Shown here: piece by piece, positions 1 to 64,000 of the stretch
Numbering within the stretch: the stretch's first letter is position 1
Layout: every line of letters starts with the position of its first letter
NCBI GenBank assembly: GCA_028694215.1
Contig: JAQUTW010000004.1
Coordinates: 1-64,000, forward strand
Reading direction: 5' to 3'
DNA from: Paludibacteraceae bacterium
Lineage (GTDB): Bacteria; Bacteroidota; Bacteroidia; Bacteroidales; Paludibacteraceae
Length of the DNA: 64,000 nt
The notes under the pieces: model-generated
What the model was told of the DNA's origin: nothing
Seen by the model: only the letters and a program-made list of their open reading frames with translations
The model's database searches: none
Translations under genes and position numbers: made by a program

Positions 1-177
1 TTTGTACGAGATTGTTCATTATATTTAATTATCTGATTAATAATCAAATATACGACTTTTTTGTCAAATGAACAATCTTTTTTTACTTTATTTTTTTACT
101 TTTTCCTAAATGCACAACAGGTTTATATAAACTCTCCCCAATCCAAAATGGACAAATAATTATCAATTATGAACATT

Positions 178-198
178 GCCCGCCTCGTGCGGGCATTT
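178..198. terminator. Hairpin terminator-like GCCCGC-ctcgt-GCGGGC followed by a T-rich tract
   Basis: Perfect 6-bp GC-rich inverted repeat followed by atttta. Confidence 0.55.
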
Positions 199-267
199 TA
201 TTTTTGCATCTGTGTAAGACAATCAAATAAATGAATTGACAATCAGATGTTTTAAAATAAATTTAAT

Positions 268-369
268 ATGTTCAAAATGAGATTTAATGCATTTTTTTTC
301 GGGTGCGGAATGGTATTCCTGACCACAATACTCGGCTCGTGCGGGAACAAAAATAAAACAAAATGCTAA
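268..369 (+). CDS. Very small putative lipoprotein (33 aa, lipobox-like LGSCGNK)
   Basis: Short ORF MFKMRFNAFFFGCGMVFLTTILGSCGNKNKTKC read directly from the sequence; not in the ORF track. Confidence 0.35.
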   Translation: MFKMRFNAFFFGCGMVFLTTILGSCGNKNKTKC

Positions 370-654
370 CAATTGTTTGATATCTGACAAACTATAAACA
401 ATGTAATATCAATGTAAAATATTTATAACCACGTTGTTAAAGCTATTATAAAGTTAAAGTTACTTTTACAAAATATAAAATCCTTAGGTTGTGGTACATT
501 TATGGTACTCCTGTTTTTATACTTAACATAAACGTTTTGTGTATAACTTTCCTTTTGCTAATTCCGTTTTTTCAATTAAAAATAGTACTTTTGTAAATTA
601 TTCGATTAAACCAATATATAATTATATTTATTTACTAATTTAATTTATTTTTTT

Positions 655-1068
655 ATGAAACCGTCTCATATTGAGCATCTTGGTATTGCAGTTACCAGTT
701 TGGAACAAACAATCCCATTTTTTGAACTTTTAACAGGTTCAAAATGTTATTCAATCGAAGAAGTTGCCGATCAAAAAGTAAAGACAGCGTTCTTTAAAGT
801 TGGGCAAACCAAAATCGAACTTTTGGAGCCGACTTGTCCGGAAAGTACAATCGCGAAATTTATTGAGAAAAATGGTGGTCGTGGTGGTGTTCATCATGTT
901 GCTTTTAATGTGGATAATGTAGCCGATGCGCTTGCTTACTGTGAAGCCAACGGTATTCAACTCATTGATAAAATGCCACGTAAAGGTGCTGAAAATTTGA
1001 CTATTGCTTTTTTGCATCCAAAATCGACTTGTGGAGTCTTGACAGAATTGTGTCAACAACCTAAATAA
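655..1068 (+). CDS. mce: Methylmalonyl-CoA epimerase
   Basis: Glyoxalase/VOC fold motifs (HLGIAV, GVHHVAFNV); directly upstream of the decarboxylase operon. Confidence 0.9.
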   Translation: MKPSHIEHLGIAVTSLEQTIPFFELLTGSKCYSIEEVADQKVKTAFFKVGQTKIELLEPTCPESTIAKFIEKNGGRGGVHHVAFNVDNVADALAYCEANGIQLIDKMPRKGAENLTIAFLHPKSTCGVLTELCQQPK

Positions 1069-1115
1069 TTATTGAATACGATAGTTATTCATATAAATTT
1101 TGAAAATTAAGTAAT

Positions 1116-2675
1116 ATGGAAAATCAGGAAAAATTAAAAAAATTGATAGATAAGCGTGCTGAAGCCCAGATGGGCGGTGGTGAAAAAGCAATTGACAAAC
1201 ATCATGCAAAAGGTTCTTTTACGGCACGCGAACGAATTCATATGTTATTAGATGAGGGCAGCTTTGAGGAAGTAGATATGTTTCTTACGCATCGTTGTAC
1301 CGATTTCGGAATGGATAAGAAAGTATTTCTTGGCGATGGTGTAGCTGTTGGTAGTGGTACCATTAATGGACGTTTGGTATTTGTTTTTGCACAAGATGCA
1401 ACGGTTATTGGTGGCTCTTTATCGGAAACAATGGCACAAAAAATTTGTCATGTTATGGATATGGGTATGAAGCTTGGTGCACCCATTATTGGCTTGAACG
1501 ATTCGGGTGGCGCTCGTATTCAGGAAGGAGCTTGTGCTTTGGCAGGTTATGCCGAAATTTTTGAACGCAATATTTTAGCTTCCGGTGTTGTTCCACAAAT
1601 CTCGGTTATTTTTGGACCTTGTGCCGGTGGTGCTGTCTATTCGCCTGCGCTTACCGATTTTATTATGATGACGGAACAAAACAGTTATATGTTTATTACC
1701 GGACCGAAAGTTGTAAAATCTGTCACGGGTGAAGACGTTACCGTAGAAGAACTTGGTGGCGCACGTGTACATGCTACAAAATCGGGTGTAACACACTTTA
1801 CTGCTCCAACAGAAGAAGCTGCTTTAGCTGAAGTTCGTCGTCTGATTTCGTTTATACCTCAAAATAACATGGAAGAAGCACCTATAATTGAATGTACAGA
1901 CCCTATCGACCGTGTTGATGATACTTTAAATGAATTGGTTCCGGCTAACTCGAATAAGCCATACAATATGAAAGACATTATTTACACGATTGTGGATAAT
2001 GGTGATTTTATGGAAGTGCAGAAAGATTTTGCTAAAAATATAATTTGTGGTTTTGCTCGTTTTGATGGACAGTCCATAGGTATTATTGCCAATCAGCCCA
2101 ACTGGCTTGCCGGTGTGCTTGATTGCGATGCTTCGCGTAAGGCTGCCCGTTTTGTACGTTTCTGTGATGCTTTCAATATCCCTATTTTGACATTGGTTGA
2201 TGTTCCCGGATTCCTTTGTGGAACAGGTCAGGAGTATGCCGGAATTATTGACCACGGTGCAAAATTGATGTTTGCTTATGGTGAAGCTACGGTTCCGAAA
2301 GTAACGGTAACAGTTCGTAAATCTTATGGCGGTTCACATATTGTAATGAGTTGTAAGCAGCTTCGTGGTGACTATAATTATGCTTGGCCTAATGCCGAAA
2401 TAGCCGTTATGGGTGCTTCCGGAGCCATTGGCGTATTGGAAGCCAAGACTCTCAAGACAATAGAGAATCCTGAAGAAAAGGCAAAATTTATTGCAGAAAA
2501 AGAAGCTGAATATCAGGAAAAATTTGCCAGCCCGTATCAGGCTGCTTCACGCGGTTACATTGATGATGTTATAGAACCACGTAATACACGTTTCCGTATA
2601 ATTCGTGCTTTCCAAACGTTACAAACCAAACGTTTGACAAACCCGTTGAAGAAACATTCGAATATTCCACTTTAA
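1116..2675 (+). CDS. mmdA: Methylmalonyl-CoA decarboxylase / propionyl-CoA carboxylase, carboxyltransferase (alpha) subunit
   Basis: Carboxyltransferase motifs (GGARIQEG, GPCAGGAVYSPALTDF, YGGSHIVMSCKQLRGDYNYAWPNAEIAVMGASGA). Confidence 0.93.
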   Translation: MENQEKLKKLIDKRAEAQMGGGEKAIDKHHAKGSFTARERIHMLLDEGSFEEVDMFLTHRCTDFGMDKKVFLGDGVAVGSGTINGRLVFVFAQDATVIGGSLSETMAQKICHVMDMGMKLGAPIIGLNDSGGARIQEGACALAGYAEIFERNILASGVVPQISVIFGPCAGGAVYSPALTDFIMMTEQNSYMFITGPKVVKSVTGEDVTVEELGGARVHATKSGVTHFTAPTEEAALAEVRRLISFIPQNNMEEAPIIECTDPIDRVDDTLNELVPANSNKPYNMKDIIYTIVDNGDFMEVQKDFAKNIICGFARFDGQSIGIIANQPNWLAGVLDCDASRKAARFVRFCDAFNIPILTLVDVPGFLCGTGQEYAGIIDHGAKLMFAYGEATVPKVTVTVRKSYGGSHIVMSCKQLRGDYNYAWPNAEIAVMGASGAIGVLEAKTLKTIENPEEKAKFIAEKEAEYQEKFASPYQAASRGYIDDVIEPRNTRFRIIRAFQTLQTKRLTNPLKKHSNIPL

Positions 2676-2681
2676 TTCTAT

Positions 2682-3056
2682 TTGACAATGATAACATTAG
2701 CAATAAATTGGTCTAATGCCACCATCATTACTTTTTTGGGATTTGGCATTGTATTTGTTGTGTTGGTTTTGCTGATTCTCCTTTTAATGGTGTTTGGCAA
2801 GGTTATGACACCAAAAGTACGTGTACCAAAAGCAGTCCGTACTCCTGATAATGGTAAAGTGGAAATTAAAGCTGATACGGAATTTCATGAAGTGTATTTG
2901 CCTGCTAATGCCAGTGCAGCTATTGCTATGGCTTTGTATTTGTATTATGCAGATGTGCATGATGAAGAAGATCGTGTGCTAACGATTAAGAAAGTAGAAC
3001 GGCGCTATTCTCCGTGGAGTTCTAAAATTTATGGTATTAATAATTTAGTAAAATAA
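2682..3056 (+). CDS. OadG-like sodium pump decarboxylase gamma subunit
   Basis: Single N-terminal TM helix, small size and operon position. Confidence 0.75.
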   Translation: MTMITLAINWSNATIITFLGFGIVFVVLVLLILLLMVFGKVMTPKVRVPKAVRTPDNGKVEIKADTEFHEVYLPANASAAIAMALYLYYADVHDEEDRVLTIKKVERRYSPWSSKIYGINNLVK

Positions 3057-3062
3057 AATTGT

Positions 3063-3788
3063 ATGAAAAAATTTAAATTTATCATAGACGGCAATAAATA
3101 TGAAGTGTCTGTCGATGAGATAGAGGAAAATGTTGCTTCTGTAGAAGTTAACGGCACCCCGTTTACTGTAGAAATAGAGAGAGAAAAGAAAGTTGTTGCC
3201 AACTCGGCTCGTCCGGCAAAACCGGTAACTGCTGCAACTGCTCCTGTTGCGAAAGGAAGTAATAACATTATTAAATCACCACTTCCCGGCAGTGTTATGA
3301 AAGTCTTGGTAACAGCAGGTCAGAGTGTAAAACGTGGCGATGTTCTGTTGACAATGGAATCCATGAAAATGGAAAATAATATTCTTGCAGAGACAGATGG
3401 CGTTATCAAGAATGTATTTGTAGAACCGGGTAAAAATGTGCTTCAAGATGATAAACTTGTAGAAATAGAAGTTGCTACGACTACAGCAACACCAGCAGCT
3501 AAGCCTCAACCTATAACTCCTGCTGCTCCTAAAGCCGTTTCAACGCCTCAACCGACAGCTGCTCCTGTGATAGGAGGAATGAAAGTAAAGGCTCCGCTCC
3601 CTGGAAGTGTTTTGAAGATAGTTGCAACCGAAGGTCAAAATGTAAAACGTGGAGATATTTTATTGACTTTGGAATCCATGAAAATGGAAAATAATATTCT
3701 TGCAGAAAAGGATGGAATTGTAAAATCCATTATTGTAGCAGCCGGTCAAAATGTACAACAGGACGATGTTTTGTTGATTCTCGAATAA
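3063..3788 (+). CDS. Biotin carboxyl carrier protein with two biotinyl domains
   Basis: Two ESMKMENNI biotinylation motifs, each in a complete biotinyl domain. Confidence 0.9.
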   Translation: MKKFKFIIDGNKYEVSVDEIEENVASVEVNGTPFTVEIEREKKVVANSARPAKPVTAATAPVAKGSNNIIKSPLPGSVMKVLVTAGQSVKRGDVLLTMESMKMENNILAETDGVIKNVFVEPGKNVLQDDKLVEIEVATTTATPAAKPQPITPAAPKAVSTPQPTAAPVIGGMKVKAPLPGSVLKIVATEGQNVKRGDILLTLESMKMENNILAEKDGIVKSIIVAAGQNVQQDDVLLILE

Positions 3789-3809
3789 TTAATTTCTGAA
3801 AAAAAGAGA

Positions 3810-5135
3810 ATGAAAAAAATATTATTAGTCTTGGCGTTTTTTGGAGTTACATTGTTTAATGTTACACCGGTAACAGCACAAGAAACGAACAAGACGCAGA
3901 GTACAACAGAAGTAGTTTCTGATGATATTGTTATGTCAGAAGAAACTGTTGATGTGTGGGATACAATTGTTGATTTTGCAAAGAATTCCGGTATTGGAAA
4001 GATGTGCAATACGGAAAATGAAGGCGATTGGCGCAATTTTTTGATGCTTGCAATAGCTTGTGTACTTTTATATTTGGCTATTGTTAAAAAATTTGAGCCA
4101 TTGCTGCTTTTACCAATTGCTTTTGGTATGTTATTGACAAATATTCCCGGCGCAAATATGTTTCATGAAAGTTTGTTTGCCGGTGGTCATGTACATTGGA
4201 GCGACTTATATGCACAAGGAGGCTTATTGGATTATCTTTATTTGGGCGTAAAATTGGGTATCTATCCTTGCCTTATTTTTATCGGTGTAGGTGCGATGAC
4301 CGATTTTGGACCATTAATTGCCAACCCTAAAAGTTTGTTTCTTGGAGGAGCTGCTCAATTAGGTATCTTTATAACTTTTTTGGGCGCATTGGCACTTGGG
4401 TTTACGGGTCCTGAGTCTGGCTCTATTGGTATTATTGGAGGAGCAGATGGCCCAACTGCCATCTTTTTAACGTCCAAATTGGCACCTCATTTGTTAGGTC
4501 CAATTGCTGTGGCGGCTTATTCGTATATGGCACTTGTGCCTGTTATTCAGCCACCTATTATGCGATTATTAACTACTAAAAAAGAGCGCTCCATTACGAT
4601 GAAACAGTTACGTACTGTTTCTAAACAGGAGAAAATTCTTTTTCCTATTTGTATTACTATTGTCGTAGCTTTATTATTGCCAGATGCAGCTGCATTAATT
4701 GGTAGTTTGATGTTTGGTAATTTACTGAAAGAGAGTGGCGTTACTGAACGTTTGAGTAAAACGGTTCAAAACGAACTAATGAATATTGTTACCATTTTCT
4801 TGGGCATTACTGTTGGTGCAACAGCTACAGCGAGTACGTTCTTAGCTTGGAAAACTATTGAAATCATAGTACTTGGTGTTTGTGCTTTTGGATTTGGAAC
4901 TGCAGGGGGCGTTTTGTTGGCAAAATTTATGAATTTGTTCTTGAAAGAGAAAATAAATCCCCTTATTGGATCGGCCGGCGTTTCTGCGGTGCCTATGGCT
5001 GCACGTGTATCGCAAGTTGAAGGTCAAAAAGAAAATCCGGGTAATTTCTTATTAATGCATGCAATGGGACCGAATGTTGCCGGTGTTATCGGTTCCGCTG
5101 TAGCAGCAGGTATTTTATTGAGTATTCTTGGATAA
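3810..5135 (+). CDS. Na+-translocating decarboxylase beta subunit
   Basis: OadB motifs ([45 protein letters not shown]). Confidence 0.93.
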
Positions 5136-5156
5136 GAGTTATTCTATTAAAAGCAG

Positions 5157-5192
5157 AAAGTCCGATTTCAATTAAGAAATCGGACTTTTTTG
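5157..5192. terminator. Rho-independent terminator
   Basis: AAAGTCCGATTTC-loop-GAAATCGGACTTTTTT hairpin. Confidence 0.85.
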
Positions 5193-5205
5193 TAAATGCT
5201 TGTAT

Positions 5206-6396
5206 TTAGTCTATTATTACTTTTGCAATAGTATTATTGCTGCGTACAATTAACATCTGATTATTGGGAAGTCCGGAGATAACTGTTTCATGGTTTTGAG
5301 CAGATGTGTTGTAAATTTTTTGTCCAAACATGTTGTAAATAATAATATCTTGCCCAATTTCTGCATAAACAAACAGTGTTTTATTTTTGGCATAAACGGG
5401 TAATGTCATTGTGATATTATTTAAATCGGTAGCTGCATTTATTACGGTTGGTTTGCACATAAAAGTGCCACTGTATGTTTTATCAGTCCATTTTGTCGCA
5501 CTATATACAAATTGATACAGACTGTCGCCTAATTCTGAGATCGTGAGTGAACCGTCTTTCATCAGTGATTCTCCGGTTAAAGAACCGTTCTCGAATTGTT
5601 TTATCATACTGCCAAGCATACTGAATGTACCTGCGATGGTTGATTCCGTGGAATTATATGTGTATGTTCCTACAAATTGATTGTTTTGACTTGTGTATGA
5701 ATTGTAATTTATTTGCCAATTTTCAGTGCGTGCTGTATCTGTCATAATTGTAATGTTGCAATTCTTCGCATTGCCGGGGTTAAAAACAATGTTGGCAGCT
5801 ACAAAAATTGGTTTAGAGTCGGGGATAGGTGTTCCGTCGCCTGTAATTTCAACTTTGCTTATTTCCCAAGCATCTGCTGCTGTAGAGGTCGTTTTGTAGC
5901 GAAATCCTATTCTTACCGATGTTTTTCCGCTTCCGACAAAATTATTCAAATTAATACTGCCGGATGAAACAAAATTCCATGTACCGGCGGTTGGGAATGT
6001 TGGGATAGTTAGTTGTGTCCAGTCGTCAATATTAAAAGTATCACCTGTTTTTGTCGAAATCCATACAGTAAACTCTTCAGAAACATTACCATTCTGAAAT
6101 TTTGCGGCGTGGTCGAATGTCAGACTTGCATTTGTGGCTGAACTTAAATCAAAGGCTTTCGAAATAAGCCATGCTTCCGATGCTTGCGAACCGTCAACTC
6201 CTGCATTTGCTTTCATAAAACCATCAATTTTGTACACATCATGTTTCCAAACATAATCTGTTCCGGTAGGAATAAGAATATTATGTATGGCAAATTGTCC
6301 CGAATCACTATCGAATGTTTCCAAAAACATTGTGTTTTGAGCGGTCAATGTCAACAAGTTGGCTAAAATAACAATTGCTAAAAGATATTTTTTCAT
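5206..6396 (-). CDS. Secreted protein with choice-of-anchor-like domain and T9SS-type C-terminal tail
   Basis: Signal peptide; C-terminus IIIYNMFGQKIYNTSAQNHETVISGLPNNQMLIVRSNNTIAKVIID. Confidence 0.75.
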   Translation of the reverse strand: MKKYLLAIVILANLLTLTAQNTMFLETFDSDSGQFAIHNILIPTGTDYVWKHDVYKIDGFMKANAGVDGSQASEAWLISKAFDLSSATNASLTFDHAAKFQNGNVSEEFTVWISTKTGDTFNIDDWTQLTIPTFPTAGTWNFVSSGSINLNNFVGSGKTSVRIGFRYKTTSTAADAWEISKVEITGDGTPIPDSKPIFVAANIVFNPGNAKNCNITIMTDTARTENWQINYNSYTSQNNQFVGTYTYNSTESTIAGTFSMLGSMIKQFENGSLTGESLMKDGSLTISELGDSLYQFVYSATKWTDKTYSGTFMCKPTVINAATDLNNITMTLPVYAKNKTLFVYAEIGQDIIIYNMFGQKIYNTSAQNHETVISGLPNNQMLIVRSNNTIAKVIID

Positions 6397-6399
6397 TGT

Positions 6400-7560
6400 T
6401 TATAGTATTATTTTTGTAGTTTGATTGCCAGTTTTTACAATATAAATCCCTGCTTGTGAGATGGTTATTTCATGGCGACTACTGCTTGTTGTCGCTTTAT
6501 AAATACACCGACCAATGGTGTTATATATGCTGATATCGGAATGACACTTTTCTATGATAATTTTACCGTTGTGTGTGTATATGCTTGGAGCATACATCAA
6601 TTCGCCTATTCCTGTTTGTTCGTTTATAATAGTATGATTTGTTCCGTTTTCAGTATGGCAGGGAATCTCTATATTTGAGCAAATTCCTTGATGACGAAAT
6701 CCTTCTTTGTCGGTTACATCAAAAGTAACATTGTATAAATTATCTCTAATCCATGTAATTGTAACAGAGCCAACTGACAGAAACGATTGAAGTGAGTTCG
6801 GGTTGTTGTAAACAATCCAAGAGCTATCGTCGCCAAGCCCACCTATTTTATCGTTTCCAATAGTTTTTGTGTAAGTTCCAACAAACGAGTTTGCATTTTT
6901 TGCATAAATGTCGAATGTGGCAAATGCTCCGCGACCGCCTTCGAAAGTATCCCATGTTTCATCAAGTTGCAGAGTATTAGATGCCAATTGAATAAAGAAA
7001 CAATGATTGGTAGAGTAGGAAGTACCATAATAAATAGCACGTCCTTTTGTCAGTTCATATTCATCATCAAGATTGACAGTCCCGTCTGCATCATCTTCAC
7101 CTGTACCGGTAGTTACAACGGTAACGGACAGAAAACGCAATTGAGCTGCTTTAGTGTTTTCACTGCCATTTACAGCCTTGTCGCTTAATGTAAAGGTAAT
7201 AGAGTTTGCATAACCTGCCCAACTTGCCGATGTTTGCGGTTCAATGGTAACTATTCCTGTGTTTACGGTTAAATCCGGCAAACGTTTTAGCCCTTCTGTT
7301 GAAATGTTGAAAATTATACTTTTGATATGAGCTGTATCAGCAGTTGCTATGGTTAATGTTCCGCCTGCATAAACACATAAATCTCCGTAAGTAGAATTAT
7401 AGGTTACCGCATTACCGTAGGTACCTTTTGTGCCGCTTAACGACAGCTCGTCTGTTATAATGGAACTTGTCTGATACTCGGACATCGTCAGTACAATAGT
7501 GCGTGCAGTGACAAATGTCGAAAAAAGGAGTGTAATAAAGAACGGTATAATTTTTTTCAT
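6400..7560 (-). CDS. Secreted protein with T9SS-type C-terminal tail
   Basis: Signal peptide; C-terminus ISIYNTIGRCIYKATTSSSRHEITISQAGIYIVKTGNQTTKIIL. Confidence 0.7.
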   Translation of the reverse strand: MKKIIPFFITLLFSTFVTARTIVLTMSEYQTSSIITDELSLSGTKGTYGNAVTYNSTYGDLCVYAGGTLTIATADTAHIKSIIFNISTEGLKRLPDLTVNTGIVTIEPQTSASWAGYANSITFTLSDKAVNGSENTKAAQLRFLSVTVVTTGTGEDDADGTVNLDDEYELTKGRAIYYGTSYSTNHCFFIQLASNTLQLDETWDTFEGGRGAFATFDIYAKNANSFVGTYTKTIGNDKIGGLGDDSSWIVYNNPNSLQSFLSVGSVTITWIRDNLYNVTFDVTDKEGFRHQGICSNIEIPCHTENGTNHTIINEQTGIGELMYAPSIYTHNGKIIIEKCHSDISIYNTIGRCIYKATTSSSRHEITISQAGIYIVKTGNQTTKIIL

Positions 7561-7595
7561 GTTAAAAGATTATTTTGTTATTTGAAACAAAGATA

Positions 7596-7628
7596 CAAAA
7601 AACACTGCAAAAGATGCAGTGTTTTTGT
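7596..7628. terminator. Hairpin terminator
   Basis: CAAAAAACACTGCA-aaaga-TGCAGTGTTTTTG. Confidence 0.75.
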
Positions 7629-7650
7629 TTTATTAGGCAATGGAATTAAA

Positions 7651-8726
7651 TTACAAAACAACTTTTGCTGTTTTATTGCCTGCGCGTACAATTACCATTT
7701 GACCTGCACTAATGCTGCTAATGGCTGTTTCTACGCTTTTAGCGGTAGTGCTGTATATTTCCTGACCAGCCATATTGTAAACGACAATTTTTTGTCCGGC
7801 TTCAGATGGAATAATAATGTTGCCGTTCTTTGTATAAACGTTCAGATTAGCTTCAATGTTTTCTACACCAACAAATTCGCCTTCTGCTATGTTGACAGCT
7901 CCGGTGTAAGTAACATTTATAGTCGTACCGTCACTTGCTAATGCATTTATCACAATAGTGTAAGTAGTACCGGTTTTTGTTATGGTGACAGTTCCTGATG
8001 TCATATCCCAATAATCGTCATCGCCTTCACCGAAAGCCCAGCAACCAATAGGATAAGATTCTTCATCAAGATCACCAATGTAAGCAGAACCTACCGTTAA
8101 TCCGTCATTTATATTATAAACGCCGGTAGGAAGAACGTTGCCCAATCCTGTACCGGCAGCAACCAACAAATCTAATTGTGTATAAATATCGCTGCTTGCA
8201 TCATTGTACAAATAAATGGTAATGTCTTCTGTATTAGTGCTGAGATAATCATAATAATTGTAGGCTTCTGCAATGGTAAATGTATAATTATAACTTGTTG
8301 CTCCTCCTGTGCCTGTCCCGCTTTCGCCATTGATTTGAGTTATATAGCCGTAGGACATTTCTATTTTGTTGGTGTAAGTAGGATAAGCAGTTAAAGACAA
8401 CGCATCGTAGCGTTGTAAAAAACCGTAGATTGTAATACTGTCACCAACTTTAATTTTGTTGGCATCGGTAAATTTAGCACTGTCTAAATCGAAAGTACGC
8501 CATGCGTAAAGCATATCGGTACCGTCTTCAATCACGACATCGGCATTGCCATAGGTGGTATCGATATTTACATAAACAACTTTACCGGACGCTGAGTAGC
8601 GTTCTGTTGTTTGTGCTCCGTTTTCGAGTGATGCCGCTGCGGTGAGTGCATCAGAGATGCTTGTTGCATTAACAAACGTTGTTGTTGTAAATAATGCAAT
8701 TGCCGTTAAAAAAGTAATTTTTTCAT
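7651..8726 (-). pseudogene. T9SS-type secreted protein; signal peptide start out of frame by 1 nt
   Basis: ORF 7651..8535 continues in frame upstream to a full signal peptide, but the ATG at 8724-8726 joins only if 1 nt is added in a homopolymer. Confidence 0.7.
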
Positions 8727-8767
8727 TAAACTAAAAGATTTTAAATAAGTGAATGGTTTTAAATTAA

Positions 8768-8796
8768 AGAACTCCGCTTCTAAGGAGCGGAGTTCT
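8768..8796. terminator. Hairpin terminator
   Basis: AGAACTCCGCT-loop-AGCGGAGTTCT inverted repeat between leftward genes. Confidence 0.65.
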
Positions 8797-8828
8797 AAAT
8801 AGTTATGGTTTTTTATATCTGATAATAA

Positions 8829-9524
8829 TTACAAAACGATTTTGCATTTTTCGTTACCTGCGCGAACAACGTAAACGCCTTTGCTCAGATTGTCTAATTG
8901 AACTTGACCGTTAACCAATTCTTGCATCATGATGCGAGCTCCGGTTGCAGAGTAGATTTCAATCATTGTACCATCGGCAACGCCTTCTACCATTAAAGTT
9001 CTGTTGGCTACAAACATACTCATGTTGTTGGCTTTGGTGTTGTTTACACCCGATTCACCTTGGATGTTAATTGCGATAGCAGCACATGTTGCAGCATAAC
9101 TACTTTCGTTTATAGCTTTGAAAAATTTAGTTCCTGTTGGCATCGTGGCTGTAAATGTACTACCATCTTCTACCAATGTAACAACAGTTAAATTAGTTGC
9201 TGTAGCACCGGCATATACGCTCAGGTTTTGATAACTACCAATTTTTGTAATAACTACTGATGTTAGATTTAGTTCAGCTGCATTAGCGATATAACCCGCA
9301 GCACGTGTGTCTGTTAATTTTGAAAATTGTAAACAAGAATCACCGCTTACTTGACCTTTAACAAGATTTACCAAATTAAAGTTTTGCCCGCCAAAAGTGT
9401 AAGAAGCAGGACAATTAGCATAAGCTGTTCCCCATGTAATAGAACTTTCATTAATAGTAATGGTTGTTGCCGAAACAAACAATGTAGCACATAAAGCGGC
9501 TACTAAAAAAGTAATTTTTCTCAT
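8829..9524 (-). CDS. Secreted protein with T9SS-type C-terminal tail
   Basis: Signal peptide MRKITFLVAALCATLFVSA; C-terminus IEIYSATGARIMMQELVNGQVQLDNLSKGVYVVRAGNEKCKIVL. Confidence 0.75.
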   Translation of the reverse strand: MRKITFLVAALCATLFVSATTITINESSITWGTAYANCPASYTFGGQNFNLVNLVKGQVSGDSCLQFSKLTDTRAAGYIANAAELNLTSVVITKIGSYQNLSVYAGATATNLTVVTLVEDGSTFTATMPTGTKFFKAINESSYAATCAAIAINIQGESGVNNTKANNMSMFVANRTLMVEGVADGTMIEIYSATGARIMMQELVNGQVQLDNLSKGVYVVRAGNEKCKIVL

Positions 9525-9680
9525 AATAAATAAGGTTTTAGAGAGTGAATAAATAATGTTTTTTGAGTTTTGAAATCAAAACTACCCACAAATGTAGAGG
9601 TTATTTTTTTAATAAAAAAATTTTTACCTGAAATAATTTATTAAAGCGTTCGTCTTTGTATTTTTTTAATATTCAATATC

Positions 9681-10952
9681 TTATATTGTTACATTTTGGA
9701 AGTGATTAACCATGGTTTTACAATAGGGAGCTTCTACACGTACATAGTTTTCTGTAAAACCGCTCATTTGGTCGTTTTTGCGTGCTGCTTCCCACAATAC
9801 AGTGCCTGTTTTTCCTTTTTGACTGTCGTAAAAACTCTTCAATTTTTTTGTAGAAAGTTCATGTAGCAGGTCGCTGCGGCGTTTCCGCTCGGTTTGTGGC
9901 ACAATATAAGGAATTTCAAGTGCTTTGGTTCCGGCACGTTCCGAATAGGTGAACACGTGTAACTGTGAAATGTCTAAATTGGTAAGAAAATTCAGTGTAT
10001 CTTCAAAATATTCAAGCGTTTCGCCACGGGTTCCTACCATTACATCTACGCCAATGAAAGCATTAGGCATAAGTGTTTTGATACGAATGACCTTTTCGGC
10101 AAACAATTCACGTGTGTATCGGCGTTTCATTAATTTTAAAACGGCATTGCAACCCGATTGCAGAGGCAGGTGAAAGTGTGGCGTAAAATGTTTGGATTGG
10201 GCTACAAAATCAATGATTTCGTCGGTTAATAAATCGGGTTCAATGGAGGAAATTCGATAGCGAATATCAGCATCGATATTATCTAAAGATTTTATCAAGT
10301 CGAAAAATGTTTCGTTGGTTGAGCGTCCAAAGTCGCCAATGTTTACTCCTGATAGTACAATCTCTTTTGCTCCTTCTGCAATTGCTTTTTTTGCTGCTTG
10401 TGTAGTTTCCGCAACAGAAGCATTGCGACTTCGTCCGCGTGCAAATGGTATGGTGCAATATGAACAATAATAATTACAACCGTCTTGAACTTTTAGAAAA
10501 AATCGTGTGCGGTCGTCGGCAGAGCAGGCCGGATGATACTCACGTATGTTTGCGATTGGTGTTGTTATTGATATTTTTGAAATATGTTCGCAGTATTGAT
10601 TTGATAGATATTCAAATAGAGAAAATTTTTCTTTGGCTCCAAGTACCATGCTAACTCCTTCTATTTCAGTTATTTTCTTTGGCTGTAGTTGCGCATAGCA
10701 TCCGGTAACTACAATAAAAGCCGTAGGATGTTTGTGAATTGCTTTTCTGATAGCTTGTCGGCATTTTTTGTCGGCTGTGTCGGTTACGGAACAGGTGTTG
10801 ATAATGCAAATATCTGCTATTTCTCCGGCTTTTACTTTCTTCAGCCCTTTTGCTATGAGAGATTTTAGAAGGTATGAAGTTTCTGCGAAGTTAAGTTTGC
10901 AACCTAAAGTGTAGGTGGCAACTGTTTTTCCTTGTAATATGTTAGTGTTCAT
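9681..10952 (-). CDS. mtaB: tRNA t6A37 methylthiotransferase MtaB (radical SAM)
   Basis: TLGCKLNFAETS and CNYYCSYCTIPFARGRSRN motifs. Confidence 0.92.
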   Translation of the reverse strand: MNTNILQGKTVATYTLGCKLNFAETSYLLKSLIAKGLKKVKAGEIADICIINTCSVTDTADKKCRQAIRKAIHKHPTAFIVVTGCYAQLQPKKITEIEGVSMVLGAKEKFSLFEYLSNQYCEHISKISITTPIANIREYHPACSADDRTRFFLKVQDGCNYYCSYCTIPFARGRSRNASVAETTQAAKKAIAEGAKEIVLSGVNIGDFGRSTNETFFDLIKSLDNIDADIRYRISSIEPDLLTDEIIDFVAQSKHFTPHFHLPLQSGCNAVLKLMKRRYTRELFAEKVIRIKTLMPNAFIGVDVMVGTRGETLEYFEDTLNFLTNLDISQLHVFTYSERAGTKALEIPYIVPQTERKRRSDLLHELSTKKLKSFYDSQKGKTGTVLWEAARKNDQMSGFTENYVRVEAPYCKTMVNHFQNVTI

Positions 10953-11141
10953 AGTAACGTTTTGAGCTACAAATATACTATAATTTGTTGTGATAAGGGT
11001 TAAGCACGCTTAAATAATTATGAGCGATGTCAATTCCTACAAGCAATAAAAAATGATGTTTTTAATGCGTTATAAAAATCTTTTGTTTTCTATTCTTTTT
11101 ATTGTACATTTGTGGGCGCATAAGCATAGGAGAAAATTTTT

Positions 11142-11525
11142 ATGAAACGGCATATTTTTCATAGTTTGTTGGGATGTTTGTTTGCACTTATTTTGGTAAG
11201 TGTCTTTGTAACAGCACCGCTATGTGCCGACAATATGAAGGTTGCACGATTTGTCGAAGAAGGGGAATTTTTGGACAATACAATGTCTTGTTTTAATGCC
11301 ATTCCTATACCTGCAACAATGTGCGAACTTCCTTCTCCTGTGGTTAGTGTGGCATCGCGCATTACGGGCAATCCATTTTCGTTTTCGCCGTGTTGCTTTT
11401 TTCAGCATACCACTTCGCTTCAAAAGCAGCGATGGAATATTTGCCGTAAGTCTCTTAATGTTATAGCTTTCAACAATGTGCAGGCAGATTATTACATCTT
11501 CGCCTTGCACCGTATTCGAATTTAG
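11142..11525 (+). CDS. Hypothetical small membrane/secreted protein
   Basis: ORF with N-terminal hydrophobic segment; no recognised family. Confidence 0.4.
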   Translation: MKRHIFHSLLGCLFALILVSVFVTAPLCADNMKVARFVEEGEFLDNTMSCFNAIPIPATMCELPSPVVSVASRITGNPFSFSPCCFFQHTTSLQKQRWNICRKSLNVIAFNNVQADYYIFALHRIRI

Positions 11526-11619
11526 CCTTTTGTTTATACTTTTTTCAGATGTCATGTTTTGTAAACGTGACGTCATTGTCATATTATGTAATTAAACAAA
11601 AACTAAATTTTAGAATAAA

Positions 11620-12144
11620 ATGAAATCGAATATATCAGAAAATCTGCTTGTTGGAGCAGAACATTTAGTGTCTAAACAAAAAAATTATCAAGATTATCTT
11701 ATAGGATTAAGTGCTTTATTAGTGGCAGTTGCACTGTCTGTTCTTTTGGTTAAAATAGATTTTGGTAAAGACTCTCCTGTGTTTTTTACGTTGTGGTTAG
11801 TGGTTGCAGTTGCTCTTGGTACCGCTATCTTTAAAATTAGCAGAGCACAAAGTATTTATACTATGAAGGATACTAAAGAGCCTTTAAATCAATATGTGCT
11901 TTATTTTGACGGATTGAGCCCTGAAGATTTAATTACTATTCTTCAATCTTCTAATTATGATAGATTAAAAAAATATTTTCGTAACGAAGAGAAAGGGCTA
12001 AAAGTAGAATTGGCAACTTCTGCCGATAATTTATTTGCACGATGTTTGGTATATAAATTTATTCCTTACAGTTATGAAGTTGTTTCCGAGGTAATAACAT
12101 TGTCGTCTGTTTCTGCTTTTAAAACGACTTTTGGTATAAAATAG
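11620..12144 (+). CDS. Hypothetical two-TM membrane protein
   Basis: ORF with two hydrophobic segments; terminator downstream. Confidence 0.65.
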   Translation: MKSNISENLLVGAEHLVSKQKNYQDYLIGLSALLVAVALSVLLVKIDFGKDSPVFFTLWLVVAVALGTAIFKISRAQSIYTMKDTKEPLNQYVLYFDGLSPEDLITILQSSNYDRLKKYFRNEEKGLKVELATSADNLFARCLVYKFIPYSYEVVSEVITLSSVSAFKTTFGIK

Positions 12145-12155
12145 CTTGGTGGCAT

Positions 12156-12188
12156 AAAAAAAGCGAGAAAAAAATTCTCGCTTTTTTT
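12156..12188. terminator. Bidirectional terminator between convergent genes
   Basis: AAAAAAAGCGAGAA-loop-TTCTCGCTTTTTTT. Confidence 0.85.
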
Positions 12189-12205
12189 GTTGAAATATTA
12201 AATCA

Positions 12206-13858
12206 TTAGATTTTTTTGCCGTGTTCCAAAAGTAATGTGCGTGTTGGTTGGTCGCATACTTCACTTGGACCGTAATATTGTATTGGTCCAGGATAAACGT
12301 AGCTGGCGTCTTCGTTTGCCCATTCGATGCGATGTGCTTCAAAATATTTGAATGGAGCACCGTCTAAACGAACCAATGCTTTTTGTATAACCGGTTTCAT
12401 AACGCCGTTGCGTCTTTCCATATTCATCATCATGGTAATGGGCACACCTCCGGCAATCCATTTTTCGGCAGGTTCGGTAAGGTTACGAACCGACGACATA
12501 TAACCGGTTTTGCCTTCTGCAATCAATACGGAAGCAGTGTATCCCAAAGAATAGCAATAGTCGGCATCAAAATTGGAAGGTACTGCACAACGTCCTTCAT
12601 AACCGAAGAAGTGATGAATAGCAGAAAATTTTCCTTTATAGGAACCTTGAGCTTTCATTGCCGCCAATCTTTTGGCAACCATCTCAATCAGCATTTTTTC
12701 GGTTTCGATTAAAGAAACCTGAACATTTCCATGAGGGTCGCGGTCTAATGTTAATTGTTTGGCAATGCCTTTCGGTAGGTCGGAGTACACTAATCGACTG
12801 TCATTGGAAAGTTTTGCTTTTACATATTGACGCTTTTCGTCGTCGGTGTTCAAAGAATTAAATTCATCGTTGTTAGCCAATAAGTCGTTCAATTCGGCAA
12901 TGAGTTTTTTCATGGCAGGAATAAATTCTATTAAACCTTCAGGAATCAAAATTGTACCGAAGTTCAATCCATGTTCAGCTCTGTTGACAATGACCTTAAT
13001 AATATCATCTACAATATCGTTCAGGGTCATATTTTTTGCCTCTACTTCTTCTGATACGATACAAATATTTGGTTGGCTTTGCAATGCACATTCTAAGGTA
13101 ATATGCGAAGCAGAACGTCCCATCAGACGAATGAAGTGCCAATATTTTTTGGCAGAATTGGCATCGCGTTGAATATTTCCGATAAGTTCGGAATAAACTT
13201 TACATGCCGTGTCGAATCCGAAAGAAGTTTCAATCATATCGTTTTTTAAGTCGCCGTCAATCGTTTTCGGGCAACCAATTACCTGAATCCCTGATTTTTT
13301 TCTTTTGTAGTATTCTGCCAATACGCATGCGTTTGTGTTGGAGTCGTCGCCTCCAATAATAACGATAGCTTTTATTCCCAACTCTTTGCAGATTTTTTCT
13401 CCTGCTTCAAATTGACTTTCTTCTTCCAATTTTGTACGTCCTGAACCGATAATGTCAAATCCGCCCGTATTACGATATTCATTAATAATATCAGAAGTTA
13501 ATTCAATGTATTTGTGGTCTGTCAGACCGCTTGGACCTCCAAGAAAACCATACAATTTATTATCAGGATTTAATTTTTTAAGACCGTCGAATAATCCGGA
13601 AATAACATTATGTCCGCCGGGAGCTTGTCCGCCCGACAGAATAACACCAACAGCCATGGTTGGGTAGCTTTTAGAAGCCCCTTCCGTAAATTTAATGATT
13701 GGCATTCCGTAAGTATTTGGAAATAATGCCTTAATTTCTTCCTGATTGGCTACCGATTGAGTAGCAGAACCTTCGTTCATGGCGATACTGCTTTTGAAAA
13801 CGGCAGGAAGTTTGGGCTGATACGTTGCCCTTGCAATTTGTAATGGACTTTTTTTCAT
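12206..13858 (-). CDS. pfp: Diphosphate--fructose-6-phosphate 1-phosphotransferase
   Basis: PFK motifs [28 protein letters not shown]. Confidence 0.93.
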
Positions 13859-13885
13859 TGAAAATAAGTATTTTAAAGTAATAAA

Positions 13886-15457
13886 TTAAATAAACAATGC
13901 TAACAATTTAACGACAAGTACCAACAAAACCATCGCAATCGGATAAGCGGTAGCGTAGGCAATTTGTGGGGCATTTGATTTTGTCATTGGCGAAATGGCT
14001 GCCAAACCAGGTGTACTTGTCATTCCACCGGCCAACGCACCAAGTAAAATAAGTATGTTACTTTTATATACTCCTCGTGCGAAAACTGTGGTTAAAATCA
14101 TGGGTAGTAACGTAATTATACCTCCAACAATAAATAGTTTATAACCATATTGCATATAAGTATCTACTAACGTTGCACCGGCGTTTGTGCCAACAACTGC
14201 AAGAAAAAAGATTAAACCAATTTCGCGTAACAACAAGTTTGATGAACTTGACATTGTCCACAGTATTGGTCCTGTTTTACCTATGCGACTTAGAATCAGT
14301 GCAACTAATAGAACGCCGCCGGTTAAGCCTAAAAATGTGAATTTACCAATGAGTACACCCAAAATAATTCCTAATGCAATAGGAAGAATATCGGTATCTG
14401 AAAGTCGTTTGTCGTCGTTGCCAAATAGTTTTGAAACTTGTTCCATATTGTCTTTGCTACATGCTACCATCAGTTTGTCGCCAAAATGTACTTTCGAATA
14501 AGACATTGGAGTAATGTCGATGCCACTTCTGCGAATTCGTGTGATGGTGGCACCATAATTGGCTTGTAAATTGAGTTCTGCCAATGTTTTATTGACAACA
14601 TTTTTATTGGTAACTAAAAGCCCGCGTACATCGAATTTATTGCTTAATGGCAATTCTTTGTCAGATATTTCTCCAAGTAACATTTCTACTTTTTTAATGG
14701 AGTCTTCTGTTCCAACGACACGTACCAAATCGCCTTTATGCAGAACGGTATTGGAGGTTGGGGTAATGGCGACATTATTATGCATGACACGCGAAATAAC
14801 AGCTCCTGTCATACTGTGGAAATGTATAAATGTTAATGTTTTACCTTCAATATTTTGGTTGTTGATTTCAAAGTTTTTGGCAATCATTAATGGGTATTCT
14901 GATTTTACATTTTCTTCCCATTTGTTTTCTTCCGATTTTAAATCTACGCGCATAATTTGTGGCAACAATCGTAGAAATAAGATAACGCCGATAACTCCAA
15001 AAGGATAGGCGATGCCATAACCAATAGATGAAGCAGAACCGAATTGTTCGGTAGCTGATGCCAAACCCGGTGTACTGGTTAACGCTCCTGTCAACAGACC
15101 GGCAATAATGGGAATGTCCAAATCAAAAATATATTTGCATGCAATGGCAATTGCTCCGGCTACAAAAATCAGAATGGCAGCCAAAGAAGCTAATTTTATA
15201 CCATTTTTTTTTAGCGAATCGAAAAAACCGGGACCGGCTTGAATACCAATGGTAAAAATAAAAAGAACAAGACCAATGTCTTGAATGATAGGATCTATTT
15301 TAATTCCGAAATGTCCGAATATTAATGCTACAAAAATGACGGCTGAAATATCTAAAGAAACACCTTTTATCTTTATTCTTCCAATAATATAGCCGATAAC
15401 GATAATGGCAAAAAGGGCGAAATATCCACTATGACAAAGAGTTACGAGTTCTTCCAT
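13886..15457 (-). CDS. AspT/YidE-type transporter with RCK_C domains
   Basis: Two repeated TM domains with GALAGG/TSTPGLA motifs and central TrkA_C-like domains. Confidence 0.85.
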   Translation of the reverse strand: MEELVTLCHSGYFALFAIIVIGYIIGRIKIKGVSLDISAVIFVALIFGHFGIKIDPIIQDIGLVLFIFTIGIQAGPGFFDSLKKNGIKLASLAAILIFVAGAIAIACKYIFDLDIPIIAGLLTGALTSTPGLASATEQFGSASSIGYGIAYPFGVIGVILFLRLLPQIMRVDLKSEENKWEENVKSEYPLMIAKNFEINNQNIEGKTLTFIHFHSMTGAVISRVMHNNVAITPTSNTVLHKGDLVRVVGTEDSIKKVEMLLGEISDKELPLSNKFDVRGLLVTNKNVVNKTLAELNLQANYGATITRIRRSGIDITPMSYSKVHFGDKLMVACSKDNMEQVSKLFGNDDKRLSDTDILPIALGIILGVLIGKFTFLGLTGGVLLVALILSRIGKTGPILWTMSSSSNLLLREIGLIFFLAVVGTNAGATLVDTYMQYGYKLFIVGGIITLLPMILTTVFARGVYKSNILILLGALAGGMTSTPGLAAISPMTKSNAPQIAYATAYPIAMVLLVLVVKLLALFI

Positions 15458-15643
15458 TTTTGTTGTGTTTTGACCTGCAAAAGTAGTGATAAAAAATCAC
15501 TGTTGCAAAAAAAATGCAGGGAAGTTAAAACATTAAAAATCGTACTTTTTGGACATTTGGATAGAAACGTTATTTGTGTATTCTGAATTTCATTTTTTTT
15601 TGTTACTTTTGTCTTCTAAATACAACTCTGATTTTAAAAGACT

Positions 15644-16576
15644 ATGGAAACAGTAAATTGCTTGATTATTGGCTCAGGTCCTGCCGGTTTTACTGCCGCT
15701 ATTTATGCCGGACGTGCAAATTTGTCCCCTGTTTTATACGAAGGCATTCAGCCGGGCGGTCAGTTGATAACTACCACGGAAATAGAGAATTTTCCGGGTT
15801 ATCCTGAAGGAATTGACGGAAATATGATGATGGACGATTTTCGTCGACAAGCAATGCGTTTTGGGGCAGACGTTCGTTCCGGTATGGTAACAGCTGTCGA
15901 TTTTGAGCATTATCCTTATAAAGTTGAAATAGATAAAGAGAAATATATTGTTGCAAAAACAATCATAATTTCTACAGGAGCATCGGCTCAATATCTTGGT
16001 CTGCCCGATGAAAAAAAATATGCAGGGAAAGGCGTTTCTGCTTGTGCCACTTGTGATGGATTCTTTTATCGTAAAAAACGGGTGGCGGTTGTTGGTGGTG
16101 GCGATACTGCTTGCGAAGAAGCTGTTTACCTTTCAGGGTTGGTCGAAAAAGTCTATTTGATTGTACGCAAACCTTTTTTACGGGCATCAAAAATTATGCA
16201 GGAACGTGTATTTGCTACACCAAACATAGAAATTTTATTTGAACATCAAACGTTAGGACTTTTTGGTGAAGAATTTGTAGAAGGCGCCACTTTGGTAAAA
16301 CGCAAGGGAGAAACAGATGAAACACAAGTTAAAATAGCTATTAACGGATTTTTTCTTGCCATTGGTCATCATCCTAACTCAGATATTTTTAAACCTTATT
16401 TGGAAACCGATGAAATCGGTTATATTAAAACCTTGCCGGATAGCCCTTTGACAAAAATAGCAGGAGTTTTTGCTGCCGGAGATGTTGCCGATCCACATTA
16501 TCGTCAGGCTATAACGGCAGCTGCCAGTGGATGTAAAGCGGCTATTGAAGCAGAACGGTTTTTAAAAACAAAATAA
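15644..16576 (+). CDS. trxB: Thioredoxin-disulfide reductase
   Basis: GSGPAGFTAAIYAGRA; CATCDGFFYRKK redox motif. Confidence 0.95.
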   Translation: METVNCLIIGSGPAGFTAAIYAGRANLSPVLYEGIQPGGQLITTTEIENFPGYPEGIDGNMMMDDFRRQAMRFGADVRSGMVTAVDFEHYPYKVEIDKEKYIVAKTIIISTGASAQYLGLPDEKKYAGKGVSACATCDGFFYRKKRVAVVGGGDTACEEAVYLSGLVEKVYLIVRKPFLRASKIMQERVFATPNIEILFEHQTLGLFGEEFVEGATLVKRKGETDETQVKIAINGFFLAIGHHPNSDIFKPYLETDEIGYIKTLPDSPLTKIAGVFAAGDVADPHYRQAITAAASGCKAAIEAERFLKTK

Positions 16577-16577
16577 T

Positions 16578-17618
16578 ATGTTGTCAAAAATAATTTCGGA
16601 AAAGAATATTGATGAGGTTCGTCATCTGTTGAATAATGCCGAGAATGTGGCTATTGTAACGCATATTTCGCCTGATGGTGATGCAGTGGGATCTTCAGTT
16701 GCTTTAGCACATTTTCTAATAAGTATGAAGAAAAAGCCTATAGTTATTGTACCAAATTGTTTCCCTGTTTTTTTTAATTGGCTTTCGGGAACGCAAGATA
16801 TTATTGTATATGAAGATCATCACGAAGAGACAAAAAAAGCTATAGCGGACGCGCAACTTATTTTTTGTCTGGATTTTAATTCTATAGATAGGATAGACGG
16901 CATTGCACCCTATGTACGGCAATCCGAAGCTAAAAAAATATTGGTTGATCACCATGTCAATCCTGCCGAATTTTGTGATGTTGTTATTTCGCATCCTTCT
17001 ATTTCATCAACTTCGGAACTGATTTTTAGACTGATTTGTCGTTTAGGTTGCTTCCCGAATATCACAAAAGAATGTGCAGAAGCTATTTATATGGGAATGA
17101 TGACTGATACAGGTAATTTCTCATATAATTCTATGCAACCTGAAATTTATCAGATTATTTCCGAATTATTAATGAAAGGAATTGATAAAGATGCCATTTA
17201 CCGCTGTATTTATAATACATATTCTGTCAATCGTATGCGGCTGATGGGGTATTGCCTGAATCGTAAAATGAAAATTTACCCTGAACAGAAAACCGCCGTT
17301 ATTGCTTTGACGTTGGAAGAACAGCAGCGTTTTGATTGTCAGGTCGGTGATACCGATGGATTCGTCAATTTGCCTTTGTCGATAGAAGGTGTTGATGTTT
17401 CCGTATTGGTGCGTGAGGATATAAAAAAGATAAAACTCTCTTTTCGCTCACAAGGAACATTTCCTGTCAACAAAATGGCGGCAATGTTTCGTGGTGGTGG
17501 GCATTTGAATGCTGCCGGTGGCGAAAGCTATCAACCTATGCGTAAGACACTTTGGAAATTGGAAAATATGATTAAAAACAGAAGAGATTTTGAACAGACA
17601 ACAGAAGAACAAATATGA
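16578..17618 (+). CDS. DHH/DHHA1 phosphoesterase (NrnA-like)
   Basis: THISPDGDAVGSS, VDHHVNP, FRGGGHLNAAGGE motifs. Confidence 0.9.
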   Translation: MLSKIISEKNIDEVRHLLNNAENVAIVTHISPDGDAVGSSVALAHFLISMKKKPIVIVPNCFPVFFNWLSGTQDIIVYEDHHEETKKAIADAQLIFCLDFNSIDRIDGIAPYVRQSEAKKILVDHHVNPAEFCDVVISHPSISSTSELIFRLICRLGCFPNITKECAEAIYMGMMTDTGNFSYNSMQPEIYQIISELLMKGIDKDAIYRCIYNTYSVNRMRLMGYCLNRKMKIYPEQKTAVIALTLEEQQRFDCQVGDTDGFVNLPLSIEGVDVSVLVREDIKKIKLSFRSQGTFPVNKMAAMFRGGGHLNAAGGESYQPMRKTLWKLENMIKNRRDFEQTTEEQI

Positions 17619-18826
17619 AATATGTTATAATTCTTGGCGATGGAATGGCTGATGAGCCTATTGTTGAATTAGGATGGAAAACGCCATTACAAATGGCAAA
17701 TAAGCCGACAATTGACCGGTTGACTAAAATGGGTCGCAGCGGTTTGTTGCATACTGTCCCTGACGGATTTCACCCGGGAAGCGAAATAGCCAACCTGTCT
17801 GTTTTGGGTTATGATGTTCCAACGGTATTTGAAGGACGTGGAACATTGGAGGCCGCCAGCATGGGAGTTTCTGTAAATGAAGGCGAAATGGTCGCTCGCT
17901 GTAATTTAATTTGTGTTGAAAACGGCAAAATCAAGAACCATTCGGCGGGTCATATCTCCAATGAAGAAGCGGCAGAGCTCATCACTTTCTTACAAACAGA
18001 ATTGGGAAATGATAGTGTGCATTTTTACCATGGAGTATCTTATCGCCATTTGGTAAAAATAGTAGGAGGCGATAAACGTGTTATTTGCACACCTCCTCAT
18101 GATGTTCCGGGTACGCCGTTTGTCGATGTTATGGTAAAAGCCATTGTTCCGGAAGCACAAAAAACAGCTGATTTACTGAATAATTTGATTGTACGTTCGC
18201 AGGAATTACTGAAAAATCATCCTGTTAATATAAAACGAATGGCAGCAGGAAAAGATCCTGCAAATAGCGTATGGTTCTGGTCGCCGGGGTATAAATCGGC
18301 AATGCGTCCGTTCTCCGAAATGTTTGGCGTAAAAAAAGGTTCTGTAATTTCGGCTGTCGATTTGATAAAAGGAATTGGCATTACCGCCGGTTTGAAATCT
18401 ATTAATGTCGAAGGCGCAACAGGTTTGTTTGATACCAATTATGAAGGAAAAGCACAAGCGGCCATAGAAGCGTTGAAAACGGATGATTTTGTGTTTGTGC
18501 ATGTCGAAGCAAGTGATGAAGCGGGTCATGAAGGAAATGTGGACTTGAAAATAAAAACAATTGAATATTTGTCGGAACGGCTCGCAAAACCTATTTTAGA
18601 GGCGACTGAAAAAATGTCGGAACCGGTTACAATTGCTGTTTTACCGGATCATCCGACACCGTGTCGTTTGCGAACACATACGGCAAATGCTATTCCGTTT
18701 ACCATTTATAATCCCACGGGTACTGGAGATTCGGTGCAAGTATTTGATGAGTTTTCTGCACAAAAAGGAGTTTTTGGTACACTTTCAGGAGACGAGTTTA
18801 TGAAATTATTAATGAATAACAAGTAA
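17615..18826 (+). CDS. apgM: Cofactor-independent phosphoglycerate mutase (ApgM type)
   Basis: ILGDGMADEPI; VEASDEAGHEGN; DHPTPCRLRTHTANAIPF. Confidence 0.92.
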   Translation: MKYVIILGDGMADEPIVELGWKTPLQMANKPTIDRLTKMGRSGLLHTVPDGFHPGSEIANLSVLGYDVPTVFEGRGTLEAASMGVSVNEGEMVARCNLICVENGKIKNHSAGHISNEEAAELITFLQTELGNDSVHFYHGVSYRHLVKIVGGDKRVICTPPHDVPGTPFVDVMVKAIVPEAQKTADLLNNLIVRSQELLKNHPVNIKRMAAGKDPANSVWFWSPGYKSAMRPFSEMFGVKKGSVISAVDLIKGIGITAGLKSINVEGATGLFDTNYEGKAQAAIEALKTDDFVFVHVEASDEAGHEGNVDLKIKTIEYLSERLAKPILEATEKMSEPVTIAVLPDHPTPCRLRTHTANAIPFTIYNPTGTGDSVQVFDEFSAQKGVFGTLSGDEFMKLLMNNK

Positions 18827-18838
18827 TACAAAAAAAAT

Positions 18839-20563
18839 ATGGAACTTTCAGAACAAGAACAATTTAGACGTCAAAGTTTACAAACAATGCGTGATATGGG
18901 TCTCAATCCGTATCCGGCAGCAATGTATCCGACAGATGCTTTCTCGACAGAGATAAAAGATAATTTTAAAGACGATGAAGAACCAAAACGTGTGGTTTGT
19001 GTTGCGGGACGTATTATGAGTCGTCGTATTATGGGCAAAGCTTCATTTGTTGAACTTCAAGATTCAAAAGGACGTATACAGGTATATGTGTCACGTGATG
19101 ATATTTCAACAGAAGCGCAACCGGAAATGTACAACATCGTTTTCAAAAAATTACTTGATATTGGCGATTTCATCGGTATAAAAGGTTTTGTATTTCGCAC
19201 ACAAATGGGTGAAATAAGCATACATTGTCAGGAGTTGACAGTCTTGAGTAAATCTTTACGTCCGTTACCTGTTGTAAAATATAAAGACGGAGTGGCTTAC
19301 GATAAATTTGATGATCCTGAGTTGCGCGCTCGTCAGCGCTATGTCGATTTAGTAGTTAACGACGGTGTAAAAGAGACCTTTTTGAAGCGTGCCACCATTT
19401 TGCGTACATTGCGTACAGTGCTTGACGAAGCGGGTTATACGGAAGTAGAAACACCTTCGTTGCAAAATATTGCAGGTGGAGCAAGTGCGCGTCCGTTTAT
19501 TACGCATTTCAATGCTTTGGATACCGATATGTATTTGCGCATTGCGACGGAATTATATTTGAAACGTCTTATTGTTGGCGGATTTGAAGGAGTTTATGAA
19601 ATAGGTAAAAATTTCCGTAACGAAGGTATGGATAAAAATCATAATCCGGAATTTACATGTATGGAATTATATGTACAGTATAAGGATTATAATTGGATGA
19701 TGGATTTTACAGAGAAGCTTCTGGAACGCATCTGTATTTCGGTAAATGGTTGCAGCGAGAGCTTCATTGATGGCCAAACTATCTCATTCAAAGCGCCTTA
19801 TCGCCGTTTACCGATTCTCGATGCCATAAAAGAAAAAACAGGTTACGATTTGAACGATAAATCGGAAGATGAAATTCGCACAGTTTGCAAAGAGTTGAAA
19901 ATGGAGATTGACGATACGATGGGCAAAGGTAAACTGATTGATGAAATTTTTGGCGAGTTTTGCGAAGGTACATTTATTCAACCGACTTTTATTACCGATT
20001 ATCCTGTCGAAATGTCGCCGTTGACCAAGATGCACCGTACTAAAAAAGGTCTGACGGAACGTTTTGAGTTAATAGTTAATGGTAAGGAATTGGCTAATGC
20101 TTATAGCGAGTTGAACGACCCGATAGATCAGGAAGAACGTTTCAAAGAGCAGATGCGTTTAGCCGACAAAGGCGATGATGAAGCGATGATTATTGATCAG
20201 GACTTTTTACGGGCTTTACAATACGGTATGCCGCCAACATCTGGCATTGGTATCGGTATTGACCGTTTGGCAATGTTTATGACCGGACAAACTACCATAC
20301 AGGAAGTGTTGTTGTTCCCACAAATGAAACCAGAAAAAGTGCAGGTAAAAGATTCTGTCGAAAAATACACGGCAATAGGTGTGCCCGAAGAATGGGTAGA
20401 ACCATTACAGAAACTTGGTTTTGATATGGTTGACAAATTGGAAGGGCAGAATCCTAATAAGTTACATCAAGATTTGTGCGGCTACAACAAGAAAAATAAA
20501 CTTGGTTTGGCAAATCCCGCCAAAGAATTAGTAGAAAAATGGATAGGTCCATTGTGGGAATAA
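18839..20563 (+). CDS. lysS: Lysyl-tRNA synthetase (class II)
   Basis: Class II motifs; FRNEGMDKNHNPEFTCMELY; GIGIGIDRLAMFMT. Confidence 0.96.
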   Translation: MELSEQEQFRRQSLQTMRDMGLNPYPAAMYPTDAFSTEIKDNFKDDEEPKRVVCVAGRIMSRRIMGKASFVELQDSKGRIQVYVSRDDISTEAQPEMYNIVFKKLLDIGDFIGIKGFVFRTQMGEISIHCQELTVLSKSLRPLPVVKYKDGVAYDKFDDPELRARQRYVDLVVNDGVKETFLKRATILRTLRTVLDEAGYTEVETPSLQNIAGGASARPFITHFNALDTDMYLRIATELYLKRLIVGGFEGVYEIGKNFRNEGMDKNHNPEFTCMELYVQYKDYNWMMDFTEKLLERICISVNGCSESFIDGQTISFKAPYRRLPILDAIKEKTGYDLNDKSEDEIRTVCKELKMEIDDTMGKGKLIDEIFGEFCEGTFIQPTFITDYPVEMSPLTKMHRTKKGLTERFELIVNGKELANAYSELNDPIDQEERFKEQMRLADKGDDEAMIIDQDFLRALQYGMPPTSGIGIGIDRLAMFMTGQTTIQEVLLFPQMKPEKVQVKDSVEKYTAIGVPEEWVEPLQKLGFDMVDKLEGQNPNKLHQDLCGYNKKNKLGLANPAKELVEKWIGPLWE

Positions 20564-20813
20564 AAAAGAAGCAATGTTACTAATAGCCCTTTAATGCGTT
20601 TTGATATCAAAACTTTGGTTGGGCACATTCCTGTTTAGGAAAGGTTTACCTAAAAATGTATCCCGTATTAAGAAGTTCTGTGCTACTAATAGATTAGTGT
20701 TTTATTTATACCGTATTAGGAGTAAAAATAATAAAAATAAAACATATCATTCTCAGTTGGATTTATCAAACTGTGTAGTTAAAGAGTTTTTTATTTTTGA
20801 TAGTTTCGGATTT

Positions 20814-21656
20814 TTATTTTACCGCTTTAAAGCTCATATCAAGGCTTTTGACGGAGTGGGTGAGTGCACCTACGGAAATAAAGTCCACACCACATTCGGC
20901 ATATTGACGCAGTGTGTCAAACGTGATTCCACCAGATGATTCTGTTTCATATTTTCCGTCAATCATTTCTACGGCTTTTTTTGTGTCGACAGGTGTAAAA
21001 TTGTCGAGCATAATTCTGTTAACGCCTCCAACTGCCATTACTTGGCATATTTCGTCAAAATTGCGTACTTCTATTTCTATTTTCAGATTTTTGCCTTTTG
21101 ATTTACAATACTCTTTTGCGCGTGTGATGGCTTTCTCTATTCCGCCTGCAAAATCTATGTGGTTGTCTTTGAGCAATATCATGTCGTACAATCCTATGCG
21201 GTGATTGCAGCCTCCGCCTATCTTTACAGCTTCTTTTTCGAGCAAACGCAGTCCAGGAGTGGTTTTTCGTGTGTCGAGCACACGTGTATGTGTTCCTTCA
21301 AGTTGTTTTATATATTCGGCGGTGCGTGTGGCAATGCCGCTCATACGCTGCATCACATTGAGCATTAAGCGTTCTGTCTGTAATAACGATTGTACGCGTC
21401 CTTCAACTATAAATGCAATATCACCGATTTTTATACGGTCGCCATCGTGCAGAAACTGTGTCATTTTCAGCTCGGGGTCGAACGCATGAAAAATACGTTT
21501 GGCAATTTCCACTCCGGCTAAAACACCATTTTCTTTAATAATGAGTTGCGATTTTCCCATTGCGTCGGCAGGAATGCACGACAGGGTAGTGTGGTCTCCG
21601 TCGCCGATGTCTTCGGCAAACCAAAGTTTAATGAGCGCGTCAAGATTGTCAATCAT
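20814..21656 (-). CDS. nadC: Nicotinate-nucleotide diphosphorylase (carboxylating)
   Basis: DTRKTTPGLRLLEKEAVKIGGGCNHR; ESSGGI. Confidence 0.95.
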   Translation of the reverse strand: MIDNLDALIKLWFAEDIGDGDHTTLSCIPADAMGKSQLIIKENGVLAGVEIAKRIFHAFDPELKMTQFLHDGDRIKIGDIAFIVEGRVQSLLQTERLMLNVMQRMSGIATRTAEYIKQLEGTHTRVLDTRKTTPGLRLLEKEAVKIGGGCNHRIGLYDMILLKDNHIDFAGGIEKAITRAKEYCKSKGKNLKIEIEVRNFDEICQVMAVGGVNRIMLDNFTPVDTKKAVEMIDGKYETESSGGITFDTLRQYAECGVDFISVGALTHSVKSLDMSFKAVK

Positions 21657-22038
21657 CTGCGTTTTCTATTCGTAATTGTTGAATTAAATTATTTTTGATA
21701 AGTAACGACACACGATAATGACCGTTGGTCGTTTCCAAATCACCTATCATAAATTGTGATTTTTCTTTGGCGCCTTTATGCATCATCACAAATTTTAATG
21801 GCGGATTCTTTTTGAAGAAATTGCTTAAGATAGTTTTTGTCTGTTGCTTATTGAAGACATTATCTGTGTTTTGGATAGTCAGTTCTACGTTGTTGTTCAG
21901 ATGTATGGCTATGCCTTCACTATAACCACTATTAAATGCGGCTGTAACGTCATCTGCAACATTGGTCTGTGAGAATACCAATTGCGAAACGACGGTAAAG
22001 ATGGCTGTTAAAAGCAAACACAATTTTCTTTTTTTCAT
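21649..22038 (-). CDS. DUF4783-like secreted protein
   Basis: Signal peptide, ~130 aa; overlaps nadC start. Confidence 0.6.
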   Translation of the reverse strand: MKKRKLCLLLTAIFTVVSQLVFSQTNVADDVTAAFNSGYSEGIAIHLNNNVELTIQNTDNVFNKQQTKTILSNFFKKNPPLKFVMMHKGAKEKSQFMIGDLETTNGHYRVSLLIKNNLIQQLRIENADD

Positions 22039-22200
22039 AGCTTGCTTATATTGTTATTGAAAAAACATATCAAATTTCATACCAAAGTCGTATTTTCAAA
22101 ATAATTTTATGGCATAATTTGTATTCTCGGGCAAAGATAGTGATTTTTTATGATGTGGCGATATTATTGATACAGCTTTTTAGTTAAAAGCTGAAAATAA

Positions 22201-22231
22201 AAAAGTTGACAAATTTAATTTGTCAACTTTT
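22201..22231. terminator. 31-bp perfect palindrome (15-bp arms), probable bidirectional terminator at the prophage/chromosome boundary
   Basis: AAAAGTTGACAAATT-T-AATTTGTCAACTTTT. Confidence 0.7.
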
Positions 22232-22349
22232 TGTGGTGCCACCAGCACTAATCCGTTAAATGCCATTTATTGTAATTTGTTGTCATACAGTCTTTTTGAC
22301 AATTCCCGATACACACTAAAATGCCATATAATCGTAGGTAGTTCAACGA

Positions 22350-22373
22350 TTTTAGTCCGTGTTTTAGTCCGTG
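22350..22373. repeat. Perfect tandem duplication of a 12-mer next to the integrase 3' end
   Basis: TTTTAGTCCGTG TTTTAGTCCGTG. Confidence 0.9.
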
Positions 22374-22377
22374 CCAC

Positions 22378-23688
22378 TTATCCGTTGAATTTGTCCATTT
22401 CTGAACGTTTGAACTCATCGACAATTGCTATGTAAGGTTTCATCGCCTCGTAGTTCTTATGTCCAGTCCAACGCATAACGACTTCCGCCGGAATGCCAAG
22501 ACGTAGTGCGTTCACCACGAAAGTTCTTCGTGCGGCGTGTGTCGAAAGAAGTTCGTATTTCATCAATGTTTCCTCGTGCCTTTTGTTGCCGATGTAGTAA
22601 ACTCTTTTTATTGGAGTGTCGAAGCAGCAGTACTCGCCTATCTCTTTTATGAACACGTTCATCTTTTGGTTAGTAGGCACAGGAAGGCATTTGTTGTTCT
22701 TGAAGTCGCAGTCCTTGTATTTTTCAAGTATAGCCTTTGAGTATTTGTTCAGCTCGATTCTTAAATCATCGCTCGTCTTTTGTGTTACTATTTCGATGTA
22801 GCCGTCGTGAACGTCTTGCCGTTGCAGTTTAACAACGTCAGAATAGCGAAGCGAAGTGAAGCAGCAGAAGCAGAACACGTCCCTCGCCCTGTCAAGGTAA
22901 GGGCTTGGCATTTCCGTATTGTACATCATTTGCAGTTCGTCCCATGTAAGGTAAACGATTGCATCGTGTATGTCAGTTCCTTTGAGTTTCGCAGAAAACA
23001 GTTCTATTGCTTTTCCGTTGTAGTAACCGTTTTTTCTTGCCCAGCGCATAAACCACTTGAAGTAGTAGATGTATTTCCGTGTGCTTGAATTTTCGTAACC
23101 TCCCTGAATGAAATAGTTTGTCGCACGATTGAAGAAAGCAACGTCAATATCGTTAATATCCATATCGTGTTCAACGATGTTTTCAAGATGCTTTCGCAAC
23201 GACTTGAATTTTTTGATTGTACCGGCAGACCACGAGGAAGAAATGCTTTCAGAATCAATGAAGTTGTCGAAAAGTTCAAACATAGAGTTGTGGCACTTGT
23301 CCTCTTTTGATTTCCCAAGCGCAAGTTCCATTTCGTTTTTTAGTTGGAATTTGTCAGGTATGTTTCCAGCCAACTCGTATCTGTTGAATATTTCGTCAGC
23401 AGTTGATTCGTATGCTGCAATTTCTCTGTTTATTTCACTTGCCGATATGTTATAATGAAACGTGTTGTTCTTGCATCGCATCGTTTCGTAACTCCATTTG
23501 CTTTTTTCTACTTTATACTGAATGAACAACGATACGATGTTTTGATTCCAGCGTATTCGGAATCTGATTCCGTATTGTTCCGGCAATATGTTGTATTTGC
23601 GCTTCACTTGTTTACTGATGATTGAAACATTCCGCCTTTTCCGAGTATTATGTAGTTCGCTGAAATTCCGTAGCTTTCGCATATCCAC
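22378..23688 (-). CDS. Tyrosine recombinase / phage integrase
   Basis: SAM-like N-terminal region and C-terminal R...HAARRTFV...WTGHKNYEAMKPYIAI catalytic pattern. Confidence 0.93.
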   Translation of the reverse strand: MDMRKLRNFSELHNTRKRRNVSIISKQVKRKYNILPEQYGIRFRIRWNQNIVSLFIQYKVEKSKWSYETMRCKNNTFHYNISASEINREIAAYESTADEIFNRYELAGNIPDKFQLKNEMELALGKSKEDKCHNSMFELFDNFIDSESISSSWSAGTIKKFKSLRKHLENIVEHDMDINDIDVAFFNRATNYFIQGGYENSSTRKYIYYFKWFMRWARKNGYYNGKAIELFSAKLKGTDIHDAIVYLTWDELQMMYNTEMPSPYLDRARDVFCFCCFTSLRYSDVVKLQRQDVHDGYIEIVTQKTSDDLRIELNKYSKAILEKYKDCDFKNNKCLPVPTNQKMNVFIKEIGEYCCFDTPIKRVYYIGNKRHEETLMKYELLSTHAARRTFVVNALRLGIPAEVVMRWTGHKNYEAMKPYIAIVDEFKRSEMDKFNG

Positions 23689-23879
23689 TTAATCCATTCG
23701 GGTTTAAGTGTGCGTGTGTCAGGCTCTTTCCTTATCAGCAGGAAATTCCGTCTGTCTATTCCGAACTCCCTTGTGAACGTCTGAACGCCTCGTATCTTTT
23801 TTGATGACACGAGAATCTCGAGCGCTTCAAAGAAACGTTTCGTTATGTACATTCCATCGTCAGAAACCATTGTTGCCAA
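23604..23879 (-). CDS. Small phage DNA-binding-like protein
   Basis: ORF in leftward operon with helix-turn-helix-like composition. Confidence 0.55.
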   Translation of the reverse strand: MATMVSDDGMYITKRFFEALEILVSSKKIRGVQTFTREFGIDRRNFLLIRKEPDTRTLKPEWIKWICESYGISANYIILGKGGMFQSSVNK

Positions 23880-24060
23880 GTATATAGTTAAGTTCCGATA
23901 AGTATTCTGTTACGTCCGATAAGTCATCTCCGGCTACCGTCTTTTTGTCGAGTTCAAGTTGTGCCGCAAGATGTTCCTGCTTTACCATATCAACGTCGAG
24001 TTCCTTATTGACGTATGATTTGTAGATGTTGATGATATTCGTGTACTGCTGTCGTGTCAT
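23860..24060 (-). CDS. Hypothetical small protein in lysogeny operon
   Basis: ORF overlapping both neighbours. Confidence 0.5.
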   Translation of the reverse strand: MTRQQYTNIINIYKSYVNKELDVDMVKQEHLAAQLELDKKTVAGDDLSDVTEYLSELNYILGNNGF

Positions 24061-25097
24061 ATCAGTTTGTGAAGTGCTGCTGATAGTTGTTCTGAATATT
24101 TGTATATGTCGTCAATGGATTCGATTTGTGTCCAATCGTATTGACCGTCTTGAAAAGCTATTCTTTTGCTGTATTGCTTTAATGATAACCTGCAAATCCA
24201 TTTCCAACGGTTATCATCAATGTATATAAGAAAGTATGCCTTGAAATCCTTGTATGTTATCCGTGAAACGTCAATGTCCTTGCGAAGAATGTTTTTGACT
24301 ATCAGAAACGCATCGATTTCCTCGTCAGTCGTTATAATGCCGTCAGAATCGGAAGCGTTTTCGGTTGCCTCTTGTGCCGGTTCTGCGTTTTGTTCTATCG
24401 CATTTGTCAGCCTGTCTTGTATAACATCGTTGATATATGCCAAGATTGCTTTCTTGACTATCGGTGTGCACTGCTCAATCAGTTTCGCCGAATACTTTCC
24501 GTCGTTGATTGACTTTGTGAAATAGCGGACAAATTCTTCCGATGGGTTTACAAAGTCTTGTTCAATGACGCTTTTTATCGCCAACGTTTTTTGAAGCAAT
24601 TCCGCAGTGCTTAAAATGTCGCTTTCGTTGAAGTATGATTTGTGGAACTTCTTCAGCTGCTCGATGTCAGTTTCTTTCAGGTCTGTTATGTCAATATCCA
24701 AGAAAGGCTTTTCGTCCATTATATTAGAGCGTTCAAGGTCTGTGAAGAACTTGTATCGAACTCCGTTTGTCAGAAGCGCAAATCTCGCCTTTGACGGCGT
24801 GAAGTATTTGTACAGTTGCTTGTCGTGCGCATCAAGATTCACGGCGCAATGTTTGCACTCAATCAGCAGTATCGGCTTTCCGCTTTGGAATATTGCGTAA
24901 TCCACTTTGTCGCCGTTTTTGGTTGGTGCATCGCACGTGTATTCCGGCTTTACTTCCTGCGGCTCAAATATGTTATATCCGAGAGCCTGAATCATCGGGA
25001 GTATCAGCGAGTTCTTTGTCGCTTCTTCCGTAGCAATGTTATCCTTGTTTTTCTCGTAGCGGTCTGCTATTTGAAGAACTGCATCTTTAAAGTCCAT
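24057..25097 (-). CDS. HsdR N-terminal-like PD-(D/E)xK nuclease, no methyltransferase partner adjacent
   Basis: TKNGDKVDYAIFQSGKPILLIECKH matches the D...ECK nuclease core; N-terminal region typical of HSDR_N. Confidence 0.8.
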   Translation of the reverse strand: MDFKDAVLQIADRYEKNKDNIATEEATKNSLILPMIQALGYNIFEPQEVKPEYTCDAPTKNGDKVDYAIFQSGKPILLIECKHCAVNLDAHDKQLYKYFTPSKARFALLTNGVRYKFFTDLERSNIMDEKPFLDIDITDLKETDIEQLKKFHKSYFNESDILSTAELLQKTLAIKSVIEQDFVNPSEEFVRYFTKSINDGKYSAKLIEQCTPIVKKAILAYINDVIQDRLTNAIEQNAEPAQEATENASDSDGIITTDEEIDAFLIVKNILRKDIDVSRITYKDFKAYFLIYIDDNRWKWICRLSLKQYSKRIAFQDGQYDWTQIESIDDIYKYSEQLSAALHKLI

Positions 25098-25099
25098 AG

Positions 25100-25471
25100 T
25101 TATTTCTTGGTTAAGTTATTAATTGTTTCCTGTTGGTTTTCTATTATTGTAATCAACCGTTCCAAACTTCTGCTGTTTCTGTTATGTATTTCTACGTTAA
25201 TTTCGCCTTGACTGATTAGTTTGTCCAACCGTGTTGTTTCCGTATCGTCTAACAGTTTTTTCTTTGTTTGTTTATCTGATGATTGCGTATTTGCAACTTC
25301 ATCGTCCGAAATCATTGAACGCAATATTGCGTGTTTTGATGCAGGTATTTTTTTTCCTGCTTCCCAATTCTGCACGGTTCTAATTGAAACGCCAATCATT
25401 TCAGCAAGTTTTTCCTGTGAAATATCTAATTTGTCACGTATTGTTTTTATATATAAATCGTTCATATTCAA
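25100..25471 (-). CDS. XRE-family repressor-like regulator
   Basis: HTH_3 motif ISQEKLAEMIGVSIRTVQNWEAGKKIPASKHAILRSM; divergent from early operon. Confidence 0.85.
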   Translation of the reverse strand: MNMNDLYIKTIRDKLDISQEKLAEMIGVSIRTVQNWEAGKKIPASKHAILRSMISDDEVANTQSSDKQTKKKLLDDTETTRLDKLISQGEINVEIHNRNSRSLERLITIIENQQETINNLTKK

Positions 25472-25498
25472 CAGTTTAAGTGTGTTGATGAAAATAAT

Positions 25499-25514
25499 TA
25501 TGAAATATTGCGTA
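25499..25514. promoter_or_regulatory. Imperfect operator half of the lysogeny switch
   Basis: TATGAAATATTGCGTA, similar to the perfect palindrome at 25530. Confidence 0.5.
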
Positions 25515-25529
25515 TTTTTCTTTGTTCAT

Positions 25530-25551
25530 TACGAAATATTTCGTATCTTTG
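25530..25551 (+). promoter_or_regulatory. Perfect 16-bp palindromic operator overlapping a Bacteroidetes -7 element
   Basis: TACGAAATATTTCGTA then TATCTTTG; TTTG at 25521-25524 with 19-nt spacer. Confidence 0.75.
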
Positions 25552-25638
25552 CCAACAATAATAATATCAATTTTATTGGTGCAAATATAGTGATTTTATT
25601 GTGATTACAATTTATGTACTAACAAAAAAACGTAAAAA

Positions 25639-25863
25639 ATGACACAGACTTATCAAAATTTAAAGGATTTCGCAGACGAATTTGTGAGTAAAGGCGGAAC
25701 AAAAAAAGAGTTGCAGCGTAAGATTGCTGCCGAACTTGGCGTATCTGTAAACACGGCCATTAATTGGACTTGTTTGGATAGCAGGACTTCAAACCAGAAG
25801 ATGCTCGAAAAATTGTCCGAAATGACAGGCATTCCGCAAGAAAACTTGTTCCGTAGGCATTGA
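25639..25863 (+). CDS. Small Cro-like HTH protein
   Basis: AAELGVSVNTAINWTCLDSRTSNQKMLEKLSEMTGI. Confidence 0.65.
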   Translation: MTQTYQNLKDFADEFVSKGGTKKELQRKIAAELGVSVNTAINWTCLDSRTSNQKMLEKLSEMTGIPQENLFRRH

Positions 25864-25867
25864 TATT

Positions 25868-26410
25868 ATGGAGTACGAATTTTACAACTTCAACGATGAA
25901 GTTTGGTATCGTACCGATACCGACAACGACAAGCTCACAGAGCGAAGCACTGATGTCGTAAACTTCATGCTTGATAAGATTTACAACCTATATCCTGATG
26001 CGTATGCTGCTCTCGATAAGATGTTTAAGGGATTGAATGTCGATATGCGCCTTAAACGTTTCCGTATGGTTCAGCGTTTCTGCAAATGCAATTTTGGCGA
26101 GATTGACAATATCGTTGATATTGACAATTCCGGCAAATTCACGTTTGAGCGTGTTTCCTGCCCTTTGCGGGGCGAATGCCAGCATGAGTGTGTTATCTGC
26201 CAGCCGAAGTTCAACAGCCGAATATCGGCCGCAGAAATGCGTGTGTTGAAACTTGTGTTTGAAGGCAAGACGAAAGAAACGATTTCCGAAACTCTTTTCT
26301 TGTCAGTGAACACAGTTTCAAACCATATCCGAAACGCTTTCGTTCGCATCGGAATCCACTCGAAAGCGGAGTTCATTGATTATGCGCACCGTAACCATTT
26401 ATTCGATTAA
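25868..26410 (+). CDS. LuxR/GerE-type HTH regulator with a Cys cluster
   Basis: C-terminal AEMRVLKLVFEGKTKETISETLFLSVNTVSNHIRNAFVRIGIHSKAEFIDYA. Confidence 0.8.
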   Translation: MEYEFYNFNDEVWYRTDTDNDKLTERSTDVVNFMLDKIYNLYPDAYAALDKMFKGLNVDMRLKRFRMVQRFCKCNFGEIDNIVDIDNSGKFTFERVSCPLRGECQHECVICQPKFNSRISAAEMRVLKLVFEGKTKETISETLFLSVNTVSNHIRNAFVRIGIHSKAEFIDYAHRNHLFD

Positions 26411-26413
26411 ATT

Positions 26414-26689
26414 ATGAACAGCAATACTCCATTATGGCAATTGACAGTTGGCGAGTTTCAGGACTTGGTAAAATCGTGCGTTGGTGAGGCAAATGTCGTT
26501 CCACCAACAAAAAAGTATTGCTACGGTCTTGACGGCATCGCATCCGTTCTCGGTTGTTCAAGAAGTTCGGCCGCAAGATACAAGAGATTGGGCTTTCTTG
26601 ACGGTGCTATAACGCAAGTAGGTAAGAGCATCGTAATCGATTCTGAAAAAGCCATCGAAATGCTGAAAAAAAATAAGGCAAGGCGCTGA
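26414..26689 (+). CDS. DUF3853-like DNA-binding protein
   Basis: LWQLTVGEFQDLV...YGLDGIASVLGCSRSSAARYKRLGFLDGAI. Confidence 0.7.
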   Translation: MNSNTPLWQLTVGEFQDLVKSCVGEANVVPPTKKYCYGLDGIASVLGCSRSSAARYKRLGFLDGAITQVGKSIVIDSEKAIEMLKKNKARR

Positions 26690-26771
26690 TTTTTAGGTCG
26701 TTAAATTTTTTTATATCAAAAATTTTCATTATCTTTACAACTGTAAACCAGATACTTAACTAACAAGAATT
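26684..26771 (+). promoter_or_regulatory. Early promoter repeat A
   Basis: GCTGATTTTTAGGTCGTTAAATTTTTTTATATCAAA...TATCTTTAC; near-identical to the repeat at 31976. Confidence 0.7.
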
Positions 26772-28688
26772 ATGAAAGGAATTATACTAAAAGAAATGAA
26801 ATTGACAAACTTCAAAGGCGTTAGCTCTTTGGAATGTCAGTTCAACGCTTGTTCTGCTTCCGTAAGAGGCAAGAACGGCTCTGGAAAGAGTACGCTGTAC
26901 GATGCGTACTTGTGGTGTCTTTTCGGTAAGAACTATGCCGGTTTGAACATCAATGTTCAACCGCTTACCGAAACTAACGAAATAGTTCACAAGGTTAATA
27001 CCGAAGTTGAACTTAAACTGCTTGTCGATGGAAAGGAAGTGACCGTCAAACGCACACAGAAAGAACAATGGTCTGTTCCTCGTGGAAAACACGAAGAGGA
27101 GTTCAAAGGTAACGTTCAAGACCGATTTTATAACGATGTACCGTGCGGAGTTTCGGAGTTCAACGAAAAACTGTCTGCAATCTGCAACGTTGATGATTGG
27201 TTTATGCTATCATCTGTTTCCGCTTTTATTGGATTAAAGCAGGAAGATAGGCGCAGAAAATTGACCGCTATTGCAGGCGAGGTTTCCGATATGGAAATAG
27301 CAAAGGACTATCCACATATCATTGAGTCTTTGAACTCCGGCAAAACTATTGACGAACTCCGCCGGCAAAACAAATTGGCTCTGTCAAAATCAAAGATAGA
27401 ACTTGACGAAATCCCGAGCCGAATAGACCAGCAGGAAAAGTTGAGGGTTACGGATGTTGATTACGATGCGTTGCTTAAACGCAATGAATCAGTAAACTCC
27501 GAAATCGCATCAATTGATTTGAAACTGCAGTCGAAAGACGATGGCGGTTCTATGAAAGAGTTGGTCGCAAAGAAAAGTCGGATAATATCCGACTTGTCGG
27601 ACATCGAAACATCGTTGTCTAACGAACGTCAGAAGAAATACCAATCTATCAGCAACGAGTTGAGCGACTTGAAAGTCAGAGCTTCACGCATTGAGCATGA
27701 AAAGGCTGAACTTATCGAAGAAAACGAAAAGTTTAGAAAACGTAACGAAGTACTTAAAGTCGATTTTAACGGTCTATCTGTACGTTGGACGGAAGAAAAT
27801 AGTCGAGAGTATAAAATGGACTTCGATACCGCTTGCCCAACCTGCGGCAGACCTTACGACGAGGAAACAACGGCAGAGTTCAAGGAACAATCAGTCAACC
27901 GTTTCAACGAACGGAAATTGTCGAAACTTAAAGACATCGAAAACGATGCTCTCGCAGTGAAGAAAAACATTGCTGGCAACAACGAAAGAATTTCCGTAAA
28001 CGAAAAAAAGTTGTCCGAAATCGAAACAGTTCCTCAATCAAAATTGTCGGAGTTGGAGTTAAAGTTGTCAGAAGTTCCGACCGTTGAATGCGCCAAAGCT
28101 GCGCATTCAGAATATCAGAAGTTGTCAGCAGAACTGCAGTCTGTTGAATCGGAAATAAAGTCCTATGTACTTCCGCAAGTCGATAGTTCGCTGCTATCAC
28201 GGAAATCAGAACTGCAAGCTGAACTTTCCGCTAACATCGGAAAACTTGCAACGAAAGAAACGAATAAGCGAATTGATGCACTTCTTGCAGAACTTCAAGA
28301 ACGTTCAAAATCGCTTTCGCAATCAATCGCTAATCTTGACCAAGTTGAGTTTGAAATCCAAGCGTTCAAGAAAGCTAAGATAAGCATCGTTGAAGAAAAG
28401 GTTTCAGCTTTATTTGACATCGTAAAATGGAAGATGTACGAACCGAACATCACTAACGACGGCGAAAAGGAAATCTGTCAGGCTATTATAGACGGAAAGC
28501 CTTACGAAAGTCAAAACACCGCAATGAAAGTCAATGCAGGGATTGACATCATCAACGGACTGTCAGTTGCAAGTGAAGTTTCTGTACCGCTATTTATCGA
28601 CAACAAGGAAAGCGTTACTAATATTATCGAAAGCGCATCACAGATAATTGCGCTGGAAGTAAGCGATTGCGATTTAACCATTAATTAA
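26772..28688 (+). CDS. SbcC/SMC-like AAA ATPase with zinc-hook-like CPTCGRPY
   Basis: Walker A RGKNGSGKSTLYDAYLWCLFG; coiled coil; CPTCGRPY. Confidence 0.85.
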   Translation: MKGIILKEMKLTNFKGVSSLECQFNACSASVRGKNGSGKSTLYDAYLWCLFGKNYAGLNINVQPLTETNEIVHKVNTEVELKLLVDGKEVTVKRTQKEQWSVPRGKHEEEFKGNVQDRFYNDVPCGVSEFNEKLSAICNVDDWFMLSSVSAFIGLKQEDRRRKLTAIAGEVSDMEIAKDYPHIIESLNSGKTIDELRRQNKLALSKSKIELDEIPSRIDQQEKLRVTDVDYDALLKRNESVNSEIASIDLKLQSKDDGGSMKELVAKKSRIISDLSDIETSLSNERQKKYQSISNELSDLKVRASRIEHEKAELIEENEKFRKRNEVLKVDFNGLSVRWTEENSREYKMDFDTACPTCGRPYDEETTAEFKEQSVNRFNERKLSKLKDIENDALAVKKNIAGNNERISVNEKKLSEIETVPQSKLSELELKLSEVPTVECAKAAHSEYQKLSAELQSVESEIKSYVLPQVDSSLLSRKSELQAELSANIGKLATKETNKRIDALLAELQERSKSLSQSIANLDQVEFEIQAFKKAKISIVEEKVSALFDIVKWKMYEPNITNDGEKEICQAIIDGKPYESQNTAMKVNAGIDIINGLSVASEVSVPLFIDNKESVTNIIESASQIIALEVSDCDLTIN

Positions 28689-28691
28689 GGT

Positions 28692-28804
28692 TTTGTGGTT
28701 GGCGGATAGAGGGTAATCCGCAATAATAAGGTTGCAACAAAGTCCCGCGTTCGACTGCAACACGAATGTCTGCCCAGTGTGAGGTTCGATTCCTCGCCCA
28801 CAAA
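28692..28804 (+). other. tRNA-like structured element (acceptor-, D- and T-arm-like) with expanded anticodon region
   Basis: TTTGTGG/CCACAAA, GCGGAT/ATCCGC, GTTGCA/TGCAAC, TGAGG-TTCGATT-CCTCG pairings. Confidence 0.45.
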
Positions 28805-28844
28805 CGAAGCGTTTTTTTTATTAACAATTAACAATTAACTAATT

Positions 28845-29714
28845 ATGGAAGAGCAAGAAAGACAATTGGCACGTGTCGAGGAAATGACACCTGCACGCTT
28901 TAACTTCTTTGACAAAGGTCAGTTTGAAGTTATGCAACGAGTAAGTAACCTGTTCGCTCATTCGGAGCTTGTGCCTGATATGTACAAGGCGACCGACAAG
29001 CAGAGCGAACAAAAAGCGATAGCGAACTGTATGCTCGCTATCGAAATAAGCCAAAGGATGGGTGCAAGTCCTTTGATGGTTATGCAAAACCTAATCATCA
29101 TCTACGGCAGACCAAGTTGGTCAAGCAAGTTCCTTATATCAACTGTGAATACCTGCGGACGTTTTAACACTTTGAAGTACAGAATCACAAACAAAGGAAA
29201 AGTCGGAAAGATTGAATACACCGACTACGCTTGGAACGACCAACAAAGAAAGAAAGTTGCTGTAACGAAAGTGTTTGACGGAAGCAACATCGACAACCTC
29301 GAATGTGTTGCCTACACAACGGAAAAGGGTAGTACTGACACTCTCGAAAGTTCGCCTATCTCCATTGCGCTTGCAATCAAAGAGGGATGGTACACGAAAG
29401 CAGGTTCAAAGTGGCAGACGATGCCCGAACAGATGTTGCGCTATCGTGCGGCAAGTTTTTGGACTAATGCTTATGCACCTGAGTTGTCAATGGGTATGCG
29501 GACAGATGATGAAGTCCGTGATATAGTTGATGCCGAGTACGAGGAACTTCCGACAGAAAAGCGTGTCAAGAAAGAGATTGACAATAACGCCAACAAAGAG
29601 CCATTGCCGGCAGAAGAAAAGAAAGAAGAGCAGAAAGAAACTTCCGAATCGAATCCATTAGGTGCTCAAAAAATGCCTGAAATATTCAACAATGGAATTG
29701 AAAGTGCTGAATAG
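28845..29714 (+). CDS. RecT-like single-strand annealing protein
   Basis: AIANCMLAIEISQRMGASPLMVMQNLIIIYGRPSWSSKFLI...KWQTMPEQMLRYRAASFWTNAYAPEL. Confidence 0.8.
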   Translation: MEEQERQLARVEEMTPARFNFFDKGQFEVMQRVSNLFAHSELVPDMYKATDKQSEQKAIANCMLAIEISQRMGASPLMVMQNLIIIYGRPSWSSKFLISTVNTCGRFNTLKYRITNKGKVGKIEYTDYAWNDQQRKKVAVTKVFDGSNIDNLECVAYTTEKGSTDTLESSPISIALAIKEGWYTKAGSKWQTMPEQMLRYRAASFWTNAYAPELSMGMRTDDEVRDIVDAEYEELPTEKRVKKEIDNNANKEPLPAEEKKEEQKETSESNPLGAQKMPEIFNNGIESAE

Positions 29715-30429
29715 CGGAAGCAAGGCCAACGGCTATGTATTGCAGAACGATACGGAAGCAATCGTGATTGAGTGCGGTTGCCCCGTATCGGACTGCTTGC
29801 AGGCCGTTAACTTCCAATCGAGCAAGATTGTCGCTTGTCTCGTATCGCACGAGCATGGCGACCATGCAAAGCATATCGAAAAGTATATGGAGTATATGCC
29901 TGTGTACTGCTCGAAAGGTACAGCAGAAGCTATAACGTACAAAAGCAAACGCAGACCTACCGTATTGCGATGTTTCCAAAAACTTGTTGCCGGAAACTTC
30001 GTTATACAGACTTTCGATACCCAGCACGATAGTGCAGAACCGTTTGGTTTTGTTATCGAACACCCCGAAATTGGAAAGTTGCTGTTTGCAACAGATACTT
30101 ACTACATCAAGTATAAGTTTGACAATTTGACAAACGTAATGATTGAGTGCAACTACGACAAGGACATTTTGAACGAAAACGTTTACAACGGACTTTTGCA
30201 CCCAGTCGTTCAAGAACGGACAATCCGTTCGCACATGGAGATTGACACGACCATTAAGACTTTGAAAGACAATGATGCCTCGCATCTTAACCAAGTCGTG
30301 TTGCTTCATTTATCGGGTAATAATGCAAGCCCCGAAGAATTTCAAAAACGTGTCTCTTTGGCGATTGGGAAGTGTGTTTCTGTCGCACATAAGGGACTTA
30401 ATTTAATCGTCAATAAAACACCTTTTTAA
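29692..30429 (+). CDS. MBL-fold metallohydrolase
   Basis: VSHEHGDHAKHIEKYM, FATDTYYIKYKF; start chosen at MELKVLNSG rather than the upstream in-frame M at 29662. Confidence 0.8.
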   Translation: MELKVLNSGSKANGYVLQNDTEAIVIECGCPVSDCLQAVNFQSSKIVACLVSHEHGDHAKHIEKYMEYMPVYCSKGTAEAITYKSKRRPTVLRCFQKLVAGNFVIQTFDTQHDSAEPFGFVIEHPEIGKLLFATDTYYIKYKFDNLTNVMIECNYDKDILNENVYNGLLHPVVQERTIRSHMEIDTTIKTLKDNDASHLNQVVLLHLSGNNASPEEFQKRVSLAIGKCVSVAHKGLNLIVNKTPF

Positions 30430-30432
30430 AAA

Positions 30433-30711
30433 ATGAAAGCAAAAAAAGTAACCTATCAGAGATGTTTCAATTTAGGAAACTATCAAAACGAAGTAATCGG
30501 CATCGAACTCGAAGTGGAAGATGGCGATAAAGCGCAAGACGTACTCGACAACGCACGAAAGTTCGTTGAAAAGCAACGCAATGAAGATGATTCGAAGCGC
30601 AAGGAGTGCGAGAGCATAGTAGCCAACCCTGACGACTACACAGGAAAGAGGGTAAATCAAGCCGCTAAATGGCTTGAAGAAAACAGAATTGAACAAGAAT
30701 TACCTTTTTAA
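30433..30711 (+). CDS. Hypothetical phage protein
   Basis: ORF in compact early operon. Confidence 0.55.
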   Translation: MKAKKVTYQRCFNLGNYQNEVIGIELEVEDGDKAQDVLDNARKFVEKQRNEDDSKRKECESIVANPDDYTGKRVNQAAKWLEENRIEQELPF

Positions 30712-30723
30712 AAACTTACGACT

Positions 30724-31293
30724 ATGGCAGAAAAACAGAATTTTTTAGGGAAGCCGCACCTTTGCTGCGGCGAAGACACGAACAGACCAAATTTGCAACG
30801 CGTATACTTTATTGACGGATACGCCTACGCCTCCGATGCGCATTGCTTGATTAAGCAATCGTTGTTTTATTACACAAAAGTGATAAACTACGAATTGCTT
30901 GAAGGGCATTCGATACACCGTAACAGCTTTGAGAATATCCTAAAATTCCAGATAGCGCAGGCTAACGACGAAGGAATTGAGTGCTGGGACGAAAACGGCA
31001 AACGTGCTTTCTTCCCATACAACGACGAAAATTACAAAGGCGACAATGTCCCGGGTTTTGAAGCGATTCTAAATCACAACCCAATTGTTTCGTTGCCTGA
31101 AATCGGCATTGATGCCACTCTTGTAGATAAAGTGTCGAAAGCCTTTGCAGGTAATAATAAAGGCTTCAAACTCCAATTCTGTGGAATTGACAAACCGATG
31201 CGATGCTACTGTGTTGGCTACGAAGAACAAGAAGCAGTCATAATGCCGATGGTATTAGAGGAAACTATTGACTTTGGTAGTGATGCAGATTGA
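30724..31293 (+). CDS. Possible DnaN-like (sliding clamp-like) phage protein
   Basis: RVYFIDGYAYASDAHCLI resembles the clamp A-T-D-x-H-R-L pattern; C-terminal AVIMPMVLEE resembles DnaN MPMRL. Confidence 0.45.
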   Translation: MAEKQNFLGKPHLCCGEDTNRPNLQRVYFIDGYAYASDAHCLIKQSLFYYTKVINYELLEGHSIHRNSFENILKFQIAQANDEGIECWDENGKRAFFPYNDENYKGDNVPGFEAILNHNPIVSLPEIGIDATLVDKVSKAFAGNNKGFKLQFCGIDKPMRCYCVGYEEQEAVIMPMVLEETIDFGSDAD

Positions 31294-31663
31294 AGAATTG
31301 AACAAAGAATGTCAGACGATGCAGGAGTTTTTGGAAATCACTTGCACCGATGACCCCGATGGACTGATTGGCAGGCTTGCAGACTTGAACGTGTATCTTG
31401 CACGTTCAGGCAAGCTGCTTGCCGATTTGAAGTTTGAAAAGGATAAGCAGGTGTCAAGTTTTATTAAAGCTAATGAAGAAAGGATTGCAATGTTGCCTGC
31501 ATCAGTTTCAAATAAGCTAATCAATGCAGAAACTTCCGAATGCAACTATTACGTCAATTGGCTTGACAGAATCAACCGCTCTCTTGTTCACGTCGGGGAC
31601 AACATGAGAACTCAGCTATCATTTATAAAAGAAGAACTAAAACTAACGAAAAATGGATATTAA
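31268..31663 (+). CDS. Hypothetical phage protein
   Basis: ORF in operon. Confidence 0.5.
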   Translation: MTLVVMQIEELNKECQTMQEFLEITCTDDPDGLIGRLADLNVYLARSGKLLADLKFEKDKQVSSFIKANEERIAMLPASVSNKLINAETSECNYYVNWLDRINRSLVHVGDNMRTQLSFIKEELKLTKNGY

Positions 31664-31964
31664 CCGAATACCACAATCAATTATTAAGAAAGTTGTTGAG
31701 CATCGAAATTTTGTAAAGAACCTCGACAACACGATGAAACTAATAGAGAAGTTGCGTGCTGAAATATGTGAAAAAAATAATCTACTTATCAAACGAGGCT
31801 CTTATGATGTACTATTCGACAATGGTCTTTGGGAAGCAAAATTATTACGGCAGGAATATGCAAATATACTTTGTGGCACATGCAAGTTGTCTGAACGTGA
31901 ACGAGCCTATATCCAGCGGCTTGGTAATGGTGCTTTCGTTAAGACGTACAATCAAATAAAATAA
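31653..31964 (+). CDS. Hypothetical phage protein
   Basis: ORF in operon. Confidence 0.5.
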   Translation: MDINRIPQSIIKKVVEHRNFVKNLDNTMKLIEKLRAEICEKNNLLIKRGSYDVLFDNGLWEAKLLRQEYANILCGTCKLSERERAYIQRLGNGAFVKTYNQIK

Positions 31965-31975
31965 TCACACAAGTT

Positions 31976-32049
31976 GCTGATTTTTAGGTCGTTAAATTTT
32001 TTTATATCAAATTTTTTTATTATCTTTACGACTGTAAATCATAATAACG
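31976..32049 (+). promoter_or_regulatory. Early promoter repeat B
   Basis: GCTGATTTTTAGGTCGTTAAATTTTTTTATATCAAA...TATCTTTACGACTGTAAATCA. Confidence 0.7.
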
Positions 32050-33015
32050 ATGGCAAATAATAAGACAAGTTTTGCATATTACGCAGTCGATACCGACAGG
32101 TATCAAGACATAAAGATAAAGCGTTTGAAGAAGTCTTTTGGTTGCGATGGAATTGCCGTATATGACTATATTTTATGTGAAATCTACCGAGATAAGGGCT
32201 GTTTCCTTGTGTGGGATGAAAATCGTGCCTTTGACGTGGCCGACTATTTCGGGTTGAAAGAAAATACGGTTGAAGAAATAGTACAATGGTGCTGTACGTG
32301 TGGACTTTTTGACAAGTCTGTGCTTACAAGTGTTGGGGTGCTAACTTCGGCTTCTATTCAACGCAGATTCACTGATATGTGCATCAAGGCAAAACGCAAG
32401 GATTGTGTAATTCCTGAAAATATTAGGATTATTCCGGAACAATCAAACATTATTCCGGAACAATCGCAGATTATTACTGAACTTTCTGATAAAGAAAAGA
32501 AAAGTAAAGTAAATAAAATTGCTGATGCTAATATACTAACTATCGCTAATGATGACAAAACAGCAGCATCTGTTTTGAGAAAATGGAACTCAACAAAAAA
32601 CCTGCCGCATATTTCAGGCATGACACAATCCGAAAAGACATACATAGAATCGCTTGTTGATAGTTATGGTCTTGAAAACGTATTGGAAACAATCGACTAT
32701 TGCGACGAAAGTAAGTCGCTTAACGGCAACAACAAAAGCACATTCAAGGTAAAATTCTGCTGGTTTCGGAACATTGAGAACTTCAAGACCTTGTATGACG
32801 AAGTTTTTGAACTTCGACTAAAGCGACAGCAAACCATTGATGCCGAAAGTGAACGAAATGGAAGGATTGAACTGCAAGAAAAGAGAGAACTGGAGTTGGT
32901 CAAAACCAAGCGTGAAGTGTATAACCGGCTATCTGAAAGTAATTTTGACTTTGCAAACAGATGGCAGGAGTATGAGGACATTGTTCAAAACGAAGTCAAA
33001 AAGTTAAATCTTTGA
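32050..33015 (+). CDS. DUF4373 / replisome-organiser-like replication protein
   Basis: N-terminal wHTH-like FAYYAVDTDRYQDIKIKRLKKSFGCDGIAVYDYILCEIYRDKG. Confidence 0.8.
   Translation: MANNKTSFAYYAVDTDRYQDIKIKRLKKSFGCDGIAVYDYILCEIYRDKGCFLVWDENRAFDVADYFGLKENTVEEIVQWCCTCGLFDKSVLTSVGVLTSASIQRRFTDMCIKAKRKDCVIPENIRIIPEQSNIIPEQSQIITELSDKEKKSKVNKIADANILTIANDDKTAASVLRKWNSTKNLPHISGMTQSEKTYIESLVDSYGLENVLETIDYCDESKSLNGNNKSTFKVKFCWFRNIENFKTLYDEVFELRLKRQQTIDAESERNGRIELQEKRELELVKTKREVYNRLSESNFDFANRWQEYEDIVQNEVKKLNL
32407..32486 (+). repeat. Four 21-bp-period iteron-like repeats inside the replication gene
   Basis: Two exact ATTATTCCGGAACAATC copies at 32428 and 32449, diverged copies at ~32407 and 32470. 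Confidence 0.7.
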
Positions 33016-33117
33016 TTTTTTTCGTTTCCAACCAAAAATAATGGTCGAAAAATTTTTTTATCTCAAAAAAAATAACTACCTTTATATCAGATAATCAATC
33101 ACTTAACTAACAAAAGT
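32999..33117 (+). promoter_or_regulatory. Early promoter repeat C
   Basis: AAGTTAAATCTTTGATTTTTTTCGTTTCC...TACCTTTATATCAG...CACTTAACTAAC. Confidence 0.65.
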
Positions 33118-33450
33118 ATGAAAGCAATCTTAATTAAAAACGAAAATTTTGAAACAATCGGTTTTGAAGTAACCGCTAATGGTCAAACAATCTACGAATG
33201 GGGTGTATCGTCTTTCTTGAAATCAAACTATCAGAAAGAGATTAACACGAGAGATTGGTTTACTGACATTATCAACCTAATCAGACTTGACGAACAATTG
33301 AAGATGCAAAAACGTTTTGAACATGAGTTTTTTAATGTGTGTGCAGAGAACTCACTTAGTACTGCAAGTGGCGTAAAAATCAAACCGTTTGAGGATAAAA
33401 TTGAATGTTTAGAACGTAAAATCGAAAACATTATAAACGCAATAAGATGA
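33118..33450 (+). CDS. Hypothetical phage protein
   Basis: ORF after promoter repeat C. Confidence 0.55.
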   Translation: MKAILIKNENFETIGFEVTANGQTIYEWGVSSFLKSNYQKEINTRDWFTDIINLIRLDEQLKMQKRFEHEFFNVCAENSLSTASGVKIKPFEDKIECLERKIENIINAIR

Positions 33451-33644
33451 GAACACTCGAAAATCTTTTTCAGCTTATTTTGGCTGTAACAGTTGCCATA
33501 CTTTGTACCGTGTTGGTTATTGCGCAATGGTATCTTGCCGGTGTATTAACTTGGTACATCGGCCTATTTATCTTGCTTGCGCTGATTACATACCTTATGG
33601 TATGGATAGTTTTCAAAGAGTTTAAGGAAGAAATCAAAAAATAA
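33447..33644 (+). CDS. Small two-TM membrane protein
   Basis: Two hydrophobic segments. Confidence 0.55.
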   Translation: MRTLENLFQLILAVTVAILCTVLVIAQWYLAGVLTWYIGLFILLALITYLMVWIVFKEFKEEIKK

Positions 33645-33650
33645 ATCACT

Positions 33651-34060
33651 ATGAAAGGAACAGAACAATTCAAACAAACAATCAAGGCGTACCTTGATGA
33701 GCGTGCAAAGGCTGACGAGCTATTCGCCAAGTCATACGCAAAAGAGAACAAGACGATTCGATTGACGGATGTTTAACCTACATCATCAATCAAGTGAAAC
33801 AGTCCGGCTGCAATGGATTTGCAGACGATGAAATCTACTCGATGGCAGTCCACTACTACGATGAGGACAATGTCGAAGTAGGCAAGCCTGTAAGTTGCGG
33901 CGTGGTCGTAAACCACCATGTGGAAATATCCGAAGAGGAAAAGGCGCAAGCCAAAGCCAATGCGTTGAAACGCTTGCAGGACGAAGCCTACGCCAAGATG
34001 ACTGCTAAAAAAACAGTCCCGAAAAAAGAAGTTACCGAAGTTCAACCAAGTTTATTTTGA
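33651..34060 (+). pseudogene. PcfK-like protein interrupted by a 1-nt frameshift
   Basis: MKGTEQFKQTIKAYLDERAKADELFAKSYAK in one frame and DSIDGCLTYIINQVKQSGCNGFADDEIYSMAVHYYDEDN in the next; A-tract at ~33740-33743. Confidence 0.7.
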
Positions 34061-34065
34061 TAGCT

Positions 34066-34326
34066 ATGAGGGAAATAAAATTTAGAGGAGGAAAACGAAT
34101 GAGTGCATATATATTCAAACTGAAAAAATCCACCAAATATCCATATTTGGAAAACGTTATCCACGATATGGCACATTGCACAGGTCTTAATTGCCCTGTG
34201 CGTGAAAATTGCAAACGCTATCATGCGCATATAGCGTTGAAAAAAGATTGTAAAAATATTCCTTATGCGTATTATATCAATGCCGAATATTACAACGGAA
34301 GATGTGATTTTTTTATTGAATTATGA
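34066..34326 (+). CDS. Small Cys-containing phage protein
   Basis: HCTGLNCPVRENCKRYH. Confidence 0.5.
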   Translation: MREIKFRGGKRMSAYIFKLKKSTKYPYLENVIHDMAHCTGLNCPVRENCKRYHAHIALKKDCKNIPYAYYINAEYYNGRCDFFIEL

Positions 34327-34601
34327 ATAAGGACAAGATAAAGCAATTAGATTGCATATTTTCTGAGTACATCAGGCTGCGTGATGCTAATCGTGGTGGA
34401 TATGTATCATGTATTAGTTGTGGCGCACGAATCAGTTGGAAAAATTCCGATGCCGGGCATTATGTTCCACGTGGCAATATGTCTTTAAGGTTTGATGAGA
34501 AAAACGTCAATGCAATAAAGCATTATAGTGATAGTGAACTTGATTTGCTTATCCTGCATTATCGAAAAGAAGTGAAACGATTGAAATACGAAAAACTATG
34601 A
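34323..34601 (+). CDS. NinG-like recombination protein with internal deletion
   Basis: SEYIRLRDANRGGYVSCISCGARISWKNSDAGHYVPRGNMSLRFDEKNVNA, then only the C-terminal helix. Confidence 0.75.
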   Translation: MNKDKIKQLDCIFSEYIRLRDANRGGYVSCISCGARISWKNSDAGHYVPRGNMSLRFDEKNVNAIKHYSDSELDLLILHYRKEVKRLKYEKL

Positions 34602-34954
34602 AATGTACAATTTTAGGGAAAATACCCAGCAAATCAAACTGCTATAAGATTATTGCTATTGGCGGTCACAGCAGCCTTGCCAAACAAAAAGTACTGAAAG
34701 AATACGAACGGAGTTTCTTTATGCAATGTAATTTGCGTGGCGCACACATAACATCTTACTTTTCCATTGACGTTGATGTTTATTACGAGAACCTACGGCC
34801 AGACCTTGACAACTGTTTCAAGATTTTGCTTGATTGCTTACAGCAAGTAAAGGCTATTAGTAACGACCGGCAGTGTGTTGAAATACACGCACGGAAGCTG
34901 GTCGATAAACTTAATCCACGCATCGAATTTGAAATTACGCCAATCTGTTTGTAA
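34598..34954 (+). CDS. RusA-like Holliday junction resolvase
   Basis: DVDVYYENLRPDLDNCFKILLDCLQQVKAISNDRQC. Confidence 0.8.
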   Translation: MKCTILGKIPSKSNCYKIIAIGGHSSLAKQKVLKEYERSFFMQCNLRGAHITSYFSIDVDVYYENLRPDLDNCFKILLDCLQQVKAISNDRQCVEIHARKLVDKLNPRIEFEITPICL

Positions 34955-35093
34955 AAGTTAAATCTTTGATTTTTTTCGTTTCCCACCAAAAATAATGGTC
35001 GAAAAATTTTTTTATCTCAAAAAAAATTATTATCTTTATGTATTGAAATTCAAACACTTAACTAACTAACAAAGTCCCGGAAGGGCGAAAAAA
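34953..35093 (+). promoter_or_regulatory. Early promoter repeat D with GNRA-hairpin leader
   Basis: Near copy of C, leader AACAAAGTCCCGGAAGGGCGA. Confidence 0.65.
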
Positions 35094-35396
35094 ATGGAAA
35101 AGTATTTTAATCATTACAGTTATTCCGATGTAACTCCTTATGAGTTAATCAAACAGAGAACAGAAAAAATGGCTGTTATACGAGCCATGAAGTGCACGTT
35201 GCTTGAAACTCCAAGCCATAAATCAGGTGGGTTTCTTGCCCATTTTGAAAACGATGAGCAGAAATGGAAAATTGAACCTGATACAAGTCGTAAACCGATT
35301 ACTGTAAGACTTCACAAAGACGGCAAGTGGTATTCCGGCTCAATGAAGTTCCGAAACGAGTTAGAACCTATTAAGTTTTATGACTATAATTTTTGA
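35094..35396 (+). CDS. Hypothetical phage protein
   Basis: ORF after promoter repeat D. Confidence 0.55.
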   Translation: MEKYFNHYSYSDVTPYELIKQRTEKMAVIRAMKCTLLETPSHKSGGFLAHFENDEQKWKIEPDTSRKPITVRLHKDGKWYSGSMKFRNELEPIKFYDYNF

Positions 35397-35402
35397 GATA
35401 CT

Positions 35403-35552
35403 ATGACTTGCAAAGAATGTAAATACTACGAAGCAAGAAACTCGTATTGTGAGTTTCAACCTTACAGCCCGAAATTTACAGCGAGTGATACTTGTTGTGG
35501 GAAGTTTCGGTCAAAAAATGAGTACAAACCAATTGAATTTATGAAACAATGA
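35403..35552 (+). CDS. Small Cys-rich protein
   Basis: MTCKECKYYEARNSYCEFQPYSPKFTASDTCCGKF..., below ORF-track cutoff, ATGA overlap with next gene. Confidence 0.5.
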   Translation: MTCKECKYYEARNSYCEFQPYSPKFTASDTCCGKFRSKNEYKPIEFMKQ

Positions 35553-35713
35553 TTAGCGAAGATGATATTGGCAGATCAGTGAGCCTCTGCACTCCCGAAA
35601 GGGGCTACCGATACGGTACTATAATTGGATTTGTCGAATACCAATATGCAGTTGAGTTGACAAGCGGATATGTCGTGTATGTATATTCCGACGAATTTAC
35701 GTTTGATGATTGA
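35549..35713 (+). CDS. Small hypothetical protein
   Basis: MISEDDIGRSVSLCTPERGYRYGTIIGFVEYQYAVELTSGYVVYVYSDEFTFDD. Confidence 0.5.
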   Translation: MISEDDIGRSVSLCTPERGYRYGTIIGFVEYQYAVELTSGYVVYVYSDEFTFDD

Positions 35714-35760
35714 ACCGAAATATTTTTGTATCTTTGTGAAACTTCTAAAACACAAAAACT

Positions 35761-35958
35761 ATGACCTACATTTCGCCAAAATTTCTAAGTGGCAAAAATC
35801 AAGAGTATTATAACTCAATGGATTTAGACGATGACTTAATCGGTCTTTATCTAACATTAGGAAGACGTAAACCTCAAAATGATTACGAACGGGAATTATT
35901 AGCTGAAATACAAAAGATGAAAGCAGAAGGTGTTGGCATTGAATTTCCTTTTAATTAG
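35761..35958 (+). CDS. Small acidic protein convergent to the MuF-zeta gene; candidate immunity/antitoxin
   Basis: Own TATCTTTG promoter at 35729-35736; 3' end overlaps the toxin gene 3' end. Confidence 0.5.
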   Translation: MTYISPKFLSGKNQEYYNSMDLDDDLIGLYLTLGRRKPQNDYERELLAEIQKMKAEGVGIEFPFN

Positions 35959-37762
35959 CCTTTTCAAGAAATTTCTCATATAGTTTTTTGTCAGAGATTT
36001 CTAATTTGCCGTTTACCATTTTAAGTATCAATCTTGGCGTGCCGTTTATATTCGTGTCCCACAAATACAATTCGTCAAAAGTGTTGTTTTCAATTAATTG
36101 AGGAACAAGTTTACTGATTTCCCTATTCATATTTTTTATATACGGAAGTGGGACTTTCCTGCCTGTTTTTTCTGCTCTCAGTTTTGCAAGTTTAATACTC
36201 AAATCCGTATCAAGCGAAACATAATCCGCTCGTACAGGTTTACCCGTTTTTTGTCGTATATCAGCAACTCGTTCAGCCACTTTATTAAAAGTTCCGTCAT
36301 TGACACCGTCAATAACAACTCCTATATTTTTATCAAAAGCCTTTTTTTGAATCTGTTTACCGAGCATGGAACTTTCTTCGTGAACGAAATTGGCAGCTTT
36401 TTTAATCAATGTTTTATTTCCGCTTTTCAACATTGTTTCGTATTCAGGTATCATTGATTTTATTTTATCTGCATCTACCACCAATACACCTTTTGGGTGC
36501 GGAAGCAATCCGCTATCAACAAGCGTGCTTTTACCATTGGCAGGAGCACCGCCAAGCATATATACCACATCTGATTTTACATTGTTTGAACTTAAATAGT
36601 TGTAAACTATTTCCTTCTGAAGTTGTTGTCTTTTCTCGTTGTATATTTTATTTGAAGCAAATATGTCTTCGGTTATCAATTCTCTTTGAACAGAAATATT
36701 TATAGCGTTTATGTCAAGTCGTCCTTGCTTTGCCGATTCTATAATAGTTTCAGACATAGGAACATAATTTTTATTATTTCTAACGAAGTACGGCAGCGTT
36801 CCACGTCTTTCGGCTTCCGCTATACGGTCTGAATTTTCTCCAATCCAGCTTTTGAATCCTTCCGGCACGTCTTTCACTTCGTTTACGCTGGTAGGCGAGT
36901 TACTCCAAAACTCCTCTTTCGTTTTGAGGATTGAAACAACATAACACCGGCAGTTCGGATGCCAGCCCACAAACTGAAAATCTTTCGGATATTTCCCGGC
37001 CAATGATTCACATACTTTGCAATCGAATTTCCGTCCCGAACGTTTTACTTCAAAACCAACCACGAAATCCAATTGTTTCCAGCGTGTTTGCTCGGCAGTA
37101 CGGTATGCCATATTTATTTCTGTGCGTGCCAACCGTGCCGCCTTGTATTCGCAGTCGAGAATATCAGCGGCTTTCCCGAACTTCGTTTTGTACTCCGTTT
37201 TGAGTAGGTCAAAGTCGGAAGCATACTTTGACAACCGCTTGCTTAATGCAACGGCCGATGTTCCTTTTTCTATTCCGCTGGATATGGCAGCTTCAAGCCA
37301 TTGCTTGTAGTCTTGTGATTGATTCCACAACTTGGCCGAAAGGTTCAATCCCTTATCTTTTCGTTGTTGGAACGCTTTGAGTGCGTCTGAATTTTTCTGA
37401 TAATAGATTGCTTTCTTTTGTCCGTTAATTGTCCCCTTGTATGATCGCATTACGTCTTTGACAAGCAAGTCTTGTAGTAGGTTTGACTGTTCCCACTCTT
37501 TTGATGTCCCAGATAAAATTGTTGAACGTATGTCGGCAACGTAGTGTGACTGCAATTCCTCCAAAGCACGTTTTGTTTGCGGATAGTCAGAGAATTTGAA
37601 CGGAGTTTCTGCATCTGCCGAATATCCAGCATTGACTGCCATTTTCGCTGCTTCGTCATGATAAGTGTCGAATAATGCTTGTAGTAGAGCCGTGTATCTG
37701 TTAAGCCTTGAATTGTGTTCTGAATAGGCTTTTTTTTGATTTGGAGTGTTGATTTTAGGCAT
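35951..37762 (-). CDS. MuF-like minor head protein fused to a zeta-toxin-like kinase
   Basis: N-terminal MuF region with CKVCESLAG...GWHPNCRCYVV; C-terminal GGAPANGKSTLVDSG Walker A, DADKIKSMIPEY, VIDGV. Confidence 0.85.
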   Translation of the reverse strand: MPKINTPNQKKAYSEHNSRLNRYTALLQALFDTYHDEAAKMAVNAGYSADAETPFKFSDYPQTKRALEELQSHYVADIRSTILSGTSKEWEQSNLLQDLLVKDVMRSYKGTINGQKKAIYYQKNSDALKAFQQRKDKGLNLSAKLWNQSQDYKQWLEAAISSGIEKGTSAVALSKRLSKYASDFDLLKTEYKTKFGKAADILDCEYKAARLARTEINMAYRTAEQTRWKQLDFVVGFEVKRSGRKFDCKVCESLAGKYPKDFQFVGWHPNCRCYVVSILKTKEEFWSNSPTSVNEVKDVPEGFKSWIGENSDRIAEAERRGTLPYFVRNNKNYVPMSETIIESAKQGRLDINAINISVQRELITEDIFASNKIYNEKRQQLQKEIVYNYLSSNNVKSDVVYMLGGAPANGKSTLVDSGLLPHPKGVLVVDADKIKSMIPEYETMLKSGNKTLIKKAANFVHEESSMLGKQIQKKAFDKNIGVVIDGVNDGTFNKVAERVADIRQKTGKPVRADYVSLDTDLSIKLAKLRAEKTGRKVPLPYIKNMNREISKLVPQLIENNTFDELYLWDTNINGTPRLILKMVNGKLEISDKKLYEKFLEKAN

Positions 37763-37778
37763 GTCAATGATTTTGTTG

Positions 37779-37816
37779 CAAAGTTACTAAAAAGTATGTA
37801 CCAAATACACACATCG
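37779..37816 (-). promoter_or_regulatory. Operator copy 4 and -7 element of the MuF-zeta gene
   Basis: + strand AAAAGTATGTACC-A-AATACACACATCG; minus-strand TAACTTTG 17 nt from centre. Confidence 0.6.
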
Positions 37817-37832
37817 AATTGTGAAAGTTCCC

Positions 37833-37962
37833 AAAAGTTAAATCTTTGATTATGAGTAAAATAATTTGTTTTTTGTTTGGTATATTCAAACAAAATCACT
37901 ACCTTTATATCAGGAAATCAAACACTTAACTAATTAAAACAAGTCCTGAAAGGGCAAACTAA
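37833..37962 (+). promoter_or_regulatory. Promoter repeat E with TTTTGTTTG palindrome and GNRA-hairpin leader
   Basis: 130 bp nearly identical to 48066..48195. Confidence 0.75.
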
Positions 37963-38154
37963 ATGGCAAAAAAAATCAAAATCAATGCAAATCGTGAAGG
38001 TTATTCAATTAACCAAATTAGAGATACAATGACAGTATCGGAACTTATTTCCGTATTACAAGATTATGACGGTGATGCGCTAATTTATCTCAGCCACGAT
38101 AACGATTACACGTTCGGTGGAATCAGAGAAGAAGACTTCGAAGAAGTCGAATAA
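37963..38154 (+). CDS. Hypothetical phage protein
   Basis: ORF after promoter repeat E. Confidence 0.55.
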   Translation: MAKKIKINANREGYSINQIRDTMTVSELISVLQDYDGDALIYLSHDNDYTFGGIREEDFEEVE

Positions 38155-38175
38155 TCTGAATAAAGTAATTAAATC

Positions 38176-39642
38176 ATGGAAAATAACATTTTTGACAGGG
38201 ATTTTTATCCAACACCGCAAGGAGTCATCGACAGTATGCTTGCATACTCAGATGTAACGAACAAAGTCGTTTTAGAGCCGTCAGCTGGAAGCGGTAACAT
38301 TGTAGAATGGTTGAACGCACACAGCGCCAAGAATGTACTTGCTTGCGAAACCAACGAAAAACTGAAAGCGATATTATCGACAAAGAAATGCGATATTATC
38401 GCTTCCGATTTCTTAACTGTAACGCCCGAACAAATCAGCCATATCGACATGATAGTGATGAATCCGCCGTTTACGGCCGATGAGAAACACATCTTGCACG
38501 CCTTTGAGGTTGCACCGGACGGCTGCGAGATAATCGCCCTGTGCAACACAAACACGCTCGATAAAGGCAGTATCTATACCGACCGCAGAAAATTGCGGGA
38601 GTTGGTCGATAAATACGGGAGTGACGAATATTTTGGCGAGTGTTTCGGACAGTCTGAAGAAAGGCGCACGAGAGCTGATATTAGTTGCGTAAGATTGTTC
38701 AAGCCGAAACAAGGCAGGATGGAGTTTGACGATTATTTTTCGATGGAAGATGACGAGAAAGAACCGCAAGCCGATGGACTTATCACATACGATTTCGTCA
38801 AGGATGCCGTAAGCAGGTACTGTGATGCTGTAAAACGATTCGATTCCGTAATGGAACAGAACAATGCTATAAACGAACTGACAAAAGGCATTGGCGGTGA
38901 CGACATAAAATTTGGTACCTACCGACCATCATCAAACAACAATTTAAGTAATAAAATCAGCCGTGAGTACTTCAAGAAAGAACTCCAAAAATCGGCTTGG
39001 AAATGGCTATTTGACAAGTTCGACATGGAAAAGTACATAACACGTGGTGTTATGAGCGACATCAACCGATTTGTCGAGCAGCAGCAGAACGTTCCTTTCA
39101 CGATTAAAAACATCTACCGAATGGTTCAGATGATTGTCGGAACTCATTCCGAGCGAATGGAAAAGGTTCTTGTCGAGGCGTTCGACAAAATTTGCTCTTT
39201 CAGCTATGAAAATTCAACCGCTGGCGAGAAATGGAAAACGAACAGCGATTATATGATTAACAAGCGCTTCATTATCCCATACATCTGCGATTATGGCCGA
39301 ATATGGAAAGAGGACTATGTTACACTGCATTATAGTTATAATAATGAGATTGATGACATTATAAAGGCTTTATGCTATCTTACAGGTTCTGACTATAACA
39401 AGGAACAAGATTTATATAATTTCATCAGGGCGATTAGACCGAAATGGGGCGAGTGGACGTATTGGAGTTTCTTCAAGATAAGGGGCTACAAGAAAGGAAC
39501 GATGCACTTTGAGTTTCAAAACGAAGAAACATGGATGGCGTTCAATAGAGAGGTCGCGCGCATCAAAGGCTGGCAACTCCCAAAATCAAGAAAAGGCAAT
39601 AAAGAAGAAAACGTTGAAAATTCACCTAAATTAAAATTTTGA
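38176..39642 (+). CDS. N6-adenine-type DNA methyltransferase-like protein with DUF4942-like C-terminus
   Basis: DFYPTPQGVIDSML, LEPSAGSGNIVEWL, IVMNPPFTADEKH. Confidence 0.8.
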   Translation: MENNIFDRDFYPTPQGVIDSMLAYSDVTNKVVLEPSAGSGNIVEWLNAHSAKNVLACETNEKLKAILSTKKCDIIASDFLTVTPEQISHIDMIVMNPPFTADEKHILHAFEVAPDGCEIIALCNTNTLDKGSIYTDRRKLRELVDKYGSDEYFGECFGQSEERRTRADISCVRLFKPKQGRMEFDDYFSMEDDEKEPQADGLITYDFVKDAVSRYCDAVKRFDSVMEQNNAINELTKGIGGDDIKFGTYRPSSNNNLSNKISREYFKKELQKSAWKWLFDKFDMEKYITRGVMSDINRFVEQQQNVPFTIKNIYRMVQMIVGTHSERMEKVLVEAFDKICSFSYENSTAGEKWKTNSDYMINKRFIIPYICDYGRIWKEDYVTLHYSYNNEIDDIIKALCYLTGSDYNKEQDLYNFIRAIRPKWGEWTYWSFFKIRGYKKGTMHFEFQNEETWMAFNREVARIKGWQLPKSRKGNKEENVENSPKLKF

Positions 39643-39644
39643 CA

Positions 39645-39809
39645 ATGGAAAACTACAAGATTGAGATTACAGAAACGTTGAGCAAAACCATTACAGTCCG
39701 GGCAAACACTTCCAGCGACGCTGAATTAAAAGTTCAGAAAAAATATTACAATGGAAAAATCGTATTAGACGCTGACGACTTCGTTTGTGTTGATTTTCGC
39801 ACAATTTAA
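39645..39809 (+). CDS. DpnD/PcfM-like small protein
   Basis: MENYKIEITETLSKTITVRANTSSDAELKVQKKYYNGKIVLDADDFVCVDFRTI, below ORF-track cutoff. Confidence 0.65.
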   Translation: MENYKIEITETLSKTITVRANTSSDAELKVQKKYYNGKIVLDADDFVCVDFRTI

Positions 39810-39823
39810 CATAAAAACATGTA

Positions 39824-39862
39824 TAAAAGTGCGTATTTAATACGCACTTTTAATTATCTTTG
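39824..39862 (+). promoter_or_regulatory. Operator copy 1 (29-bp perfect palindrome) plus TATCTTTG promoter
   Basis: TAAAAGTGCGTATT-T-AATACGCACTTTTA then TATCTTTG. Confidence 0.85.
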
Positions 39863-39866
39863 CATT

Positions 39867-40265
39867 ATGATTTACACATCATATTTTGGAAATTTGAGAA
39901 GACTTTACAGCTCAAACGTGACACCAATAAGTGTCGCGCTATGGAAACCAAAGTTTTTCAACGGGGCATCAATCATTGAAGTTGCACCAACTCATTACAT
40001 GTTGAGTAACGCTTGCAAGATGAACGAATATCTTATCTTGTACAGCAGTATGTTGTCTGGCCTGAATGCGTTTAAAATTCTTGAACGCATAAATGAATTG
40101 TCAGAAGGCAAAGATGTTGCGTTGTGTTGCTACGAAAAGCCCGGCGATTTTTGTCATCGCCATTTATTGGCTGGGTGGCTTACAAAAGAAACTGGAGTTG
40201 AAATTATTGAATATGGAGTAGCTGAAAAACCAAAAACTCAAACACAAACCGAATTGCAATTCTAA
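39867..40265 (+). CDS. DUF488-like protein
   Basis: MIYTSYFGNLRRL...VALCCYEKPGDFCHRHLLAGWL; start corrected from ORF-track 39819. Confidence 0.8.
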   Translation: MIYTSYFGNLRRLYSSNVTPISVALWKPKFFNGASIIEVAPTHYMLSNACKMNEYLILYSSMLSGLNAFKILERINELSEGKDVALCCYEKPGDFCHRHLLAGWLTKETGVEIIEYGVAEKPKTQTQTELQF

Positions 40266-41131
40266 TGAAAGTTTTTATTGATAAATCTGCTATTGAATCA
40301 AACATCAAAAATGCCGAACGTATCACAGGTAAGCCAATAGCTTTGATGTTCAAGGATTTCTACGAATATGTTTATCCGTGTCTTGATGTAAAAAACAATA
40401 TCCTTTCAAAGCATATTGATAATAGCGTTTGCTATTCAATCGGATGCGCTTCAACTCAAAATAATGGCTCTGTTATTAGTTGTTTTCAAGAAGCTCTTAA
40501 ATTTCATAACGATTTCGGGATTAAGAAATTTTACATACCGATAAATTCGCTTGATAATAGAGAAGGCTTTGGCTTGTACAAAGCAACGAAAATGGCTAAT
40601 GTTGTTCGCAAAATGATTCCTGATGCAGAATTGACTGCTATGATAACGTCGGGCTGTATTAATGAATATTTCCTACCTATTTCTTTTTGGAATAGTATGG
40701 ATAATGAAACTCGCTCTGCATTTAACCGTTGGAGTTTAGGTGGCAGCTTTTATCTTGGCCATGAAGAATTCTTTTCTTTTGCCGACGAGATACGAATAGG
40801 CGAGTATATGTTATTTGGGACAATCCCTTTTTGTGAAAAGAATCATTTGTTAGGTCGTAATGGAATCACGTTTAAGACGAGAGTTCTTGCTGTTTATCCT
40901 GAACGTGACGAGTTTATATGCGACTGCGGTTATTCTGTTTGCGACATTCAAAATTGCTCATTTCTTGGATTTAACAAAATAAAAAGAGCATCTGTTGATT
41001 TTGTCGATAGTTCGAGTGACTACGCAATATTTAAGGGATGCAAAGGTGTTGAGGCCGGTTATGAATTGCTATTTGTCCCAGATTACAAATCACTCGTAAA
41101 ATTAAAAAATGTCGAACATGGAATTGTGTAG
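40265..41131 (+). CDS. PLP fold-type III (alanine/ornithine racemase-like) protein
   Basis: VFIDKSAIESNIKNAERITGKPIALMFKDFYEYV, REGFGL, DEIRIGEYMLFG. Confidence 0.65.
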   Translation: MKVFIDKSAIESNIKNAERITGKPIALMFKDFYEYVYPCLDVKNNILSKHIDNSVCYSIGCASTQNNGSVISCFQEALKFHNDFGIKKFYIPINSLDNREGFGLYKATKMANVVRKMIPDAELTAMITSGCINEYFLPISFWNSMDNETRSAFNRWSLGGSFYLGHEEFFSFADEIRIGEYMLFGTIPFCEKNHLLGRNGITFKTRVLAVYPERDEFICDCGYSVCDIQNCSFLGFNKIKRASVDFVDSSSDYAIFKGCKGVEAGYELLFVPDYKSLVKLKNVEHGIV

Positions 41132-43127
41132 AACGATAGGGTTTGAACTTGAAGTTGCTAATGTTGATAAAAGCAAGGTAACGCTTCCTGAAGGATATTC
41201 GTGGAGTGAAGATGAAACGATTGTCAACACGAATGGCAAAATCGTAAAGAGCCGTACATCTTTATTTGGTGGAGAATTGAACACAAGACCGATGTCTTTA
41301 TGTCAGAGCGATAGGGACGAATTTCGTAACGTTGTCAAGCAGATATTTGAAAATGGTGGACGTAACACTTGGAACAAAGGTTTTGACGGACACATCTACG
41401 CCGGCGATTTGTCGATAGACCAATTGAAGAATGTTTTTTTGTTAAGCTACTATACGTCTGTTTTTATTAAGGAATATGCCGATATGGGTGGCTGGCTTGA
41501 ATACAGCACGCAGGCACCAACTCCTACGCTTGAGTTCGTTAAAAAAGTAAGATGTTCTACCAATTTTAGCGAACTTGAAAACGTGTTCGCAAATTCGTCT
41601 GTTAAAGGATATGTTAGGCACATCATAAACATAACCTCTTACTACAAGCATAAGACGATAGAGTTTCGCATCTTTAATCCGACAGAGGATTTTGCAGATA
41701 TAGAAGCATCTGCGTTGTTTATGTTTCGATTTTTGAATTACGCTATTTCACATACGGAAGAAGATTTCAAACAGATTGGTACGATGGATGACTTCAAACG
41801 TGAATTGAAGCTGCATTATCCGCTTGCAAAAAAGATAGCACCGTTGATTTTTTCAGGCGACCAAACTTCCGAACGTGATAGAACCGTTTCTCGTGCTTAT
41901 CCTCTTTCAAGCCCTATCATTAAAATGATAGTCGAAGAAAGTGATGATGAGTTGGCAATCGTCAATCCGTTTTTGTATTCATCTGAATTGAGTTTGTACA
42001 AGCGCAAAAAACTGACGATTTACAATAGTGATGAATTAAACCACATCATTTATCTGCTTGCGATAGGCGATTTAAGGCTTAAATACAACGGAAAATTTTC
42101 ATTTTTCGAAGACTACAATTCGTCAGATGCAGAAACGCAACTTTCGTTGCTCTTTATCATGCACCGATTGAAAAACTATTTGAGTGAAAGCGAATTTGAC
42201 CGTAATACACTTGAAGCGTATAAAGCGAAGTTGCCTGAAAGCATAGAAAAACTGCGGTCTGTATCAAGTGAGCTTGTCAAAATGTTTTCTCAATGCCGGT
42301 ACGTCAATGGAACGGTAGAAGATGCTATCGAAAATGAAAAGTGCATTTTTTGGCAGTACAACAACAATTCAAAGGCTCGTTCAACGGTGTTTTTTGTGCG
42401 CAAATACACTAATTACGATTTGGAGTACGAAGAACGGTTGCCGGATTATTACAATTTGCTTGAACGGTTGTCAGGAGAACAACATTTTCTAATGGTAAGC
42501 GCAAATGAGTATTTGCCATTAAAGAAAATCGGTAAAAAAGGTAAGCAATTTTTTTACTCAAACAAGGATTCAAAGAAAGTGATTACTACGAGCACGGAAG
42601 CGTACAAAAACGTGTCTGTTTTAGTTCCGCCTGACGATTTATCCATAAACGATGTAAAGTTGCTTAAAATCGCTCAATTTGCGCCAAAAGATTTTATCGA
42701 AATACAGCGGTTGTTTGTAAAAAAAGTAGATAAAGTGTCTATTGCTAACGTTGCGTTTCTCGTAATGTATGACAAGTATTGTCTTGGTGGTTTCGCATTT
42801 TCTTTTCCGAAAGACCGTTCGTATGATTTGTGGCTGTTAAGTGATTTCGCAACGAACAACAAAGTGTACAGATTGAGCAAACTTATACTTTTGTGCATTA
42901 AGTCAGAGCTAACTAAAAAAGCATTGCAACGCTACATGAAGCGTTCCGTTGAAACAATTTACACGAAAGCATATACCACCAATCCGGTAAGTATGAAATA
43001 TCGTGGATTGTTCAACAAGGTAAAGTTGGATGAGCCTAAAAAGTATTTGAAGTATGAAACCGTGCTTGGCACTTGCGGAAATGCCGCACAAATTATTGAT
43101 GAATACCAAAAAATAATAAAAAGATGA
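41109..43127 (+). CDS. Amidoligase (Amidoligase_2-like) fused to a C-terminal GNAT/Mom-like domain
   Basis: IGFELEV, GGELNTRP, GHIYAG, YKHKTIEFRIFNPT; C-terminal LGGFAFSFP...LLSDF...LSKLILLCIKSEL...TKAYTTNPVSMKYRGLF. Confidence 0.7.
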   Translation: MSNMELCRTIGFELEVANVDKSKVTLPEGYSWSEDETIVNTNGKIVKSRTSLFGGELNTRPMSLCQSDRDEFRNVVKQIFENGGRNTWNKGFDGHIYAGDLSIDQLKNVFLLSYYTSVFIKEYADMGGWLEYSTQAPTPTLEFVKKVRCSTNFSELENVFANSSVKGYVRHIINITSYYKHKTIEFRIFNPTEDFADIEASALFMFRFLNYAISHTEEDFKQIGTMDDFKRELKLHYPLAKKIAPLIFSGDQTSERDRTVSRAYPLSSPIIKMIVEESDDELAIVNPFLYSSELSLYKRKKLTIYNSDELNHIIYLLAIGDLRLKYNGKFSFFEDYNSSDAETQLSLLFIMHRLKNYLSESEFDRNTLEAYKAKLPESIEKLRSVSSELVKMFSQCRYVNGTVEDAIENEKCIFWQYNNNSKARSTVFFVRKYTNYDLEYEERLPDYYNLLERLSGEQHFLMVSANEYLPLKKIGKKGKQFFYSNKDSKKVITTSTEAYKNVSVLVPPDDLSINDVKLLKIAQFAPKDFIEIQRLFVKKVDKVSIANVAFLVMYDKYCLGGFAFSFPKDRSYDLWLLSDFATNNKVYRLSKLILLCIKSELTKKALQRYMKRSVETIYTKAYTTNPVSMKYRGLFNKVKLDEPKKYLKYETVLGTCGNAAQIIDEYQKIIKR

Positions 43128-43849
43128 GCAGTGAAAAATGGAAGTTCGCACATATCAACGTAGAAGAGATTGTGCCGGCTAAAGAAAATGCCAATAAAAT
43201 GTCTGATGCCGATTTCGACCAACTTGTAAAAAACATCAAGAAAAGTGGTGGCTTGTCTGGTGCTATTACGTGCTACAAGCGTTCGGAAGATGGCAAGTTT
43301 GTTTTGATTAGCGGACATCACCGTTTTAGGGCGTGCGTGAAACTTTGTTATCCAACCGTTCCTGTCGTTTATGCTGATGAGGCAGATATGGATAAAGACG
43401 AAATTATTGCTTTGCAGTTGTCGCACAATTCGCTTCACGGCGAAGATAATAAAGGCATATTGAAACGATTATTTGATGAAATCGAAAGCATTGATTACAA
43501 GGAGTTCGCACATATCAACGTAGATGAGATTGGCTCTATTGATACGTTTAACGCGTCTCTTGTCCCGCTTGCCGAGCATTACAGCGTTTCGTTCGTTCTG
43601 TATAAGAATGATATGAATTTGATTGACGAACTGATTGGAAACGTGTCGGAGCAGATAAACAAGTCGGATGTAGTGATACTCGCAAATCAAGACAACACGG
43701 AAGATATGCTTATGGAGTTGTCGAAACGTGTGGCAAACAAGTATGATATTAAGTCATCGCACATTGCGTTTTCAAAGATTTTACAACTTGCCAAAAAACA
43801 ATTTGACTATGAAAATCAACAAGGTTTGGATAGTAACGACAAGTCGTGA
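43124..43849 (+). CDS. ParB/Srx-fold N-terminal domain protein
   Basis: VEEIVPAKENANKMSDADFDQLVKNIKKSGG...LISGHHRFRACVKL. Confidence 0.8.
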   Translation: MSSEKWKFAHINVEEIVPAKENANKMSDADFDQLVKNIKKSGGLSGAITCYKRSEDGKFVLISGHHRFRACVKLCYPTVPVVYADEADMDKDEIIALQLSHNSLHGEDNKGILKRLFDEIESIDYKEFAHINVDEIGSIDTFNASLVPLAEHYSVSFVLYKNDMNLIDELIGNVSEQINKSDVVILANQDNTEDMLMELSKRVANKYDIKSSHIAFSKILQLAKKQFDYENQQGLDSNDKS

Positions 43850-44711
43850 ACTTGCGTTATTGGCACCGGATTATAAGGTTGCCGAAATAAAGGCCGCAAT
43901 GTCGCCTATTGATGTTGAGCGTGTCTGTGTCGATGAAGAAACGTGGTTTGACGGCGATGTTGAAAATGATGTCGTTTTAGTTGAAACACGGCTTGATTTT
44001 ATCATACGGCATTTGGAATCGTGTGGTTATCGACATACAGGCGAAAGCCCATTTACGTTGAGTTTTAACCGTGATAAGACATTGCTGAAAGGCTGTAAAT
44101 ATATCAGAACGCCACGAATGTTTACCATTGATGAAGTTGTCGATGGTGTTGAATATTTCGTTAAACCGAAATTTTCTGAAAACAGTATCGGAATAGATGA
44201 GAGGTCTTTGTGTAAAAGCCGTAAAGAGGTTTTGGAACGTGTTGATTACCTAAAACTTCGCTATCGTTGCGAACCCCTGATTGAGGAATATATCGACGGA
44301 TTGGAATGTACGGTTGGCGTTGTAAATTGTAATGGAAACGAACACTTTTTCCCGATAGTAATAAATCCTAATTGCGGTTGTAATTGGATAACAGAAAGGG
44401 CAAAAAATGGCGATACGGAAACGTTTCTTGATATGGAAAAAATTGTTGGCCATGAATTGTGTAATAAGATAATTCTTGCTGCGTTCGACGTTTTCTGTAA
44501 AGTTAAAGCGCACCACTATATGCGCATCGATATGCGCATCGACAAAAATGGAGTTCCTTACATCATTGAAACAAATTTATATCCGGGACTTGCTGGAAAT
44601 GGTTACTTGTACAGAGGTTTTGAGGTACAAGGAAGAAGTTATCATGAAATGATTAATGTTATTTTAGAAAGTGCATTCAAAACAGATTACTATGGGACAA
44701 AGAGTATCTAA
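43809..44711 (+). CDS. ATP-grasp ligase, D-Ala-D-Ala ligase-like
   Basis: YFVKPKFSENSIGI, EPLIEEYIDGLECTVGVV, YMRIDMRIDKNGVPYIIETNLYPGL; start corrected from 43728. Confidence 0.85.
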   Translation: MKINKVWIVTTSRELALLAPDYKVAEIKAAMSPIDVERVCVDEETWFDGDVENDVVLVETRLDFIIRHLESCGYRHTGESPFTLSFNRDKTLLKGCKYIRTPRMFTIDEVVDGVEYFVKPKFSENSIGIDERSLCKSRKEVLERVDYLKLRYRCEPLIEEYIDGLECTVGVVNCNGNEHFFPIVINPNCGCNWITERAKNGDTETFLDMEKIVGHELCNKIILAAFDVFCKVKAHHYMRIDMRIDKNGVPYIIETNLYPGLAGNGYLYRGFEVQGRSYHEMINVILESAFKTDYYGTKSI

Positions 44712-45030
44712 AACAAGGGTTGCGGAGTTATTCGCAAAGAAAGGTTGCAACATTTATGCTACTTGTGAAGCTGCCGGAATATCACGGCGAACCTTTTATA
44801 ATTGGTTGAATAGGGATAAGAAATTTTCTCAACTTATAGAGGATTCGCAAGAGGCATTGCTTGATGCCGCAGAATCGAAGTTGATTTCAAAAATCAATGA
44901 TGGCGATACAACAAGCATTATTTTCTTTCTCAAAACGAAAGGTAAGAAACGTGGTTATGTTGAGCAGATTGAACAAAAAGTCGAGGTTAATCCTTTTTTG
45001 GAATTGATGAAATCGTTGCCTGATGAATGA
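44692..45030 (+). CDS. Terminase small subunit-like
   Basis: HTH GCNIYATCEAAGISRRTFYNWLNRDKKFSQLIEDSQE upstream of TerL; start corrected from 44671. Confidence 0.75.
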   Translation: MGQRVSKTRVAELFAKKGCNIYATCEAAGISRRTFYNWLNRDKKFSQLIEDSQEALLDAAESKLISKINDGDTTSIIFFLKTKGKKRGYVEQIEQKVEVNPFLELMKSLPDE

Positions 45031-46556
45031 TGACAGACGAAAAGTCACATAGATTGATGCTTGAGTGGCGTGCCGATTGGAACAAGTTTGTCCGTGATGT
45101 ATTGAAAGCTCGACTTGACAAAGAACAGCAGGAAATAATCACTTCGGTACAGTTCAATAAAATGACGGCAGTTGCAAGCGGTACGGCAAGGGGAAAGGAC
45201 TTTGTGGCCGCTTGTGCTTCTATGTGCTTTATGTATCTGACACCACGATTTGACAAATCAGGAAATCTTGTAAAAAACACGAAAATTGCAATGACAGCAC
45301 CAACAGGCAGACAGGTGTCTAACATTATGACACCGGAAGTCCGCCGTTTGTTTCGTAATGCAAAATTTCTTCCCGGCAGACTTGTGTACGATGATATTCG
45401 GACAGACTTTGAAGAATGGTTCTTGACGGGGTTTAAGGCTTCCGATGATTATACAGAGGCGTGGTCAGGATTCCATGCCGTTAATACGATGTTCGTTGTT
45501 ACGGAAGCATCAGGTATATCCGAAAAGACATTTAATGCCATTGAGGGTAACTTGCAGGGCAATTCTCGTATGTTGATAGTGTTCAACCCGAACGTAACAT
45601 CAGGCTACGCAGCAAGGGCGATGAAAGCCGAACGTTTCCATAAATTCCGGCTTAATTCCCTCAATGCCGAAAATGTTGTGACGAAAGAAAACCGCATTCC
45701 CGGACAAGTTGATTATGATTGGGTAAAGGATAAAGTCGAAACATGGTGTTCGCCAATTCTTGGATCTGACTTTTCTGAAGGCGATGGCGATTTCAAATTT
45801 GAAAAAAAACTTTACCGGCCAAACGATTTGTTTCGCGTAAAGGTGCTCGGTATGTTCCCGAAAGTAAGCGAGGACGTTCTTATTCCTTACGAATGGATTG
45901 AATTGGCTAATGAACGTTGGCAAAAATTGCAGGATGAAAATTACGTACCTCATTATTCCACACCATTACGCGTTGGTGTCGATGTTGCTGGTATGGGACG
46001 TGATAACAGTATTTGGTGTCATCGTTACGATAATTATGTTCCACAGATTGATGCGCATCAATCTGCTGGTAAGGCAGACCACATGCACGTTGCCGGTGTA
46101 ACTGCTAACTTGTTGAGAAGTGACACACACAAGTGCTACGCTTTCATTGATACGATAGGCGAGGGTGCCGGCGTGTATTCTCGGCTCAAGGAACTTGGAT
46201 ATGATAACGCAATATCTTGCAAATATAGCGAGGGAACAAAAGGGTTGCACGATAAGACCGGCGAATATTCATTTGCGAATATGAGGGCTTATCTGTATTG
46301 GTGCGTAAGGGAGTGGCTCGACCCGAAAAACAAGACCGGCGCCGCGTTGCCACCTTGTGACAAACTTACAGAAGAAGCAACAGATACGCATTGGGAATTT
46401 CAAAGTGATGGTTCTATCATTATTGAGAAGAAAGATGCGATAAAGAAAAGAATTAAACGGTCGCCTGACTTTTTCGATGCACTTGCAAATACGTTTTATC
46501 CAAACTCTTACAACAATAGCGATGTGTTAAATGATTTGTTATCAGACGCACTGTAA
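45027..46556 (+). CDS. Terminase large subunit
   Basis: P-loop variant ASGTARGKDFVAA, VTEASGISEKTFNAIEGNLQG, nuclease-type VGVDVAGMGRDNSI. Confidence 0.88.
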   Translation: MMTDEKSHRLMLEWRADWNKFVRDVLKARLDKEQQEIITSVQFNKMTAVASGTARGKDFVAACASMCFMYLTPRFDKSGNLVKNTKIAMTAPTGRQVSNIMTPEVRRLFRNAKFLPGRLVYDDIRTDFEEWFLTGFKASDDYTEAWSGFHAVNTMFVVTEASGISEKTFNAIEGNLQGNSRMLIVFNPNVTSGYAARAMKAERFHKFRLNSLNAENVVTKENRIPGQVDYDWVKDKVETWCSPILGSDFSEGDGDFKFEKKLYRPNDLFRVKVLGMFPKVSEDVLIPYEWIELANERWQKLQDENYVPHYSTPLRVGVDVAGMGRDNSIWCHRYDNYVPQIDAHQSAGKADHMHVAGVTANLLRSDTHKCYAFIDTIGEGAGVYSRLKELGYDNAISCKYSEGTKGLHDKTGEYSFANMRAYLYWCVREWLDPKNKTGAALPPCDKLTEEATDTHWEFQSDGSIIIEKKDAIKKRIKRSPDFFDALANTFYPNSYNNSDVLNDLLSDAL

Positions 46557-46561
46557 TTTTT

Positions 46562-46600
46562 AAAAGTGTGTATTTAATACACACTTTTTGTTTATCTTTG
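46562..46600 (+). promoter_or_regulatory. Operator copy 2 (27-bp perfect palindrome) plus TATCTTTG promoter
   Basis: AAAAGTGTGTATT-T-AATACACACTTTT then TATCTTTG. Confidence 0.85.
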
Positions 46601-46615
46601 TCAAAATTTTCAATT

Positions 46616-48019
46616 ATGACTATCGAAGAAATTTTATCCGGCAATGATGCTTGTACTAAGATTGCAAATCTCAAGAACAGCAAGAACGTTGTTGTCCCAC
46701 CGATTGAGAAAATCAGAAAGGATTACAACCCACTAAATCATGATGTCAATAACGAAGTACTGCGTCCGAATAAGAAGCGCAAGGATAAACCTGACGAAAA
46801 GGTCGCGCGCATTTCTTTGGGATTACAGCAACTTGTTGTAAGGCGCATGACCGAATTCATGTTTGCTATTCCTGTGAAACGTGTATATCACGGCGCTGAT
46901 AAATCTGACCGGCATCGTGAAGCCGCAAAATCAATTGAAGCGATTTTCACGAAGTCGCATATCGACAGCGAAAACATCAAACGTGCACACGATTACTTCG
47001 CTTGTTGTGAAATCGCAACGTTATGGTATAACGTTAAGAAAGCTAATTCTGATTACGGCTTCAAGAGCGAGAACAAAGTTCGATGTAAAACTTATTCGCC
47101 GCTCAATGGATACAATCTTTATCCGTATTTTGACGAGTATGGCGATATGCTTGCGATGTCAGTCGAATACGAAGTGATCGGAATAAATAATAAACGGACG
47201 ACTTATTTTGACACTTGGACAGAAAGCCGGCACATACGTTGGCAGATTGGTGACGGAAAATCTTACGATGAAATAATCAACGAAGAAAATCCGATTGGTA
47301 AAATACCTTACATCTATTCTAACAGGCGTGAGCCTATTTGGGAACTGACGAACTCGATTGTCAATGAGATAGAAATGACTTTATCGCGCAACAGCGATGT
47401 GATTGCATACAACTCCGCACCGTTGCTTGTTGTTAAAGGCGAACTTGTAAACGATTCAGAAGCAAAGGGCGAAAGCAGGCGTGTCTATCAGATTAAAGGC
47501 GATAACGGCGACATTCACTATGTTTCTTGGCAGCAAGCGATTGATTCTATCAAGTTTCAGATTGATATGCTTTTGAAGCTGTTTTGGATGCAGTTGCAAC
47601 TCCCAGATATATCGCTTGAAAATTTGCGTGGCATGACTGCTTCCGGTGAAGCGATGAAAACGTTGCTAACAGATGCACACTTGAAAGTTGGCGATGAAAA
47701 AGGTGCTTTCTTGGAGTTGTTTGAGCGCGAGGGTAACGTTGTTAAGGCGTTCCTTAAAAGACTTCAACCGTCTTGGTCGTCAATCATTGACGAAATCGAA
47801 ATCGAGCACGTTATCACTCCTTTTATACAAAACGACGAAGCCGCAGAAATTGACAAGTTGTTAAAGTTGAACGGACAAAAGCCGTTGTTGTCGCAAAAGG
47901 AATCAATAGAACAACTTGGCTGGACAAAAGATGCCGACAAAACCTTAAAAGCCATACGGCAAGAAGAAGCTGATACTTCACAACAGCGGTTCAATGTATT
48001 TAACGAAACTGCAGAATGA
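46616..48019 (+). CDS. Phage portal protein
   Basis: ~470 aa after TerL; LQLPDISLENLRGMTASGEAMKTLL...; start corrected from 46568. Confidence 0.85.
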   Translation: MTIEEILSGNDACTKIANLKNSKNVVVPPIEKIRKDYNPLNHDVNNEVLRPNKKRKDKPDEKVARISLGLQQLVVRRMTEFMFAIPVKRVYHGADKSDRHREAAKSIEAIFTKSHIDSENIKRAHDYFACCEIATLWYNVKKANSDYGFKSENKVRCKTYSPLNGYNLYPYFDEYGDMLAMSVEYEVIGINNKRTTYFDTWTESRHIRWQIGDGKSYDEIINEENPIGKIPYIYSNRREPIWELTNSIVNEIEMTLSRNSDVIAYNSAPLLVVKGELVNDSEAKGESRRVYQIKGDNGDIHYVSWQQAIDSIKFQIDMLLKLFWMQLQLPDISLENLRGMTASGEAMKTLLTDAHLKVGDEKGAFLELFEREGNVVKAFLKRLQPSWSSIIDEIEIEHVITPFIQNDEAAEIDKLLKLNGQKPLLSQKESIEQLGWTKDADKTLKAIRQEEADTSQQRFNVFNETAE

Positions 48020-48065
48020 TAATAAAAGAGTTGCTACGGCAGCTCTTTTTTTTGTCCTTGTTTGT

Positions 48066-48195
48066 AAAAGTTAAATCTTTGATTATCAGAAAAATAATTT
48101 GTTTTTTGTTTGGTATATTCAAACAAAATCACTACCTTTATATCAGGAAATCAAACACTTAACTAATTAAACAAAGTCCCGAAAGGGCGAACAAA
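48066..48195 (+). promoter_or_regulatory. Promoter repeat F with TTTTGTTTG palindrome and GNRA-hairpin leader
   Basis: Nearly identical to repeat E. Confidence 0.75.
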
Positions 48196-48462
48196 ATGAA
48201 CTTTCCAAAAATAAGTCAAAATTTAATGCATTTGGCAATATACAGCGTGCAGCGTAATATGCCAAACGAATCAATAGAAGACGCAATTGATTTGCACTTT
48301 TTGGCAATAAGATTAAAAAATTTCAGGACACCAGATTTTAAATTTTATTTTAATCTCGATAAAGGTTCGGTTGATTATATGAAGTTAGAAATAACGGAGT
48401 TGTTTTCTGGGAATAGAAAGTGCTTCGTTGTTGAAAATATGTACGACTATTGTTTTATGTAA
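48196..48462 (+). CDS. Hypothetical phage protein
   Basis: ORF after promoter repeat F. Confidence 0.5.
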   Translation: MNFPKISQNLMHLAIYSVQRNMPNESIEDAIDLHFLAIRLKNFRTPDFKFYFNLDKGSVDYMKLEITELFSGNRKCFVVENMYDYCFM

Positions 48463-48483
48463 TAACTATAAAATTTTTGAATT

Positions 48484-48837
48484 ATGGGATTTTTCAGTTG
48501 GAAAACGCAAGACACAAACAGGAGTATTGCAAATCGGCACAGTTGTATGCCTGTATTTAACGTAATCATGACCGACAACAAAGGTAATCAATGGGAAGAA
48601 GATAATTACGATGGTTATGGAGTATTCGGCGGAAAGGACTATTACGAGTTGCTTGCCGAAATGAATGGACTTGGAAATGACCGAAGTAAAGGGATTAAAC
48701 TCGCATTTTCAGAAAGCATCGCAAATGTATTTGAAAATGGCAATCAAAAGATTTTATTCCCGTCACTTTCAGAAGATGGAAAATACTACGACGGAATTTC
48801 TCCTGAAATCTGTGAGTGTCAAGGATTCTTTTATTAA
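48484..48837 (+). CDS. Phage protein of MGFFSWKTQDTxRSIAN type
   Basis: Recognisable phage-associated N-terminus. Confidence 0.6.
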   Translation: MGFFSWKTQDTNRSIANRHSCMPVFNVIMTDNKGNQWEEDNYDGYGVFGGKDYYELLAEMNGLGNDRSKGIKLAFSESIANVFENGNQKILFPSLSEDGKYYDGISPEICECQGFFY

Positions 48838-48857
48838 TGATTTAATTTAGTAGTAAT

Positions 48858-49226
48858 ATGGAAACAGAAAGAATTCAAGAAGTAAACGATACTGCTAAAT
48901 ACATCAACAGTATCATCGGAAGCCAAATGGCTGTCAGAATGAGTTGGGGCTTTATTGACCCTGCCGCTATATTGTACAACGATATGCCGGCATTGCAATT
49001 CCACGTTGCAGGCTTTCAGCATCAAGGAAATGTAGTTGTAGCTCTTAATGAAGGTGCTGATTTGTTTGATATATTTCTACTTAAACGTAATGGAAAAATC
49101 AAGAAACATATCGATGGCGTTTACTTTGACGAGCTTCTAAGTGTGCTTGATAGGAATATCGAAACAGGAAACATGAGTGCAGACCAATATCAAGAAAAGG
49201 TAAATAATGCCGTGTATAGTATTTAA
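48858..49226 (+). CDS. Hypothetical phage protein
   Basis: ORF. Confidence 0.5.
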   Translation: METERIQEVNDTAKYINSIIGSQMAVRMSWGFIDPAAILYNDMPALQFHVAGFQHQGNVVVALNEGADLFDIFLLKRNGKIKKHIDGVYFDELLSVLDRNIETGNMSADQYQEKVNNAVYSI

Positions 49227-49312
49227 TTTCTTGAATGATAGATTATTAATAAGATTTAAAATAAACGTGAAATATAAACTTCCGTTTACATATTTCACAT
49301 AAAAAAAAGAGT

Positions 49313-49909
49313 ATGAAAAAAATTAGCAAGAAAACGAAAATCCACAATGCGCTTTGGGTTATTGAGTGCCCTGAATGTGGGGCTTACTTGGCATCGGCCA
49401 GCGAGAGAGATTTGTTACCGCAGTTCAGCATTTGCTGCAAATGTTCTAACAAGGAGAGTGAAAAAATGACAAAGAAATCGGTTGAGTTCAGCCTAACATC
49501 GAAGCAGTCCGATATGGAAGTTGCAGTAGTAAACAGCAGTAAGTCTGCTTACGACTATGTGAAGAAGTTCTACTTTGCAGACATAGACATTTACGAAAGC
49601 GTGTTTATCCTTCTTTTGAATCAAAGTTCAAAAACAGTAGGTTTCGCCAAGATAAGTCAAGGCGGTGTGTGTAGTACAACAGTTGATGTTAAGATTGTAT
49701 GCAAATACGTAGTTGATAGCCTATGCACAGGCGCAATCATTGTCCACAACCACCCAAGCGGAGGTACAGAACCAAGTAAGGAAGACGATTGTTTAACCGA
49801 AAAACTCTGTAATGCGTTGAAGTTGCTTGATTCAAAACTACTCGACCACATTATTATATCAAGTAGTGGTTATTACTCGTATGCCGACAATGGAAAGTTA
49901 TTGTTTTGA
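49313..49909 (+). CDS. RadC-like JAB/MPN domain protein with N-terminal zinc-ribbon-like motif
   Basis: CPECG...CCKC; IIVHNHPSGGTEPSKEDDCLTEKL. Confidence 0.8.
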   Translation: MKKISKKTKIHNALWVIECPECGAYLASASERDLLPQFSICCKCSNKESEKMTKKSVEFSLTSKQSDMEVAVVNSSKSAYDYVKKFYFADIDIYESVFILLLNQSSKTVGFAKISQGGVCSTTVDVKIVCKYVVDSLCTGAIIVHNHPSGGTEPSKEDDCLTEKLCNALKLLDSKLLDHIIISSSGYYSYADNGKLLF

Positions 49910-49931
49910 TGTTAAATATTATTTTTCTTTT

Positions 49932-49968
49932 AAGTGTGTATTTATTACACACTTTTTTTATATCTTTG
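49932..49968 (+). promoter_or_regulatory. Operator copy 3 plus TATCTTTG promoter
   Basis: AAGTGTGTA-TTTAT-TACACACTT then TATCTTTG. Confidence 0.8.
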
Positions 49969-50005
49969 CTGCTGAAATAATTTATTAACTAATAACAAAA
50001 GAATT

Positions 50006-50632
50006 ATGACAATTGTCGAGAAAATTCTCAAAGTGTTGAAAACCAAAGCTGCATCATTGGGTTTCAATGAAGAAGAGTTGAAGAGTGTAGCCGAATCGCT
50101 TTCGGCCAATCTTACAGCTGGTGAAGATGCTACCGATGAAGACATTAACGCTCAAGTTGATGCGGTAATGCCAGTACTCAAAGTTTCGCAGAGTTCAGCC
50201 AATAGAACAATCAACAAGGCTAAACAGCAACCTGCGAAAAAAACAGACCCGTCAAAAGGGGCTGGCGATGATGACGAGCCGAAAGGTGATGATATGCCTG
50301 ATTGGTTTAAGTCGTACATCGAAAAGAGCGAGCAACGTTTCAATAAACTTGAGGGTGAAAAAATTTCAGCTTCAAGAAAAACGAAGTTAACGGAACTCGT
50401 GAAAGATTTAGGCACTTTCGGAAATCAAATTTTGAAAGCGTTTGACAAAATGAATTTCGCTTCTGATGATGAGTTTGAAACATACCTTTCCGAAACGAAG
50501 TCTGATGTTGAATCTTATTCAAAGGAAATGTCCGAGAAAGGCTTAAATGTTAATCCTCTCGGTGGAAATGGCGGCACACCGAACAAGGAAGCCTCTGATG
50601 ATGAGGCAAAATTTGTCGCCGAAAATATGTAA
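50006..50632 (+). CDS. Probable scaffolding / prohead protein
   Basis: Acidic helical protein directly upstream of capsid genes. Confidence 0.6.
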   Translation: MTIVEKILKVLKTKAASLGFNEEELKSVAESLSANLTAGEDATDEDINAQVDAVMPVLKVSQSSANRTINKAKQQPAKKTDPSKGAGDDDEPKGDDMPDWFKSYIEKSEQRFNKLEGEKISASRKTKLTELVKDLGTFGNQILKAFDKMNFASDDEFETYLSETKSDVESYSKEMSEKGLNVNPLGGNGGTPNKEASDDEAKFVAENM

Positions 50633-50651
50633 CAAAAAACAAAAAAACAAG

Positions 50652-51038
50652 ATGGAAACTTCTTTGAACAATGAACCTAAGACCGTCGATACGTCGATGG
50701 ATAGCGTTGTAATCAAAAATGCGATTGAAACGCTTACAGGTGGTCGTTCCCTTGATGTTACAGGATTTACACCTGCCGTAATTAAGGCAGGGCACGTAAT
50801 CATCAAGGAAACTTCGACAGGCAACTACAAACCGATGCCTGTGAACTCAGCTGGCGATGCTTATGGCAGCATGCCCGCTTCTCATACCGTTGAAGGTGTA
50901 TGTATGCACACCGTATTGACCAAACGTGCTATGGTTGGTATTATGGTGCGTGGTACTGTTAATGAGGTAGCAAGCCCTTTTACTCCGAGTTCGAGCATGA
51001 AGACTGCGTTGCCTCTTATTCGTTTTACTCAAGATTAA
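50652..51038 (+). CDS. Probable head decoration-like protein
   Basis: Small protein upstream of capsid; start corrected from 50547. Confidence 0.5.
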   Translation: METSLNNEPKTVDTSMDSVVIKNAIETLTGGRSLDVTGFTPAVIKAGHVIIKETSTGNYKPMPVNSAGDAYGSMPASHTVEGVCMHTVLTKRAMVGIMVRGTVNEVASPFTPSSSMKTALPLIRFTQD

Positions 51039-51050
51039 GGAGAGTGAACT

Positions 51051-52565
51051 ATGGAAAAAAGTATTTTTATTGAAGTTCTCGACAAGTATATGCCGAAGCT
51101 CAAAACGATTGTTGAAACATTCAATGGCAAACGTAAGCAAGCCGTTTGTTTGTTTAAATCTATGTTGCGTGAAGAATATTCCGCAGACATGAAATGGGAA
51201 AGCAATTCAATCAACACTACCATTGTAGCTGCTGATGTTGTTGCGATGGATAGCGATTTGCCGTTAAAAAAACGTAACAAATTGCAGACCGCCAATGGCG
51301 ACCTGCCGAAAATTGGCATGAAGATGAAACTTGGTGAAAAGCAAATCACCGACATCAATATCATGCGTGCTCGTGGCGTTGAGGAAGCAACCATCGTAGG
51401 CAAGTTGCTCAACGATGCAGTTCGCTGCACAAACGGCATTGATGAACGTATCGAAGCGATGTTCTTGACAGGACTTTCCGATGGCGTTACTCTCGTTGCC
51501 GATGCCGACAATATCGGAACGGGAATCCGTGTCGATTTCGGTTATCTTGACGAAAACAAGTTCGGAGTTGTTACGAAATGGGGCGAATCAGGTTATGCGC
51601 CTATTTCAGATATCAAACGTGTTCTTGAAAAATCGAGGGATAAAGGCGACAGCATCAGCGTTATCGCATTGAGCCGTGAAGCATACGACTTAATACGTAA
51701 TTCGACAGAGGGTAAAGAATTGGCTGCCATCTATGGTGGTTTGGTTATCACGTCAAACGTTTCGTTGCCTGTACCTACGCCTAAGAAATTTGATGAGGCG
51801 TTCAAAGACGAAACAGGAGTTGTGTTTATGCTTATCGACCGTACTATCAGTGTCGAGAAAAACGGTGCCTATCACAATACCAAACCATGGAACAGAAACA
51901 AATTGATTTTCTTGACTTCCACCGAAGTCGGTAAATTGGTTTACGGAACGCTTGCTGAAGAAAGCAATCCGATAACCAATGTGAAGTATCAGAAGACGAA
52001 CAAGTATTGTCTTGTCAAAAAGTATTTCTCTACCGAACCTTACGGCGAGATTACTGCTTCGCAAGCAATCGTATTGCCGGTTATCGAAAATGTAGAGCAG
52101 ATTTACATGCTTTCAATTGACGAAGCTCAAGTTGTTGATTCTGTTCAAGAAACCGCTGATTCCACTGACGTTTACGTTACCGTATGGGGGCGTATCTATG
52201 AAAAGGCTCAAATGACCAATGCGTTAGGTATTGAAGCCACTTCGACTGACAGTGCCATTTTGAACAAAATCAACAGACTGTCCGAGAAGGACGAGAAAGC
52301 CTTGAAAGCGCTCTTCCCAACCATTGACAAATCGAAGTTGGAATTTACAGCTGCTGCTGATGCCACTGGCAAAACTGTAACCGTAAGTTCAAAAGGAACT
52401 GTAACAGCCACATCGTCTGAAAGTTTCTGTACAGTAGCAGTTTCCAGCGGAGTTGTTACAGCTACTGTATCTGCTAACGAATCAATAGCAAGAACTGCTA
52501 TTGTAACGATTACGCAGAATAGCAAGAATGTCATTGTCTATGTTTCACAAGCAGCTGCTTCCTAA
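51051..52565 (+). CDS. Major capsid protein with C-terminal BACON-like domain
   Basis: Position and size; C-terminal FTAAADATGKTVTVSSKGTVTATSSESFCTVAVSSGVVTATVSANESIARTAIVTITQNSKNVIVYVSQAA. Confidence 0.75.
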   Translation: MEKSIFIEVLDKYMPKLKTIVETFNGKRKQAVCLFKSMLREEYSADMKWESNSINTTIVAADVVAMDSDLPLKKRNKLQTANGDLPKIGMKMKLGEKQITDINIMRARGVEEATIVGKLLNDAVRCTNGIDERIEAMFLTGLSDGVTLVADADNIGTGIRVDFGYLDENKFGVVTKWGESGYAPISDIKRVLEKSRDKGDSISVIALSREAYDLIRNSTEGKELAAIYGGLVITSNVSLPVPTPKKFDEAFKDETGVVFMLIDRTISVEKNGAYHNTKPWNRNKLIFLTSTEVGKLVYGTLAEESNPITNVKYQKTNKYCLVKKYFSTEPYGEITASQAIVLPVIENVEQIYMLSIDEAQVVDSVQETADSTDVYVTVWGRIYEKAQMTNALGIEATSTDSAILNKINRLSEKDEKALKALFPTIDKSKLEFTAAADATGKTVTVSSKGTVTATSSESFCTVAVSSGVVTATVSANESIARTAIVTITQNSKNVIVYVSQAAAS

Positions 52566-52573
52566 ATTAGGCT

Positions 52574-52879
52574 ATGACAATCTTTGATGCTCTTATATCA
52601 CGTATTCAGTACCCGATGCCTGAAAGCTTCTTCCAATCAGTTTTGATTGGAAGAGAGCTTGACGGCTCTTTGGAGTTCACTCACGACGTTGCCGTTTCCG
52701 ATGCTTTTAACGGTTGTTTTGCCGATTGCCTTATTGGTGTCGTCAATGCTCCGAACATAAGTGAGGGCGGTATGTCTGTAAGTGTTTCCGATAAAGACAG
52801 AATGATTGAGCAGGCGAATTCCATTTATTCTGAAATTGGAGAAAAGACGATAGGTTCAACTGTAACATTTCTTGACTGA
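52574..52879 (+). CDS. Hypothetical head-tail connector region protein
   Basis: Position between capsid and tail genes. Confidence 0.5.
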   Translation: MTIFDALISRIQYPMPESFFQSVLIGRELDGSLEFTHDVAVSDAFNGCFADCLIGVVNAPNISEGGMSVSVSDKDRMIEQANSIYSEIGEKTIGSTVTFLD

Positions 52880-53199
52880 TGTTTTCATTTAGACCGCACA
52901 TATTGGAGTTTGGTGCAATAGTTCCTGGACACGAAGCCGAGAACGGTGACTATATTGGCGAAACAATTATTTATCAAGGCAACATGCCTTGTAGAGCAGT
53001 TTCCAATGGTAAAGCCACTTCGATAGCTTTGGAAGATGGAACTTCTTTCACTTATCAGTATGTAGTCTATTTGAATCAGAACTGCCGAGAGTTCGAAATC
53101 GGTGAGCAAGTAAGAATCCGTCAAGGTTTGCGCTTGATAATCGATGGAAGAGTTCAAGGCTTTGACAGAGGACAATTAAATGCGAAGCTATGGGTATAA
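52879..53199 (+). CDS. Head-tail joining-like protein
   Basis: Position and size. Confidence 0.5.
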   Translation: MFSFRPHILEFGAIVPGHEAENGDYIGETIIYQGNMPCRAVSNGKATSIALEDGTSFTYQYVVYLNQNCREFEIGEQVRIRQGLRLIIDGRVQGFDRGQLNAKLWV

Positions 53200-53654
53200 A
53201 GGCACATTTTGACCAAGCATCTTTCGATGCCGCTTGCATGGATGCTGTGGATTCGGTTAATAATCGAATTGTCAACAGTCTTGCATATTTAGGCGAAATG
53301 TGCGTAAAAGAAGCCCGTGACAGGTCTATGGAAGAAAGTTGGATTGACCGTACAGGCAACCTGCGAAGTTCCGTAGGCTATTTGATAACTTACAACGGTA
53401 ACGTTGTCAGCGCATCAAGTTTCCAATCAGTCAAAGGCGGTTCAGAGGGAAGTGCGACAGGTAGGAAGTTGGCAGATGAGTTGGCTTGTAAACATAGTGA
53501 CGGTTTTGCTCTTGTGGTTGTTGCCGGAATGAGCTATGCCGTACTCGTTGAAGCGATGGAGAATAAATGTGTTCTTGCATCAGCCGAACTTCTTGCGAAG
53601 AAAGAGCTCCCGATTATGATGCAAATGCTGCAACAACAACTTAATGCAATATGA
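53190..53654 (+). CDS. HK97 gp10-like tail completion protein
   Basis: ARDRSMEESWIDRTGNLRSSVGYLI pattern. Confidence 0.65.
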   Translation: MGIKAHFDQASFDAACMDAVDSVNNRIVNSLAYLGEMCVKEARDRSMEESWIDRTGNLRSSVGYLITYNGNVVSASSFQSVKGGSEGSATGRKLADELACKHSDGFALVVVAGMSYAVLVEAMENKCVLASAELLAKKELPIMMQMLQQQLNAI

Positions 53655-54046
53655 AAAGTGATACTTACATCAAGGACTTGGTTTATCAGATAGTCAGAAA
53701 TTCTGTTTTGCCAGAAAATGTGAACGGTGTTTTAAGCAAAACGATACGGCCGTCCGATTCAAACAACGAGGATATTGTAATATCCATACTTGACGGGAGT
53801 AATGGTCAGTTGCAGAGTTTCATCGTAAACGTGAACGTCTATGTCCACGATGCCAACAAAGAGAAAGACCATATCGAGGATACTTCACGTATTAGGGTAT
53901 TGTCCGAAATCTGCATCAACTTGTTTGAAAGCATCATCGGCGATGATTACAGGATTGAGTTGGAAAAACAACGAATCTTGTCCGTGCCTGATAAAGAAGA
54001 GCATTTAATTAACAACCGTATTTTAGTAACAATTTTCAATTCTTAA
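53651..54046 (+). CDS. Tail completion/terminator-like protein
   Basis: Position and size. Confidence 0.5.
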   Translation: MKSDTYIKDLVYQIVRNSVLPENVNGVLSKTIRPSDSNNEDIVISILDGSNGQLQSFIVNVNVYVHDANKEKDHIEDTSRIRVLSEICINLFESIIGDDYRIELEKQRILSVPDKEEHLINNRILVTIFNS

Positions 54047-54050
54047 AACT

Positions 54051-55028
54051 ATGGGAAAAAGTTTAAGCTGGGGAAAACCCCAAATCAAGTATCGTGTTGC
54101 AGGTACTACCGGCGCATGGATCACAATGCCAACGCCCGTTGAGAACACCACGAAACTGACCACCTCGAAAGGCTCTAAATTGGAAGCCAAATTGGAAGGT
54201 GGCGACTACCAAGACGTGAAGTATCAGAGAAACACTTACGCTCTTGATTTTGAGTTGTATATGCACGAAGGCTTTGAAAAGCCTATCAGCGAGTGTGATG
54301 GAATCGTTGCCGACAACTACGAGTTCTTGGTTATTCCGGAAAACAGAAAGTCTATCGGAATTTACATCAAGAAAGGTGCTGTTTCGGCAGAACCGTCTTT
54401 CGACACCCAAATAGGTGCGAAGATGAAATACACCGTTGATGTGTTGAGACCCGACACCGAATATGACGATGAAAACGTTGAATCGTTGATTTTGGTATCG
54501 TTCAGCGGTCTTACCGCAAATCCTGCAACGTTGTCTGTTGCTGCAACGCAGAATGTTTCTTCCGTGACAATCGGTGACGATGTTGACGATGTCATTTCGG
54601 GGGCTTCTTGGTTGACTGCAACGAAAGCTGGCACAGTAGTGACGATTAGTGCTGCCGCCAATTCAGGTGCTGCACGTTCTGCGAAATTGCTGGTTATCTC
54701 CGGACACAGTGCAGTTTATGTATCTGTATCGCAAGCAGCCTATGTTGCACCTGCGCCTAATCCGTTGGTTGCAACTCCTGCAAGTTTGTCGTTTACGGCA
54801 GATGCCGATGCAGTAGGTAAGGCGGTAGAAATAACATCGGAAGCGAACCCGACATACTCACGTGTGCCGAGTGATGTTGAATGGTGTACCGTTACTCGCT
54901 CTGCGAAGACGATTACCGTCAAGGTTTCTGCAAACCCGAACAGCGATGAACGTTCAACCTCTTTGACAGTCCGTGCTGACGGCAAGGAAGTTGTTGTTCC
55001 TATCACTCAAGCAGGTGTCAGTGAATAA
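54051..55028 (+). CDS. Tail tube protein with C-terminal BACON-like repeats
   Basis: N-terminal tube-like region; LSFTADADAVGKAVEITSEANPTYSRVPSDVEWCTVTRSAKTITVKVSANPNSDERSTSLTVRADGKEVVVPITQAG. Confidence 0.7.
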   Translation: MGKSLSWGKPQIKYRVAGTTGAWITMPTPVENTTKLTTSKGSKLEAKLEGGDYQDVKYQRNTYALDFELYMHEGFEKPISECDGIVADNYEFLVIPENRKSIGIYIKKGAVSAEPSFDTQIGAKMKYTVDVLRPDTEYDDENVESLILVSFSGLTANPATLSVAATQNVSSVTIGDDVDDVISGASWLTATKAGTVVTISAAANSGAARSAKLLVISGHSAVYVSVSQAAYVAPAPNPLVATPASLSFTADADAVGKAVEITSEANPTYSRVPSDVEWCTVTRSAKTITVKVSANPNSDERSTSLTVRADGKEVVVPITQAGVSE

Positions 55029-55036
55029 CTGAAAAG

Positions 55037-55061
55037 GTAAGGCGTGGAAACACGCCCTACC
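55037..55061. terminator. Hairpin after tail tube gene
   Basis: GGTAaGGCGTG-gaaa-CACGCCcTACC. Confidence 0.55.
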
Positions 55062-55066
55062 TATTT

Positions 55067-55137
55067 GCGGTTGTAGTGTAATGGTAGCACGGCAGGCATC
55101 CAGCTTGCAGGTAATCGTCCGAATCGATTCAGCCGCT
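55067..55137 (+). tRNA. tRNA-Gly(UCC)-like cloverleaf, with A33 and C55 instead of U33/T55
   Basis: GCGGTTG/CAGCCGC, GTGT-AATGGTA-GCAC, GCAGG-CATCCAG-CTTGC, AATCG-TCCGAAT-CGATT, discriminator T. Confidence 0.6.
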
Positions 55138-55159
55138 CAAACATAACTTAACTACGATT

Positions 55160-55839
55160 ATGGATTTAAATAGGATTGTTGAAGAAAACGTGTCCGATGC
55201 TATAATTGAGAAACCAATCAAATTTAGCGTTTGCAAAAGGGATTTTGAAATATTCCCCCCAACTCTTGGAAAGATGCAGATTTTGTCAAAGCATTACTTG
55301 ATGCTTGATATTGACGAAACAGCGTTTGAAGAATCTCCGCACATTGAGGCAATGAGGATTTGCGTAGATAAGACAGACATAGTTTGCGAAATAATGGCCG
55401 TAGCCGTTAGTTCGTCAAAGCAGGAGTTGTTTGACAATGATAGGATAAAAGGATTAACGGAGTTTTTCAAATGGAACGCAAACCCGAAAGATTTTAGCAC
55501 GGTTATTCTTGCTATCCTAACGCAAGTTGATTATGTAAATTTTATAAGCTCTATTCGATTGACAAAGACCTTGCGGCAAAACGAGCCGAAAGCTTAAAAT
55601 CGGGCAAGTCGAGTAGGGCGGTAGGTGGTCGCTCGATATGGGGAAGTGTCCTTGACAATGTGTTGTCGAAGTACGGTTGGACGTTGGATTACACTTTGTG
55701 GGGAATAAGTTTCCAAAACATAACGATGCTGCTTTCTGACAGCATAAGTGTGTTCTTTGAAAAGGACGGTGACGATGATGTTACGATGGATGCCGATGAC
55801 ATTGACAATATTGATATGATTCTTAAAAACTTTAATTGA
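55160..55839 (+). CDS. Tail assembly chaperone pair: short form ends 55597, long form by predicted -1 frameshift at AAATTTT (55537-55543)
   Basis: 0-frame GTA AAT TTT ATA; -1 frame open to TGA at 55837-55839. Confidence 0.8.
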
Positions 55840-55840
55840 T

Positions 55841-58800
55841 ATGGCACAAGGTTTACATTTCGAGATAACAGGCGACCACGATGGTCTTGACAAGGCATTG
55901 AAAGAATCAAGGCAAGGTCTGAAAGATACCGCTAAAACTGCGGAGGAACAAAGTAACGGAATCGAATCGTCCATAAAGAAAATCGGTGTTGCTGCCGGAG
56001 TAACTTTCGGTGTAGCCCAAGTAAAGAGCTTTGTTCAGGAAGTCATCAATGTTCGTGGCGAGTTTCAGAAACTCGACATCGCCTTTGAAACGATGATAGG
56101 AAACAAAGCCGAATCCGACAAACTTATGGCGCAGGTCATAGACACTGCCGCCAAAACCCCTTTTGATTTACAAGGCGTAGCCAACGGCGCAAAACAATTA
56201 CTTGCATACGGTCTTGAAGCAGACCAAGTAAACGGAACGCTTATCCGTCTTGGCGACATCGCCGCTGGTCTTGGTGTTGATTTGGGACGTTTGACCTACC
56301 TCTACGGAACAACGATGACACAAGGCCGTCTTTATACGCAAGACCTTAACCAATTCACGGGTGCAGGTATTCCTATGATTAAGGAGTTGGCATTGCAGTT
56401 CGGAGTTGCCGAGAAAGACGTTAAAGGCCTTGTCGAAGCTGGTAAAGTCGGTTTCCCCGAAGTTCAGAAAGTAATCGAAAAACTTACCAGCGAGGGCGGC
56501 AAGTTCTACAACTTAATGGAAAAGCAGTCCGCCTCTTTGTCCGGTCAAGTAGCCAACTTGGAAGATTCTTTCAGTCAAATGTTGAACAATATCGGCGCAC
56601 AAACCGAAGGTGTTTTGTATAAAGGCATTGAAATCGCCAGCAGCCTTGTTGAAAATTACGAGCAGGTTGGAAAAGCAATCGGCGGTCTTATTGTTGCATA
56701 CGGTTCGTATAAGGCAGCCTTAATGAGCATATCCGCCATAAACAAATCAATGGCTACCGTTAAACATACGGAAGAAGCCAAATCGTTATTTGATTTACTT
56801 GCTGCAGAACAAAAGGAACAGGTTTCAAAGCTCGGTCTTGAAGTCACATCAAAGGAATACTACCAAACCGTCAAGAAAGAAATAGAAATCAATTTAAAGG
56901 CATCGTCTATAACTCTTGAAAAGGCACGTGCCGAAGTTGTCGCTTCAAGCCAAACATTATCAGCAAAACGTGCCGAATATGTTTCTGCAAAAGAACTTGA
57001 AATACAGAAAAAAGCTGAACTTGTTACTGTCCGTGCAACAGGTAACGCGAAGAAGATTGCAAACGTAGAAAGTCAATTGTCTGCCGCATCCTCAAAACGT
57101 GAGGCTGCCGCTATTCAGTTTCAGTCTGCATCACGTGATTTTAACGCAAAGAAAACAGCCGTTGAAACAGCCGCAAAAAGAAATAACACGTTGCAGACTA
57201 ATGTGAACACGGCTTCGCAAAATGCAAATGCAAGCGCAACGAATATACTTTCAGTTGCAAAAACCAAGTTAGTCACTGCGTTGAATAAGGCGAAAGCTGC
57301 TGCGTTGGCAAATCCTTGGATGTTATTGGCTGCTGCTGTCGCTGTTGTAGCTTACGGAATATACAAACTCGTAACACGTGAAACGGAGTACGAGAGAGCA
57401 CAAAGGAAAGTTAATGATGCCATTCAAGAACACAAGGATAAACTTGAACAGGACAAACAGGAATCGCAGAAATATCTTGGAATAATCAACGATACCACTT
57501 TAAGTTTAGCTGCTCAAACGAAAGCGTGGACAGATTTACAGAAAGTGTCTGAAGCGTTCAAAGGATATTCACCAGCCGAACTCCAAAAAATGACACCGGC
57601 AGAACAAGCAAAGATTTTGGCGGACTATCAATCAAAATCAGAAAAACAAAATAACACTTCTCTACAAAAACAGTACGAGGATGACATAAAGCGTATTCAA
57701 GGAAATATAGAAGCAGTTAAAGCAGGTGGAAATAATCAAGGTTCTGCAGCAGCTTTGATTGCACTTAATAAAGAACTTGAAGTTGCAAAATTGGGTTTAA
57801 AAAATATCACAGATGTAATCCGTGAGCAGGATAATGCCGAGAAACTTGCCAACATGACTTCCGAACAGCGCATTGCACATTGGCAAAAAGAGATTGACAA
57901 GAACAAAGAAATAATCAACGATGCAATATTAACTGGTAAGACATACGATAAAGTAACTGCCAAAATAGACGAGTATCAAAAACTGATTGCCAGCGAGAAG
58001 AGGGCAGACACAGAATCAAATGTTCACAATAAAGAACATTATGAAACAAAAAAGAAAGATGCGGAGTTGAAACTTGCTAAAATGGACATTTCCCAAAAAG
58101 GCAGCACCGAATGGAACGAGCAGGAAAAAATAATCAAAGATGCCGAAACAGCATTGAAAGCATGGGGCGACAAGACAGAAAATGCGTTTGCCAAAGCCTA
58201 CAAGGAATCACTGCAAAAGGCATCCGATGCCGCTATTGAGGTTGAAAAGAAGCGTACAAAGGACAAGAAGAAGTTGATTGACATCGACCTGAAACAAACG
58301 ATAGACGGAATTGAAAGGGAACGCAAGGAGTACAAGAAAGAGTATGGCTCAAAGGCGGATACTTCTGCTTTTGACCGTAGAATAACATCTGCAAAATTGA
58401 AGGCAGAAATTGACTACGACGATGTCGATAAAGAGTTTGAAAAGTTTTATAAGGAACTCGAAAAATCGAACAAGCAACTGCAATTCGACCTCGATATTTC
58501 TGCGCTAAATGACGAACTCGAAGCGGCTACCGGAGTTACCGAGCAGTTAAAGATTCAAGACACAATCCGTGAAAAGATGAAAAATCGTGAAATGGAAAAA
58601 ATCGGCGAAGAGGAAAAGGAAGATTTGAAGAAAGTCCGTGAAGAGGGTGGTGATGTACAGAAAGTTACCGACCATTACCAAGAAAAGCGTGAAAAGACAG
58701 AGGCGAAGTTCAAAAAGGAAGACATTGGGGAAGAAATAACCGAAAGGACAAAATCCTACAAGGAGTATGCTGAAAGGGTTATTGAAATTGAGAAGTGGAA

Positions 58801-60424
58801 AAAGGAACAGATTAAGGCAATCAACAGTAATGATGATTTCACAGCAAGTCAAAAGGAAGAGCGTGTAAAGCAGACCGAACAGATTGCAGAGTTCAACACG
58901 CAAGATGCCGCTACCACCATATTGGGTGCTGATGCCGAAATTATCGAAACAGAACTTAACGGAATCGTTGCAGATGTTGAAGGTCAGTCGCTCACTACGA
59001 TAATGGCTAATATAGAAACGCTTCGTGGCGAGATAAAAAAATTAAAGAAAGAAGGCGGCGACCCTGCTAAAGTAGCTAAAGCCGAAGCTGCGTTGGCAGC
59101 ATCGTTGAATAAAGTAAACGAAGCGCAAAACGATGTTGGCGACAGCAGCAAAAAGACAGGCGACAAGATGGAGTTGTCCTATAAGGGTGCTACTAATACA
59201 TTGAAGAATGTCGTTACCGTCTGCAACGATATTAGTTCCTCTTTCGGCGATATGCTTTCAGATGCTGGCAGTGATGCGTTGAGTACGATTACGAATGTTG
59301 CAGGAATGACGATTTCGATGATAACTTCCATACAATCCATATCTGGTGCTGCCGCTGCTTCAATGTCTGCAGTAGAAAAGGCTTCCGTAATCCTTACAAT
59401 CATATCTGCCGCCATAGCCGTTGTTATGGCAATCGTCAATGTTATGAGTAAATATTTCAGCAAGAGCGCACAGATACAGGAACAGATTGAAAAAAGTAAG
59501 AAACGTATCGAAGAGCTAAAAGTTACATACGAGGAACTTGAACGTTCGATGAAGAAAGCTATCGGAACAGAATACTACCAAAAACAGATTGAACTTGTAA
59601 AAAATCTAAACCAGCAAGTAAAAATATACGACCAAGCCATATTGGATGCGCAAGAAAAAGTTGATGAATCTGGTACTGACAAGAAAAAGGAAAAGGCGCA
59701 AGAACAGCTTGATGATTTGGAAAAAGAAAGAAATGAAGCGATTGACAAGGCAGACGACAACATTGATTCGTTTTACAAAGAATTAATTAGTACCGATTTG
59801 AAAAGTTATTCAGAAAGTCTTGCCGAAAGCATCGTTGAAGGATTTTCAGATGGTGTGTCTGATTTGGGTGCAGTATGGGATGAGGCTTTTGACGAAATGA
59901 TGAAAGGCATGATACAGAAGCAAATTTCAATGCAACTTGAAAGAAACTTGTCGAGAGTGTTTGATACAGTGAAATCGGCTTTTGGTGATGGCGACCAAAC
60001 TCTATCACAGAGTGAAATTGATGCTATTAAGTCGCAGTATGAAGCAGCAGAGGCTCTTTCCGAATCACAGATGAACGAGTACAAACGATTGATGGAAGAA
60101 CTTGGCTTGACAGATACTGCGGAACAGAGTGCCGAAAAGAAAGGTTTTGCCGCAATGTCGCAAGATACCGGCGATGAGTTGAACGGTCGTTTTACAGCAA
60201 TCCAAATATCGACTGCGAGCATCGACACCAATGTGATTGATATTCGTAGAATCAACGCAGAAATGCTTGAACGTGTGAAAGAAGGTGCATACCATATCGA
60301 CGTAATATCTGGAATTGCTGAAAATCAGCTTATCGAACTCCGTGCAATAAGCGCCAATACAGCTGCACTCAAAGAAACGAATTTACGCTTGAAGAAGATA
60401 GAGGATAACACGAATAAACTTTGA
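55841..60424 (+). CDS. Tail tape measure protein
   Basis: 1527 aa, tape-measure N-terminal region, long coiled coil, hydrophobic segments. Confidence 0.92.
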   Translation: MAQGLHFEITGDHDGLDKALKESRQGLKDTAKTAEEQSNGIESSIKKIGVAAGVTFGVAQVKSFVQEVINVRGEFQKLDIAFETMIGNKAESDKLMAQVIDTAAKTPFDLQGVANGAKQLLAYGLEADQVNGTLIRLGDIAAGLGVDLGRLTYLYGTTMTQGRLYTQDLNQFTGAGIPMIKELALQFGVAEKDVKGLVEAGKVGFPEVQKVIEKLTSEGGKFYNLMEKQSASLSGQVANLEDSFSQMLNNIGAQTEGVLYKGIEIASSLVENYEQVGKAIGGLIVAYGSYKAALMSISAINKSMATVKHTEEAKSLFDLLAAEQKEQVSKLGLEVTSKEYYQTVKKEIEINLKASSITLEKARAEVVASSQTLSAKRAEYVSAKELEIQKKAELVTVRATGNAKKIANVESQLSAASSKREAAAIQFQSASRDFNAKKTAVETAAKRNNTLQTNVNTASQNANASATNILSVAKTKLVTALNKAKAAALANPWMLLAAAVAVVAYGIYKLVTRETEYERAQRKVNDAIQEHKDKLEQDKQESQKYLGIINDTTLSLAAQTKAWTDLQKVSEAFKGYSPAELQKMTPAEQAKILADYQSKSEKQNNTSLQKQYEDDIKRIQGNIEAVKAGGNNQGSAAALIALNKELEVAKLGLKNITDVIREQDNAEKLANMTSEQRIAHWQKEIDKNKEIINDAILTGKTYDKVTAKIDEYQKLIASEKRADTESNVHNKEHYETKKKDAELKLAKMDISQKGSTEWNEQEKIIKDAETALKAWGDKTENAFAKAYKESLQKASDAAIEVEKKRTKDKKKLIDIDLKQTIDGIERERKEYKKEYGSKADTSAFDRRITSAKLKAEIDYDDVDKEFEKFYKELEKSNKQLQFDLDISALNDELEAATGVTEQLKIQDTIREKMKNREMEKIGEEEKEDLKKVREEGGDVQKVTDHYQEKREKTEAKFKKEDIGEEITERTKSYKEYAERVIEIEKWKKEQIKAINSNDDFTASQKEERVKQTEQIAEFNTQDAATTILGADAEIIETELNGIVADVEGQSLTTIMANIETLRGEIKKLKKEGGDPAKVAKAEAALAASLNKVNEAQNDVGDSSKKTGDKMELSYKGATNTLKNVVTVCNDISSSFGDMLSDAGSDALSTITNVAGMTISMITSIQSISGAAAASMSAVEKASVILTIISAAIAVVMAIVNVMSKYFSKSAQIQEQIEKSKKRIEELKVTYEELERSMKKAIGTEYYQKQIELVKNLNQQVKIYDQAILDAQEKVDESGTDKKKEKAQEQLDDLEKERNEAIDKADDNIDSFYKELISTDLKSYSESLAESIVEGFSDGVSDLGAVWDEAFDEMMKGMIQKQISMQLERNLSRVFDTVKSAFGDGDQTLSQSEIDAIKSQYEAAEALSESQMNEYKRLMEELGLTDTAEQSAEKKGFAAMSQDTGDELNGRFTAIQISTASIDTNVIDIRRINAEMLERVKEGAYHIDVISGIAENQLIELRAISANTAALKETNLRLKKIEDNTNKL

Positions 60425-60431
60425 TAATACT

Positions 60432-60917
60432 ATGGAAAGGAAGAAATTTATCGACGCAAGGAACGAACTCCTCGCAACGATGATAAAGGACAAGCATTGC
60501 GCTAAAAGTGTAGCAGCCGTCAGAAGTTGCTCGTCAATCAAAACTCTTGCATCCGTTCTCGGAAAGTTCCGCATCGAGTTGGCAGGCGAGAATTTTCCGA
60601 CGATAAGTTGGTTGCGAAAGTGGTTTACATTTGAGCGTGAAGTACTTGCAGACAACGGTGTCCTATTGGACTGTTGGAAAGAAATTACAAACTACGAAAA
60701 GGAAGTTACTTTTCTATTTGGTCATAGTTGTTTAACTGTTGAATCAAGGCATATTCCTATTAAGTACATAGTGTGCCGCAATCAGTCGAAAGTCAGGATT
60801 TATGCCGATGGCTTTTCTTTGTGGCACGTTTTGCTGCAAGATGAATCGGAGTGCGAGATTGTTGAAAAATCAGAACACAGCAGAATTATATTAATCGACA
60901 AAAGGAAGAAGCTATGA
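60432..60917 (+). CDS. Tail protein of unknown function
   Basis: Position after tape measure. Confidence 0.5.
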   Translation: MERKKFIDARNELLATMIKDKHCAKSVAAVRSCSSIKTLASVLGKFRIELAGENFPTISWLRKWFTFEREVLADNGVLLDCWKEITNYEKEVTFLFGHSCLTVESRHIPIKYIVCRNQSKVRIYADGFSLWHVLLQDESECEIVEKSEHSRIILIDKRKKL

Positions 60918-61342
60918 ATATATCACTTAATGGCGCTAACATCACAACTTTCGGCTTGACGATGTTGAAAGGCAGCCTCGACAATCTTTTGAAGCCAGCC
61001 GAAATGAAACCGCTTGTGCTTAACGAAAATTCAAGTATTGACGGATCTATTGCCATAACGTCAAGCAGAAAGGTAAAAGCACGTGACGTGTCCGTATCGT
61101 TTTTGGTAAATGCCAATAGCAGACTTTTGTTATCGCAACGTATAGATTCGTTAATCCAATCACTTATCAATGGAGATATGGACGAATATAGCAACTACAC
61201 AGGTGTAAATTCTTTATCCATAAATGACATAAGAAAGATATTTCGGCTTGTTTACCTACGTTTTGACAAGTATGCAGGTTTTGGTGCCAACAGCGCAACC
61301 GTGTCAATCCAATTTAAAGAACTCAATCCAAACGACAGGTAA
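60914..61342 (+). CDS. Distal tail-like protein
   Basis: Position and size. Confidence 0.5.
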   Translation: MNISLNGANITTFGLTMLKGSLDNLLKPAEMKPLVLNENSSIDGSIAITSSRKVKARDVSVSFLVNANSRLLLSQRIDSLIQSLINGDMDEYSNYTGVNSLSINDIRKIFRLVYLRFDKYAGFGANSATVSIQFKELNPNDR

Positions 61343-61344
61343 TT

Positions 61345-64000
61345 ATGAGAGATATAACGATATATGCGCAAAATGGCGATGTTCGATTTGTTGCGCCGAT
61401 AACAGACAGTTGCGAGCGTGTGCATAATTTGCAGACAGAAAACCATGTGTCGCTTGTATTCAACTATGATAGCAAAACCGTTTTTCTTGCAGGCGACTAT
61501 GTTGTGTATAGAGGCGAGCGTTTTAGTTTGATAGAACCGTATTATCCTGAACGAAAAGCTACAAACCATTACTATTATGATGTAAAGTTCAAAGCAGTTG
61601 AGGAACACTTTATCAGACCTATATTTTTTCGCTATGTAAGTGTCGGTGCTCAGACGTGGAAAGAACCGGAGTTTTACTTAAATGCCAACTTGCAGACAAT
61701 TGCTGAAATCATAATCGATTCACTTAACCGTGCAAATTTTGGCGTTACATTTACATTGCCGTTCAATAACACTTATGCTGATACAGAACTTAAAGCGTTG
61801 TCGTTTTCAGGAGTTAATATTGCTGATGCCATTAGTTACATTGCAGAACAGTTTGAAACTGAGTGGTGGATAGAGGGCGGTAATATACTTCATTTCGACA
61901 AGTGCGAGTACGGCGATTTTATCAATCTTTCCGATGAGTATGAAGAAGTTGGCGAAGTTTGGAAGAGTAGAGGAGTTAAAGATGTGCAGGTTTCAGGCAA
62001 TAGTGAGAATATCCCTCAACGTGTCTATGCTTACGGAAGTGAAAGGAATATCACACGTCAGACTACCAGCGTTGGCAATATGAATGTCAGTTACGCCAAA
62101 CGCCTGCATCTCAATGAATCCTTGTATCCTAACTTTTGCATCGAAGTTCCGAACGTTACTTCAGGGATTGAGGAAGTCAAGTTTTTTGACGACATATATC
62201 CACGCCGTGTCGGGACGTTAGGTTCTGTACGTGTCGCAGGAACGGCTGAATTTCCTATATACTATGTCCACGATAATGTTATACCTTCAATGTTTAACCC
62301 TCGTGAATTGCTTATAGATGGTTGTACGATGATGATGCGCTTTGTAAGTGGTTATCTTAACGGACGTGATTTTGAGGTAAATTGGCACGCTGAAACTGAC
62401 GAGTGGGAAATCATCAACCAGACAGAAGATGAAGTCCAGATACCTATGGGCGCATTCATACCACGTGTAGATGATGAGTATGTACTTTTGAACATGAGAA
62501 TGCCGCAAGTGTATATATCACTTGCGCAGCAAGAGTTGGCTGAAGCTGCCTTAAAGTATGTTGAAAAACTTTCGCAATCAGTTCCCGAAACCACGTGCGA
62601 CAGTGAACCTACTTTTTTCAGAGAGCATAACGTAAGCCTTAACGTCGGCAGTAAGGTTCAACTTACTTGTTCGCATTTCCGTGAAGGGATTTTGCAGAGC
62701 CGTGTCATTCAGTATAGCCATCCGTTGAACGATATTTACAATGTTAGTTTTACTTTATCCAGCGGACGTGTTACAGGTCGTTTAGCAGCAATTGAAAATG
62801 CCATTTCCGAATCTGTTTCAGCCATTGACGGCGTGCAACAGGTAACACGCTCAATAAGCCGTCAGAGTTGGCACAACGCAAAGGAAATGAGTGAAATGCT
62901 TGATTCGTTGGTCAAGGAAATGGTGCTTGTAGGAGTAGAGGAAAATCAGTTTGTCTTGACTTGTGGCATTAGCTTGAACAATCTAATTAATACGTTTTCG
63001 TTCACAAAGGGAAAACTTGTACATACTGTGTATGACGGCGAATGGGTAATTCCTGTAACTGATGTCGATTTGGCTAATTATGACGATGACACTCCATACT
63101 ATGTTTATGCGAAGTGCAGCAAGTCAAGTGTCGATGATGCCCTAATCGTGCTATCTGCGAATAAGGTCGAATGCGAAGCCGTAGCAGGGTATTATCACTT
63201 TCTGCTTGGCATATTGTCGAGCAAGTTTGAAGAAAAAAGGGTTTTCAATGAAACAAGCGGATTGACACAAATTGCCGGTGGAACAATCACCACTCAAGTT
63301 ATTCAAGATGCTAACAGAAATCTTATCATAGACTTTTCGTCAGTGCCTCCGAGAATAATAGCACGGAACGGTGCGAAGATAAGCGGCAACATCGAGTTCA
63401 ACACCGAGACAGGCGAAATTGTTGATTACAATGCGCTGCTTGCGAGAATCGGTTTGATAGCTGATGAAACAGTCGATAACCTCGAAATTGGTGGCAGGAA
63501 CTTGTTGAAGATGAAACAGTTGAACGCTAAAAATATTGTTGGAAATAGTACGATAGATAACGATAACTCGACAGAGATAGTTTTACACTGCAATCATAGT
63601 AGTTGGTCGATATTACCTATATCTAACTCGGTAGCCTTACTTGGTAAGAATCAGGATTTTGTAGTTTCGTTTGAATATAGAAACGCTGATGCTAATTTCG
63701 GTTTTGAAGGTACTGCTACTTCTGGGACTGCTGAACGTATATTTACTAATGACCAAGTCGCAAGCTATATACAAGTCGCAAATGCAGGTTGGAAAAGGTT
63801 TTCAAAATCATTTAACAGTGGAAATTGTGATGATTTCGGAGGATTAAACTTTCGTGGTACTGCAGATGTTCGTCATATAAAGATAGAGATAGGTACGAAA
63901 TTTACTGATTGGACACCAGCTCCTGAAGATATACAGAGCGATTTGGATATACTGACATCAATGAAAGTTGGCGGTGAAAACTTATTCCCGATAGACAGGG
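61345..64000 (+). CDS. Large tail/fibre protein, truncated by window edge
   Basis: Open frame from ATG 61345 (MRDITIYAQNGDVRFVAPITDSCERVHNLQTE...) to the window end. Confidence 0.75.
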   Translation, partial: MRDITIYAQNGDVRFVAPITDSCERVHNLQTENHVSLVFNYDSKTVFLAGDYVVYRGERFSLIEPYYPERKATNHYYYDVKFKAVEEHFIRPIFFRYVSVGAQTWKEPEFYLNANLQTIAEIIIDSLNRANFGVTFTLPFNNTYADTELKALSFSGVNIADAISYIAEQFETEWWIEGGNILHFDKCEYGDFINLSDEYEEVGEVWKSRGVKDVQVSGNSENIPQRVYAYGSERNITRQTTSVGNMNVSYAKRLHLNESLYPNFCIEVPNVTSGIEEVKFFDDIYPRRVGTLGSVRVAGTAEFPIYYVHDNVIPSMFNPRELLIDGCTMMMRFVSGYLNGRDFEVNWHAETDEWEIINQTEDEVQIPMGAFIPRVDDEYVLLNMRMPQVYISLAQQELAEAALKYVEKLSQSVPETTCDSEPTFFREHNVSLNVGSKVQLTCSHFREGILQSRVIQYSHPLNDIYNVSFTLSSGRVTGRLAAIENAISESVSAIDGVQQVTRSISRQSWHNAKEMSEMLDSLVKEMVLVGVEENQFVLTCGISLNNLINTFSFTKGKLVHTVYDGEWVIPVTDVDLANYDDDTPYYVYAKCSKSSVDDALIVLSANKVECEAVAGYYHFLLGILSSKFEEKRVFNETSGLTQIAGGTITTQVIQDANRNLIIDFSSVPPRIIARNGAKISGNIEFNTETGEIVDYNALLARIGLIADETVDNLEIGGRNLLKMKQLNAKNIVGNSTIDNDNSTEIVLHCNHSSWSILPISNSVALLGKNQDFVVSFEYRNADANFGFEGTATSGTAERIFTNDQVASYIQVANAGWKRFSKSFNSGNCDDFGGLNFRGTADVRHIKIEIGTKFTDWTPAPEDIQSDLDILTSMKVGGENLFPIDR

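Follow-up and report, generated by a model that had tools for sequence, protein, structure and literature searches.

Organization of the cassette

The window analysed here comprises 64,000 nucleotides of contig JAQUTW010000004.1 of a Paludibacteraceae bacterium. It harbours a cassette of five ORFs, all on the + strand at 39867-44711, whose neighbours overlap by a few bases and which leads into the genes for the two terminase subunits (Table 1). The original prediction had described these five overlapping genes, and all ORFs were found in place; its assignments of a PLP-dependent racemase, an amidoligase, a ParB protein and a Ddl-like ATP-grasp protein stand in Pfam, PHROG and AF2/Foldseek analyses. 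The same prediction placed the cassette under one promoter at ~39855. A Bacteroidetes-type -7-like element (TATCTTTG) is indeed present there, but the DUF488 start codon follows after just 4 nt, and inspection of the sequence upstream of the cassette revealed no clear -33 TTTG. Judged from the sequence, a single promoter driving the whole cassette is plausible, and the palindrome ahead of the element (GTGCGTATTTAATACGCAC) is a possible operator.

Upstream of the cassette lie a DUF4942 methyltransferase-like gene (38176-39642) and a gene for a DpnD/PcfM-like small protein (39645-39809). A 603-aa protein encoded on the minus strand (35951-37762) combines an N-terminus that looks MuF-like by eye with a Zeta_toxin domain (2e-18) at the C-terminus. 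In a related locus (L008) the counterpart has a papain-fold glutamine deamidase toxin domain at this end instead, which means that the C-terminal toxin is swapped between the two.

Table 1 Features of the cassette and of the associated RNA in the window
Feature	Position	Strand	Basis
19-nt palindrome, upstream of cassette	39829..39847	.	read from sequence
-7-like element, after the palindrome	39855-39862		read from sequence
DUF488-N3a protein, core component	39867..40265	+	Pfam PF22751 4.2e-8
PLP fold-type III enzyme (racemase-like), predicted	40265..41131	+	AF2 model and Foldseek
Three-domain amidoligase protein, 672 aa	41109..43127	+	Pfam; PHROG 2443 7e-66
GNAT-like domain	42567..43124	+	AF2, Foldseek; invariant VSMKYRG and SDF...RLSKL
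ParB/Srx-fold protein, SGHHR motif	43124..43849	+	ParB_N 1.3e-5; PHROG 7405 1.2e-50
D-Ala-D-Ala-ligase-like ATP-grasp protein	43809..44711	+	Dala_Dala_lig_C 5.7e-14; 3r23 9e-11
Terminase small subunit TerS	44692..45030	+	PHROG 4044 2.5e-10
Terminase large subunit TerL	45027..46556	+	PHROG 2 4.5e-29
tRNA-Gly(TCC)-like RNA	55067..55138	+	ARAGORN; Rfam tRNA 48.2 bits; model R1 49.4 bits

Protein families encoded by the cassette

The DUF488-N3a protein of the window retains a C-x-E...CHR motif. The racemase-like protein had no family match in domain and family searches, and a profile search gave 3llx at 0.006. Its AF2 model (pLDDT 85.7) resembles D-serine dehydratase, alanine racemase, D-threonine aldolase and beta-hydroxyaspartate aldolase, with Foldseek E-values from 1e-11 (3anv 1.1e-11; 3llx 6e-11; alanine racemases ~1e-10). 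The model displays the TIM barrel, C-terminal beta domain and PLP lysine of fold-type III, and this lysine (K30 in FKDFY) is invariant in 11 of 11 sequences. The second cassette gene is thus predicted to encode a PLP fold-type III enzyme, with racemase, aldolase and dehydratase all as candidate activities.

The amidoligase protein consists, according to Pfam, of Amidoligase_2 (residues 10-206; 8e-8), DAM-like-phage2 (241-414; 2.6e-26) and GNAT-phage-like (519-668; 4.6e-30) domains; Amidoligase_2 (PF12224) scored 33 bits against a cut-off of 22. The racemase and amidoligase folds, on which the original prediction was to stand or fall, are supported by Foldseek and Pfam. ParB_N in the window ParB protein remained just below gathering (25.6 against 26.3 bits in Pfam), and membership of the ParB/Srx superfamily follows from PHROG 7405 and other ParB families. 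For the ATP-grasp gene, the listed GTG start at 43728 falls within parB, and the ATG at 43809 fits the homologues better. Its product scored 57.8 bits against the 404 of the D-Ala-D-Ala ligase equivalog (NCBIfam) and is, by sequence, to be taken as a member of the ATP-grasp fold only.

The GNAT-like domain and its likeness to Mom

The DAM-like and GNAT-like domains, as well as the tRNA-Gly-like RNA discussed below, had been missed in the original prediction. The AF2 model of the GNAT domain (pLDDT 92.6) retrieved GNATs at E-values of ~1e-4 among the 50 Foldseek matches listed. Mom of phage Mu (8bv8; E 5e-4) had the highest query-normalised TM score of these 50 (0.54), other GNATs being similar in E-value, and no Fem enzyme was found by fold among the best 50. 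The CoA P-loop (R/QxxGxG/A, beta4-alpha3) occurs in none of the 77 aligned GNAT-domain sequences, in which VSMKYRG and D93 are invariant; in contrast, the second GNAT of locus L183 carries a P-loop-related YRGNGFQ. The modelled structure is that of a Mom-like fold without a CoA P-loop. Sequence similarity to Mom was not significant (hhalign E 0.17) and the Mom family PF25680 had no match in the amidoligase/DAM/GNAT protein of the window; it is by closeness of the GNAT fold, not by sequence, that the domain groups with Mom.

Mu Mom is responsible for the N6-carbamoylmethyl-adenine modification of DNA, and its product bears a glycinamide-like unit. To our knowledge no donor of the Mom glycine has been firmly established. 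Mom (PF25680; 8bv8) and the domain described here are both phage-encoded GNAT folds in which the CoA P-loop is absent, but Mom comes without a DAM-like domain, ParB, DUF488, amidoligase or linked tRNA. No tRNA was found near close relatives of Mu Mom, in a scan that returned near-identical Mu relatives only and is no test of tRNA-Gly at Mom loci generally.

The domain might also modify bases by ordinary, acyl-CoA-dependent GNAT chemistry, its linkage to a tRNA being incidental. CoA-dependent enzymes are indeed found among the best GNAT-fold matches; however, with the P-loop missing in 77 of 77 sequences and the tRNA linkage recurring in many distant phages, we consider this improbable.

Distribution of the module among phages

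A search with the DAM-like/GNAT family yielded 215 viral and 89 genomic relatives, ranging over Bacteroidetes, Chlorobi, Planctomycetes, Proteobacteria, Bacillota and Actinobacteria. Alignments served as queries; scans of the viral contigs with single proteins (window amidoligase, ATP-grasp, ParB and P0011) gave no matches. The window proteins and their relatives are profile members of PF22555/PF22556 (DAM-like-phage), PF22559 (GNAT-phage-like) and PF22751 (DUF488-N3a), families for which no published function was found in the literature searched; nor did this search reveal a published account of the gene set. ParB directly follows the DAM-like/GNAT gene in 83 of 87 dereplicated clusters, and 34 of the 67 with enough flank have DUF488 upstream of that gene. 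The constant core of the module is the DAM-like/GNAT protein with ParB, usually joined by DUF488 and in a subset by the tRNA-Gly-like RNA. Amidoligase, racemase or opine dehydrogenase, and ATP-grasp are add-ons in Bacteroidales phages. Phages infecting mycobacteria, Gordonia, Bacillus and further hosts have the core, including its DAM-like and ParB domains, but neither racemase nor ligase. The module of mycobacteriophages and other phages is not adjacent to the terminase.

In all 15 racemase-bearing loci the cassette order is identical and the cassette stands ahead of TerS. The gene order of the window recurs in loci L008, L156, L162 and L167 and in 13 viral contigs, and is therefore not due to chance; the expectation that these genes travel together beside terminases has thus been borne out. 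All 13 racemase-bearing viral contigs read DUF488 - racemase - amidoligase/GNAT - ParB - TerS, followed by TerL where the contig reaches that far, and two of them have the ATP-grasp gene. This gene takes the same position in L008 and L190/L191. L008, assigned to the same taxonomic order but to a different family, carries a second full cassette, with DUF488, tRNA-Gly, an octopine-dehydrogenase-like gene, amidoligase/GNAT, ParB, ATP-grasp, TerS and TerL, the octopine-dehydrogenase-like gene (PF02317, 3e-27) occupying the racemase slot. An extra ordinary N-acetyltransferase ORF precedes the racemase in L183-L187 and L189, and apparently in L156 too.

Several loci show further variation. L009 (G193:C81) combines a stand-alone amidoligase with class II glutamine-amidotransferase-like, ParB and PAPS-reductase-like genes and TerS/TerL (named by eye). 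In Vibrio phage 2.275.O (L004) a related amidoligase adjoins the queuosine/7-deazaguanine genes QueF and FolE. Near and upstream of DAM-like/GNAT and ParB in Faecalibacterium phage FP_Brigit (L198) lies an S-adenosylmethionine synthetase gene, hinting at the use of SAM. The annotated GNAT start overlaps an annotated tRNA-Gly in mycobacteriophages Jeon and Megabear (L003, L197), where the start codon was probably called too far upstream.

A tRNA-Gly-like RNA linked to the module

Decoding tRNAs need U33 in the anticodon loop. The window RNA, with anticodon loop CATCCAG (A33) and T-loop TCCGAAT, lacks U33 in its 7-nt loop. Many of its relatives have G33, C33 or A33 or a 6-nt anticodon loop, D regions are short and T-loops broken, yet glycine identity is kept; U33 is retained in several (L003, L008, L010, L025, L119, L136, L190), and some copies are canonical tRNA-Gly(TCC). 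A search with Rfam at its gathering threshold returned no tRNA from the window or from nine loci; since the window RNA did score in a narrow search (Table 1), this result reflects the filter and does not argue against a tRNA. All host tRNA-Gly copies that were found (TCC, GCC, CCC) have T33, so decoding does not require a phage copy. For the window, a role as phage tRNA serving codon usage was rejected in view of A33 and this host set.

A structural alignment of 19 of these RNAs shows no variation at G1, C2, C35, C36, G71, C72 and U73; 18 of them have G3-C70 and one has G-U instead. Together these positions make up the set that confers glycine identity in bacteria: U73, G1-C72, C2-G71, G3-C70, C35 and C36 (PMC9976931 Table 1). 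The seeds were picked for pairing, and the covariation score of 0.97 versus 0.20 for shuffled alignments is therefore partly circular, whereas the identity positions are not. The window RNA looks like a non-decoding RNA built for glycine charging.

The usual site of the RNA is between DUF488 and the following cassette gene; the window RNA instead lies away from the cassette. ARAGORN found a tRNA-Gly just upstream of the GNAT gene or within the cassette in L003, L008, L010, L025, L038 and L119 (at the relaxed threshold, -ps60, its output was mostly noise and was dropped). A cloverleaf scan, scoring base pairs only and no identity position, reached a score of at least 40 in 6 of 79 dereplicated 300-nt upstream regions versus 8 of 1580 random regions (p 2e-5), and all matches starting with GCG carry C35, C36 and T73, positions left unscored. 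A covariance model, trained on Gly-like seeds so that its matches lean towards Gly, gave 48 matches over 2.4 Mb, every one of them in the same orientation as the GNAT gene; L183-L187, L190/191 and L195 are among the loci concerned. Unseeded matches lie immediately upstream of the gene in Gordonia phage Clawz and in other phages, and one was also found in Gordonia phage Soos. The RNA is detectable up to 1.3 kb upstream in just 19 of 79 dereplicated clusters; elsewhere it may, as in the window, be distant on the same record (13 kb off in L189, 16 kb off in L012). Since it is far away or not found in many clusters, host tRNA must be able to meet any dependence on a tRNA.

Other RNA elements were observed at the same site. 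Five Streptomyces loci (L130, L139, L147, L165, L166) carry another conserved structured RNA, GCGTCGGAACC...GGTTCCAGCGC, with an inner GC-rich hairpin, at the usual position of the tRNA-like RNA before the GNAT gene. In rumen Bacteroidales (L017, L051, L093, L152) a perfect 12-bp hairpin, GCGCAGATAGAG...CTCTGTCTGCGC, lies between DUF488 and the GNAT gene; its length equals that of a tRNA acceptor/T minihelix.

As a mere neighbour of modification genes, the RNA could be a decoy or replacement tRNA against host anticodon nucleases or GlyRS limitation. Phage tRNAs that neutralise defences are known, such as a virally encoded tRNA against PARIS (as cited in a BREX review), and the canonical tRNA-Gly(TCC) copies would suit such a role. 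The loss of U33 and of the canonical loop size in many copies, the strict glycine identity and the repeated site in unrelated phages nevertheless speak against it, leaving it only a small chance. A tRNA-shaped structural RNA linked to the terminase, for instance for packaging or replication, would fit the position of the cassette next to TerS/TerL in Bacteroidales phages, but such an RNA has no need for conserved C35, C36 and U73, and the module is not tied to the terminase in mycobacteriophages and others; this seems very improbable.

Proposed function

According to the original prediction, an amino acid or peptide is conjugated by the phage late in infection, with packaged DNA, a virion protein or the cell envelope as possible targets. 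The enzymes are consistent with such a product, and the tRNA-Gly association lends it further weight, although the emphasis has moved, racemase, amidoligase and ATP-grasp being optional elaboration. With Gly-tRNA as donor, a protein (virion or host) or envelope target would resemble the peptidoglycan bridge chemistry of FemX. Cell-wall synthesis classically involves a racemase and a Ddl-like ligase, amidoligases have previously been tied to peptide modification, and the Fem enzymes of S. aureus use a dedicated non-proteinogenic tRNA-Gly (PMC4052509). However, the core lacking racemase and ligase in mycobacterial, Gordonia and Bacillus phages combines DAM-like and ParB domains, and no Fem fold appeared among the best 50 matches, so that such a target is unlikely. 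DNA is the candidate target with the best support, from the DAM-like domain, the Mom-like GNAT fold, ParB and the terminase linkage.

We infer a DNA modification module fed by glycyl-tRNA and elaborated in the window by PLP enzyme, amidoligase and ATP-grasp ligase, a proposal to which we give just short of an even chance. The host GlyRS would charge the phage tRNA-like RNA, which is ill-suited to ribosomes through loss of U33 and other elements. The GNAT-like domain would draw glycine from Gly-tRNA in the manner of Fem enzymes, in place of a CoA-borne acyl group, and the DAM-like domain would position a base of the phage DNA to receive it, resulting in a Mom-like hypermodification. ParB and DUF488 may help at DNA or at nucleotide/RNA ends. 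In the window phage the PLP enzyme may elaborate the glycyl adduct or its joined amino acid (D-amino acid or aldol chemistry on glycine), with further elaboration by the amidoligase and the Ddl-like ATP-grasp ligase; the octopine-dehydrogenase-like enzyme may stand in for the PLP enzyme elsewhere. Expression right before the terminase genes would allow DNA to be modified ahead of packaging and so guarded from restriction. Against the glycyl-tRNA model, the GNAT Foldseek E-values (1e-4) fit ordinary acetyltransferases as well, the likeness to Mom does not reach significance in sequence, no tRNA accompanies the mom gene in close Mu relatives, the RNA is near in 19 of 79 clusters only and several RNAs retain U33.

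Relation to known systems

FemX/A/B are aminoacyl-tRNA-dependent transferases with a GNAT-like fold. In S. aureus a non-proteinogenic tRNA-Gly is diverted from translation and dedicated to FemX, a non-ribosomal transferase, and this precedent favours a non-ribosomal use of Gly-tRNA here (PMC4052509). The Fem enzymes differ, however, in acting on lipid II, in being unrelated in sequence and in having no DAM-like or ParB partners. DUF488-clade enzymes were reportedly predicted in phage nucleic-acid-modifying systems by Burroughs and Aravind in 2023, in work on the rhodanese-phosphatase superfamily. Amidoligase_2 and ATP-grasp peptide-conjugation systems are said to have been described by Iyer, Aravind and colleagues in 2009. 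These share their enzyme families with the cassette, and L009 has amidoligase, GATase and ParB beside the terminase; in the window, by contrast, the amidoligase forms one polypeptide with DAM-like/GNAT, and a PLP enzyme and a tRNA-like RNA are linked to it.

More tentatively, and with a fair though less than even chance, phages may encode a pathway of tRNA-dependent DNA modification in which a host-charged, non-decoding tRNA-Gly and a Mom-like GNAT/DAM enzyme put glycine on DNA bases, with some phages extending the adduct by D-amino-acid, aldol or opine chemistry. If true, aminoacyl-tRNA would be a donor for DNA chemistry, tying the translation machinery to the protection of phage DNA, and glycyl-tRNA would become a concrete candidate donor for Mom. 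It would also account for some of the phage tRNA-Gly genes that seem useless in translation.
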